From Candidatus Bathyarchaeota archaeon (GTDB lineage: Archaea > Thermoproteota > Bathyarchaeia > Bathyarchaeales > Bathycorpusculaceae), in assembly GCA_013388895.1 (NCBI GenBank), contig JACAEK010000054.1, positions 1 through 41,100 on the forward strand: a stretch of DNA of 41,100 bases. The letters are read 5' to 3'. Under the pieces are notes generated by a model that was not told the DNA's origin, searched no databases, and saw nothing but the letters and a program-made list of their open reading frames with translations. Below, piece after piece: positions 1 through 41,100 of this stretch (positions within the stretch are counted from its first letter, which is position 1; every line of letters begins with the position of its first letter). The translations under genes were made by a program, and so were the position numbers.

Positions 1-201
1 GAAAAAGGCGCGGTAATATACAGCAAGGGCAGAATTGTGGGCGCCACTGGCTTATTATTGGGACTCGCAAAAGAACGCAACATGGAAGGCGTGTGTTTGC
101 TAGGCACGACGACTGGTTTTAGGGCAGACCGTGGAGCAGGCTTCACTGTTTTCAAGTTTCTAATGAAAGCATTGGGCAATGAAGTAAAGGAAGGGTTATA
201 A
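1..201 (+). CDS. PAC2-family protein (proteasome assembly chaperone-like), C-terminal part
   Basis: The window opens inside this gene; the last 66 codons are present, in frame from base 1 to a TAA at 199-201. The visible part has a glycine-rich strand-turn (GRIVGATGLLLG), then LLGTTTGF and a polar helix, which is the usual end of archaeal PAC2-domain proteins related to proteasome assembly chaperones and described as ATP-grasp-like or PAC2 proteins. The role in archaea is not settled. The 5' part lies outside the window, so length and operon are unknown. The family call rests on a short stretch and is therefore moderate. Confidence 0.6.
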   Translation, partial: EKGAVIYSKGRIVGATGLLLGLAKERNMEGVCLLGTTTGFRADRGAGFTVFKFLMKALGNEVKEGL

Positions 202-225
202 GAGAAAAAGCCAACTTACACGTAA

Positions 226-480
226 ATGGAATGTGGAAGGATGACTGAGAAAGAAAGCGAAACTAAAGCTCATAGCAAGTTGGCTTTAACCTCAAAATTC
301 AGGAAAACGATCTTAATCGTACTTGCAGCTCTCTTTACTTTTTCAGGACCCTACGTGGTTTTGATGCTGAGCCGTGCTCTTAACTTGGACTATGCTATTT
401 CGATGGTTTCAGGGGTTGCCATTTTCATAGTTGGATTAGTTCTCATTTGGTATCTGATTAGGAAAAGGGTTATTTATTAA
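226..480 (+). CDS. Small two-helix membrane protein, unknown
   Basis: I do not recognise this 84-residue protein. It has a polar, charged N-terminus of about 28 residues, then two hydrophobic helices (about residues 29-50 and 57-76), and ends in a basic tail (LIRKRVIY), so both ends are probably cytoplasmic. Two starts are possible, ATG at 226 or ATG at 241. A TATA-like stretch (GTTATAAG) at the end of the preceding gene sits about 25 bases before 226, which favours a leaderless start at 226. It follows the PAC2 gene by 24 bases but need not share its transcript. Confidence 0.6.
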   Translation: MECGRMTEKESETKAHSKLALTSKFRKTILIVLAALFTFSGPYVVLMLSRALNLDYAISMVSGVAIFIVGLVLIWYLIRKRVIY

Positions 481-578
481 GCGAATTCGGGAGTTTGTGC
501 CTCAGATACCCCAGGGTGCATCATCTTTTTCAGCAAAGCGAGTTCTTCATTGGCATTTATAAAATGTTTGAAAGAGCG
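477..578 (-). pseudogene. Possible short gene remnant
   Basis: On the minus strand an open frame of 33 codons ends with TAA at 477-479, overlapping the stop of the preceding plus-strand gene. It reads as a normal soluble protein tail (NEELALLKKMMHP, then QTPEFA). The frame is closed by a stop just upstream and has only internal TTG/ATG codons. It could be the decayed end of a lost gene or chance; I cannot assign a family. Confidence 0.2.
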
Positions 579-615
579 TTAAAAATCGTTCGGTTGTGGG
601 ATACAAGTTAGAAAA

Positions 616-630
616 GCATATAAAATATGC
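616..630. promoter_or_regulatory. Palindromic TATA region, probable promoter/operator
   Basis: A perfect inverted repeat, GCATAT-AAA-ATATGC, contains a TATA-like core (ATATAAAA). The ATG at 648 is about 27 bases from the centre of this core, the usual archaeal distance to a transcription start, so the message may begin at that codon. The first protein made looks like a ribbon-helix-helix DNA-binding protein, which would suit autoregulation by binding over the TATA box (inference). Confidence 0.45.
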
Positions 631-647
631 TAGAGGATATAACAGTT

Positions 648-1244
648 ATGCAAGAGGACAAAGAGAAAAAACTCGAAGAGCTGATGAAGAAAAGCGACGA
701 ATCCGCAAAAAGAACCACAATAATTCTGGAAAAAGAAGAAAGAGAATACATCGACTCACTAATCAGAGAAGGAAAAGAACCAGGTATAAAACCGCTCATA
801 TCAAAAATGCTTGATGTTTATAGGAGTATGATGATTTATGACTGGCGTTTTCCAGGCGAATATTATTGTGGCATAAGCCGCATAGCCTTCATAAACCTTG
901 AACTCGTTAACATCCTGATCAAATACATTCCAGAAGAAAAATGGCGCGGAATCGGAAGAGAAATGGGTGAAGCCACAAAGGTTTCCATGGAAACATCTCT
1001 TGGCATTCAAACAACAAACCCCGAGAGGTGGCAAGAAGTTTTGAAACGCCTAAGAATTCAAGGATTTGGCGACTTCTACTTGAAAGACAAGTATATTCTT
1101 ATAAAAACGCCCTACATTGATTACACAGATATGCTGGCTGGCTTTTTAGAAGGCTTACTTAGTACAGAATTAGACATCAAAACGTCTTCTCCGCCATTTG
1201 TTTTCGAAATCAAAGAAAAACCAAGTTCAGCGACAAATGAATGA
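648..1244 (+). CDS. Ribbon-helix-helix-like protein with unknown C-terminal domain
   Basis: A protein of 198 residues, or 205 if the upstream ATG at 627 is used. I prefer 648 because the 627 ATG lies inside the palindromic TATA element. After a charged leader comes a segment with the strand-helix-helix pattern of ribbon-helix-helix DNA-binding domains (RTTIILEKEEREYIDSLI, then a helix ending in LDVYRSMM). The remaining 130 residues are a mixed alpha/beta region ending in a helix (DMLAGFLEGLLS) and strand that recall the end of V4R ligand-binding domains, but without cysteines. The function is probably regulatory, with an unknown ligand. It may autoregulate. The family assignment is inference. 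Confidence 0.6.
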   Translation: MQEDKEKKLEELMKKSDESAKRTTIILEKEEREYIDSLIREGKEPGIKPLISKMLDVYRSMMIYDWRFPGEYYCGISRIAFINLELVNILIKYIPEEKWRGIGREMGEATKVSMETSLGIQTTNPERWQEVLKRLRIQGFGDFYLKDKYILIKTPYIDYTDMLAGFLEGLLSTELDIKTSSPPFVFEIKEKPSSATNE

Positions 1245-1297
1245 ATCGAACCTCAAAAAACGTGGATATACACAGCAGAAATAGTAATTCGAAAAAA

Positions 1298-1302
1298 GGT
1301 GA
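1298..1302 (+). promoter_or_regulatory. Ribosome binding site GGTGA deciding a TTG start
   Basis: GGTGA lies five bases before TTG at 1308. The GTG at 1299 overlaps this site, so it is more likely part of the ribosome site than the start codon. A TATA-like GGATATACAC lies at about 1263-1272. Confidence 0.5.
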
Positions 1303-1307
1303 GGCAA

Positions 1308-2369
1308 TTGTCATTAGCAGTTCATGAAGCAATGCTTTATGAGCGATTAGAGAACAAGAAGGTTAAGTGTAATTTATGTGGAAGGGGATGCCTCATCAAC
1401 AGTGGGGGAACAGGCTTCTGCCTTGTGCGAAGAAATGAAGAGGGGACACTTTTTTCGCTTGTGTATTCTAAGGCTATATCTGCATGTGTGGATCCTATAG
1501 GAAAAAAACCTCTTTCACATTTTAATCCAGGTTCTTCAGTTATGTCCATCGCCACAATGGGTTGTAATTTCCGCTGTCAGTTTTGCGACAATTGGATGAT
1601 AAGCCAAGAAAAGAAGATAACTGGTAAGCATTTTCCTCCTGAAGAGGTTGTTAAGGCTGTGCGAGATAATGGTTGTCATGGTATAAGCTACACTTATACT
1701 GAACCGACAATATTTTTTGAGTACGCCTATGACACGGCGAGGCTTGCTCACCAAGTGGGATTTTTTAATACTTTTGTGACAAATGGTTACATGACGCCTG
1801 AAGCGGTAAAAACTATAGCGCCGTATTTGGATGCTGCAACTGTGGACTTTAAAGGTGGAGGAGACTCTGAATTTTACAGGGTTTTTTCCTCTGTTTCGTC
1901 TGTTGAGCCAATTTATGAGTGTTTGAGGGAAATGAAGAGAAACGATATTCACGTAGAAATCACGAATTTGGTTATTCCAAAGATAGGTGAATCATTAGAG
2001 AGTGTGGGAGCACTTGCTGGTTGGATAGGGGATAATCTTGGTAGAGACACGCCTTTTCACCTATTGCGTTTTCATCCTGATTTTCAGTTGACAACGATTC
2101 CGTCTACTTCAATTGAGGCTTTGGAGAAGGCGTATGTTGTTGCTAAGGATGCGGGGTTGAATTATGTTTATGTTGGGAATGTGCCTGGGCATCCTTGTGA
2201 AAGTACGTATTGTCCGAGTTGTAATGAGTTGGTGGTTAAGCGTTTTAGTTTTGAGGTTACGCGGTGGAATTTGACGAGGGACATGTGTTGTCCGGTGTGT
2301 GGGAGGGAGATTCCGATTAGGGGCAGGTTGCATAAGAGTGGATGTGCTTATCCTTATGCTTTGTTTTAG
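1308..2369 (+). CDS. amrS: AmmeMemoRadiSam-type radical SAM enzyme
   Basis: Radical SAM protein of about 353 residues, related to pyruvate formate-lyase activating enzymes. From the TTG start, residues 1-60 hold the family's N-terminal cysteine motif (CNLCGRGC, C21/C24/C28). The core 4Fe-4S motif is at C86, C90 and C93 (GCNFRCQFC followed by DNW), and SYTYTEPT follows. The last 60 residues add further cysteines (CESTYCPSC and CCPVCG), a zinc-ribbon-like or extra cluster-binding tail. In other genomes this family travels with AMMECR1 and Memo proteins; neither is seen in this window. The substrate is unknown. A 55-base repeated element begins directly after the stop codon. Confidence 0.85.
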   Translation: MSLAVHEAMLYERLENKKVKCNLCGRGCLINSGGTGFCLVRRNEEGTLFSLVYSKAISACVDPIGKKPLSHFNPGSSVMSIATMGCNFRCQFCDNWMISQEKKITGKHFPPEEVVKAVRDNGCHGISYTYTEPTIFFEYAYDTARLAHQVGFFNTFVTNGYMTPEAVKTIAPYLDAATVDFKGGGDSEFYRVFSSVSSVEPIYECLREMKRNDIHVEITNLVIPKIGESLESVGALAGWIGDNLGRDTPFHLLRFHPDFQLTTIPSTSIEALEKAYVVAKDAGLNYVYVGNVPGHPCESTYCPSCNELVVKRFSFEVTRWNLTRDMCCPVCGREIPIRGRLHKSGCAYPYALF

Positions 2370-2372
2370 GGC

Positions 2373-2428
2373 TGTGTGCGCGTGTGCAACGCTGTTAGGC
2401 CCCTCTATTAGGAGCCAAATATGTTTGG
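2373..2428 (+). repeat. Dispersed 3'-end element, copy 1
   Basis: About 55 bases directly after the amrS stop match, in reverse complement, 6282-6338. The best-kept block is GGCCCCTCTA followed by TAGGA and CCAAATATGTT. Identity by eye is about 80 percent over the whole length. This copy contains a small hairpin (CCAAA-tatg-TTTGG) and runs into a T-rich stretch, so it may act as or near a terminator. Both copies sit immediately downstream of a stop codon in the orientation of the gene they follow. Confidence 0.7.
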
Positions 2429-2435
2429 GTTGGTG

Positions 2436-2449
2436 TTTTTTTCTTTTTT
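2436..2449 (+). terminator. T-rich terminator after amrS
   Basis: Two T runs (seven then six T) follow the hairpin of the repeat element about 65 bases after the amrS stop. T-rich tracts are the usual archaeal termination signal. Confidence 0.45.
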
Positions 2450-2505
2450 GAGTATTGTCTGATGTTTGGTTGTAAAAATTTATTAGTGTTTGAAGAGAGA
2501 ATGGA

Positions 2506-2934
2506 ATGCTGGAGAGCATGTGTAGTCCTGTTACGTTGACTGTTGCTTGGGATACAGTGTTGAGTCTTGACGTTGACCTGGGCGAGTCCAGCTTTCAGCA
2601 TATCATTTCTGGACATCTCCTAAGCGAAAATGAAGCTGTTATTGGCAAGGCTGTGAAGATTTACGTTAATGACACTTTGAGGGCTGAGGCTTCTACGAGG
2701 GAGGTTTATGGCGACTTCACTTTAACGCTTAATCCGCCATCAATAGACAACAAGCCAACAATCTACAATATTCAGGCTGTTTTTGAAGGCGACAATCCAC
2801 AGAATGCCTCGGCTTATGCGTACACGCCCAACGGCACACGCTACGCTATATGCACTACCGTCCAGTATGGATTCAAGCCAGCCACAAACATAACAACACT
2901 CAAAACGTATGCAATTAAGTTCGTCTATTTGTAG
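2506..2934 (+). CDS. Ig-like domain fragment of a surface protein
   Basis: A 142-residue reading frame with an Ig-like beta-sandwich pattern: alternating strands with the typical segments NEAVIGKAVKIYVND, YGDFTLTLN and YNIQAVFEGD. Such domains occur as repeats in large exported archaeal proteins. Here there is no signal peptide, no stalk and no C-terminal anchor, and the end (KTYAIKFVYL) runs into the promoter of the next gene. I read it as a detached piece of a larger gene, probably decayed, though a small genuine protein cannot be excluded. It sits between an element repeat and a radical SAM gene in the most plastic part of the window. Confidence 0.45.
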   Translation: MLESMCSPVTLTVAWDTVLSLDVDLGESSFQHIISGHLLSENEAVIGKAVKIYVNDTLRAEASTREVYGDFTLTLNPPSIDNKPTIYNIQAVFEGDNPQNASAYAYTPNGTRYAICTTVQYGFKPATNITTLKTYAIKFVYL

Positions 2935-2948
2935 CCAGAAAGGTTTAG

Positions 2949-2958
2949 TGTATAAATT
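2949..2958 (+). promoter_or_regulatory. TATA box for the second radical SAM gene
   Basis: TGTATAAATT lies about 35 bases before ATG 2990. With the usual spacing of about 25 bases, transcription would begin near 2978-2984. This supports 2990 rather than the in-frame ATG at 2909 as the start, since 2909 lies upstream of the box. Confidence 0.5.
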
Positions 2959-2989
2959 GGTGTTTGCGTTATTTGTTATTGAATGGAAC

Positions 2990-4081
2990 ATGTGGACGCT
3001 TCTGCGGCCAGATGCCAAATCAGTACTGAAGGATAAAGGGGCTCAGGCAAGTTTAGGTAGGTATTTTGCTGTTGTGCAGAATGACAAGTTAGCGAAGTTT
3101 ATGATAGCCAAAATGATTCCAGCAGGGTTCAGCGAAAACGATTCTTTGGAGGGGCTGTGGCAAAAACACGCAGAGCTCACAATAGAGTTTTACAGAATTG
3201 AGAGAGAAGTTGACGAAGGGCGTATAGAGTGGAAGGAAATGCAGATTCCAGAAAAGTCTTTTTTGGATTTGAAGGTTGAAATTGCAGGTCGCATTCTTCG
3301 TAATTGTCATTTTTGCGCTAGAAGATGTGGAGCAGATAGGTTTAATGGCAAGCTGGGCTATTGCAGATGTGGCAGAGAAATAACTGTTTCAAGTATTTTT
3401 GAGCATGTTGGCGAGGAGCCTGAGCTTGTGCCTTCCGGAACCATTTTCACAATGGGCTGCACGATGCGTTGTAAGCATTGTCAGAATTGGACGATTTCGC
3501 AGTGGATGGAGAACGGTGAAGTTTACAAGCCAATGGAACTAGCCAAAGAAGTTGAAAACTTGCGCAAAAATGGCTGTAGAAACGCTAACCTTGTAGGAGG
3601 AGAACCTACTCCTTGGCTGCAGCAGTGGTTTGAAACCTTCAAACATGTAAAAGCAAACATTCCAGTTGTTTGGAATTCGAACAGCTATTATAGCCAAGAA
3701 ACAGCCATGCTTTTAGCAGGATTCGCAGACGTTTATCTTTTAGATTTTAAGTATGGACCAGATGATTGTGCTGAAAAGATTTCTGATGCGCCAGACTATT
3801 GGGAAGTCTGCACACGTAATCATCTTGAGGCTAAGAAATATGGTGAACTCATAATTCGAGTTTTGGTTCTGCCGAATCACTTGGAGTGTTGCACGAAGCC
3901 GATTATAGATTGGATAGCTGAGAATCTTGGCAGAGAAACCAGAGTCAACATTATGTTTCAGTATAGACCAGAATGGCGAGCTCATGAGGTCCCAGAGCTT
4001 CGGCGAAGGCTTACACGAGATGAGATGGAGAGGGCTGTTCAGTTGGCTAGAGCAGCAGGATTAGTTAACTTCATAACATAA
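2990..4081 (+). CDS. PflX-like radical SAM protein
   Basis: Radical SAM protein of 363 residues in the broad group of pyruvate formate-lyase activating homologues. An N-terminal helical region of about 100 residues precedes the motif CHFCARRCG (C106, C109, C113) and the GKLGYCRC segment, both characteristic of the uncharacterised PflX group. The 4Fe-4S radical SAM motif is at C157, C161 and C164 (GCTMRCKHC, followed by QNWTIS). VGGEPTPW supplies the SAM-binding GGEP. The substrate protein or molecule is unknown. It lies near amrS but is separated from it by a repeat element and a gene fragment, so the two are not obviously one operon. The frame is also open upstream to ATG 2909. Confidence 0.8.
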   Translation: MWTLLRPDAKSVLKDKGAQASLGRYFAVVQNDKLAKFMIAKMIPAGFSENDSLEGLWQKHAELTIEFYRIEREVDEGRIEWKEMQIPEKSFLDLKVEIAGRILRNCHFCARRCGADRFNGKLGYCRCGREITVSSIFEHVGEEPELVPSGTIFTMGCTMRCKHCQNWTISQWMENGEVYKPMELAKEVENLRKNGCRNANLVGGEPTPWLQQWFETFKHVKANIPVVWNSNSYYSQETAMLLAGFADVYLLDFKYGPDDCAEKISDAPDYWEVCTRNHLEAKKYGELIIRVLVLPNHLECCTKPIIDWIAENLGRETRVNIMFQYRPEWRAHEVPELRRRLTRDEMERAVQLARAAGLVNFIT

Positions 4082-4168
4082 CCATCAACGTGGTTTTAGC
4101 AAGTAGAAAGCGAAATCTATTTCTCAAGGCATATTCACTTCATAAAGGACAGAATAGAGTGATAAAAA

Positions 4169-4375
4169 ATGCCATATTGTCCAGAATGTGGTGGCGAAAT
4201 GCACTACATAATAGCCACTAAGCACTATGTTTGCAAAAGTTGCGGGCTTTCTGTGACACAACAGGAATTGATGGAGCTTAGAGAGAAGCTTAGACCATCT
4301 TTCGAGACTGATGAAGACGAACAGGAAAAACGGAAAAAAGAATACTTAAAATGGTGGCTTAGCAAGAAAAAATAG
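4169..4375 (+). CDS. Small zinc-ribbon protein
   Basis: A 68-residue protein beginning with a zinc ribbon (CPECGG, then CKSCG; four cysteines at about residues 4, 7, 22 and 25). A charged helix follows, rich in Glu, Asp and Lys and ending KWWLSKKK. Such small ribbons in archaea are often nucleic-acid or protein-binding adaptors. No specific role can be given. The start ATG directly precedes PYCPECG. It stands alone between the PflX-like and CinA-like genes. Confidence 0.75.
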   Translation: MPYCPECGGEMHYIIATKHYVCKSCGLSVTQQELMELREKLRPSFETDEDEQEKRKKEYLKWWLSKKK

Positions 4376-4469
4376 CCGGAGGCGCAAAGCCTTTTAGGCG
4401 GTAAGTTAGCGAACGGCATAAAAAGGATAAACTAATTCTGTTTTAATGCAAATTTGGAAACGTGAAATA

Positions 4470-5294
4470 ATGAGCCAGCAACAAATGGAAATTATCTCTA
4501 TCGGTAACGAACTATTAATCGGGAAAACGTTGAACACAAACGCATATTGGATGGCTAAGCGCGCCACGTCCTTAGGAATAATGGTGAAACGAATAACTAT
4601 AGTAAGCGATGACGTTGACGAAATTGCAAATGCTGTGTGCGAAGCTTTACAGAGGAAACCACGGTTCATAATCACGACAGGCGGTTTAGGTCCAACTTTT
4701 GACGATAAAACTTTGGAAGGAATCGCCAAAGCCTTGAACATCAAGTTAGAAGTCAACGAGAAAGCTTTGAAGATGGTTAGAGAAAAGTACGAGGCTTTTG
4801 CTAAGGCAGGGCGAATTGAAAAGGCTGAGTTAACTCCGCCACGGGTTAAAATGGCAAAACTGCCGAAAAATTCTGAACCTTTGCCGAATCCTGTTGGCAC
4901 AGCACCAGCCATGATAATAGACGTCCACAAAACATTTTTGATAGCGTTGCCTGGTGTCCCATCAGAAATGGAGGCAATTTTTGAACAGTCTGTTGCGCCT
5001 TTACTCGGAAAAGAAGCAGGTGAAAACATGTTTTTTGAAACAAGCATCTACGCAGATGATGTCATGGAGTCCGTTTTGGCTCCCCTAATTGACCAGACTA
5101 TGCACGACAATTCTTATGTTTACATTAAGTCTCATCCGAAAGGCGAAGAGGGAAAGCCTCATATGGAAATTCATTTTTCAACAACTGCGAAAGATTCCAA
5201 AACTGCTAAAGACCGTTTGGGAAAGGCGATAATTCAGCTATCAGAGTTGATAGAGAAAAACGGCGGAAAAGTCAAAGCAAAAAAGAGGAGCTAG
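4470..5294 (+). CDS. CinA-like molybdopterin-binding-domain protein (NMN deamidase-related)
   Basis: The protein begins with the CinA/MoaB-type fold: MEIISIGNELLIGKTLNTN, then FIITTGGLGPTFDDKT, which carries the GG(L/T)GPT and DD residues of the MoCF-like pocket. A PNPVGTAPA segment and LPGVPSEM, both typical of the CinA N-terminal domain, follow. At about 275 residues it lacks the separate C-terminal amidase domain of bacterial CinA, as archaeal members usually do. Annotated relatives are called nicotinamide mononucleotide deamidase-related, but the activity is not certain without that domain. I chose ATG 4470 (MSQQQMEI); an upstream in-frame ATG at 4446 would add eight residues. Confidence 0.8.
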   Translation: MSQQQMEIISIGNELLIGKTLNTNAYWMAKRATSLGIMVKRITIVSDDVDEIANAVCEALQRKPRFIITTGGLGPTFDDKTLEGIAKALNIKLEVNEKALKMVREKYEAFAKAGRIEKAELTPPRVKMAKLPKNSEPLPNPVGTAPAMIIDVHKTFLIALPGVPSEMEAIFEQSVAPLLGKEAGENMFFETSIYADDVMESVLAPLIDQTMHDNSYVYIKSHPKGEEGKPHMEIHFSTTAKDSKTAKDRLGKAIIQLSELIEKNGGKVKAKKRS

Positions 5295-5310
5295 ATGATG
5301 TTGCGTAGGT

Positions 5311-5330
5311 ATTTTTGATTTCTTTTTTTT
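5311..5330 (+). terminator. T-rich terminator after the CinA-like gene
   Basis: A run of five T and then eight T follows the stop codon by about 17 bases, consistent with archaeal T-tract termination. Confidence 0.5.
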
Positions 5331-5409
5331 AGATTTGCCACATTATTGTCATTTTTGTGCATGAAACACTTATCTAACTTATGCATTTGTATATGTAGAG
5401 ATTGTTTAG

Positions 5410-6012
5410 ATGAAACGTGCAGCTTTGATGGATTGGCTAAAACACAATCCTGTTAAAGTGTTTTTGCTTATTTTAATACTTGTAAGCGCATCAGTTGCAG
5501 CAGTTTTTGTGTATTCAGAATTATTATCGCCCAAAACAGTTCCATATGCTTTTGTTGAGTCTTTTCCTTTGAGGGTATCAATTGAGCTTAGTAAGTCGGA
5601 GTTTGCGGTGGGTGAGGCTGTTGCAATATTATGCAAGTTCAGAAACATTGGTAATGAGACAATTACTGTTATTTTCCCAGGAGGATGGCATTATTATGAC
5701 AGAGAAGACAATCATCACAAAGTCTATTTTAGATTCTTTATCACAGATGTGAACTGCACTGTGGTCTACCGGTGGGGTTACGACACAGGAGCAACAGGGG
5801 CGTTAGAGTATTATACTATGGATTCTGGCGCAGAGAGAAGCACCCTGTTCTACTGGTACCAAGAACCTGAGTATGCTGAAGGCGCCCAAGTGCCCTCAGG
5901 CAAATATAACGTAAGAGCAGTCATGCCACCTACCGGCGGAGTCTGGATAAACGACTGGCATACACAGAAAATTAGCTTGGAAACTCCTTCAATACAATTC
6001 ACAATCAGATAA
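5410..6012 (+). CDS. Exported BsuPI-like domain protein
   Basis: A 200-residue protein with one N-terminal hydrophobic segment (about residues 17-38) after a positively charged start, so a signal peptide or membrane anchor. The rest, from about residue 50, looks like the beta-sandwich of BsuPI-type domains: IELSKSEFAVGEAVAILCKF, then RNIGNETITV, a GGWHYYD turn, VVYRWGYD, and a closing PSGKYNVRAVMP. BsuPI was first known as an intracellular proteinase inhibitor of Bacillus, but many members are extracellular adhesion or accessory modules. The likely location here is the outer face of the membrane, with unknown function. Confidence 0.6.
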   Translation: MKRAALMDWLKHNPVKVFLLILILVSASVAAVFVYSELLSPKTVPYAFVESFPLRVSIELSKSEFAVGEAVAILCKFRNIGNETITVIFPGGWHYYDREDNHHKVYFRFFITDVNCTVVYRWGYDTGATGALEYYTMDSGAERSTLFYWYQEPEYAEGAQVPSGKYNVRAVMPPTGGVWINDWHTQKISLETPSIQFTIR

Positions 6013-6344
6013 ATGGCGGTGGTTGGAACCGGCTAAGAACTTTGTCTCAATAGTATCGTTGCTGTCTCTCGTTTTGTTTTCTGTTTTTTCTTGCCTACCT
6101 ATCCACGCGGTTGAACAGTGTGGCACAACCACACACAACAGCCGCATAGAAAACCTCACTGTAACACCAAACTAGCCAAATAGCTCACACATGCTTACTA
6201 GTTTATCAAGAGAAAAGGAAACTCGACCTATCCATAAGGAAAGTCTAGCATTCTCACAGGGCCATTCCCGCCCTACAACTCCGAACATATTTGGATCCTA
6301 TTAGAGGGGCCTAGAAACGTTGCACGCACGCACACACAACCAGC
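6013..6344. other. Gene-poor stretch with a possible secreted-protein remnant
   Basis: This 330-base gap has no full gene. On the plus strand a short frame from TTG 6027 to TAG 6171 reads as a signal peptide (LSLVLFSVFSCLPIHA) followed by about 22 residues and then stops, which looks like the broken start of an exported protein gene. The remainder, 6175-6280, shows nothing I can name. The end holds the second copy of the 3'-end element (6282-6338). Confidence 0.4.
6282..6338 (-). repeat. Dispersed 3'-end element, copy 2
   Basis: Read on the minus strand, this copy begins six bases after the stop of the membrane protein gene at 6345 and matches 2373-2428. It has the same GGCCCCTCTA, TAGGA and CCAAATATGTT blocks, with a GT-rich lead-in (GTGTGTGCGTG). 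Unlike copy 1 it is not followed by a T run, so a plain terminator does not fully explain it. Confidence 0.7.
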
Positions 6345-6797
6345 CTAAACTCGCCCATATTCTGCTTTTTCACTCATATAGTTTACCGCTTGCAAAACAG
6401 ACTTTGCAAGTCCCAACAAACCAAGAAGTGTGGCAACTGCCAAAAAGAAACGAAGATCCACCATCAAATTTATGTTTTCAAATGTCATACCAAAGATTCC
6501 GCCACCTAACGAGATAATCAAATAGCCAATCACGAACAGCGCTTTAGCCACATTGAAAAAATATTGAAAAATCGTCCCAGACGCAAGGTCTCCGACAATC
6601 ATCAACACTATGTAAACCATAACGAAGGCTTCAATCATCTGCTGTAAACCAGGCACAAACTCTGAAACTGGAGCCAAAAAACTCCACAAAAAAAGGTAGA
6701 TTACGTAGAAAATAATAGCCTTCGCTGTTGCCTTTATCGCCTTAAACAGAAAGTTACGATGCGTCTTCTTTGAGTTATGGTTATTATTGTTAGCCAT
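6345..6797 (-). CDS. Four-helix membrane protein, unknown
   Basis: A 150-residue integral membrane protein with a short polar, asparagine-rich N-terminus (MANNNNHNSKK) and four hydrophobic segments at about residues 20-45, 50-70, 77-100 and 112-138. I do not recognise the family. It is the third gene of a minus-strand cassette (8141 to 6345); its start overlaps the end of the preceding gene by eight bases, so the two are probably translated together. The partners suggest a membrane or cell-surface complex. The 3' end runs directly into a dispersed repeat element. Confidence 0.65.
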   Translation of the reverse strand: MANNNNHNSKKTHRNFLFKAIKATAKAIIFYVIYLFLWSFLAPVSEFVPGLQQMIEAFVMVYIVLMIVGDLASGTIFQYFFNVAKALFVIGYLIISLGGGIFGMTFENINLMVDLRFFLAVATLLGLLGLAKSVLQAVNYMSEKAEYGRV

Positions 6798-7569
6798 AAG
6801 GAATCACCAACGCTCCATAATCAAACAATGAAGTAGAAAAAGAAACGCGAAACTCCCCACTCGGAGTCACTCCAACCATTGAAACATAGAAGTCAATAAA
6901 CCCACTGTAAGGCGAATTAGCATAAGCATTCAGACTTGTTTCTCCCCTTCCTATACGTGCACGAGTGCTATTATACATTCGAATTTGCATGCTGCCAATC
7001 AAATCAAAAAAAGCATGATTTTCAAAACTTATCGGAACCGTAACCCTAAAGTGAGTAGCATTGTATGGCATATAGGCTGGGTCACCTAACGCGAAATCGT
7101 AGAGCGGCGCACCCCAAGGCATCGTAAAATTCGTTGAAGCCTCAACTGGAATCACTTCTGCAATGTGCATGCCCACAGCTGCATAAATCATCAGCTCAGA
7201 ATCATTAAACAAGTAATTCTCGTCACGTTCTAACAGGTCACCTGCATTAATAGTCATATTATGCATTACTGTAACGTCCTCGTCCTTTCTTATGAGAGGA
7301 ACAACCGTAGATCCTTGAACAATGCTCAAGCCCTCAGTATCGAAAACTTGCGTTACAATAGTAAAAGCGCCTATGTTGTAAAAGCCTCTATTTGAAATTG
7401 TTACTGGCAAAGAGAAAGTCATTTCACCATTTGTATTCGTGCTCATCTGTGGTTCGCCGAAATTGAAAGCCACATCTTTAACCGAGTAGACAGCTGTGAT
7501 GAAAAAAGCAATTAGGAATATCCAGAAAAACGTCGTAGCTATTCCTATCATTCGAATTGGAATTCGCAT
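6790..7569 (-). CDS. Membrane-anchored protein with two beta-sandwich domains
   Basis: A 259-residue protein with one N-terminal transmembrane helix (about residues 8-28; WIFLIAFFITAVYSV). An extracytoplasmic part follows that appears to hold two similar beta-rich domains. Each has a strand with a central N or G turn (FSLPVTISNRGFYNIGAF and FRVTVPISFENHAFFDLIG), spaced about 120 residues apart. This internal repeat resembles LEA14/water-stress type domains of archaeal membrane proteins, though I cannot confirm it. It is the middle gene of the cassette and overlaps the next gene, so it likely acts with its two membrane neighbours at the cell surface. Confidence 0.6.
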   Translation of the reverse strand: MRIPIRMIGIATTFFWIFLIAFFITAVYSVKDVAFNFGEPQMSTNTNGEMTFSLPVTISNRGFYNIGAFTIVTQVFDTEGLSIVQGSTVVPLIRKDEDVTVMHNMTINAGDLLERDENYLFNDSELMIYAAVGMHIAEVIPVEASTNFTMPWGAPLYDFALGDPAYMPYNATHFRVTVPISFENHAFFDLIGSMQIRMYNSTRARIGRGETSLNAYANSPYSGFIDFYVSMVGVTPSGEFRVSFSTSLFDYGALVIPYG

Positions 7570-7604
7570 GGCAGCACCTTTATCGGACGTTTAGTTACGT
7601 GGCT

Positions 7605-8141
7605 CTACTGATTGTTTTGCGGAGGAGGCTGCTGTGAAGCATTATTGTTCTGTGGTTCCTTCTGTTCTGGTGGCGGCTGAGAAATTTCTTCTGGAGGTAT
7701 GACTATAATCTCTGGCTCTGGCGGTGCCTTAGCCTCTGGCTTAACTTCTGGCGGCTTTGCTTCTGGTTTAACTTCTGGCTTGGGTTCTTCCTTCACTTTT
7801 TGAGGTTGCAGCTTCTGTTGAACAGGTACTGGCTTCTGTAGAACCGCCATTGGAGCTGTCGGTGTCGGCGCAGGTGTATGAGCGATTATCGTTACGCCTC
7901 TTATGGTTAAGAGCGAACCTACCCAGCCCATTACTCCCAGATACATGATACGTATGCACGTAGCAATCAAAGGAGCCAAAGCCTCACCAAATGTTCGCAC
8001 CAAATCGTCAGAAGCAATAATCGACAGACTCTGCGTCAGAAACCCATAGGCACTCACAAAGGTGAAGACCAGCAGAGCTACACCAATCAATAGCACAGTA
8101 ATTCCGGAAACGGCTACCTTATCCCTAAAGTTTTTAAACAT
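7605..8141 (-). CDS. Two-helix membrane protein with Pro/Glu/Lys-rich tail
   Basis: A 178-residue protein. Two hydrophobic helices lie at about residues 10-35 and 55-85. The last 90 residues are low-complexity and rich in Pro, Glu, Lys and Gln, with imperfect KPE/VKPEAK repeats, ending in Asn/Gln-rich QPPPQNNQ. Such a tail is extended and flexible and could span a cell wall gap or bind partners. The first gene of the three-gene membrane cassette, 35 bases before the next start. The family is unknown and the domain order suggests a scaffold rather than an enzyme. Confidence 0.6.
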   Translation of the reverse strand: MFKNFRDKVAVSGITVLLIGVALLVFTFVSAYGFLTQSLSIIASDDLVRTFGEALAPLIATCIRIMYLGVMGWVGSLLTIRGVTIIAHTPAPTPTAPMAVLQKPVPVQQKLQPQKVKEEPKPEVKPEAKPPEVKPEAKAPPEPEIIVIPPEEISQPPPEQKEPQNNNASQQPPPQNNQ

Positions 8142-8265
8142 GTCTAATAGCCTCGTTGATAATGCAACACACCATTCTCATATTAAATCTTCTGAAACGC
8201 TAAACAGAATCATAGCTACGTATCAAAAATCAAACATGAAAAAGTAGAAAAAAGAGGCTGAAAAA

Positions 8266-8871
8266 CTAAGTCGTCAAGCCAAGCTTCTGATAGATTCTCT
8301 GCTTGCCTTCTTCAACCTTCTTTTGAACGTCTGTGAATATGTTGTTTCCATGCGAATCAATAGCAACAGCTAACGGACCGAACTCTTCAACCTCGAAAAT
8401 CCACATGGCTTCTGGTGTTCCCAAATCCAGCCACTCAACGCCCCTGACATTTTTTATTGCTCTAGCGGCCAGTATTGCGGCGCCTCCAGTGAAAGCTCCG
8501 TAAACAGCACCATACTTTGCAATGGCATCAGTCGTTTTTTTGCCCATGCCGCCTTTTCCAATCACGACTCGCACTTTGAAGTTTTTTATGAATTCATCCT
8601 CGAAAATGTCCATCCTCGTGCTTGTCGTAGGGCCTGCGGCAACAGCAGTCCATTTGTCTCCTTCCTTGCTAACCACTGGTCCGCAGTGAAAAACCGCCAA
8701 GCCTTCCAGATTCAGTGGTAAGGGTTTTCCTTGCTTGAAAAATTCTAACGCTCTTCTGTGCGCTTGGTCTCTAGCAGTCACTATTGTTCCAGTCACGTAG
8801 AGCACGTCGTTAACCTTAAGCTTGCGAATATCTTCCTCTGATATTGGGGTTTTAAACTTGTAAACAGCCAT
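8266..8871 (-). CDS. Class I fumarate hydratase, beta subunit
   Basis: A 201-residue protein matching the C-terminal domain of oxygen-sensitive class I fumarases, which interconvert fumarate and malate. Seen: the start KTPISEEDIRKLKVNDVLYV, then GTIVTARDQAHRRA, the FHCGPVV and GPTTSTRMD segments, and IGKGGMGKKT, all conserved in this domain. The alpha subunit lies just upstream and the two genes, 15 bases apart, clearly form an operon. A GGTGA ribosome site precedes the ATG. Split subunits are normal in archaea. Context points to the tricarboxylic acid or reductive C4 steps. Confidence 0.9.
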   Translation of the reverse strand: MAVYKFKTPISEEDIRKLKVNDVLYVTGTIVTARDQAHRRALEFFKQGKPLPLNLEGLAVFHCGPVVSKEGDKWTAVAAGPTTSTRMDIFEDEFIKNFKVRVVIGKGGMGKKTTDAIAKYGAVYGAFTGGAAILAARAIKNVRGVEWLDLGTPEAMWIFEVEEFGPLAVAIDSHGNNIFTDVQKKVEEGKQRIYQKLGLTT

Positions 8872-8886
8872 CTTTCATTCACCTCA

Positions 8887-9768
8887 TCACTTTATTTTAT
8901 GTGTTAAATATTCAATTGTTCCATCTGCGTTGATTCTTGCAGAAGCTCTTCTGGCAGCCCAACAATTGAAGGCGACAGCTGCAGGAAAAGATGCTGGGTG
9001 CCTAAACGCATAGTCCACATGCACGCCTAAAACCGTAGTCTTCCCACCTAAGCCCATCGGTCCAATTCCAGTCATGTTGGCAGCCTCAAAAATATCTCGT
9101 TCTAACTTTGCAATTTCTGGGTTTGGATTAGATTCGTTTAGCGGTTTTAGCAGCGTTTTCTTGGCGAGTTTTATGGATATGTCTGCTCCGCCTCCAATTG
9201 CCATGCCCAGAATGGTTGGCGGACAGGGCTGTGCTCCAGCCTTTATCACAGCGTCAATGACAAATTTTTTCAGTCCGTTTATTCCTTCGCCTGGAACAAG
9301 CATTCCAGTGACGCAGACGTTTTCTGAACCTCCACCTTTTGTCATAGCAGTCAGCTCTATGCTGTTTCCGGGGACGATTTCCCAATGCAAGAACGGTATA
9401 TATCTTCCCGTGTTGTCTCCGCTGTTCTTCTGGGTGAAGGGGTCAACCGAATTCGGTCTTAACGGTATCTCTTTTGTGGCTTTTCGAGTGGCATTAATCA
9501 ATGCATTTTCGATTTTGTCCAAGTCCTTTGCTTCTGAGCCTGCTTTAACATAGAATATTATTGTGCCAGTATCTTGGCATACAGGTGCTTTATATTTTTC
9601 AGCGAGTTCAACGTTATCCAAAATTGCCTTCAATTGCGTCTTTCCAGTATCGCTTGTCTCCTCTGCATAAGCCTTCTTTAATGCTTGCTTAACATCATCG
9701 GGTAAGTATATTACTGCCTGCTTCAGAAGGTTAAAAGCAACATCTTCCACAATTTTTCCTATGTCCAA
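8887..9768 (-). CDS. Class I fumarate hydratase, alpha subunit
   Basis: A 293-residue protein, the N-terminal iron-sulfur domain of class I fumarase. The three cluster cysteines are visible in CQDTGT, ENVCVTGM and QPCPPTILG; FTQKNSGDNTG is a conserved substrate-side loop. The enzyme is a hydro-lyase for fumarate/malate with a catalytic 4Fe-4S cluster. The start is TTG at 9768 with GGAG eight bases upstream. It is cotranscribed with the beta subunit. A tartrate dehydratase, which shares both domains, is the alternative reading, but fumarase is far more common in archaea. Confidence 0.9.
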   Translation of the reverse strand: MDIGKIVEDVAFNLLKQAVIYLPDDVKQALKKAYAEETSDTGKTQLKAILDNVELAEKYKAPVCQDTGTIIFYVKAGSEAKDLDKIENALINATRKATKEIPLRPNSVDPFTQKNSGDNTGRYIPFLHWEIVPGNSIELTAMTKGGGSENVCVTGMLVPGEGINGLKKFVIDAVIKAGAQPCPPTILGMAIGGGADISIKLAKKTLLKPLNESNPNPEIAKLERDIFEAANMTGIGPMGLGGKTTVLGVHVDYAFRHPASFPAAVAFNCWAARRASARINADGTIEYLTHKIK

Positions 9769-9924
9769 AGCTTTTTCTCCTTTTTTTGTCGGTTCTATGA
9801 ATAATCCGTGTACTTATGTCTTGTCTTGCCTATTCCCCAAAACGTAAGATAATTTGTCTGGGCTTTTTTTGCTGTTCACTTTAACTTATCTCTCCATGGA
9901 ATAAGTAATACCCTTTTTCGTGTG

Positions 9925-9933
9925 TTTTAAATA
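9925..9933 (+). promoter_or_regulatory. TATA box for radA
   Basis: TTTTAAATA lies about 50 bases before the radA ATG. The expected transcript start, about 25 bases downstream, is near 9955, leaving a short leader that carries the GGAG-type ribosome site. Confidence 0.5.
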
Positions 9934-9961
9934 CGTCTAAGCCTACTGTTTCAGATGTTCT

Positions 9962-9970
9962 GGAGAGGAG
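9962..9970 (+). promoter_or_regulatory. Ribosome binding site of radA
   Basis: GGAGAGGAG ends nine bases before ATG 9980. This spacing supports ATG 9980 over the TTG at 9977. Confidence 0.5.
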
Positions 9971-9979
9971 AAATGTTTG

Positions 9980-10990
9980 ATGACTGAAGAAGAACCTGAG
10001 GAAAGTGCTGCCAAGAAGAAATATGCGTTTTTGGAAGACCTTCCTGGAATCGGTCCAGCCACCGCTCAAAAACTGGAGGAGTTGGGCTTTCACACCGTTG
10101 AATCGTTGGCTATGGCAACAGCCAAGGAATTGGAGCCAGCAGGCATCAGCGAAAAAAAAGCCTTTGCAGTGATTGATGCTGCGCGATCCTCAATTAGCGT
10201 CTCTTTTGTCCGAGCGGATGAACTTCTTAAAATGCGTCAGAGTGTTTTGCGTTTAACAACTGGTAGCAAAGCCTTGGACAGAATTCTGGATGGCGGGTTA
10301 GAGACGCAGACTATAACTGAGTTTTATGGTGAGTATGGAAGTGGAAAAAGCCAAATCTGCCACGAGTTATGCGTGAATGTTCAGTTGCCACCTGAAAAAG
10401 GCGGATTGGGTGGTGCCGCATTATATGTTGACACGGAAAATACTTTTAGAACTGAACGAATTGTGCAAATGTCTAAACATTTATGCCTTGACCCCGAGCA
10501 GGTTGCCAAGAACATTATCTACGCTGAAGCCTACACTTCTGATCATCAAATGTTTCTTTTAGATAATGCTGATGAAGTGATTAAGGAAAACAATGTTAAA
10601 CTTATCATTATCGATTCTTTAACTGCTCATTTCAGAAGCGAATACATTGGGCGTGAAATGCTGGCTTCTCGTCAACAGAGACTGAACAAGCACATGCACA
10701 GGATTATTCGCTTGGCTAGAGCTTTCAACGCTGTTGCGGTTGTGACGAATCAAGTTATGGCTAAACCAGACGTGTTTTTCGGCGACGCAGTGCATCCCAT
10801 TGGTGGTCATATTGTTGGGCATACGAGCCACACGCGGGTTTATCTGCGGCGAGCTTCGCATGGTCCAGTGCGTATCGGTCGGTTGGTTTCAAGCCCGTAT
10901 TTGCCTGAAGGAGAGGAAATATTTAAAATAACCGAGAACGGCATAGAGGATGTTTCCGAAGAAGAAAAAACGAAGTCTCGTGGGCGTTAA
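9980..10990 (+). CDS. radA: DNA recombinase RadA
   Basis: Archaeal RecA/Rad51 recombinase of 336 residues, which forms nucleoprotein filaments on single-stranded DNA and drives strand exchange in homologous recombination. Residues 17-70 are the N-terminal helix-hairpin-helix domain (LPGIGPATAQKL, AGISEKKA). A polymerisation-linker phenylalanine lies in VSFVRADELL. Walker A is GEYGSGKS (117-124) and Walker B is KLIIIDS (about 206-213). MLASRQQRLNKHMHRI and VAVVTNQVMAKPD are the DNA-binding loop neighbourhood. Length and order are standard, so this is the RadA recombinase and not the shorter RadB. A small PIP-box gene starts two bases after the stop. Confidence 0.97.
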   Translation: MTEEEPEESAAKKKYAFLEDLPGIGPATAQKLEELGFHTVESLAMATAKELEPAGISEKKAFAVIDAARSSISVSFVRADELLKMRQSVLRLTTGSKALDRILDGGLETQTITEFYGEYGSGKSQICHELCVNVQLPPEKGGLGGAALYVDTENTFRTERIVQMSKHLCLDPEQVAKNIIYAEAYTSDHQMFLLDNADEVIKENNVKLIIIDSLTAHFRSEYIGREMLASRQQRLNKHMHRIIRLARAFNAVAVVTNQVMAKPDVFFGDAVHPIGGHIVGHTSHTRVYLRRASHGPVRIGRLVSSPYLPEGEEIFKITENGIEDVSEEEKTKSRGR

Positions 10991-10992
10991 GG

Positions 10993-11454
10993 ATGCCTGT
11001 TCCCTCAGCCTTAGTGGCGCGGTACTTTCAGCTTTTAGTTTATAGACAGTTCACTGAAGCTGAACGGGAATTGGAAAGGCTTAAGCAGAAAATGCACAAG
11101 ACCGAGTGGAACCGTGGCTATTTCAGAGCTTTATATGGGATGATGCTTGCACGACGCTCAAATAATAACGATTCTTACACGTTCTTCTCAAAACTGGATC
11201 TGAACGATAAAACAGTGTTGCACAATTATAAGCGCGAGTTTTCGGAACATGTGAAGAACAGGCTTCATGGTGACTTTGACCGCGGGTTCTTCTCAGCTTG
11301 GTCTGACTGTATGCGCGTGCTCAACAGAATGGACTTGTCAAACGTTCCAGCAACCAATGGTGCATCGACCGCATTAGCGAAAAAACTTGAGACAGTAGAA
11401 GCAGACAAAAACCAAGCTACTATTCAGGATTTTTTTGAAGAAGAAAAAGCGTAG
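10993..11454 (+). CDS. Small helical protein with C-terminal PIP box, linked to radA
   Basis: I do not recognise the family of this 153-residue, mainly helical protein. It starts two bases after radA, so the pair is almost surely one transcript. The body is rich in aromatic and charged residues (RYFQLLVYRQFTEAERELE, RGYFRALYGMML, RGFFSAWSDCMRVL). Around residue 120 it becomes loose and Ala/Thr-rich, then ends with QATIQDFFEEE. QATIQDFF fits the PCNA-interacting peptide consensus Q-x-x-hydrophobic-x-x-aromatic-aromatic exactly, at the extreme C-terminus where such motifs usually sit. I infer a sliding-clamp-bound accessory factor in recombination or replication-coupled repair. Confidence 0.75.
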   Translation: MPVPSALVARYFQLLVYRQFTEAERELERLKQKMHKTEWNRGYFRALYGMMLARRSNNNDSYTFFSKLDLNDKTVLHNYKREFSEHVKNRLHGDFDRGFFSAWSDCMRVLNRMDLSNVPATNGASTALAKKLETVEADKNQATIQDFFEEEKA

Positions 11455-11455
11455 A

Positions 11456-12223
11456 TTAAGGCAGGCCGATAATTAAGGTGTATAAGAGAACCAAAGAAAC
11501 CAGCCAAGTGAAAAAGTATATGCCTATTCCCATCGTGAAAATCTTCTGGGGCTTTTCAACTTCGCGCGCGAAGACGTGTTTTAGGGCGTAGTAGGAAACT
11601 AGGTAAACTATCAGGGCTATTGATATGCTGTTCACCAATTTTGCTGGAATTGGCGGAACATACTCCGTTTGTCTAATTTCAAAGTTGTCTCCATACACGT
11701 CTCCTGAACCATTAACCACCTTAAACACGATTTCACAGCTTCTCACCCCGCTTGGAGCATCCACGACTTCGCCTATAGGTGACCATTGCAGATAGCTACC
11801 AGCCGGTATGGAAGTCTGATTTTCTTTTAAAAGATTGAGTCCTTGTGAATCTGAAAACCATCTAATTGATAAGAAGAAGCTGTCCTTAGTAATGTTTCCT
11901 CGAAAGAAACCCACAATTTGGAATGGGTAAGTGTACGTGTTTCTTCCTTGAATTTCTGTCACCTTGCTTTTCCACTCGGCGCTGGAATTTGTAACATTTA
12001 TTCTTATGCTTCTAATGCCTGATCTAGCGTAAGTGGTGCTCCATTCTGCGCCGTCTCCTGTTAGAAACCAGTCTTGAGGTGTCGTTGTTCCTAATTCGAC
12101 GGAAGGATTTGAGACCAAATTCTTAGAAACAAGGTCAGTTGCCATGACGTAGCCTATGCATATGAATGCGGCGATTATACCAAACATGATTCTGAGGTAG
12201 TATATTTTTACCAGCGGTCTCAT
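11456..12223 (-). CDS. Membrane protein with carbohydrate-binding-like ectodomain
   Basis: A 255-residue protein. An N-terminal signal or anchor helix lies at about residues 9-28. The ectodomain (about 35-190) begins with LVSNPSVELGTTTPQDWF and continues with ARSGIRSIRINVTNSS; this is the usual opening of galactose-binding-like, jelly-roll carbohydrate-binding modules. Two C-terminal transmembrane helices follow (about 195-215 and 230-252). The membrane-tethered form suggests it binds glycans at the cell surface. It is convergent with the radA-linked gene, whose stop lies only one base away. The ligand is unknown. Confidence 0.6.
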   Translation of the reverse strand: MRPLVKIYYLRIMFGIIAAFICIGYVMATDLVSKNLVSNPSVELGTTTPQDWFLTGDGAEWSTTYARSGIRSIRINVTNSSAEWKSKVTEIQGRNTYTYPFQIVGFFRGNITKDSFFLSIRWFSDSQGLNLLKENQTSIPAGSYLQWSPIGEVVDAPSGVRSCEIVFKVVNGSGDVYGDNFEIRQTEYVPPIPAKLVNSISIALIVYLVSYYALKHVFAREVEKPQKIFTMGIGIYFFTWLVSLVLLYTLIIGLP

Positions 12224-12324
12224 CGCTTTACTCGCCCTTTTTGTTTTAATGTTTTGTTTATGATTATGAAGTTGTCTATTTATAGTTTGGCTGTTGATAT
12301 AAGATTTCCAGCAAGTGATGATTA

Positions 12325-14385
12325 TTGCAGAAGAAGGAGTTTACAAGTTTTGACGTAGCCGCTATTGTGCGCGAGTTAAAAGAAACCACAATGGATTCTC
12401 GTGTCAGCAACATCTACCAGTCAGATTCCAAAACCCTGATCTTTAAACTGCATAAACCCGACAAGCCCACATTTGGATTGGTCATGGAAGCAGGCAAGCG
12501 ACTACATCTGACAGCTTATACTGTGGAGAAACCCGCAGTGCCTCCAGCGTTCTGTATGGCTTTGCGGAAATATTTACGAAACGGCTATCTAACAAACATT
12601 GAGCAACCCGAGTTTGAACGTATCGTAGTTTTTTTGTTTAAAACTAAGATGGGCATCTTGCGGCTTATTTTGGAGCTTTTCGGCGATGGCAACTTCATCT
12701 TGGTTAGCGAAAAGTGTGAAATCCTGCAAGCTTTGATTTATAAGCGCATGCGAGACCGAAACATTCTCCGTGAAGAAAAATTTGTTTTCGCTCCATCTAG
12801 TGGAAAGAACCCGTATAACGTTAGCGGAGCCGAGTTGCAGGATGGATTAAGAAGTTTTGGCGATGTTGAGGTTGTGCGAGCTCTTGCAAGGTTTCTAAGC
12901 ATCGGCGGCATTCACGCGGAAGAAGTTTTGTTAAGGGCTGGCATAGACAAGACTAAATCTTGTAATACATTAACCACTGCAGACTTTGATGCCATTTTTG
13001 ATAGTTTACATTCTCTGCTCTCTCAAGCTTCTAAGGATAAGCTGGAACCTAGCATTGTTTTGGATGAATCAGGAAAATTTATCGACGTTGTGCCTTTCAA
13101 GCTTAAGCGCTACGAAGGTTTTCCGCTTAAACCTCTTGCAAGTTTCAGCGAAGCCTTAGACGAGTTTTACGTTAGGGTCTCAGCTGTTGAAAAAGCGAAG
13201 GCAGTGACCAGCGTGAAGGTTGAAGAGTTGAAACGTGAAGCGGAAAGGCTTAAGCGAATCATTGTTGACCAAGAGAAGACTTTGGTTGATGCGGAAGCGA
13301 AGGCAGACAGAGATAGGCGTATTGGAGACGTGATTTATGCACATGTTGGCGAATTGCAGGAGTTGTTAGATAGGTTTCTAAACGCCAAAAGAAATGGTAA
13401 AAGCTGGGGTCAGATTGTTTCTGAGGTTTTGACTGAGAAGAAAGCCAGTGTCAAGCCAAGCATGTTCTTTGAGTCTTTTGACGCCAAAAGTCTGATAGTG
13501 GAAGTCCGTTTAGATGACTTGCGGTTTGGTCTGGATTTTGAAAGAAGCCTGTACGATTCTGCAGGAGAGTTTTACATACGTGGTAAGCGAGCTAGGCAAA
13601 AGCTGGAAGGTGCCAAAACTGCTTTAGAGGAAACCCGAAAGAAACTTGCCGAAGTTGAAGCCAAAATGCGGGCTGCTGAAGCCCTAGAACATGCTGCACC
13701 AACAGAAGTAATGGAAGAAGTCACTAAACGTAAAATCAAGCATAAGGAATGGTTTGAGCGTTTTAGGTGGTTTGTTTCTTCTGACGACTTCTTGGTGGTG
13801 GCTGGCAAGGACGCAGTTAGTAACGAAGTCTTAGTGAAAAAACATACTGAACCAAACGACATAGTATTTCACGCTGATGTTGTTGGCGCACCTTTCGTAG
13901 TGGTTAAAACGGAAGGTAAAGAGCCTACTGAACAGTGCTTACGTGAAGCTGGAGAGTTTGCAGCCGCCTTTAGCCGCGGTTGGCGTGAAGGCTTCGGCTC
14001 CGTAGACGTCTATTGGATCAAGCCTGACCAACTAAGCAAGAGTGGGCCTTCTGGTGAATACGTGCCGCATGGAGGATTTGTCGTTAGTGGCAAGCGGAAT
14101 TGGATACGAAACGTTCCGCTTAGAGTAGCCATAGGTGTTGCGGTGAACGCGGAAGAAGGCGTGATTCGCATCGGTGGTGGTCCCGTGGACTCTGTAAAGA
14201 CGAAGACTAATGTCTACGTTGTCGTTGTGCCTGGAGACCAAAACAGCAAAGAACTGCTAAAGCAAGTCTTAAGAATGTTAGTCGCAAAAATACCCAAAGA
14301 ACAACGAGAAACAATCTTGAAGGCTTCAACTGAACAGATAAGAGAATTCATCCCATACAATAAAGGCAGAGCCATTCAAGAGTGA
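12325..14385 (+). CDS. Archaeal NEMF/RqcH homologue (NFACT family)
   Basis: A 686-residue protein of the NEMF/Rqc2/RqcH family (also called fibronectin-binding-like). These bind the large ribosomal subunit carrying a stalled peptidyl-tRNA and recruit tRNA to add C-terminal residues for quality control. Seen: NFACT-N at about 1-200 (FTSFDVAAIVREL start, FKTKMGILRLILELFGDGN), a helix-hairpin-helix region (IGGIHAEEVLLRAGID), a long coiled coil at about 285-345 and 410-465, and the NFACT-R domain at about 475-600 (HKEWFERFRWFVSSDDFLVV, HADVVGAPFVVVK). The start is TTG 12325; no in-frame ATG lies nearby. A repeated intergenic element follows the stop. Confidence 0.92.
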   Translation: MQKKEFTSFDVAAIVRELKETTMDSRVSNIYQSDSKTLIFKLHKPDKPTFGLVMEAGKRLHLTAYTVEKPAVPPAFCMALRKYLRNGYLTNIEQPEFERIVVFLFKTKMGILRLILELFGDGNFILVSEKCEILQALIYKRMRDRNILREEKFVFAPSSGKNPYNVSGAELQDGLRSFGDVEVVRALARFLSIGGIHAEEVLLRAGIDKTKSCNTLTTADFDAIFDSLHSLLSQASKDKLEPSIVLDESGKFIDVVPFKLKRYEGFPLKPLASFSEALDEFYVRVSAVEKAKAVTSVKVEELKREAERLKRIIVDQEKTLVDAEAKADRDRRIGDVIYAHVGELQELLDRFLNAKRNGKSWGQIVSEVLTEKKASVKPSMFFESFDAKSLIVEVRLDDLRFGLDFERSLYDSAGEFYIRGKRARQKLEGAKTALEETRKKLAEVEAKMRAAEALEHAAPTEVMEEVTKRKIKHKEWFERFRWFVSSDDFLVVAGKDAVSNEVLVKKHTEPNDIVFHADVVGAPFVVVKTEGKEPTEQCLREAGEFAAAFSRGWREGFGSVDVYWIKPDQLSKSGPSGEYVPHGGFVVSGKRNWIRNVPLRVAIGVAVNAEEGVIRIGGGPVDSVKTKTNVYVVVVPGDQNSKELLKQVLRMLVAKIPKEQRETILKASTEQIREFIPYNKGRAIQE

Positions 14386-14421
14386 CTTGAGCTTATCTCA
14401 AACAATGAGGAAAATCGCTCA

Positions 14422-14451
14422 ACCAGAAGTTCAATCTATTTATAAGGGGGG
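14422..14451 (+). repeat. 30-base intergenic element, copy 1
   Basis: The block ACCAGAAGTTCAATCT followed by ATTTATAAGGGGG is nearly identical (29 of 30 by eye) to the reverse complement of 31905-31934. It lies between the convergent ends of the NEMF gene and the DUF1805 gene. It includes a TATA-like TTTATAAG followed directly by a G run. A strong stem-loop follows it at 14457-14485. Confidence 0.75.
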
Positions 14452-14456
14452 GTCTA

Positions 14457-14485
14457 GTCTTCGCAGAGAGACAGTTCTCTAAGAC
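14457..14485. other. Stem-loop beside the 30-base element
   Basis: GTCTT (14457-14461) and AGAGA (14465-14469) pair with TCTCT (14476-14480) and AAGAC (14481-14485), leaving a three-base bulge and a six-base loop. It overlaps the last codons of the DUF1805 gene. A different hairpin with the same placement accompanies the second copy of the element. Confidence 0.55.
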
Positions 14486-14793
14486 ATTTGTTTTAGGGCT
14501 TCGCTGCCTTTCATTCCGGTCTCAACGCCGAGACTTTTCGCTTTACTCGTCACTGCTTTAACTTGCGTGTTAAACACGTCTTCAAACGTTTTCACTCCGC
14601 TGACCATTGCAGCTGTTACGCCTAGCTTTTCAGCAGCCTCTACATTCAAAAACCCGCACATAACAAAGCCTTTTTCGGCAATTATTAACAAAAGTGGCGG
14701 CGAATCTGGAAGCTCAATTTTCACTCCCAAACAAGCTTTACCATCAACTTTCAAAGATGACACGTTAATCATATCAGCACTTTCCCTTGTCAA
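14479..14793 (-). CDS. DUF1805 (YunC-like) protein
   Basis: A 104-residue protein matching the small DUF1805/YunC family. Characteristic pieces are ADMINVSSLKVDGKACLGV, LPDSPPLLLIIAEKGFVMCG (the LPN-APLL..GF/YVMCG signature), and MVSGVKTFEDVFNTQVKAVT. The family is widespread in archaea and Bacillus but without a firm biochemical role. The single cysteine in VMCG is conserved in the family. The stop codon falls inside a stem-loop shared with the convergent gene's 3' region. It is divergent from the phospholipid synthase gene at 14855. Confidence 0.8.
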   Translation of the reverse strand: MTRESADMINVSSLKVDGKACLGVKIELPDSPPLLLIIAEKGFVMCGFLNVEAAEKLGVTAAMVSGVKTFEDVFNTQVKAVTSKAKSLGVETGMKGSEALKQMS

Positions 14794-14854
14794 GCTAATC
14801 TTTGCACAGTCAACTTAAATAAGAATTGCGAACATAGAAAAAGCGAAATCTCCC

Positions 14855-15463
14855 ATGCTAACAAAACTAAAAGAAAAAGTTCAAAAAATGCTCACAGCCG
14901 AAGCAAAAGCCGCCCATAGAATAGGCTTAGCACCAAATGCCATAAGCATCATAGGCATCATCCTAGCTTTTCTATCAGCCACAGCCTATGCAGAATGGCA
15001 AATCAACAACTTTTACCTTTTAGTCGCAACAGTTCTGCTTCTGCTCTCGGGATTCTGCGACGCCCTAGACGGTGCAATAGCGAGACTATATGAGGAGGCA
15101 ACAGTTTTCGGCGGTTTCCTAGATTCACTTTTCGATAGATATGCAGATGCATTAGTGTATGCTGGCATAATAATAAGCGGATTATGTGATGTTCTATGGG
15201 GTTTGGCAGCCTTAACAGGCTCGTTGCTTGTAAGTTATAGTCGCGCTAGAGCAGAAGCCGCAAACATAAAAATTGAATCAGTAGGCTTGGCAGAACGCGC
15301 AGAACGCATGATTATACTCGCCATCGCAAGCCTCGTAGCATTCTTCTGGCAACCACAAACCGCCATCAACGCGGGCATAATAATGCTCGCAATACTCTCA
15401 AATTTAACGGTTCTCCAAAGAAGCGTATATGTGTATAGAAAACAAAAGAAAACAGGAAACTAG
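14855..15463 (+). CDS. CDP-alcohol phosphatidyltransferase, probable archaetidylinositol phosphate synthase
   Basis: A 202-residue integral membrane enzyme with about six helices. The catalytic motif of CDP-alcohol phosphatidyltransferases (D-x2-D-G-x2-A-R-x8-G-x3-D-x3-D) is complete: CDALDGAIAR, then GGFLDSLFDR. It joins an alcohol head group to CDP-archaeol in the membrane. By length and the FGGFLDSLFDRYAD context it resembles archaetidylinositol phosphate synthases, which use inositol 3-phosphate. Glycerol- or serine-type substrates cannot be excluded from sequence alone. With the tetraether synthase elsewhere in the window it belongs to membrane lipid synthesis. Confidence 0.8.
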   Translation: MLTKLKEKVQKMLTAEAKAAHRIGLAPNAISIIGIILAFLSATAYAEWQINNFYLLVATVLLLLSGFCDALDGAIARLYEEATVFGGFLDSLFDRYADALVYAGIIISGLCDVLWGLAALTGSLLVSYSRARAEAANIKIESVGLAERAERMIILAIASLVAFFWQPQTAINAGIIMLAILSNLTVLQRSVYVYRKQKKTGN

Positions 15464-15474
15464 GCTCTAGAGGG

Positions 15475-15771
15475 CTAAAATCTACGTCTCGGGCGCATAC
15501 GCCTTTCGTCTCGAGCCCTAACTTTTACAATACCACGATGCACAGCACATGAAACGCAATAGTATTTTGTGTCAACCCACGAAGACAAATATGTGCCTTT
15601 CTGACGAAGTTCCTTGGCTAATTGTGGGTCAACAAGCGACCGCCTTGTGGTAACTTTTTTGGCTTTGTCACGTGGCACTACTTGTCCGCACATGGCGCAT
15701 TGAACAGGACCACTCATACCTTTGCTGCCCTTGGACCTTCCACGACTCTTCCGCTTAAACGGCAATGCCAT
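15475..15771 (-). CDS. rps26e: Small ribosomal subunit protein eS26
   Basis: A 98-residue basic protein of the eS26 family, a component near the mRNA exit of the small ribosomal subunit. The zinc ribbon cysteines are visible in QCAMCG and YYCVSC, with CVSCAVHRGIVKVRA and the arginine-rich end RRMRPRRRF typical of eS26. The protein is shared by eukaryotes and TACK-type archaea and lacking in Euryarchaeota, so it is a useful marker for the organism. It has its own promoter inside the end of the upstream DUF4438 gene and a GAGG ribosome site before ATG. Confidence 0.95.
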   Translation of the reverse strand: MALPFKRKSRGRSKGSKGMSGPVQCAMCGQVVPRDKAKKVTTRRSLVDPQLAKELRQKGTYLSSWVDTKYYCVSCAVHRGIVKVRARDERRMRPRRRF

Positions 15772-15807
15772 TAACCTCTTTCAACACAAAATACTGCAAA
15801 GGCTACC

Positions 15808-15816
15808 TTATATATC
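15808..15816 (-). promoter_or_regulatory. TATA box for eS26 overlapping an upstream stop codon
   Basis: On the minus strand GATATATAA forms both a TATA box and the last codons of the DUF4438 gene. The rps26e ATG at 15771 is about 40 bases on, giving a short leader. Confidence 0.45.
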
Positions 15817-16698
15817 TGTCCTCAACTTCAGAATTGAAGCAATGTTTGATTTTGCGTTATTTTTCGGAATAATCTTTCCGGTAGATGATGTAAAGAGTGT
15901 TGTTACTCCGGGTCCATGCCCAGACGTTATACAGTTTGTATGAACCACAATGCCAACGGACACAGCGCCTTTACGATAAATCCGCCCATAAGAATGGTCA
16001 GCATCAAGAATCGCCACCAAATCGCCCAGCCTTAAATCATCAAGCCCATACTCCTTACGCGTAGCGTCATCAAATAGCTGAATGTCATAATCACCAGAAT
16101 GCGTCTGATTTGCGCCTAGACCCGAACCCATAATCGCCGCGGGAATCACATGTGTAACTGAAATCTCCAGCTTGTTACCTTTAGCCTTAGGCTTCAAAGC
16201 CTCAAGAAACCGCGGGTCCATGTTCATCACTTTTATTTCCGGATAATCTAACAGCTTCAAGCCTACACCGAAGGCTTTAACGAGCACTTTGTCGCCGAGC
16301 ATGAGTTTTTCTAAAGTTTCTTTTGGAAAATCTACTAGCACATGTTCTATGCCGCCGTGCTTTCCCGTTACAATCCCTTTTGCGCCCTTTGCGTCTCCTG
16401 CAACAACTACTGCTTCGTTTCCGACACATGAAAGCACGTTTAGGGCGGTGTTTGCGCCCTGTCCAAAACGAGGGTCATTTTCCTTATTCTCTAGGCTTAC
16501 GCCTGGTTCCACATGGTCTGCTTCCCATCCGCATGCTGGGTCGCCCACTCTCACGTTGTAAGTTATACCGCCGACCCCTGGCAAAATCATTGGCGTGCCT
16601 TCCGCCGAAATGTTATATATGCTTCTTCCGAAAACTGGGCTTGCGACTTCGCCAACAACTGAAATTTTCACTAGCTTGTCTAAGTTTGTTTTTAACAT
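15808..16698 (-). CDS. DUF4438 protein
   Basis: A 296-residue protein of the uncharacterised DUF4438 family. Seen: LVKISVVGEVASPVFGRS at the start, GGITYNVRVGDPACGWEADH, then GKHGGIEHVLVDF, a DPRFLE segment, and the terminal GHGPGVTTLFTSSTGKIIP. These are the usual landmarks of this family. Its function is unknown. The fold is probably beta-rich with small repeated strands. It is followed closely by eS26, whose promoter lies in its 3' end. A TATA-like box can be seen upstream of 16698 but not with confidence. The length is normal. Confidence 0.8.
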   Translation of the reverse strand: MLKTNLDKLVKISVVGEVASPVFGRSIYNISAEGTPMILPGVGGITYNVRVGDPACGWEADHVEPGVSLENKENDPRFGQGANTALNVLSCVGNEAVVVAGDAKGAKGIVTGKHGGIEHVLVDFPKETLEKLMLGDKVLVKAFGVGLKLLDYPEIKVMNMDPRFLEALKPKAKGNKLEISVTHVIPAAIMGSGLGANQTHSGDYDIQLFDDATRKEYGLDDLRLGDLVAILDADHSYGRIYRKGAVSVGIVVHTNCITSGHGPGVTTLFTSSTGKIIPKNNAKSNIASILKLRTDI

Positions 16699-16800
16699 TT
16701 GTAGTCCTCACTTGGAATTATATGCTTAAAATTGAAAGACTTAATAAGACTTCACTATTTTCTGTCAAAGTTTTTTTGTCTCAGCGTGGGATACAACAAG

Positions 16801-16808
16801 TTTTAAAT
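16801..16808 (+). promoter_or_regulatory. TATA box for the CBS operon
   Basis: TTTTAAAT is the best TATA-like box before the first CBS gene (ATG 16878). It would place the transcript start near 16830 and leave a leader of about 45 bases. Confidence 0.4.
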
Positions 16809-16877
16809 GCGGGATTATTATTTTGAGTTGAATGAAGTTCAAGCCTAAAATAAAAACTATCATGCGAGCTGAAAACA

Positions 16878-17474
16878 ATGTCTGACATGGGACTAAGGTC
16901 ATCTAAACTACTAGTTAAAGACGTTATGAGTAGCCCAGTTATAACCATCAATCAAGATGCGCCAGCGAACGAAGTTGCCGGACTCATGGGAAAACATGAT
17001 TTGGGCTGCATAATCGTAACCAGTAAGAATGCGAAGCCTCTTGGCATTATTACAGAAAGAGATCTGGTTGAAAGGGTTCTAGCAAAAAACGCCAAACCAG
17101 ACACTGCCAAAGCTAAGGAAGTCATGACGGCTCCTTTAATCACAATAGAAGCCGGTGAGACAATAAGCGAAGCTGCTCGAACGATGAGCAGACTAAACAT
17201 AAGAAGATTAGGCGTTTTGTACAAGGGACAGCTTGTTGGATTGCTCTCAAGCAAAGACATTCTCGCAGTCATGCCTGAGCTTTTAGAAACCATTCAGGAA
17301 CAGGCGCTCATAGAAATCGAAAATAGAGCCCAAGAAGAAACTGAAGAAGAGAAGCCTCTCGCAGGTTATTGTGACCATTGCGGAGTCTGGTCTGACAACA
17401 TGAAGGAAATTAATGGCGAATTCCTCTGTGAAGATTGTCGAGCTGAAATGCTCAGCGAAAGCGAGGAAGAATGA
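16878..17474 (+). CDS. Two-CBS-domain protein with C-terminal zinc ribbon
   Basis: A 198-residue protein with two CBS domains (about residues 12-70 and 75-133) forming one Bateman module that binds adenosine nucleotides or similar ligands. Repeats show the usual VKDVMSSPVITI start and GIITERDLVERVL end. The C-terminal 30 residues hold a zinc ribbon (CDHCGVWS, then LCEDCRAEM) and an acidic tail. The domain order CBS-CBS-ribbon fits a DNA- or protein-binding sensor. It is the first gene of a three-CBS-gene operon; the next begins nine bases after the stop. The ligand and output are unknown. Confidence 0.85.
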   Translation: MSDMGLRSSKLLVKDVMSSPVITINQDAPANEVAGLMGKHDLGCIIVTSKNAKPLGIITERDLVERVLAKNAKPDTAKAKEVMTAPLITIEAGETISEAARTMSRLNIRRLGVLYKGQLVGLLSSKDILAVMPELLETIQEQALIEIENRAQEETEEEKPLAGYCDHCGVWSDNMKEINGEFLCEDCRAEMLSESEEE

Positions 17475-17483
17475 GAAGGCGAT

Positions 17484-18272
17484 TTGTTGCGTGTTAAAGA
17501 AATCATGGACAGTAAGCATCAGTCCATTCACAAGCACGAACTTGCTACAAAAGCCCGCGCCTTAATACGCGACTTTGACCTGAGAATTCTCCCAGTGACA
17601 GACGAAAACGGAAAGCTTTTAGGAAAAATTTCTCGCCGAGACATAATGGCCATTTCCTCTTCTATCTCGGCAATCAGAGTTGAAGGGATAATGACTCCTG
17701 CTAGGCACATAGCAACGGTCGATGATGAAGTCTATTCGGCAATTAAGCAGATGCTCCAAGTAGACGCATGGTATGCGCCTGTCGTATCCAACAATAACGA
17801 AAAAATCTACTGTGGCGTTTTAGGCTTAGAAAGCTTCATTGAGCCACTAATGAAAACAAACCCTGAGAAATTCTTGAAGGACACTTCGGAAATCATGACA
17901 AAAAATGTTTTGACCTGTTCTCCGGAAGATGAAGTTGACAACATTTGGCGGTTAATGCGTGAGAAACGTCTTGCAGGCTTGCCAGTTATCAAGAACGGCA
18001 AGTTAGTTGGCATTGTTACGCAGAAAGACCTTCTTGAAAGTGGCGCAATTTTGCCAGCATTCGAGTCGTCGAAGGGACGTTTCAGAGATTCTACTAAAAT
18101 TCTTTCTGTTATGGAGACGAATATTGTGGCTGCGAAGCCCTCCGTCAAAATAATTAAAGTTGCCCGGCTTATGGTTTCAAAAAACATAGGAAGAGTTCCC
18201 GTAATAGACGAAGGCGGCAAATTAATCGGTATAGTTGACCGCGAAGATATTGCCCGGTTACTTATTAAATGA
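17484..18272 (+). CDS. Four-CBS-domain protein
   Basis: A 262-residue protein consisting of four CBS domains in tandem (about residues 1-60, 70-130, 135-190 and 205-262) and almost nothing else. Each begins with an IM(T/D) motif (VKEIMDSKHQSI, VEGIMTPARHI, SEIMTKNVLTC, VMETNIVAAKP). The second repeat is the most divergent and ends in an irregular YCGVLGLESFIE. Two Bateman modules would bind up to four nucleotide-like ligands. The start is TTG 17484 (ATG only at 17504, out of register with the domain start). The stop overlaps the next gene's ATG, so translation is coupled. Confidence 0.88.
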   Translation: MLRVKEIMDSKHQSIHKHELATKARALIRDFDLRILPVTDENGKLLGKISRRDIMAISSSISAIRVEGIMTPARHIATVDDEVYSAIKQMLQVDAWYAPVVSNNNEKIYCGVLGLESFIEPLMKTNPEKFLKDTSEIMTKNVLTCSPEDEVDNIWRLMREKRLAGLPVIKNGKLVGIVTQKDLLESGAILPAFESSKGRFRDSTKILSVMETNIVAAKPSVKIIKVARLMVSKNIGRVPVIDEGGKLIGIVDREDIARLLIK

Positions 18273-19192
18273 GAGGGAATGGGTTGAGCAGAGAAACTTT
18301 TAGAAGAACGTTGAAGGAGAAAACTAAGCCTTCCTCAAAAAAGCCTTCTTCAAAGAGTCACGCTGGTGAAATAATTCAAGTTGCAAAAGGCCCATTCGTA
18401 ACCGTGGCTTCCACCACACCAATTTATGATGCAATCCAAATAATGACAAAAGAAGGCTTTAGACGAATACCAATTGCTGACGCTGGCACAAAAGCGTTAG
18501 AGGGAATCATAACCGCCACAGACATTGTAGATTATCTAGGCGGCGGAAAGAAATTCGAAATAATTGAGCAGAGGTTTGGTGGAAATTTTTTCAAAGCCTT
18601 AAACCAATCCGTCGGCATTATAATGACCAAGAACGTTGTTTCGGTCAAGATTTCTGCAAAAATAAGCGAAGCAATAAAGTTAATGAAGGAGAAAAATCTT
18701 GGCGGCTTGCCAGTTGTTGATGATGGAAACAGAGTGAGAGCGATAATTACTGAGAGAGATATCGCAAGCCTATTTGCTGATAGAATAAGCGGCGTCAGAG
18801 TCTCTCAAATAATGTCAGAAAAAGTAATCACCGCTTTACCTAAAACAACTATTTTCGAAACAGAAAAAACAATGGCGATGCAAGGCTTCAGAAGGCTGCC
18901 AATAATTTCTGACGGCAAAGTAGCGGGCATAATAACCACCATGGACATTATACGGTTTTTCGGCTCCGGCGAAGTCTTCAAACACTTACGGTCTGGAACC
19001 ATAATACAAATATTGAACACGCCCGCGCTTCAAATAGCAACAAAAGAAATTTCGACTATCGAGCCAAATGCCGACGTTGGAAAAGCAGCAAAAATAATGC
19101 GCGACAAAGACATAGGCGCCTTACCCGTCGTTGAAAAAGAAAAACTCGTGGGCATGATAACAGAAAGAGACTTCTTCAAAATAATAGAATAA
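18269..19192 (+). CDS. Four-CBS-domain protein with basic N-terminus
   Basis: A 307-residue protein with four CBS domains (about residues 30-95, 112-170, 175-235 and 245-307) after a lysine-rich leader (LKEKTKPSSKKPSSKS). Repeats read GPFVTVASTTPIYDAIQIM, then IMTKNVVSVKISAKISEAI, then IMSEKVITALPKTTIF and KEISTIEPNADVGKAAKIM. ATG 18269 overlaps the previous stop by four bases; a TTG at 18284 with a GAGAGGG site is the other possible start. No catalytic domain is present. The basic leader could bind nucleic acid or an acidic partner. The last gene of the operon. Confidence 0.85.
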   Translation: MRGNGLSRETFRRTLKEKTKPSSKKPSSKSHAGEIIQVAKGPFVTVASTTPIYDAIQIMTKEGFRRIPIADAGTKALEGIITATDIVDYLGGGKKFEIIEQRFGGNFFKALNQSVGIIMTKNVVSVKISAKISEAIKLMKEKNLGGLPVVDDGNRVRAIITERDIASLFADRISGVRVSQIMSEKVITALPKTTIFETEKTMAMQGFRRLPIISDGKVAGIITTMDIIRFFGSGEVFKHLRSGTIIQILNTPALQIATKEISTIEPNADVGKAAKIMRDKDIGALPVVEKEKLVGMITERDFFKIIE

Positions 19193-19212
19193 ACTGGCAC
19201 AGAAAGCATGCG

Positions 19213-19962
19213 CTACTTTCTGCAAAAGATTAGATGCTCCATTGGATACTCTAAACCATATTTCTTAATATCCTGCAAATGCTCCTTGACGAACTTGGGG
19301 TCAACATGCCACTGCTTCAGTTTTCTCATAGCGACGCTGAAGCTCCTAAAGCTAAGGTTCGTCTCAAAATACTTGACAGTTAGGTCTCTAAACCCAGTCT
19401 TGTGCAGCAAGGCGGCAACTTCATCGGAAAACGGCGAAACCCACTCTGGTTTTGGCAAAGATGTCTCCAAAGAGTGTAGATTAGCCTCAATCACCAGCCT
19501 TTGAGCATTATTTTCGAACGCCTGAATCAACTCTCCATGCACCATCTGTCCGCCAGACTTTAAAACTCTATAGAACTCTCGAATAGCCTTCTCAAGACCA
19601 TTCCTGTCAAGCTCACAAAGGGTTTCATTGGAAACAATAAGATCAACACTTTCATCCGCAATGACATGCATATCTCTTACATCCGCATTCACAGGAGTAA
19701 TCAATCCCTTTAGCCTTTCCCTTCTGAGACGGGTCTTCAAAACGTCCAGATGCCCCTTATATGGACCCGTAGAGAGATCAAGTGCTATCACTTTGAAAGT
19801 CGATTTGATTCGCATTACTTTTCTAACAAAGGGAATCGTCAGCTGTCCTGTTCCGCACCCGGCCTCAAGAATGGTCGAAACATTTTCAAAATCCAAGTTC
19901 TCAATTAGAAAACGAGCCAATCGCTCATACATCATCTTAACAGTTTTCTCCAACCCAATCAA
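19213..19962 (-). CDS. Class I SAM-dependent methyltransferase
   Basis: A 249-residue methyltransferase of the Rossmann type. Motif I is ILEAGCGTGQLTIPF (about residue 32-46), the acidic loop after strand 2 is IALDLSTGP, motif VNADVRDM lies near residue 100, and the LIVSNETLCELDRNG stretch corresponds to the motif IV region. HGELIQAF is a late strand. The substrate is not predictable. It starts at TTG and is convergent with the CBS operon. A few residues separate it from the upstream divergent dihydroorotase region. The family is too broad for more. Confidence 0.75.
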   Translation of the reverse strand: MIGLEKTVKMMYERLARFLIENLDFENVSTILEAGCGTGQLTIPFVRKVMRIKSTFKVIALDLSTGPYKGHLDVLKTRLRRERLKGLITPVNADVRDMHVIADESVDLIVSNETLCELDRNGLEKAIREFYRVLKSGGQMVHGELIQAFENNAQRLVIEANLHSLETSLPKPEWVSPFSDEVAALLHKTGFRDLTVKYFETNLSFRSFSVAMRKLKQWHVDPKFVKEHLQDIKKYGLEYPMEHLIFCRK

Positions 19963-20207
19963 ACCAATAGAGTAATAAACTGTTCTAACTCATTTTTCTT
20001 TCCTAATTTTCATATTTGCACGAAGCCATAAGATTCATTATGTTCGCGGATTTTCTAACACTCGTATGCTGACACTGATTACACTTGAATAAGGACTGTT
20101 ACTCTAAATATTTTTTAATGCGGCTCATCCTCATACAATAATGTGTAATGGAATAAACTTTTAACATTCGCCGTCTACTTTATTCCAATAGCAAGAGCGC
20201 GACCAAC

Positions 20208-21548
20208 TTGATTGTAGACTCCGTCTTAACCAATGCAAAAGCCTACATAAGCAAAGAACTAGTGGACTGTAGCCTAGCTGTGGACAATGGCAAAATCTTC
20301 AAAATCGGTAAAGAGGCTAACATGCCAAAAGCCAGCTCGAAACTTGATTTGAAAAATCTGCTGGTTTTGCCAGGCTTAATTGACGTTCATGCGCATTTGC
20401 GAGATGAAGGAAAAGCCTACAAAGAAGACTTTACCAGCGGAACTGCCGCAGCAGCCGCAGGCGGAGTAACAACAATCCTTGACATGCCCAACAATGAGCC
20501 TGTAACAATGAGCGCAGAAGCACTGAGAAATCGAATGGAAAAAGCCGAAAAGAAAGTCCTAGTTAATGTTGGGTTCTACTCTGAATTTCCAAAAAACGTG
20601 AAAGAAATAGCGAACATCGTAAAAGAAGGCGCATTAGGTTTTAAGCTATTCATGGCTGAACAAATTGGCGGATTAAACATTGAAGACGACAACGCCATCT
20701 TAGAAGCATTCAAAATCGTCAGCAAGTTAAAGGCTTCAGTGGCTGTTCACGCAGAAGACAGAACAATGTTGAAAGAGGCTGAGCAGAAGCTTAAACGTGC
20801 CAGTCGCAATGACATTGAAGCCTTCTTAGAGGCACATTCTGAAAATGTTGAAGCCCAAGCTGTCAAGCGAATACTAAACATTATCACACAAACCAACACG
20901 CACGTACATTTTTGTCACATGAGCACACAAAACGGATTGGAGGCAGTGATAAGTGGAAAGAAATCTGGATTGTCAGTAACGTGTGAAACTACGCCACATC
21001 ATCTATTGTTATCCACTGAAGATTTTGGGCGTGCGGGAACATTAGCGTTGACCATGCCGCCCATTCGACAAAAACGCCATGTTTCAGCTCTGTGGGATGC
21101 AATCAAAAACGGCTGGGTTGACATTATCGCTTCTGATCATGCGCCTCATACTTTGGAGGAAAAGAAGGCAAAAAACATTTGGAATGTTAAGGTAGGCATA
21201 CCTAACTTGGAGATAATGCTTCCGCTTCTGCTCACAGAAGTTAAACGTGGGCGTTTATCAATAGGCGACATTACTACTCTTATGGTTGAGAATCCAGCCA
21301 GACTTTTCAAATTGGAAGGTAAGGGCTTTTTGAAAGAAGGAAACGACGCCGACTTGACAGTTATAGATTTGAACAGCAAATACAAGATTGACGCATCAGA
21401 ATTCCATTCGAAAGCCAAGTACTCGCCATTTGACCGACAGATAGTTGAGGGAAAACCAGTTAAAACCCTTGTTAATGGTAAACTGGTCATGGACAACGGC
21501 GAAATTGTCTCTAAAACTGGTAGTGGAAAAGTAATTCGGAGAAAATAG
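20208..21548 (+). CDS. pyrC: Dihydroorotase (type I amidohydrolase)
   Basis: A 446-residue zinc amidohydrolase. It cyclises carbamoyl aspartate to dihydroorotate in pyrimidine synthesis. The metal site residues are visible: DVHAHLRDEG (HxH), FKLFMAE (the carboxylated lysine in GALGFKLF), VAVHAEDR, HFCHMST, and IASDHAPHT. GGVTTILDMPNNEP is the typical strand for dihydroorotases and related allantoinases. Allantoinase is the alternative, but pyrC is more likely in a free-living archaeon. The start is TTG 20208. The Mut7-C gene follows one base after the stop and is presumably cotranscribed. Confidence 0.85.
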   Translation: MIVDSVLTNAKAYISKELVDCSLAVDNGKIFKIGKEANMPKASSKLDLKNLLVLPGLIDVHAHLRDEGKAYKEDFTSGTAAAAAGGVTTILDMPNNEPVTMSAEALRNRMEKAEKKVLVNVGFYSEFPKNVKEIANIVKEGALGFKLFMAEQIGGLNIEDDNAILEAFKIVSKLKASVAVHAEDRTMLKEAEQKLKRASRNDIEAFLEAHSENVEAQAVKRILNIITQTNTHVHFCHMSTQNGLEAVISGKKSGLSVTCETTPHHLLLSTEDFGRAGTLALTMPPIRQKRHVSALWDAIKNGWVDIIASDHAPHTLEEKKAKNIWNVKVGIPNLEIMLPLLLTEVKRGRLSIGDITTLMVENPARLFKLEGKGFLKEGNDADLTVIDLNSKYKIDASEFHSKAKYSPFDRQIVEGKPVKTLVNGKLVMDNGEIVSKTGSGKVIRRK

Positions 21549-21549
21549 C

Positions 21550-22023
21550 TTGAAGTTCATTGTCGATGCGATGCTTGGAAAGCTAACACGTTGGCTTCGC
21601 TTGTTGGGGCATAACGTGGAATATTCGAGTAAACTGGATGATGCGCAACTAATCGCTGTGGCTAAGAAAGAGCGAAGAATTTTGCTAACTAGAGATTTGG
21701 AGCTCTATCAACAAGCCACCGCCAAAGGAGTCACCGCCTTCTATTTAGAAGGAAAAACAGAAGAGGAAAGACTGGCAAATCTTACAAAAAGGTTCCACAT
21801 TAAACTTGACATAGACATGACGACATCCAGATGCACAAAATGCAATGTAACAGTGAAACCAATTCCAAAAGAACAAGTGACAGAAAAAGTGGAGAGAAAC
21901 ACGTTTTCACACTACGACGATTTCTGGGAATGCCCAAAATGTGGACAAATCTACTGGCAAGGCGCCCACTGGGCACACATCAAAAAAACATTAGAAACTG
22001 CAAAAGAAAAATTGAGAAGATAA
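21550..22023 (+). CDS. Mut7-C RNase-domain protein with zinc ribbon
   Basis: A 157-residue protein of the Mut7-C (DUF82) family, which has a PIN-like nuclease fold. The opening KFIVDAMLGKLTRWLRLLG has the catalytic-type aspartate and is followed by the basic helix; RRILLTRDLEL carries the next aspartate. The C-terminal half has a zinc ribbon (CTKCNV, then CPKCGQIYWQGAHWAH). The RNA targets of the archaeal proteins are unknown. The start is TTG 21550, one base after pyrC. It is convergent with rpoK, whose stop is 17 bases away. Confidence 0.85.
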   Translation: MKFIVDAMLGKLTRWLRLLGHNVEYSSKLDDAQLIAVAKKERRILLTRDLELYQQATAKGVTAFYLEGKTEEERLANLTKRFHIKLDIDMTTSRCTKCNVTVKPIPKEQVTEKVERNTFSHYDDFWECPKCGQIYWQGAHWAHIKKTLETAKEKLRR

Positions 22024-22039
22024 GTGATTTGGAAGACGC

Positions 22040-22303
22040 TTACTTTTCTTCCAGAAGCCATTTCAAAGGAATGTCCTTATAGGTTCCATCAGGCAATGTT
22101 CTTCGAATAATCATAGGCAAGATTTCTGCTTCCAATTCCTTTAAAGCCATGTCTATTGGGCTGGAAAACTTTTCTGCAGCGTCGACAAGTAGAGGGGCAC
22201 CCATGGATATTTGAAGTGCCCTAGCTCCAATTATCCTTGCTTTTTCGAAGCGAGTAAGCTTCGGGGGACCTATGGAGATGCGGTTTTCTTTTTTCGACGT
22301 ATC
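22040..22303 (-). CDS. rpoK: DNA-directed RNA polymerase subunit K (Rpb6-like), start codon not found
   Basis: On the minus strand the frame between the thermosome stop (22304-22306) and TAA 22040-22042 encodes 87 residues. They include the RpoK/Rpb6 core: IGPPKLTRFEKARIIGARAL, then QISMGAPLLVD and ILPMIIRRTLPDG. RpoK is an assembly and stability subunit of RNA polymerase. The frame has no ATG, GTG or TTG before the conserved core, only the thermosome stop followed by eleven codons in the same frame. A single extra A in the homopolymer at 22289-22294 would connect it to GTG 22320 (frame [11 protein letters not shown]), overlapping the thermosome end. Whether that is a sequencing error, a non-standard start or recoding cannot be told here. 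Confidence 0.85.
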   Translation of the reverse strand, partial: DTSKKENRISIGPPKLTRFEKARIIGARALQISMGAPLLVDAAEKFSSPIDMALKELEAEILPMIIRRTLPDGTYKDIPLKWLLEEK

Positions 22304-23962
22304 TTAATACTCCCCAGCACCTGGATAGCCAGCGCCTCCTGGCATGCCTCCGGGCGGTGTTGGAGGAGCCTTCATCTTTCCAGCCGCAATTACATCGTCA
22401 ATTTTGAGTATCATTGAAGACGCTTCCGTCGCCGACTTGATAATTTGCTTTTTGACTGCTAACGGTTCGAAAACTCCAGCCTCTGACATTTCTTGAATTT
22501 TTCCGCCGACAACTTCGATTCCAGCCCATTTTTCACCTTTCTCGTGACGAGATCTAAGCTCAGACAATATGTCAATAGGGTCTAAACCTGCGTTTTCAGT
22601 CAGCGTCGTCGGAACGACCTCAAGAGCGTCTGCAAAGGCTCTAACTGCAAGTTGTTCTCTTCCAGGCAAGGTTTCAGCATATTTTCTAAGCGTTCGCGAC
22701 ATTTCAAGTTCGGGTGCTCCGCCTCCAGCCACGATTTTTGGTTCTTCAACTACGTCGCGGACTACACATAAAGCGTCGTGTATCGACCTTTCCGCTTCTT
22801 CAATTGTGCGTTCTGTTCCGCCTCTTATTAGGATTGTAACTGCCCGTGGGTGTTTGCATCCTTCTACAAAAGTCATCTTGTCGTCGCCAATTTTGCGCTC
22901 TTCTACAAGGCTCGCGTAACCCAAATCTGCTGCGCTCATGTCATCCATGTTTGTTATTATTTTTCCACCTGTGGCTTTTGCGAGTTTTTCCATGTCTGAT
23001 TTTTTGATTCTTCGAACTGTGAGTATTCCTTTTCGCGCTAGGAAATGCTGAGCCATATCATCGATTCCTTTTTCGCATAAGACAACGTTTGCGCCTATTG
23101 CGGCTATTTTTTCACCCATTTCCTTCAGCATACCTTCTTCTTGTTTGAGGAAAGCCTCCATTTGTTCTGGGCTTTCAATGTTAATTTTTGCGTCAAACTC
23201 GGTTTTTTCAATTTCTAAGGCTGTGTCGAGTAATGCTATTTTGGCTTTTTCTACACGTTTGGGCATTCCAGAATGCGCAACTTCTTTGTCCAAAACTATA
23301 CCCTGAATGAGTTTAGTGTCCTGTAATGACTCGCCTGTTTTCTTTTCTACTTTGATATCGTCAATGTCCACTTTGTACTTATTGTCTACTTTTTCTGCCA
23401 CCTCAAGAATCGACTTAACGGCCAATTCAGCCAGATGCTGTCTATGCTCAGCAACAAGTTTGCTAGCCATTGAAGTCATTGCGGCCTTTTTAAGATATTC
23501 TTCAGTGTCTGATTCTGTGGAAATTGCTATTTTTTCCAAAACTTCTAGGGCTTTGTCTGAAGCCTTTTTGTACCCATCGATTATTATTGTTGGGTGAACA
23601 TTTTTATCTGTTAGCTCTTCCGCCTTGCCAAGCAGTTCGCCAGCTATTATTACCGCGGTTGTCGTTCCGTCGCCCGCTTCGTTGTCCTGAGTTTTGGCAA
23701 CTTCCACCATCATTTTTGCTGCTGGATGCTGAATGTCCATTTCATCTAGAATTGTGCGTCCATCACTTGTAATTGTCGTATCGCCCATGCTGTCAACTAG
23801 CATCTTGTCCATGCCTTTCGGGCCTAAGGCACTTTTCACGGTTTCAGCCACTATTTTTGCAGCCATTATGTTCGTGTGCTGCGCTTCTCTTCCTCGGCTT
23901 CTACTTGAACCTTCCTTTAATACTAAAACTGGAACTCCTCCAGCTTGTCCGGGTGATGACAA
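22304..23962 (-). CDS. Thermosome subunit (group II chaperonin)
   Basis: A 552-residue group II chaperonin subunit that folds proteins in an ATP-driven double ring. Seen: [20 protein letters not shown] near the start, the ATPase signature [48 protein letters not shown], and the family's glycine/methionine-rich tail ([17 protein letters not shown]). Start is TTG 23962 with a strong GGAGGAGGA site. The TAA is immediately followed, in frame, by RpoK. Only one thermosome gene lies in the window, so the ring composition is unknown. Confidence 0.97.
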
Positions 23963-23967
23963 ATTTA

Positions 23968-23976
23968 TCCTCCTCC
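23968..23976 (-). promoter_or_regulatory. Strong ribosome site of the thermosome gene
   Basis: GGAGGAGGA on the minus strand lies five bases before the TTG start at 23962, compensating for a weak start codon and supporting it. Confidence 0.6.
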
Positions 23977-24004
23977 TTAATGCGTCTCAAAAAGAAACAG
24001 CATT

Positions 24005-24014
24005 AAAATATAAG
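24005..24014 (-). promoter_or_regulatory. TATA box of the thermosome gene
   Basis: CTTATATTTT lies about 45 bases before the start. This spacing gives a short leader that includes the GGAGGAGGA site. Confidence 0.4.
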
Positions 24015-24072
24015 TTTTTCTAAGCAGAAAGCCATCAAAGTTGTACGTTTAACATGGATTTTCAATTGCAGT

Positions 24073-25179
24073 TTATGGCTTAAGTGAAGTTTTCAATCCT
24101 GCGCCCGTTAAGATTATGACTGTTCTTTTGTCTTTTGCTACTTTCCTGTTTTGAAGTTGTTTTTCGTAAGCAGCGTAGGCAACTGCCGAGCTTGGCTCGA
24201 CAAAGAAACCTTTTCTGGCGAGTTCCTTGAAAGCATCAAATATTTCGTTTTCCTCAACGATAACTGCATCGCCTTTTGTCTCCTTCAGATCCTTAACCAT
24301 AATATCCAATAGTGGTGGATTAGCGCTTACCAGAGCATCAGCGAAAGAGGTTATCTTTTCAGGCGAAACATAGCGTAAGCCTTTAAACCGATGATAAAGA
24401 GGTGAAACTTGACGTGTCTGACAGGCCACGATTTTTGGCATTTCTTCCGTGACGTCAGATTCGACAAGATGTTTGAAACCGTCTAAGACGCCTAAGAGCA
24501 ATGTTCCGGCGGAAACCGGCAAGTAAACGCGTTCAGGAACATGCCACTTAAATTGTTCAGCAATTTCATATGCGAGACTTCTGATGCCGTCTCTAAATAA
24601 TGGGTGAAGAATATGCCCCACGTAGACCTTTCCCTTTTCGTCTCTTTGGGCTTTCTTTGCCACCTTGCTTCTGCTTCCTTGAACCTTTTCAACTTCTGCG
24701 CCATAAAACTGAATTTGGTTGAATTTCGGTCCAGCGACGTTTTCTGAGACGTAAATCTTCGCCTTTAGTCCCGCATTTGTTGCGTAGGCAGCTATTGATG
24801 CGCCTGCGTTTCCCGATGAATCTTCAGAGATGTAGCATTGAGCTTTTTTGACTAGTTTATGTAAAGCGGAGATTAGCACTGTTGAGCCTCTGTCTTTGAA
24901 AGAGCCTGTTGGATTCAAGCTTTCAAGCTTAAAGTGAACATTATCTGAAAACCTGACTAGCGGCGTCCAGCCTTCGCCTAAAGTTGTAATTTCTGTTTCT
25001 TTGATGTAAGGAAAGAACTTTGCATATCGCCATAGGCTGTGATTATCGTTCCCGATTTGTTTAACGTCAAATTTTCTCTTTTGTTTAACAATCAATGGGC
25101 TATTGCATGACGAGCATTTGAAATCTAGCAAATTGGATGAAAGGCTATTACAGACTGAGCATCTAATTTCATAAGCCAT
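24073..25179 (-). CDS. thrC: Threonine synthase
   Basis: A 368-residue PLP enzyme converting O-phosphohomoserine to threonine. A zinc ribbon opens the protein (CSVCNSL, CSSCNSPL). The PLP-lysine motif is LESLNPTGSFKDRGS, then SGNAGASIAAYA, and GAEVEKVQGS are typical of the threonine synthase group; VEPSSAVAYAAYE marks the end of the fold. The start is ATG 25179. No homoserine kinase gene is present nearby. Related PLP enzymes of the same fold (cysteate synthase, for example) are possible but less likely. Confidence 0.85.
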   Translation of the reverse strand: MAYEIRCSVCNSLSSNLLDFKCSSCNSPLIVKQKRKFDVKQIGNDNHSLWRYAKFFPYIKETEITTLGEGWTPLVRFSDNVHFKLESLNPTGSFKDRGSTVLISALHKLVKKAQCYISEDSSGNAGASIAAYATNAGLKAKIYVSENVAGPKFNQIQFYGAEVEKVQGSRSKVAKKAQRDEKGKVYVGHILHPLFRDGIRSLAYEIAEQFKWHVPERVYLPVSAGTLLLGVLDGFKHLVESDVTEEMPKIVACQTRQVSPLYHRFKGLRYVSPEKITSFADALVSANPPLLDIMVKDLKETKGDAVIVEENEIFDAFKELARKGFFVEPSSAVAYAAYEKQLQNRKVAKDKRTVIILTGAGLKTSLKP

Positions 25180-25277
25180 TGAGATACCAATAGTTCCTCT
25201 ATGTTAGACGTAGTGGCTTTTCAAATTTGTGTCAAAGACATGCAATGAAACTGAGATTGCAGCAAGACAAAATTGGG

Positions 25278-26495
25278 TTATTTGTAGGGTATGTATTCTC
25301 TGCCCAGCAGTTCTCTTGCAATGATTATTCTTTGAATGTTTAATGCCCCTTCAGCGCCAATGTAGTAAGACATTATACCTCGCAATCCCATTTCTAATGG
25401 GCATTCCTTCGTATAGCCCCACGCGCCAAGCCAAAGCATCACATGCTCAAACACCTTAAAAGCGAAAGGCGGCACCTTCAGCTTAATGGCGGAAATGTAT
25501 TTTGAAACTTCGTGCGGCGTAAAACGCTTGTTCCTATATTTTTCATCGTTCATCCATGCTGTTCTGTAAACTAGCGACCGTAACGCTTCAAGTTCAGCCC
25601 AAAGGTCTGCCAAGTCAAATTGGATGCCTTCAAACTTGCCGATTGGGCTTCCGAAGGCTTTGCGCTCTTTGACATATTCCATCCCAATTTCCAGCGCTCG
25701 TTGTGAAGCTCCTAAGCAAGTAGCCCCAATCAGAAGCCTTGCGCTGTCGAAGCCTTCCATGGTTAAATAGAAGCCTTTTCCTTCTTCGCCAATGCGATAG
25801 TTGTCTGGCACTTTGGCGTTGTCCATTGTGATGCTTCCAGTGGAGATTGCCATTCTGCCCATGTCCTCTAAGCGTTTGCCAACTTCGACTCCTTCAGTGT
25901 TTATTGGGAGGTAAAAAGCTGTAATACCTTTGTGCGATGCTTCTGGCTGCACTGGCTGGGTTCGGGCTAAGAGGAAGTAGCCTCCTCCCATTTTCTTTGC
26001 TTCTTCTGTTCCGCTTATGTAGGTTTTTTCTCCGTTTAGAATCCAAGTATTGCCTTCTTTTCTGCCCGTTGATTTGATTGCTGCGATGTCTGAGCCACCG
26101 CCTGATTCTGTTGAAGCTATGCCAATGAAAGCGTCGCCTTTGATGGCTTTTCGAACAACTTGTTCTCGCACTTGTTCAGTGCAATATTTGTCCATGACGA
26201 AGCCCCATGAAGTTTCAACAAGGAAAAGCACTGGAATAGCAATGCTCAAATCAGCATAACCAAGCTCCTCAGCAGCAATGCAGGCTGTAATCCAGTCGAC
26301 TTCTGCTCCCCCATGTTCTTGCGGCACTGTCATAAGCAGTAGATTCATGTCAGCCATGCCTTTGATAATCCCCTTTGGAATTTCGCCCTTACTGTCTATT
26401 TCGCGGATTTTTTCCAACGGTAATTCTTTTTGGCTCCATTCCCGCAAAGACTTTTGAAAAAGTTTTTGTTCCTCATTAAAGCTGAAATCCACCAT
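25278..26495 (-). CDS. Acyl-CoA dehydrogenase
   Basis: A flavoprotein of 405 residues that oxidises the alpha-beta bond of acyl-CoA, using FAD. Seen: FSFNEEQKLFQKSLREWSQK, the FAD-binding VPQEHGGAEV stretch, IASTESGGGSDIAA, GEKTYISGTEEA, and RAFG-like ERKAFGSPIGKFEGIQFDLA. The catalytic glutamate is in GAEGALNIQRIIIARELLG. I chose ATG 26495 because GGAGA lies seven bases upstream; the frame is open to 26573. The chain length and substrate cannot be inferred. No electron-transfer flavoprotein or thiolase is nearby, so it stands alone. Confidence 0.85.
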   Translation of the reverse strand: MVDFSFNEEQKLFQKSLREWSQKELPLEKIREIDSKGEIPKGIIKGMADMNLLLMTVPQEHGGAEVDWITACIAAEELGYADLSIAIPVLFLVETSWGFVMDKYCTEQVREQVVRKAIKGDAFIGIASTESGGGSDIAAIKSTGRKEGNTWILNGEKTYISGTEEAKKMGGGYFLLARTQPVQPEASHKGITAFYLPINTEGVEVGKRLEDMGRMAISTGSITMDNAKVPDNYRIGEEGKGFYLTMEGFDSARLLIGATCLGASQRALEIGMEYVKERKAFGSPIGKFEGIQFDLADLWAELEALRSLVYRTAWMNDEKYRNKRFTPHEVSKYISAIKLKVPPFAFKVFEHVMLWLGAWGYTKECPLEMGLRGIMSYYIGAEGALNIQRIIIARELLGREYIPYK

Positions 26496-26668
26496 GAGCA
26501 TCTCTCCGTAGTGAGGCAACAAGTATTTTCGCCATAACATATAAGGATTAAGGAAGACACATACAAAAGGCAAATGTTGCTATTGGTTTAAAGAACTGAA
26601 ATGTTGACTACCTTGTTCGCTCCAGAGACAAGTTTCTTACATTAAAAAAACTGTTTCTCTGGTTAAGG

Positions 26669-26675
26669 TTTATAT
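26669..26675 (+). promoter_or_regulatory. TATA box of the cDPG synthase operon
   Basis: TTTATAT sits 25-30 bases before the expected transcript start near 26697, just upstream of a hairpin. Confidence 0.5.
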
Positions 26676-26697
26676 GGAATGATTTGAGTAGTATTGC

Positions 26698-26716
26698 ACC
26701 CCGCTTAACTTGGGGT
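26698..26716 (+). promoter_or_regulatory. Hairpin at the predicted transcript start
   Basis: ACCCC-gcttaactt-GGGGT forms a short perfect stem at the expected 5' end of the message. It could be a 5' stabilising stem or an operator; the sequence alone does not decide. A GGAG ribosome site follows before ATG 26737. Confidence 0.45.
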
Positions 26717-26736
26717 TTTGAAGGAGAGCTTGCATT

Positions 26737-28068
26737 ATGCAAAGAATTAAAGTTGTTATAATGGGTGCGGCTGGTAGAGACTTTCACAACTTTAACGTCT
26801 ATTTCAGAAATAACTATGCCTATGAGGTTGTGGCTTTCACGGCTACACAGATTCCCGGCATAAAAGGCAGAATCTATCCAACAGAGCTTGCAGGTCTAAA
26901 CTATCCGAAGGGTATCCCAATTTTCTCCGAAGAAGAGTTACCCAAACTGATAAAAGAGCATGATGTTGACCGAGTTGTTTTTGCCTATAGCGATGTTTCC
27001 CATGAATCTGTCATGCACAAAGCCTCCATCGCATTGGCAAACGGTGCAGATTTCTGTTTTATGGGACCAAAAACGACAATGCTGAAGGCGCAGGTTCCAG
27101 TAGTTTCCATAAGCGCAGTTAGAACAGGCTCTGGAAAAAGTCAAACCTCGCGGCAAGTTGCAAAAATTTTAAAAAATAAAGGTTTGAGGGTTGTTGTTAT
27201 TCGACACCCGATGCCCTACGGCGATTTGAGAAAGCAGATTAGCCAACGTTACGCTTCCTATGAGGATTTAGACAAACACCAATGCACCATCGAAGAAAGA
27301 GAAGAATACGAACCGCACATCGATAATGGCATAATTGTTTACGCTGGAGTAGACTACGAAAAAATTCTAAGAGAAGCCGAACAGGAGGCAGACGTGATCG
27401 TTTGGGACGGAGGTAACAATGATTTACCATTCTATAAGCCGGATTTGCACATTGTTGTAGCTGATCCTCACCGAGCTGGACATGAAGTTACCTATCACCC
27501 AGGCGAGACAAATCTGCGCATGGCAAATGTCGTTATAATAAATAAGGTTGACACGGCAGACCCAAAGAAAGTGGAACAGGTAAAGGAGAGTGTGAAGACG
27601 ATTAATCCAGATGCGACTGTTTTAGATGCGGCTTCGCCTTTGACGGCTGACAACCCTGACTTGATCACGGGAAAACGAGTTTTAGTTATCGAAGATGGAC
27701 CTACATTGACTCATGGAAATATGCCCTACGGAGCTGCCACAATAATGGCTAGACGATTAGGAGCAAGCGAAATTGTCGATCCGAAACCGTACGCCGTCGG
27801 TTCAATAAAAGAAACCTACAAAGAATATGTGCATCTGGGGACAATTCTTCCAGCTTTAGGCTACAGTGACAAACAGATAGCTGAGCTTAAAGAAACTATT
27901 GACCGCACGCCATGCGATGTCGTCGTAATTGGCACACCGATAGACTTGAGAAGAGTCATAACCATTAGCAAGCCAACTGTCAGAGTTAAATATGAACTCC
28001 AAGTTTTAGGTCCAATCTCCTTTGAACAAGTTCTCGAAGAGTTTCTCCAAAGAGGCAAAAAGCAATGA
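26737..28068 (+). CDS. cpgS: Cyclic 2,3-diphosphoglycerate synthase
   Basis: A 443-residue P-loop protein that closes 2,3-diphosphoglycerate to its cyclic form using ATP, a step known from methanogens and widespread in archaea. The opening VVIMGAAGRDFHNFNVYFRN is the family hallmark. The P-loop is VRTGSGKSQTSRQV (near residue 130), DVIVWDGGNND holds the acidic partner, and VIINKVDTADPKK is a GTPase-like NKxD. It overlaps the cyclophilin-like gene by four bases, indicating coupled translation. The role of the product here (phosphate store, thermoprotectant, glycolytic control) is not shown. Confidence 0.85.
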   Translation: MQRIKVVIMGAAGRDFHNFNVYFRNNYAYEVVAFTATQIPGIKGRIYPTELAGLNYPKGIPIFSEEELPKLIKEHDVDRVVFAYSDVSHESVMHKASIALANGADFCFMGPKTTMLKAQVPVVSISAVRTGSGKSQTSRQVAKILKNKGLRVVVIRHPMPYGDLRKQISQRYASYEDLDKHQCTIEEREEYEPHIDNGIIVYAGVDYEKILREAEQEADVIVWDGGNNDLPFYKPDLHIVVADPHRAGHEVTYHPGETNLRMANVVIINKVDTADPKKVEQVKESVKTINPDATVLDAASPLTADNPDLITGKRVLVIEDGPTLTHGNMPYGAATIMARRLGASEIVDPKPYAVGSIKETYKEYVHLGTILPALGYSDKQIAELKETIDRTPCDVVVIGTPIDLRRVITISKPTVRVKYELQVLGPISFEQVLEEFLQRGKKQ

Positions 28069-28460
28069 GTAGCGAAGAAACAGGGGTTTCGCGTGTAAAA
28101 ATAAAATTCATAGTTGAAGGATTAGGCGAGGCAGAAGGCGAGTTTGCACGTTTTCTGGCGCCGAGAACCATAGACACTCTGGTTCGAAAACTTCCGGTGG
28201 AAGGTAGAGCTGCTCTATGGAAGGAAGAAGTTTATTTTGAAACACCTATTAAAATGGGTGAAGAAAAAGCCAAAGATACTGTGGAAAGAGGCACTATTGC
28301 GTTTTGGCCTATGGGAAGCGCCATATGCATATTCTATGGGGAATCGCAGCCCTATAGTCCGGTGAATATTCTTGGTCAGGTGACAAAGAATCTTGAATTA
28401 TTTAAGCAAGTGAAGAGTGGGACGAAGATAAGGGTGGAGAAATTAGAGTCTAAGCCGTGA
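28065..28460 (+). CDS. Cyclophilin-like fold protein
   Basis: A 131-residue protein of the archaeal cyclophilin-like group (DUF369). Seen: VKIKFIVEGLGEAEGEFARF, the FETPI strand after KEEVYFETPI, and FWPMGSAICIFYGESQP, which are typical of the family. It has the cyclophilin barrel fold but no prolyl isomerase activity is established for it. Its ATG overlaps the cDPG synthase stop, so the two genes are translationally coupled and probably functionally linked. A T-rich tract follows the stop and likely ends the transcript. Confidence 0.8.
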   Translation: MSSEETGVSRVKIKFIVEGLGEAEGEFARFLAPRTIDTLVRKLPVEGRAALWKEEVYFETPIKMGEEKAKDTVERGTIAFWPMGSAICIFYGESQPYSPVNILGQVTKNLELFKQVKSGTKIRVEKLESKP

Positions 28461-28465
28461 GTAGT

Positions 28466-28500
28466 TTCTTTTTTGCTATTATTTTTTCTATTTTCTTCTT
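28466..28500 (+). terminator. T-rich terminator after the cDPG operon
   Basis: Four T-runs (CTTTTTT, ATTTTTT, CTATTTTC, TTCTT) follow the stop codon of the cyclophilin-like gene, an archaeal-type T-tract terminator. Confidence 0.5.
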
Positions 28501-28614
28501 TGCCTCTGCAGATGTTCACGAGAGGACAAAAGTTTCCCCCCTAGATTTTCAATATAATGTATCTTTAACTAACCTTAAAAACTTACGCAATCAAAAAAAA
28601 CTACCATTCAGCTT

Positions 28615-29115
28615 TTAGTAAACTAAACGGCTTTCTTCCCAGAGCTTCAATAGTCTTTCACATTCCTCTATTACTTTTTTATCACTAGTCTTGCTTTTTA
28701 AAACCTTGAGAAATTCGATGCGTTTCTCGACTGAGCGTTTTTCTGCTTCGCCACCGTAGTAAAGCTTTCCTTCCAGATATTCCTTCATGTGGTTGGCTTT
28801 CTGCACGAAAAGGCTGGCAGCATCAATTGGGTTTTCTACAGCATATTTATTCGCCCAAATCGTCGCATCTGCCTCGCGAAGCTGAGTTAATCCATCAATT
28901 TCTATTATGCTACGAATAAATGTTCTCAGAAACTCGTAATAACCTGCAGTTTTGACCAGTTGAAGCGCTTGCTTTACTTTTTGTTTGAAGTTTGGGCTTC
29001 CCTTGGTTCTTAAGCTATGTTTGTAGCCACCATCCACGAGTGCTTTAGCTCTTTCTACTTCTTCGCCTGTGTAGATTCGTTTTGGAAATTCCAATAATGT
29101 TCCAAGTCTCCTCAT
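28615..29115 (-). CDS. Unknown helical protein following eS25
   Basis: I do not recognise this 166-residue protein. It is mostly helical and basic, with no membrane segment, no cysteines and no nucleotide motif. Visible landmarks are RRLGTLLEFPKRIYTGEEVE at the start, a histidine-rich GGYKHSLRTKG loop, VKTAGYYEFLRTFIRSIIEI, DATIWANKYAVENPID and KRIEFLKVLKSKTSD. It lies 43 bases after the eS25 gene on the same strand and is likely cotranscribed. A ribosome- or RNA-linked role is possible by context only. It is a good target for structure-based comparison. Confidence 0.65.
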   Translation of the reverse strand: MRRLGTLLEFPKRIYTGEEVERAKALVDGGYKHSLRTKGSPNFKQKVKQALQLVKTAGYYEFLRTFIRSIIEIDGLTQLREADATIWANKYAVENPIDAASLFVQKANHMKEYLEGKLYYGGEAEKRSVEKRIEFLKVLKSKTSDKKVIEECERLLKLWEESRLVY

Positions 29116-29158
29116 GCAGCTTATAAAAAACTATGTAAGTATAAGGCAGTATTATGAC

Positions 29159-29494
29159 TTAGTCAAATGGCTTGTATATCTTAATATTGTGGCTTCCAGA
29201 GACAAGCTGGACTATGCCTTCTTCTTCCAGCTGTTCTAAGAAATCTTTGGCTGCGCTTATTCTTATGTTAAACCGCGTAGCAACAGCGAAAGGCGTTAAG
29301 ACCGGCATCTTTTTCAATTCGCCCATGATCCTCTCGTTTTTTGGGCTCGGTGGAATGATTCCAGCTGCTTTTCTTTCTTTAGATGGTGCTGCTCCCTTTT
29401 CCTTTTTCTTTTTCTCTTTTTCTTCCTCATCCTTTCGAGATTGCATCCGTTCAGCTTGTTTCAGAGTGAGTTTCTTTTTTCCACCCATAGACAT
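29159..29494 (-). CDS. rps25e: Small ribosomal subunit protein eS25
   Basis: A 111-residue eS25 protein. The lysine/glutamate-rich N-terminal tail (residues 1-55) precedes the winged-helix core: IMGELKKMPVLTPFAVATRF, then RISAAKDFLEQLEEEGIVQL and the final HNIKIYKP. eS25 is known from eukaryotes and TACK/Asgard archaea, so it fits the taxonomic reading. The tail is longer than in many crenarchaeal members. ATG 29494 is the first of two close starts (29488 is the other). Confidence 0.92.
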   Translation of the reverse strand: MSMGGKKKLTLKQAERMQSRKDEEEKEKKKKEKGAAPSKERKAAGIIPPSPKNERIMGELKKMPVLTPFAVATRFNIRISAAKDFLEQLEEEGIVQLVSGSHNIKIYKPFD

Positions 29495-29544
29495 CAGCTT
29501 TCAAATAGTGAGGTTGTTTCGTAGTTCTTATTGTTTTCTCCGTC

Positions 29545-31035
29545 CTAAGCATATTGGCTTATCTCAACCTTATGCCTATTCTGCCACTCCTTAATCGACA
29601 TGCCAAGCTTGCTTTCTATTTCTGGGCGGTGAATGGAATTCATTGTGCAGAAGGGAATTATGCGTCCATCAGGAATTGCATAATGAATTGCGCAGCGTTG
29701 AACTCTTTCTAAGTCGAAGTTGTATGGGTCCATGAAATGCATCGATGAAAGCAGTATCGACTTTCTCTGCAAATCTCCAAGCGCCTCATAGCTTCCTTCT
29801 GTAAGCACACGCAAAACATACTTTCTTAGAAAACTGAATTTTATATGCCTCAAAGCGCCGATCAGTCGCAGTTTAGCCTTGTTCTTGCTTCCTTTTGAGG
29901 CATCACCATAGACTTTCTTCATGACTCCGACAAATTTATCCACGTTTCCGAAACGGGTAATCGGCGTGATTTTGCCTTTTTCTACGAATAAGTATGTTGC
30001 CATGCCACAGTGGGGATGTGCCGTAAACTCCACGTAGCGCTTGTCTTTTAGGGCGCCAACGGCTTTTGAAACTGGCACAACTGTTGGCACTGGGTAAAAG
30101 TCTGACATTTTTATCTTGCCATTTGTTTGTTCTTCAACCAGTCGCATGAAGTCTGGAATTGTAATGCGCATTTTATCCCGTTCTGTTTGAGGCAATCTTC
30201 CACACAGAGAGACTGGCTGAACGTTTATGCACCGTATCACGTCAAAATTCTGAACTGCGAAATGAACAATGTCTCCAAGTTGGCTGTCATTTACGCCCTT
30301 TACAAGTGTGACAACTAAAACTATGCTTTGGATTCCTGCTTTGCGACAGTTTTCAATAGCTTTCATTTTGACATCCAAAAGGTCGATTCCGCGGATGAAT
30401 TTGTAAACGTCAGAGGTTAAGCCGTCAAATTGCAGATAGACTGTGCTCATTCCCGCCTCCTTCAACTCTTTGCAGAAATCGACGCTTTGTGCAAGTCGAA
30501 GTCCATTCGTATTAACTTCAATATGGCGGAACCCAACATCTTTTGCCATTCGAATAAGTTCGAACAAGTCATTGCGGATGGTTGGTTCACCGCCAGAAAA
30601 CTGCAAGGCTGTGGCTGGAACTGGGTCGTTTCTGCGAAGATTCTCCAGCATTCCTTTGATTTCTTGTTTTGTGGGTTCGTACACATATCCAGCTGCTGCA
30701 GCGTTTGCAAAACAAACTGGACATTTAAGATTACATCGATTTGTGACGTCGATTATTGCTAGGGCCGTGTGTGACTTGTGCTTTGGACATATTCCACAAT
30801 CATAAGGGCAACCGTCAACAGTGTCAGTTCGCGGATTTTTTAGACCGTCGCCTTCGTAGCTGAATTTTTCAGCGCGCACATACTGTTCGTAATCGGACCA
30901 GTAGACGTCGCGGAAAAAACCGTGCTCTTTGCATTCTTTTTTGATGAAGACTTTGCCGTCTTCCTCGAAGATTGTGGCGTTCAGCACTTTTAGGCATTCC
31001 GGACATATGCTTTTTGTTTCTTTAATGAATTGCAT
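29545..31035 (-). CDS. tes: Tetraether lipid synthase (radical SAM, Tes)
   Basis: A 496-residue radical SAM enzyme matching the family whose archaeal members join two archaeol chains to build GDGT tetraether lipids. From ATG 31035: CPEC at C11/C14, a second cluster-like CPYDCGIC (C76, C80, C83), and the radical SAM motif CNLKCPVC (C101, C105, C108) with the following FANAAA. ATALQFSGGEPTIR is the GGEP strand. GGTGA lies four bases before ATG 31035, which decides the start over the longer frame to 31140. It is divergent from a TrmB regulator, with about 98 bases between starts. This protein implies the organism makes membrane-spanning lipids. Confidence 0.9.
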   Translation of the reverse strand: MQFIKETKSICPECLKVLNATIFEEDGKVFIKKECKEHGFFRDVYWSDYEQYVRAEKFSYEGDGLKNPRTDTVDGCPYDCGICPKHKSHTALAIIDVTNRCNLKCPVCFANAAAAGYVYEPTKQEIKGMLENLRRNDPVPATALQFSGGEPTIRNDLFELIRMAKDVGFRHIEVNTNGLRLAQSVDFCKELKEAGMSTVYLQFDGLTSDVYKFIRGIDLLDVKMKAIENCRKAGIQSIVLVVTLVKGVNDSQLGDIVHFAVQNFDVIRCINVQPVSLCGRLPQTERDKMRITIPDFMRLVEEQTNGKIKMSDFYPVPTVVPVSKAVGALKDKRYVEFTAHPHCGMATYLFVEKGKITPITRFGNVDKFVGVMKKVYGDASKGSKNKAKLRLIGALRHIKFSFLRKYVLRVLTEGSYEALGDLQRKSILLSSMHFMDPYNFDLERVQRCAIHYAIPDGRIIPFCTMNSIHRPEIESKLGMSIKEWQNRHKVEISQYA

Positions 31036-31120
31036 ATAGTCACCATGTGCATGCTTGTTATGCTTTGAAGGTCTGAGGGTAGAATATAATAAGGTTTCCA
31101 GACTTTTCATAAGGTGAATA

Positions 31121-31126
31121 GGGTGA
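31121..31126 (+). promoter_or_regulatory. Ribosome site before the TrmB-like TTG start
   Basis: GGGTGA lies seven bases before TTG 31134, supporting a TTG start for the TrmB-like gene. A TATA-like AATATAATAA (about 31083-31092) lies upstream. Confidence 0.5.
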
Positions 31127-31133
31127 ATTTGTA

Positions 31134-31886
31134 TTGTCAATAAGCGAAGGCGCTAGGCAAGTTTTGCGTGATGTTGGGTTGAACGCCTACGAAATTGATG
31201 TATATAAGGCATTGTTAGAAGGCGGACAGATAACTGCCATGGAAATAAGCAAAAAAGCGAATGTGCCATACTCGAAGATTTACGAAGTTTTAAACTCGCT
31301 CAAAGACAAGGGGTGGATTAGAAGTGTTGACGCTCGTCCGACTAAGTATTATCCAATACCGCCGCTTGAAGCTTTAGCTGTTGCAAAAACTAGGGTTGAA
31401 GACAAGTATGCAAATTGGGAGCAGACGGTTGCTGGCGAATTGCAGCCTTTGTATGAGAAGCGTGAGCTTGTGGAGCGTCCAGACATTTTAATATTGCATG
31501 GTCAACAGGGAGTTTTGGCTAAGCTGGAAGAAACATTGAAGAAAGCTACAAAAGAGATAGTGATTGCTGCGCCAGAATTTGCAAAAACCATTTTCGCTGC
31601 GGTACCGTCTTTTCTCGAGGTCTTGCAGAAAACACGTGTGAACATTAAGCTTATGGTGGCTGGAAAACCTGAGGAATGGGCGAATCTTAGACGGGCAATT
31701 GGCATAGGCGAGTTAAGAGCTAGAGACCAAATGTTTGGAGGAGGCGTAATCGTAGATGGAAGAGAAGCGATACTAGTTTTGGGTGAAGAAAAGCCCAGCC
31801 TAGTGATATGGAGTAATCATGCTAGTTTAGTGCGTTTTGCAAGGGAATATTTCCAGTTCCTTTGGGATTCATCCAAAAAGACTTAG
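31134..31886 (+). CDS. TrmB-family transcription regulator
   Basis: A 250-residue regulator. Residues 1-75 form the TrmB winged helix (LRDVGLNAYEIDVYKALLEG, then ITAMEISKKANVPYSKIYEV, then LKDKGWI). Residues 80-250 carry the sensor half typical of the family (PDILILHGQQGVLAKLEETL, LVIWSNHASLVRFAREY). TrmB proteins usually bind sugars. The divergent neighbour is the tetraether synthase, and the two share one short intergenic region, so it may control tes; this is inference. The stop lies next to a hairpin and the second 30-base element. Confidence 0.88.
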   Translation: MSISEGARQVLRDVGLNAYEIDVYKALLEGGQITAMEISKKANVPYSKIYEVLNSLKDKGWIRSVDARPTKYYPIPPLEALAVAKTRVEDKYANWEQTVAGELQPLYEKRELVERPDILILHGQQGVLAKLEETLKKATKEIVIAAPEFAKTIFAAVPSFLEVLQKTRVNIKLMVAGKPEEWANLRRAIGIGELRARDQMFGGGVIVDGREAILVLGEEKPSLVIWSNHASLVRFAREYFQFLWDSSKKT

Positions 31887-31903
31887 CTCTCTCGAGGCAG
31901 TCT
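31879..31903 (-). other. Stem-loop beside the 30-base element, copy 2
   Basis: On the minus strand AGACT pairs with AGTCT, with an inner CTC-ga-GAG stem, and the 3' side is followed by TTTTT. It resembles a small terminator hairpin for minus-strand transcripts coming from the histone gene. It overlaps the last codons of the TrmB-like gene. Confidence 0.55.
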
Positions 31904-31904
31904 A

Positions 31905-31934
31905 CCCCCCTTATAAATAGATTGAATTTCTGGT
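31905..31934 (-). repeat. 30-base intergenic element, copy 2
   Basis: Read on the minus strand this block is nearly identical to 14422-14451, differing at one base (GAAATTC against GAAGTTC). It again lies between convergent genes and next to a stem-loop. The orientation is downstream of the minus-strand histone gene, about 100 bases from its stop. Confidence 0.75.
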
Positions 31935-32033
31935 CCCATTCTTAGGGGGAAGCCTTTGAATATTGCAAAAGGTTCATGTTTGCTAGTTGAATTTGGCAGC
32001 GGGTTCTTGAAAAAAGAAAGAAATTTGGGAAAG

Positions 32034-32255
32034 CTATTTGCCCATAACTTTTTTGGCGGCAATTTCGATGTCTTCGGCTTTTATTGTTTTTCTTCCAGCG
32101 TGCATCGCAAAATCTAGGGCTTCTCTAGCGATTTTCACACCTATTTCTTCTAAAGCTTTAGCTAATTCTTTTGCCGCTGCTTCGCTCACTCTGTCGGCTC
32201 CAGCCTTTTTGCACAATCTGTGCATGGGAGCTACGGCTAATTCTAAATCAACCAT
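32034..32255 (-). CDS. Archaeal histone
   Basis: A 73-residue histone-fold protein that wraps DNA in the archaeal chromatin. The family signatures are [33 protein letters not shown] and [22 protein letters not shown] 32255 has GAGGAG five bases upstream; the frame is open further to 32294, but that start would add a leader without family support. The protein has two cysteines less than none of note: one cysteine in the first helix (RLCKK). A single gene, with its own T-rich 3' region and repeat element downstream. Confidence 0.93.
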
Positions 32256-32384
32256 AAAGACTCCTCTGTAGCCTCTTTTTCTATTTAAAGCCATATTTAA
32301 CGTTTGTTATACTCTATTCTGAAACAAAAAAAGAGAATTTATAAAAGCAAAAAGCTTGCTTAGTAGTGAAAAACCGTGATAACA

Positions 32385-33173
32385 ATGAAGTTTGTTGATG
32401 CGCACATCCACCTCTCAGACGAGGGATATTCAAGATGCGTCAACGAAGTTATTGCTGAAGCTAAACGTGCTAATGTTGTTGCGTTGGTTTCAAACTCTAT
32501 GGATTTGAAAACAAGTATACGAAGTTTAGAATTGGCTGAACAGTATCCGAGAATGGTTTATGCCGCGTTGGGCATTCATCCATGGAGCGTGAAGGCTTTA
32601 TCAGAAGAGGAACTTCAGCAAACAATAGAGCTAATTTCTAAGAATAGACAGAATAATACGTGTGTCGCCATAGGCGAAGTAGGCTTAGATTATAAGTATA
32701 TGGATATTTGGAATAAGCAACTAATTGTTTTTGATAAAATGTTGCGTTTGGCTGAAAAACTTGATTTACCCACTATAATTCACTCGCGTGGCACAACAGC
32801 CAAAATTGTTGAAATGCTTCCTTCTTACAATTTGAAGAAAGTGCTGTTACACTGGTTTAGCAATCCAATCAGCGCTTTATCAAAAGCTATGGAAAATGGA
32901 TACTATATTACTGAAGGCCCGCCAACTGCGTATTCAAATGGCATACGGGAAGTTGTCAGAAGAGTGCCACTAAGCAATTTGTTGACTGAGACTGACGGAC
33001 CAGTGCGCTTTTTCAAACAACCTTTTGCTGGTAAAATGACGACGCCAGCCTTTATCCCAACTGTGGTTAAGGCAGTAGCAGAAATAAAAAAGGTGGAAGT
33101 TGAAAGCGTTGCTGAACGGATACTGAAGAATGTCACAAAATTTTTTGGAGTAAAGTTAAGCTTAAGCAGGTAA
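32385..33173 (+). CDS. TatD-like metal-dependent hydrolase
   Basis: A 262-residue amidohydrolase-fold protein of the TatD family, known as 3'-5' DNA exonuclease in bacteria. Metal-site residues: FVDAHIHLSD (HxH), IGEVGLDYKY (Glu), IIHSRG (His), LLHWFSNP (His) and TETDGP (Asp). The spacing is typical. Start: ATG 32385, with a GTG at 32376 as alternative; a GTGAT-type site precedes the ATG. It stands alone between the histone and eS17 genes. The archaeal substrate is not known, so nuclease activity is an expectation from the family only. Confidence 0.82.
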   Translation: MKFVDAHIHLSDEGYSRCVNEVIAEAKRANVVALVSNSMDLKTSIRSLELAEQYPRMVYAALGIHPWSVKALSEEELQQTIELISKNRQNNTCVAIGEVGLDYKYMDIWNKQLIVFDKMLRLAEKLDLPTIIHSRGTTAKIVEMLPSYNLKKVLLHWFSNPISALSKAMENGYYITEGPPTAYSNGIREVVRRVPLSNLLTETDGPVRFFKQPFAGKMTTPAFIPTVVKAVAEIKKVEVESVAERILKNVTKFFGVKLSLSR

Positions 33174-33432
33174 GCTATGTTTAAAAATAGAAAAAATGAA
33201 GGATGCTAGTTTCTCGTAGTTCTTGGCAGTAAGACTACTGCAATCAAAGAGAACGCAACAGACTTGGATTCAATTTCAAACAGAGCACATGCCTAATCGA
33301 TGTTAAAATATCGAGTTTCGCCATATGAGAATAAGTAGCTTTAAATCAGTCTTACTCTTTATGAAAGTCTGCCTTGGCATAGTCTTAACCGCTGGAGAAT
33401 AGAAATGATGTGTGCTTGGGGGCAACTTTGGT

Positions 33433-33663
33433 TTGGGAAGTGTGCGAACAGAACAAATTAAACGAACAGCCAATGAACTCGTCAGACGCTTCCCTGACAA
33501 ATTCTCGCATGATTTTGAAAGCAACAAACGCATGGTTAACACGTTGGTAAGAGGAGGAACAACTAAAGTGAGAAATCAAATCGCCGGATACATAACACGC
33601 GCCTTTGCTGGAACAGAAACAACTTCCCCGCCAAGCGAAAGCGAAGAAGAGAGTGAGCAATAG
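33433..33663 (+). CDS. rps17e: Small ribosomal subunit protein eS17
   Basis: A 76-residue eS17 protein of the small ribosomal subunit, present in archaea and eukaryotes. It matches the usual N-terminus (GSVRTEQIKRTANELV) and the core FPDKFSHDFESNKRMVNTL, then the VRNQIAGYITR helix, and an acidic tail that is typical of archaeal members. TTG 33433 gives the normal family start; the longer frame from GTG 33412 adds seven residues without family support. GGGGG lies ten bases before this start. The HEPN-like gene follows after 17 bases. Confidence 0.9.
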   Translation: MGSVRTEQIKRTANELVRRFPDKFSHDFESNKRMVNTLVRGGTTKVRNQIAGYITRAFAGTETTSPPSESEEESEQ

Positions 33664-33680
33664 AAAAAAGGGATAACCAA

Positions 33681-34055
33681 ATGATGGACGAATACAGAAG
33701 AGGATGGGCGCTTCGCTATCTACGTGAAGCAAAGGCAGAGCTTAACGCTGCAAGAAAAATGCCTTATATGGCGCCTAGCCTAGTTTTAGAATCTATCAGA
33801 AAAGCTCGAAGTGCCATTTACTACAGCCTCGGCGAACCAGCCTTAATAGAAAACATCATAAGGGAAACCGCAGAAAAAACACAGGCAATAAACGATCCAT
33901 TCCTGAAAGTGCTTATCGACATCGAAGCAACAGTAGAGCAGCTTTTGCAGGTGGAGGAAATTGATGGCGAAAAAGCTATGAAACAAGCAGATGACCTGTT
34001 ACAGTTAGCCTCTGACATAGTAGAAACGTTGACGGGAGAAAAAGTAGAAGATTAA
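33681..34055 (+). CDS. HEPN-like helical protein, unknown
   Basis: A 124-residue all-helical protein I cannot name. The pattern RRGWALRYLREAKAELNAA, then SLVLESIRKARSAIYYSLG, resembles HEPN-type helical bundles. HEPN proteins are often RNases or RNA-binding, but the R-x4-6-H active-site motif is not clear here, so activity cannot be inferred. It starts 17 bases after eS17 and is probably cotranscribed, which could tie it to ribosome or RNA work. Two ATGs in a row at 33681 and 33684 are both possible starts. It ends in an acidic VED tail. Confidence 0.6.
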   Translation: MMDEYRRGWALRYLREAKAELNAARKMPYMAPSLVLESIRKARSAIYYSLGEPALIENIIRETAEKTQAINDPFLKVLIDIEATVEQLLQVEEIDGEKAMKQADDLLQLASDIVETLTGEKVED

Positions 34056-34064
34056 AGAATGCGT

Positions 34065-35237
34065 TTACCGGTTTTTTAGAGCCTTCTCGATTCTGTCTAG
34101 AGCCTTCTTTATGTTTTCAATTGAATTGGCAAACGACAAGCGCAAATAGCCTTCACCATACTTTCCGAAAGATGTGCCTGGCAGAACCGCAACGCCCGCC
34201 TCGTTGAGCAAATAGTCCCCAAGTTTGCGACATTCCATTCCGGTTCCAGTTATATTCGGGAACACGTAGAAAGCTCCGCGTGGTTTCTTGCACGTTATCC
34301 CTTCAATCTTGTTGAGGCCAGAAACTACGACTTCCCTTCGCTTTTTGAATTCTGCAACCATTCTTTTTGATTCAGTTTGCGGACCTTTTAATGCTTCAAT
34401 GCCCGCCATCTGGATGAAAGCGGAGGTGCAAGAGTTGGAGTTAGTCATTAACTGGGCAACTTTTTGTGCTAGGTTTTTGCGCATTACACCGTATCCAAGC
34501 CTCCACCCAGTCATAGCATAAGTCTTCGAAAAGCCGTCTAAGACAATGGTTTTCTCCTTCATTCCAGAAAGCGAAGCAATACTCTCGTGCCCGCCTTCGT
34601 AGATTATTCTACTGTAAATCTCGTCTGAAAGAACAAGCACATCATCTCTGTCTGCGATGCAGTCCGCTATCGCCTTCAAATCTTCTCTGGTCAAAACGCC
34701 ACCAGTTGGATTTTCAGGCGAATTCAAAATAATCATTTTAGTCTTCTTCGTCACTTTTCTCTTGAAATCCTCCAAATCAAGTCTAAAGTCATTCTCTTCC
34801 TTAAGTGGAAGAGGCACAGGTTTAGCTCCTGCAAAGTTCACTACAGACTCATATATGGGGAAGCCTGGATTTGGATACATAACCTCCTCGTCTGGGTTCA
34901 CGCATGCGAGAATGGCGAAAAACATTATTGGTTTAGCGCCGGGTGTTACGACAACTTCGTCTGCTTCGGCTTCTATCTTTCTTGTTTTCGAAATATATTC
35001 CGCGATGGCTTCTCTAAACTCAGGAATCCCAGCTGAAGGAACATAATGGGTGTAACCAGAATTAAGAGCTTTCACAGCAGCTTCTTTAATATTTCTCGGG
35101 GTGTCAAAATCTGGCTCACCAATTTCTAGGTGGACAACATTTTTTCCTTGTTTTTCAAGGGCTTTTGCCTTTGCAAGCACCTCAAACGCTGTTTCTGTTC
35201 CTAGAGTGTCCATTCTCTTTGCAAAGATAGAGTTCAC
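34065..35237 (-). CDS. Class I/II aminotransferase (aspartate-type)
   Basis: A 390-residue PLP aminotransferase. Seen: VVHLEIGEPDFDTP, VVTPGAKPIMFFAIL, ILNSPENPTGG, VLSDEIYSRIIYEG, the PLP-lysine site DGFSKTYAMTGWRLGYG (Lys in FSKTY), and the conserved arginine in LRLSF. By these marks it is in the aspartate/alanine-type subgroup with broad specificity. GTG 35237 has GGTGA five bases upstream and begins the usual N-terminus. It is followed, after about 90 bases, by the glyoxylate/hydroxypyruvate reductase gene on the same strand and may supply or use that substrate. Confidence 0.88.
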   Translation of the reverse strand: MNSIFAKRMDTLGTETAFEVLAKAKALEKQGKNVVHLEIGEPDFDTPRNIKEAAVKALNSGYTHYVPSAGIPEFREAIAEYISKTRKIEAEADEVVVTPGAKPIMFFAILACVNPDEEVMYPNPGFPIYESVVNFAGAKPVPLPLKEENDFRLDLEDFKRKVTKKTKMIILNSPENPTGGVLTREDLKAIADCIADRDDVLVLSDEIYSRIIYEGGHESIASLSGMKEKTIVLDGFSKTYAMTGWRLGYGVMRKNLAQKVAQLMTNSNSCTSAFIQMAGIEALKGPQTESKRMVAEFKKRREVVVSGLNKIEGITCKKPRGAFYVFPNITGTGMECRKLGDYLLNEAGVAVLPGTSFGKYGEGYLRLSFANSIENIKKALDRIEKALKNR

Positions 35238-35323
35238 TCAAATCACCTTAACTTGAAAGGAAATTAATGGTAAAAAGGTAGGGGGTATTTAACTATTGCA
35301 GTGAAATGAATTCCAAACTAATG

Positions 35324-36325
35324 TTAAAACAGCTTTGACAGTGGTCGCACTTTCATTACGTCTGGATTAACCAAGTTTGGCGGTTTTCTTCCCTCAAAGA
35401 ATGCAACTAGATTCTCCGCGACCATTTCAGCCATTTGAGAACGAGTTTCGTAGCTTGCGCTTGATATATGCGGAGCAACAACCACATTGTCCAGCGTAAG
35501 CAAAGGATTATCCAATGGTGTGGGTTCCTGCTCAAAAACGTCAAGTCCAACACCAGCAATTCTGCCTTCCTTTAAAGCCTGATACAAAGCCTTCTCATCT
35601 ACTACAGGTCCGCGTGAATTATTGATAAGATAAGCCGTTTTCTTCATTAGCTTAAGCCTTTCAGCATTGATCAGATGATGCGTCTCTTTCATTAAAGGCA
35701 CATGAATGCTAACAAAGTCTGATTCTTTCAGAAGCGTGTCCAAATCAACCTTTTTTGCTCCTAATCTTTCTATTTCTGGTCTAGGAACAACGTCGTAGAA
35801 GAGGATTTTCATGTCAAAACCAGTGGCTCTTTTGGCAACTGCATAGCCGATTCTCCCAGCGCCAACTACCCCTATAGTTGCGCCGTAAACGTCTCTGCCT
35901 TGCAACATGCTAGGATGCCAACCAACCTTCCACTGCCCAGTGCGAACATATCTGTCTGCTTCTGCAACACGCCGTGCAACAGCCATTAGCAGAGCCCATG
36001 CAAAATCTGCTGTCGTGTCCGTCAACACTTCTGGCGTATTCGTTACGTAAATGCCTCTTTTCGTTGCTTCTGGCACATCTATGTTGTCAAAGCCCACAGC
36101 CAGCTGCGTCACAATCTTCAGCTTAGGCGCTGCATCAAAAACCTCAGCATCTATCTTGTCAGACAGAAGCGAAGCAAGAGCATCAACATCTCTAGCTTTT
36201 TCGATTATCACCTTTTTGGGCGGCGGAGCATATTCACGCCAAACTTCAGCGTCAAAACGTTCCTTAATTATTTTTAAGCCTCTTTCGGGAAGGTCGCGAG
36301 TAACGTAAACTTTTGGTTTTGGCAT
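35324..36325 (-). CDS. gyaR: Glyoxylate/hydroxypyruvate reductase
   Basis: A 333-residue D-2-hydroxyacid dehydrogenase, NAD(P)H dependent, reducing glyoxylate or hydroxypyruvate to glycolate or D-glycerate. Seen: KVYVTRDLPERGL, GVVGAGRIGYAVAKR (nucleotide-binding glycine motif), NNSRGPVVDEKAL with the catalytic Arg, GLDVFEQEPT with Glu, and VAPHISSAS with His. ATG 36325 has GGTGA five bases upstream and a normal family N-terminus; an upstream ATG at 36337 is less likely. It is divergent from glycerate kinase, 98 bases apart. Confidence 0.88.
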   Translation of the reverse strand: MPKPKVYVTRDLPERGLKIIKERFDAEVWREYAPPPKKVIIEKARDVDALASLLSDKIDAEVFDAAPKLKIVTQLAVGFDNIDVPEATKRGIYVTNTPEVLTDTTADFAWALLMAVARRVAEADRYVRTGQWKVGWHPSMLQGRDVYGATIGVVGAGRIGYAVAKRATGFDMKILFYDVVPRPEIERLGAKKVDLDTLLKESDFVSIHVPLMKETHHLINAERLKLMKKTAYLINNSRGPVVDEKALYQALKEGRIAGVGLDVFEQEPTPLDNPLLTLDNVVVAPHISSASYETRSQMAEMVAENLVAFFEGRKPPNLVNPDVMKVRPLSKLF

Positions 36326-36422
36326 ACAATTCACCATGCGCTAGTTTGCGGAATTCTTTATTAGCATTGACTTATTACACTTACGCAACAGTCTCCTGAA
36401 ATGTCAACAATGGGCTATTCAA

Positions 36423-37799
36423 ATGATTAGCATAAAAAACATGGAACAACTTGTAAAAAACGGCAAGACACCGCTTAATCGAAAAGCTAGAATGCTAGCT
36501 CTAAAAGGTCTCGAAACGGCATTGAATAAAGCGAATCCGAAACAGATAATGAAATCGAAGCTTGTGCTGAAAAATTCTACACTGCAAGTAAATGGCTATT
36601 CTTTCGACCTGAAAAAATTCAAAAACATATATGTAATAGGCGGCGGCAAAGCCAGCGGTTCAATGGCAGAAGCCCTAGAAGAGCTCTTAGACAAACGCAT
36701 AAAGACAGGACTTGTCAACATTCCCAAAAATAGCCGATACAAAACAAGCATTATTGAGCTTCACGGTTCAAGCCACCCTGTCCCAGACGAGACAGGCGTT
36801 GAAGGAACACGACGCATACTGGAAATAGCAGAACAAGCAGAAAAAGACGACTTAATCATATGTCTTATTTCAGGCGGCGGTTCAAGCCTCATGCCCTTAC
36901 CCCGCGGCGGTGTTTCGATAGCTGATAAAAGAGAAATCACAAATGCTCTCCTCAAATCTGGTGCAACGATAAGCGAGATTAACACGGTCAGGAAGCATAT
37001 TTCAGATTTTAAGGGCGGCTGGCTTGCCAAAAAGGCTTATCCCGCTACAATTTTGAATCTTATCCTTTCAGATGTTGTAGGCGACCCCTTAGATTTTATT
37101 GCTTCAGGTCCAGCAGTTCCAGACTCAACAACATTCAGCGACGCCACAAACGTTTTGAAAAAATACAGTTTGTGGAATAAGTCTCCTGCATCTGTTAGAA
37201 AAGTTCTTTCAGACGGAGAAAAAGGACTAATTCCCGAGACTCCAAAGGCGGGAGACAAAATTTTCGAAAAAGTTTTCAACCTAGTTGTAGGCAACAATCG
37301 GTTTGCCAGTTTAGCAGCTTTTGAATACCTCAAATCTGCGGGTTTGAACACGCTTTTGCTTAGTGCAACTTTGGAAGGAGAAGCAAGGCACGTAGGCGCA
37401 ATACTGGCCTCAATAGCCTGCGAAGTGTCCATTTCTGGAAATCCCATTCCGAAACCAGCTGGCATAGTTGTGGGAGGCGAAACAACCGTGACGGTCACTG
37501 GAAAAGGCTTGGGAGGAAGAAACCAAGAGATAGCTTTAGCATCTGCGCAAAAATTGAATAATATGGATGGAGTGGTTGTTGCTTCGATAAGCACGGATGG
37601 TGTTGACGGACCAACAGATGCAGCTGGAGCAATCGCAGATGGAAAGACTTTAGCCAAAGCAGCAAAAATGCATTTGACTTCTGAAAAGTATCTTGCAGAT
37701 AACGATTCTTACCATTTCTTTTCAAAGCTTAGCGACCTCATCTTTACAGGACCTACAAGCACAAATGTTAACGATATTTCCATAATAGTGGTCCTATAG
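36423..37799 (+). CDS. gck: Glycerate kinase, MOFRL type
   Basis: A 458-residue glycerate kinase of the archaeal MOFRL/DUF4147 type, phosphorylating D-glycerate to 2-phosphoglycerate. Seen: VIGGGKASGSMAEALEELL near residue 76, GSSHPVPDETG, LISGGGSSLMPLPRGG, VRKHISDFKGGWLA and VVGGETTVTVTGKGLGGRNQ (MOFRL end), with VASISTDGVDGPTDAAGA in the last third. It is divergent from the hydroxypyruvate reductase gene and thus joins the same pathway. ATG 36423 begins a short helical leader; MEQLVKNGK at 36441 is a possible alternative. The expected gene pair is strong evidence for its role. Confidence 0.9.
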   Translation: MISIKNMEQLVKNGKTPLNRKARMLALKGLETALNKANPKQIMKSKLVLKNSTLQVNGYSFDLKKFKNIYVIGGGKASGSMAEALEELLDKRIKTGLVNIPKNSRYKTSIIELHGSSHPVPDETGVEGTRRILEIAEQAEKDDLIICLISGGGSSLMPLPRGGVSIADKREITNALLKSGATISEINTVRKHISDFKGGWLAKKAYPATILNLILSDVVGDPLDFIASGPAVPDSTTFSDATNVLKKYSLWNKSPASVRKVLSDGEKGLIPETPKAGDKIFEKVFNLVVGNNRFASLAAFEYLKSAGLNTLLLSATLEGEARHVGAILASIACEVSISGNPIPKPAGIVVGGETTVTVTGKGLGGRNQEIALASAQKLNNMDGVVVASISTDGVDGPTDAAGAIADGKTLAKAAKMHLTSEKYLADNDSYHFFSKLSDLIFTGPTSTNVNDISIIVVL

Positions 37800-37822
37800 C
37801 TTAGAAAGAGGAATGACCAAGA

Positions 37823-38107
37823 ATGGGCATAACAATAAAATTTGTCGGCGCTTTCCGTGGCTTGTCTGGCAGAGACAAACTCGAAATTCCACATAACGAC
37901 GCTATCGCCTTAAAATACATCGTTAAAGAGATTACTGAAAAATTGCCCCAGCTCAATCATGCGCTTATTGACTCAGAGCTTCAAGATCCAAGACCTAATA
38001 CGCTCATAATTGTGAATGGGAAAGAAATCAGCGTTTTGAATGGTTTAGATACTATGCTTAAAAATGGTGATGAAGTTGTTTTTGTTCCTGTTGTCCATGG
38101 AGGATGA
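37823..38107 (+). CDS. MoaD/ThiS-like ubiquitin-fold protein
   Basis: A 94-residue beta-grasp protein with the sulfur-carrier C-terminus ending in HGG. The first strand (GITIKFVGAFRGLSGRD) and the FVPVVHGG end match the archaeal MoaD and small archaeal modifier proteins. Such proteins, activated as a thiocarboxylate at the last glycine, deliver sulfur to molybdopterin or tRNA, or are conjugated to target proteins. Here CofE follows after 9 bases, so the two may be cotranscribed. It lies 24 bases after the glycerate kinase stop. Sulfur carrier or modifier cannot be separated from sequence. Confidence 0.8.
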   Translation: MGITIKFVGAFRGLSGRDKLEIPHNDAIALKYIVKEITEKLPQLNHALIDSELQDPRPNTLIIVNGKEISVLNGLDTMLKNGDEVVFVPVVHGG

Positions 38108-38116
38108 GTTTGACCT

Positions 38117-38923
38117 ATGAGACTTCATGCTGTTAAGACAAAGGTTGTAAGCATTGGCGATGACCTTGTTAAGATTATTCTTGCTTCCTTGAACGAGCAA
38201 GGTTTACAGTTGGAAGACAATGATGTGTTAGCTGTAACATCAAAAGTTGTTGCTATTGCAGAAGAGCGTCTAGTTAAACTAAGCAGTGTCAAGCCTTCTG
38301 ATAGGGCTAAGAGAATTGCCAAAAAATTCTCTTTACAACCAGAATTAGCCGAACTGATTCTATATGAAGCCGGCGAAATATATGGTGGAGTTGAAAAAGC
38401 AGTTTTAACGCTTAAGAATAAAGTTTTGACGGCTAATGCTGGAATAGATAACAAGAATGCTCCTAAGGATTATGTTGTTTTGTGGCCTGGCAATCCTAAA
38501 AAATCGGCAGAACGCATCAGAGAAGAAATCAGACGTAAAACTGGCGCGAAAATAGCAGTTTTGGTTGTGGATAGTGGCTTGGTTCCGCTTAGGAAAGGCA
38601 CAGTTGGACTAGCGTTGGCTGTGGCTGGGTTTAAACCCGTGAAAGACTGCAGAGGCGAGTTGGATATCTATGGAAAGCTTTTAGCCATTACGCAACATGC
38701 TATTGCGGACGATCTGGCTTCTGCAGCCCATTTGCTTATGAGCGAAGCCGCAGAAAAAACCCCGGTTGTACTGGTTAAGGATGCGCCGGTTGAGTTCGAT
38801 GACGGGGCTTATGATTCTGCAGAAATGATGATGCCCTTCAAGGAATGTATTTTCACGAGTACTTTTCTTGGCGATGCGGACGATTCAAAGAAGGCACAAG
38901 ATTTGCGGTCTTCAAAACTTTGA
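38117..38923 (+). CDS. cofE: Coenzyme F420-0:L-glutamate ligase
   Basis: A 268-residue F420-0 gamma-glutamyl ligase that adds glutamate residues to coenzyme F420 using GTP. Seen: HAVKTKVVSIGDDLVKII, VLAVTSKVVAIAEERLVKL, TANAGIDNKNAP, VVDSGLVPLRKGTVGLALAV, and QHAIADDLASAAHLLMSEA, each a CofE landmark. It shows the organism makes F420-type coenzyme with a glutamate tail. The gene's last 71 bases overlap the end of a membrane protein gene on the opposite strand. The start ATG 38117 is ten bases after the MoaD-like gene. Confidence 0.93.
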   Translation: MRLHAVKTKVVSIGDDLVKIILASLNEQGLQLEDNDVLAVTSKVVAIAEERLVKLSSVKPSDRAKRIAKKFSLQPELAELILYEAGEIYGGVEKAVLTLKNKVLTANAGIDNKNAPKDYVVLWPGNPKKSAERIREEIRRKTGAKIAVLVVDSGLVPLRKGTVGLALAVAGFKPVKDCRGELDIYGKLLAITQHAIADDLASAAHLLMSEAAEKTPVVLVKDAPVEFDDGAYDSAEMMMPFKECIFTSTFLGDADDSKKAQDLRSSKL

Positions 38924-39593
38924 ACAAGGCTGTTCCTATCACGGCTGAGCCAATCGCAATGATTACTCTTTCTATTGGATAGAGAAAAGCGGTTGTTATC
39001 CATGTGCCTGTAGCTCCAACTGTGTCTGGATAAACAATTAGCTCGTAAGTTGCTGAACCAGCCATTTGTCCAGCAAGTGTTGAAGTCAAAGATGTTACAA
39101 AAAATGCATAAAAGAGCCTTGAACTGTTATTCGAGTCAAAGTTCTTTATGGCTGTTGACTGCAAAGGCAAAATTAAGATTATGAAGCCGATTATTTGAAA
39201 CCACAGATATGGCATAAACAACCAAGCAGGCCCAACCACTGGAAAGAAGGCTAAAAGTAAGAAGAGAACAAGATAAACAATCATTGATATGATTCTTTTG
39301 CCTCTTGAGGTCAATCCACTGCATAATGCTGCAGCGATGCCTGACGCAAAACTTAGTTGAGAAAAGTAGCCAAGGGAAATTCCAATCATTCCGCCTAGAA
39401 ACGTGGCTGCCACGCTTATGTAAGGTCCAAAAATTATGCCCATCATTGGAGCCAAAATTGCGGCTGCTGTTATTGCTTGACCAGGCAGACCGATTATTGG
39501 TGAGATTTTTATGGCGCCGAAAACTATGTATAAGGCTGTGAAACTGGAGACTAAGGCTAATTCTTTTGTGTTGGCTTTTCCATGAGTTGACAT
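38853..39593 (-). CDS. Membrane protein resembling an ECF transporter substrate-binding subunit
   Basis: A 246-residue membrane protein with about six hydrophobic helices. The N-terminal stretch ELALVSSFTALYIVFGAIKI followed by PGQAITAAAILAPMMGIIFG is like the S components of energy-coupling factor transporters, which bind small vitamins or bases and dock on a shared ATPase module. No ATPase is nearby, as is common. The substrate is unknown. I used ATG 39593; the frame extends to 39668 but would overlap the divergent SAM-related gene. Its end overlaps cofE by 71 bases on the opposite strand. Confidence 0.5.
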   Translation of the reverse strand: MSTHGKANTKELALVSSFTALYIVFGAIKISPIIGLPGQAITAAAILAPMMGIIFGPYISVAATFLGGMIGISLGYFSQLSFASGIAAALCSGLTSRGKRIISMIVYLVLFLLLAFFPVVGPAWLFMPYLWFQIIGFIILILPLQSTAIKNFDSNNSSRLFYAFFVTSLTSTLAGQMAGSATYELIVYPDTVGATGTWITTAFLYPIERVIIAIGSAVIGTALFKVLKTANLVPSLNRPHRQEKYS

Positions 39594-39655
39594 TTGCTCA
39601 GCCTTCTGTGCGTGTGGAAAGCTAATTATTCTTAACTGCTTATAAGTGATGCAAT

Positions 39656-40450
39656 ATGGCTCGTTCAATAATTACCTTAACGACAGATTTTGGCTTGCGA
39701 GACCCTTACGTGGCAGAAATGAAAGCAGTGATTTTGGGCATAAGTCCAAAAGCGACAATTGTCGACATAAGCCACGAAATTGAAAAGTTCAACATACGAA
39801 TGGGCACTTTCATCTTGGCTTCTGCATCTCCATATTTTCCAGAAGGCACAATACACGTGGCGGTAGTAGACCCAAGCGTAGGAACAAGAAGGCGTCCCAT
39901 ACTCCTACAGACAAAACATGCCTTCTATGTGGGACCAGACAATGGCGTACTAGTTTTAGCCGCAGAAAACCAAGACATATGTCACATTTACAAGATAACA
40001 AATCAAAAGTTCATGCTGCCAAAAATATCAGGCACATTCCATGGAAGAGACATATTTGCGCCAACAGCCGCTCATCTGGCAAATGGTATTGCACCAGAAG
40101 AGTTTGGACCAGAAATTCGCAAGATTTCAACTCCAGATTTTGCCAAAGTCGTCAGAAAAGAAAATCTGCTTGTAGGCGAAGTCATGCACATAGACAATTT
40201 CGGAAACATAATCACAAACTTTAGCGAAAAAGACCTCCAAAAAATGAAAACCAAGCATGAAATTAACGTTAAGCTCAAGAACACTAGGCTAAAACTGAGG
40301 CTTTGCAAAGCGTACGCAGAAGTTGAGCCTAGACAACCTATAGCCGTAATTGGTAGCCACAATTTCTTTGAAATATCTTTAAACCAACGCAGTGCTGCAG
40401 ATTTCTTCAAAATAGAAAGCGGAAACAAAGTTACAGTTTTTCTTTCATAA
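39656..40450 (+). CDS. SAM hydroxide adenosyltransferase-family protein
   Basis: A 264-residue protein of the SAM hydroxide adenosyltransferase (DUF62) family, which splits S-adenosylmethionine to adenosine and methionine. Seen: ITLTTDFGLRDPYVAEMKAV at the start, TIVDISHEIEKFNI, VVDPSVGTRRRPI, FYVGPDNGVLVLA, SGTFHGRDIFAPTAAHLANG, and HIDNFGNIITNF, all family landmarks. It is divergent from the ECF-like membrane gene, 62 bases between the chosen starts, and its end overlaps the THUMP gene by 20 bases on the opposite strand. The true reaction in archaea is not certain. Confidence 0.9.
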   Translation: MARSIITLTTDFGLRDPYVAEMKAVILGISPKATIVDISHEIEKFNIRMGTFILASASPYFPEGTIHVAVVDPSVGTRRRPILLQTKHAFYVGPDNGVLVLAAENQDICHIYKITNQKFMLPKISGTFHGRDIFAPTAAHLANGIAPEEFGPEIRKISTPDFAKVVRKENLLVGEVMHIDNFGNIITNFSEKDLQKMKTKHEINVKLKNTRLKLRLCKAYAEVEPRQPIAVIGSHNFFEISLNQRSAADFFKIESGNKVTVFLS

Positions 40451-40949
40451 CAGCTAAAATCTGCTCCGGGTTTATCACTGACACCCCAGTCAATCCGCCA
40501 ATAACCTCAATCAGAAGAATTTTGTCGGGATTAATCAAGTTAACCTTCTGCTCAATGTCTGCTGCAACAGCTTCAATTATGTCCTTTGAAGAAGTTTGAG
40601 TAAAACGTTTTTCAACTGTAACACGAAAAGTTTCGTTTGCACCTATCTTCAAACTAAGCTCTGTGGTTGCAAGTTGAATTTCACTCAAATCTGTTCGCAC
40701 AACTTTTTCGATAGGAATAATTCTGAGCGTATAACGGAATTCGTATGGTCGTTCATGTAAGATTTTGCGAAACTTTTCTATAACATCAAAAGGATTCAAA
40801 ATTGTTTTTGCAGCTATTAACCCCGAAACCCCTGTTTTTTCAACAATCGACGTGGAATCGCCTATTTCTCCAAGCATATGCCACATCTCGGAAGATGCGG
40901 CGTTCTCAAATCCTCGCGAAGTAGTGGCGAGAAGGTTGAAGTCTCTGAG
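40431..40949 (-). CDS. THUMP-domain protein (Tan1-like)
   Basis: A 172-residue protein whose last 120 residues form a THUMP domain, an RNA-binding module found in tRNA modification enzymes. FNLLATTSRGFENAASSEMW opens it; a central strand pattern (YRIIPIEKVVRT-like YTLRIIPIEKVVRTD) and VTVEKRFTQTSSKDIIEAVA follow, then LIEVIGGLTGVSVI. The closest named relatives are Tan1-type proteins that help make N4-acetylcytidine in tRNA. No catalytic domain is present, so it would need a partner. ATG 40949 is preferred over 40961. Confidence 0.85.
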   Translation of the reverse strand, partial: LRDFNLLATTSRGFENAASSEMWHMLGEIGDSTSIVEKTGVSGLIAAKTILNPFDVIEKFRKILHERPYEFRYTLRIIPIEKVVRTDLSEIQLATTELSLKIGANETFRVTVEKRFTQTSSKDIIEAVAADIEQKVNLINPDKILLIEVIGGLTGVSVINPEQILAVMKEKL

Positions 40950-41042
40950 CATAGTTTGCACCTGAACTGGCAGATAGAGAATATTATTTTTCGGGGTAAC
41001 TTTAACATTTCCAAAAACGGAGGTTAAACTAATCAGGGGTCA

Positions 41043-41100
41043 GTGCAGGTTAGTGGCTTTTTCACAGCTTTTGGCTCTTTGCCGTCGCCTCACATCATCC
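41043..41100 (+). CDS. Possible start of another gene, cut by the window end
   Basis: From GTG 41043 a frame stays open to the window end (19 codons), beginning QVSGFFTAFGSLPSPHII. A run of G (GGGG at 41036-41039) just upstream could be the ribosome site and TTAAACTAAT is TATA-like. The spacing is short, and too little is visible to name a product. It may be chance. Confidence 0.3.
   Translation, partial: MQVSGFFTAFGSLPSPHII

Follow-up and report, generated by a model that had tools for sequence, protein, structure and literature searches.

P1, a 153-residue protein encoded directly behind radA in a Bathyarchaeia genome, combines a helical body of no recognized family with a C-terminal PIP box. 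Our best reading, held with moderate confidence, makes P1 an accessory protein of RadA with, in this branch, a tether to PCNA. Gene coupling and co-occurrence with RadA make it likely that P1 acts on this recombinase, and the C-terminal motif makes it highly probable that P1 binds PCNA through its PIP box.

The radA–P1 locus

P1 is encoded at positions 10,993–11,454 of the window, the whole 41,100-nucleotide stretch of DNA analyzed, from an ATG start (open reading frame list and translation). The features referred to below are as follows.

8266..8871, minus strand: fumarate hydratase C-terminal subunit, flank of the conserved block (PF05683)
8887..9768, minus strand: fumarate hydratase alpha-type subunit, flank of the conserved block (PF05681)
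9977..10990, plus strand: radA, conserved upstream partner gene, TAA stop
10993..11454, plus strand: P1, radA-coupled protein, 153 residues
10993..11328, plus strand: helical body of P1, residues 1–112 (AlphaFold and alignments)
11329..11412, plus strand: variable and disordered linker of P1, residues 113–140 (low pLDDT, high column entropy)
11413..11436, plus strand: C-terminal PIP box of P1, QATIQDFF, residues 141–148 (motif and conservation)
11456..12223, minus strand: EMC6-like small membrane protein, convergent conserved neighbor with an extra domain here (tblastn homology across loci)
12325..14385, plus strand: NFACT/RqcH-type protein, conserved neighbor (PF05833, 240 bits, and synteny)
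C-terminal tail peptide of P1, including Q141 and F147/F148: DKNQATIQDFFEEEKA

An earlier note on this DNA had placed the P1 gene two bases 3' of radA, which is exact, as radA ends at 10,990 and P1 starts at 10,993. It had also named the upstream gene correctly, since the product passes TIGR02236 with 438.6 bits (cut-off 361); its Walker A motif, GEYGSGKSQ, is intact. The radA gene is listed with a TTG start, directly followed by an ATG at 9980. The window copy of the EMC6-like protein has no Pfam match, and a short relative of it passes Pfam EMC6.

P1 is a helical protein without recognized relatives

No relative of P1 scores over the cut-off in Pfam, NCBIfam or PHROG, the PDB contains no sequence relative, two Foldseek searches of the PDB returned no fold match to the body below E = 1, and our literature searches found no account of the family. 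The earlier note, which could not place P1 in a known family, is borne out by these blanks. Its description of a helical body agrees with the AlphaFold prediction of P1 alone, in which residues 4–113 form a confident body of five main helices (residues 5–16, 20–33, 38–55, 73–88 and 94–112; pLDDT about 90 in the helices), residues 122–138 fall below a pLDDT of 50 and a short helix lies within the PIP box at residues 145–148. The model of a relative that has no PIP box (L137) matches that of P1, with five main helices and a confident body. Alignments identify G42, A46, L47, G49, D96, G98, F100 and A102 as conserved body residues.

Matches to ANAPC8 (TPR) occur in 8 of the 38 P1-family members (best 4.6e-4), and Tah1 (TPR) is among the weak Foldseek matches (E of 4.3 and 8.5). 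These TPR-type similarities suggest helical hairpins, without establishing membership in the TPR family. We considered and rejected FxxA mimicry as a way for the body to bind RadA: the two [FY]xxA pairs, at residues 43–46 and 99–102, lie inside model helices and are therefore poor BRC-like RadA-binding motifs.

The family occurs in 223 of 257 Bathyarchaeia genomes, including 116 of the 120 that are near-complete, and a 38-sequence profile, with hits in 140 of 398 sampled genomes, extends it to other classes of the phylum. Named relatives of the host genome are Candidatus Bathyarchaeota and Bathycorpusculum MAGs.

The PIP box is conserved in some lineages

QATIQDFF, recognized by the earlier note as a PIP-box fit at the P1 C-terminus, is present at residues 141–148 (nucleotides 11,413–11,436), followed by EEEKA, and matches the consensus Qxx[ILM]xx[aromatic/hydrophobic]2. 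Searching the 1.58-Mb genome with a degenerate DNA pattern for Q[AST]T[IL]xxFF gives two hits, this one and a 31-residue frame within another gene. The genome encodes PCNA, and its FEN1 ends in KTTLEKWFG, a motif of the same type, so PIP-type motifs are in use in this host.

Among close relatives (f1), 67 of 69 distinct tails carry the motif, against 0.1 expected from shuffled tails, with the consensus D-K-[SN]-Q-[AV]-T-[IM]-x-x-F-[LF]. The two exceptions are a tail with an apparent 1-nt frameshift, behind which GQATIENFLRK is intact (L008), and one cut off by a contig end (L115). Positional entropy is 0.0 bits for the glutamine, 0.19 for the phenylalanine and 0.49 for the threonine, whereas the preceding linker, 19–39 residues long and variable in sequence, mostly scores 1.3–3.5 bits. 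More distant members carry the motif in 16 of 73 cases, against 0.3 expected by shuffling. PIP boxes are found in families f1, f2, f7 and f24 and in parts of f4 and f6, with such forms in the distant families as QTDIFRFL (f2), QTTIVNY-type (f7), QTTLDKF (f24) and QRTLFEF.

P1 homologues of the remaining families have no PIP box, and many of them are still adjacent to radA. Homologues lacking the QxxhxxFF end, which the earlier note had named as counting against its interpretation, therefore exist, and that interpretation is supported in part: conservation of the PIP box across related archaea stands for f1 but not for many other families. Since P1 without a PIP box occurs in many lineages, clamp binding, as predicted from the motif, is a lineage-specific feature of P1 and not its defining property. 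A shuttling PIP motif on the RadA tail, as in the PolB2 mutasomes, was rejected, as none of 161 RadA tails carries the motif.

Other tail types were also observed. Sequences that look like degenerate PIP boxes devoid of aromatic residues are present in an f10 tail (QATLDKP, L176) and similarly in the L187 frame (QATLDQS). Members of f35 and f50 have a conserved PxPH[KR], mostly LPTPH, at the end of the body in place of the PIP tail (L141, L143, L159, L160, L162, L163 and L165–L167), possibly a different docking motif.

P1 is coupled to radA within a larger conserved block

Among the 165 loci with at least 1.2 kb of upstream flank, 149 have radA directly upstream of P1 on the same strand, as do all 80 of the named Bathyarchaeota-type loci. 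Most gaps between the two genes fall within −4 to +8 nt, spacings of +1 to +3 being commonest, with the maximum at +2, and overlaps are frequent, a distribution expected under translational coupling. Among the phylum-level P1 loci retrieved, eleven lie away from radA, in addition to three zinc-finger paralogues; conservation of the linkage across related archaea, which the earlier note had proposed to check, thus holds at most loci but not at these eleven.

The conserved block consists, in order, of the fumarate hydratase genes, radA–P1, the convergent EMC6-like gene and NFACT, the last being downstream of P1 in 98 of the 127 loci with enough flank. Where radA lies elsewhere (f30, f32, f47, f52, f56, f62 and one f50 genome), P1 keeps at least NFACT; near radA–P1, NFACT was not found in genus g43 of f6, in some f50 genomes, in f10 or in f25. 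Because the block breaks on either side depending on the lineage, adjacency alone does not single out RadA, and the conserved EMC6-like/NFACT neighborhood weakens the case for a RadA role. Among the block neighbors, only radA is co-directional and coupled with P1.

The EMC6-like and NFACT genes form a pair that is conserved in several classes of the phylum, even after loss of radA from the locus. A RadA–P1 fusion in a single 436-residue frame (G068 C82, L187) was left out of the analysis, as the RadA C-terminus is missing; this frame is probably a deletion or a misassembly.

P1 tracks one RadA clade

As clade-A genomes we counted those in which the best RadA scores highly as a relative of the window RadA. 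In the 323 phylum genomes outside the class, a first profile found P1 in 40 of the 52 clade-A genomes, and a direct look with a broader profile downstream of radA, made on the clade-A side only, raised this count to 47 of 52 (seven more from ten of the twelve negatives). P1 is present in 26 of the 271 outside-class genomes without a high-scoring clade-A RadA, and 8 of these 26 seem to have a clade-A RadA that is split. All of these co-occurrence counts ignore shared ancestry.

Nearly all P1-linked RadAs group into a single clade of the RadA tree (support 0.946). This clade also takes in the unlinked RadAs of f32, f47 and f52, where P1 is kept, and the second RadAs, together with those of most genomes without P1, are placed outside it. 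Exceptions occur in both directions: one P1-linked RadA lies outside the clade (L152, f59), f30, f56, f62 and f66 have P1 without a clade-A RadA, and a clade-A RadA without P1 is seen in f41 and in one f51 genome. Within f9, two genomes without P1 (G181, G184) carry just the other type of RadA; as radA and P1 are adjacent, one deletion could explain this joint loss. Judged from the tree and the counts, P1 goes with a single RadA clade, also in genomes that have the two genes apart. Ancestrally, the unit was presumably a helical protein coupled to this clade, with a PIP tail that some Bathyarchaeia either acquired or retained.

Two or three RadA copies from distinct clades are present in many of these archaea (L192–L222), and only one of the clades is associated with P1. 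The P1 family also offers a way to approach a RadA clade that in some genomes occurs together with a second, distinct RadA. Several RadA genes match in two pieces or within a much longer frame (G406 C3:328922-330862, L165, L170 and G022 C33); these split or extended genes suggest inteins.

Proposed function and alternative explanations

We propose that radA and P1 would be read from one putative transcript and, through translational coupling, would yield co-produced proteins. The helical body (about residues 4–113) would act on RadA or on DNA bound by RadA, and in this way influence how the RadA filament is assembled or removed. In this Bathyarchaeia branch, a flexible linker of 20–40 residues would allow the PIP box to dock in the inter-domain pocket of PCNA, and this tether would hold the RadA modulator at clamp-bearing DNA, such as stalled forks or polymerase-extended D-loops. 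P1 may thus link RadA recombination to replication.

P1 could instead be an independent PCNA-binding factor, such as a clamp inhibitor or an adaptor or loader of another enzyme, that shares the radA transcript for co-regulation only and has no contact with RadA. No motif of P1 other than the PIP box can be interpreted functionally, and P1 survives away from radA in f30, f32, f56 and others. We nevertheless consider this explanation unlikely: members that have no PIP box are linked to radA to the same extent, so that the linkage conserves the body and not the tail, and P1 follows clade-A RadA even where unlinked. A further possibility, a plain RadA accessory protein in which the PIP match is due to chance or is a motif for something other than PCNA, draws on the frequency of chance PIP matches in single sequences and on the many homologues that have none. 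It is hard to reconcile with a motif retained in 67 of 69 close relatives on a variable linker, and with the presence of comparable motifs elsewhere in the P1 family (QTDIFRFL, QTTLDKF, QRTLFEF), and we regard it as very improbable.

A role alongside the EMC6-like protein and NFACT in the quality control of ribosomes or membrane proteins, with the PIP-like tail as a recent side function, would account for the frequency of NFACT downstream and for the P1–NFACT order, which most lineages keep after the departure of radA. However, the EMC6-like gene is convergent and so lies outside the operon of P1, whereas radA and P1 are co-directional and overlap or nearly so, and the lineages noted above keep radA–P1 with no NFACT found nearby. 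The PCNA motif and the zinc-finger paralogue described below also point to DNA, and we consider this role quite unlikely. A PCNA-tethered RadA accessory protein, which would work in the manner of Srs2 and PARI and has the gene position of RecX without a recognized relationship to any of the three, remains our preferred reading, within which we slightly prefer a putative regulator or anti-recombinase over a loader, by analogy with Srs2, PARI and RecX.

Comparison with known systems

Srs2 in yeast and PARI in vertebrates are recruited by PCNA and remove RAD51 (PMC6551702). P1 resembles both in pairing a PCNA-interaction element with a predicted action on the RAD51/RadA recombinase, but they are helicases or helicase-like, whereas P1 is a helical protein of 153 residues with a predicted RadA contact. 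Both are also much larger proteins than P1. No UvrD-type helicase or helicase-like domain is present in P1, which has no Pfam match over the cut-off.

In mycobacteria, recX overlaps recA (PMC3062782). Like RecX, P1 is a small helical protein whose gene lies directly downstream of the recombinase gene and often overlaps it; RecX is bacterial, whereas P1 is archaeal. RecX Pfam domains are absent from the matches listed at E ≤ 1 for P1 or the 38 members, a listing that covers 25 of 35 families, and RecX is not known to carry a clamp motif.

The iRadA/PolB2 mutasomes carry clamp motifs and include PPB2 (arCOG07300), a three-helix protein with an MGRT N-terminus that is linked to the inactive iRadA and to PolB2 (PMC11791011). 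P1 is similarly a small helical protein beside a RadA homologue, in a set with a clamp motif. It differs in its five main helices and its N-terminus, MPVPSALV, and the neighboring RadA, unlike iRadA, has an intact Walker A motif and passes TIGR02236. We saw no polB2 gene adjacent to P1, the neighbors being the EMC6-like gene and NFACT.

Archaeal PIP-box clients, among them Pab0431 (PMC3820547), have a C-terminal QxxhxxFF/FL/WF tail (consensus in PMC3504372). Such clients (FEN1, RFC-L, Pab0431) are enzymes or loaders, whereas P1 has no recognized catalytic domain. A mediator role has been proposed for RadB in Haloferax (PMC5480776), RadA–primase contacts have been reported in Pyrococcus (PMC3820547) and the coupling of RadA recombination to replication forks in archaea is little understood. 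If our reading is true, a PCNA-tagged protein co-encoded with RadA would provide a ready-made physical link from recombination to replication, and P1 occurs throughout an archaeal group that ranks among the most abundant of the uncultured ones. More tentatively, and with slightly more doubt than confidence, we suggest that P1 proteins form a new, structurally unmatched family of regulators of the archaeal recombinase. The family would date back to the ancestor of Bathyarchaeia and related classes and would have co-evolved with a single RadA clade, and in some lineages a PIP tail would connect recombination directly to the clamp, a convergent prokaryotic counterpart of the Srs2/PARI logic.

A zinc-finger paralogue

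In genus g43, three genomes, of which two are almost identical, encode a second P1 member that is unlinked to radA and begins with a C2H2-type zinc finger (CxxC...HxxxxH, below Pfam cut-offs). It is found at L190:8471-8908 (minus strand) and also in L055, L056, L057 and L189. This paralogue fits a putative nucleic-acid context for the P1 body. A Cas1-like fragment (PF01867, 34 bits) lies close to the paralogue in L190, L056 and L057, in at least two genomes.
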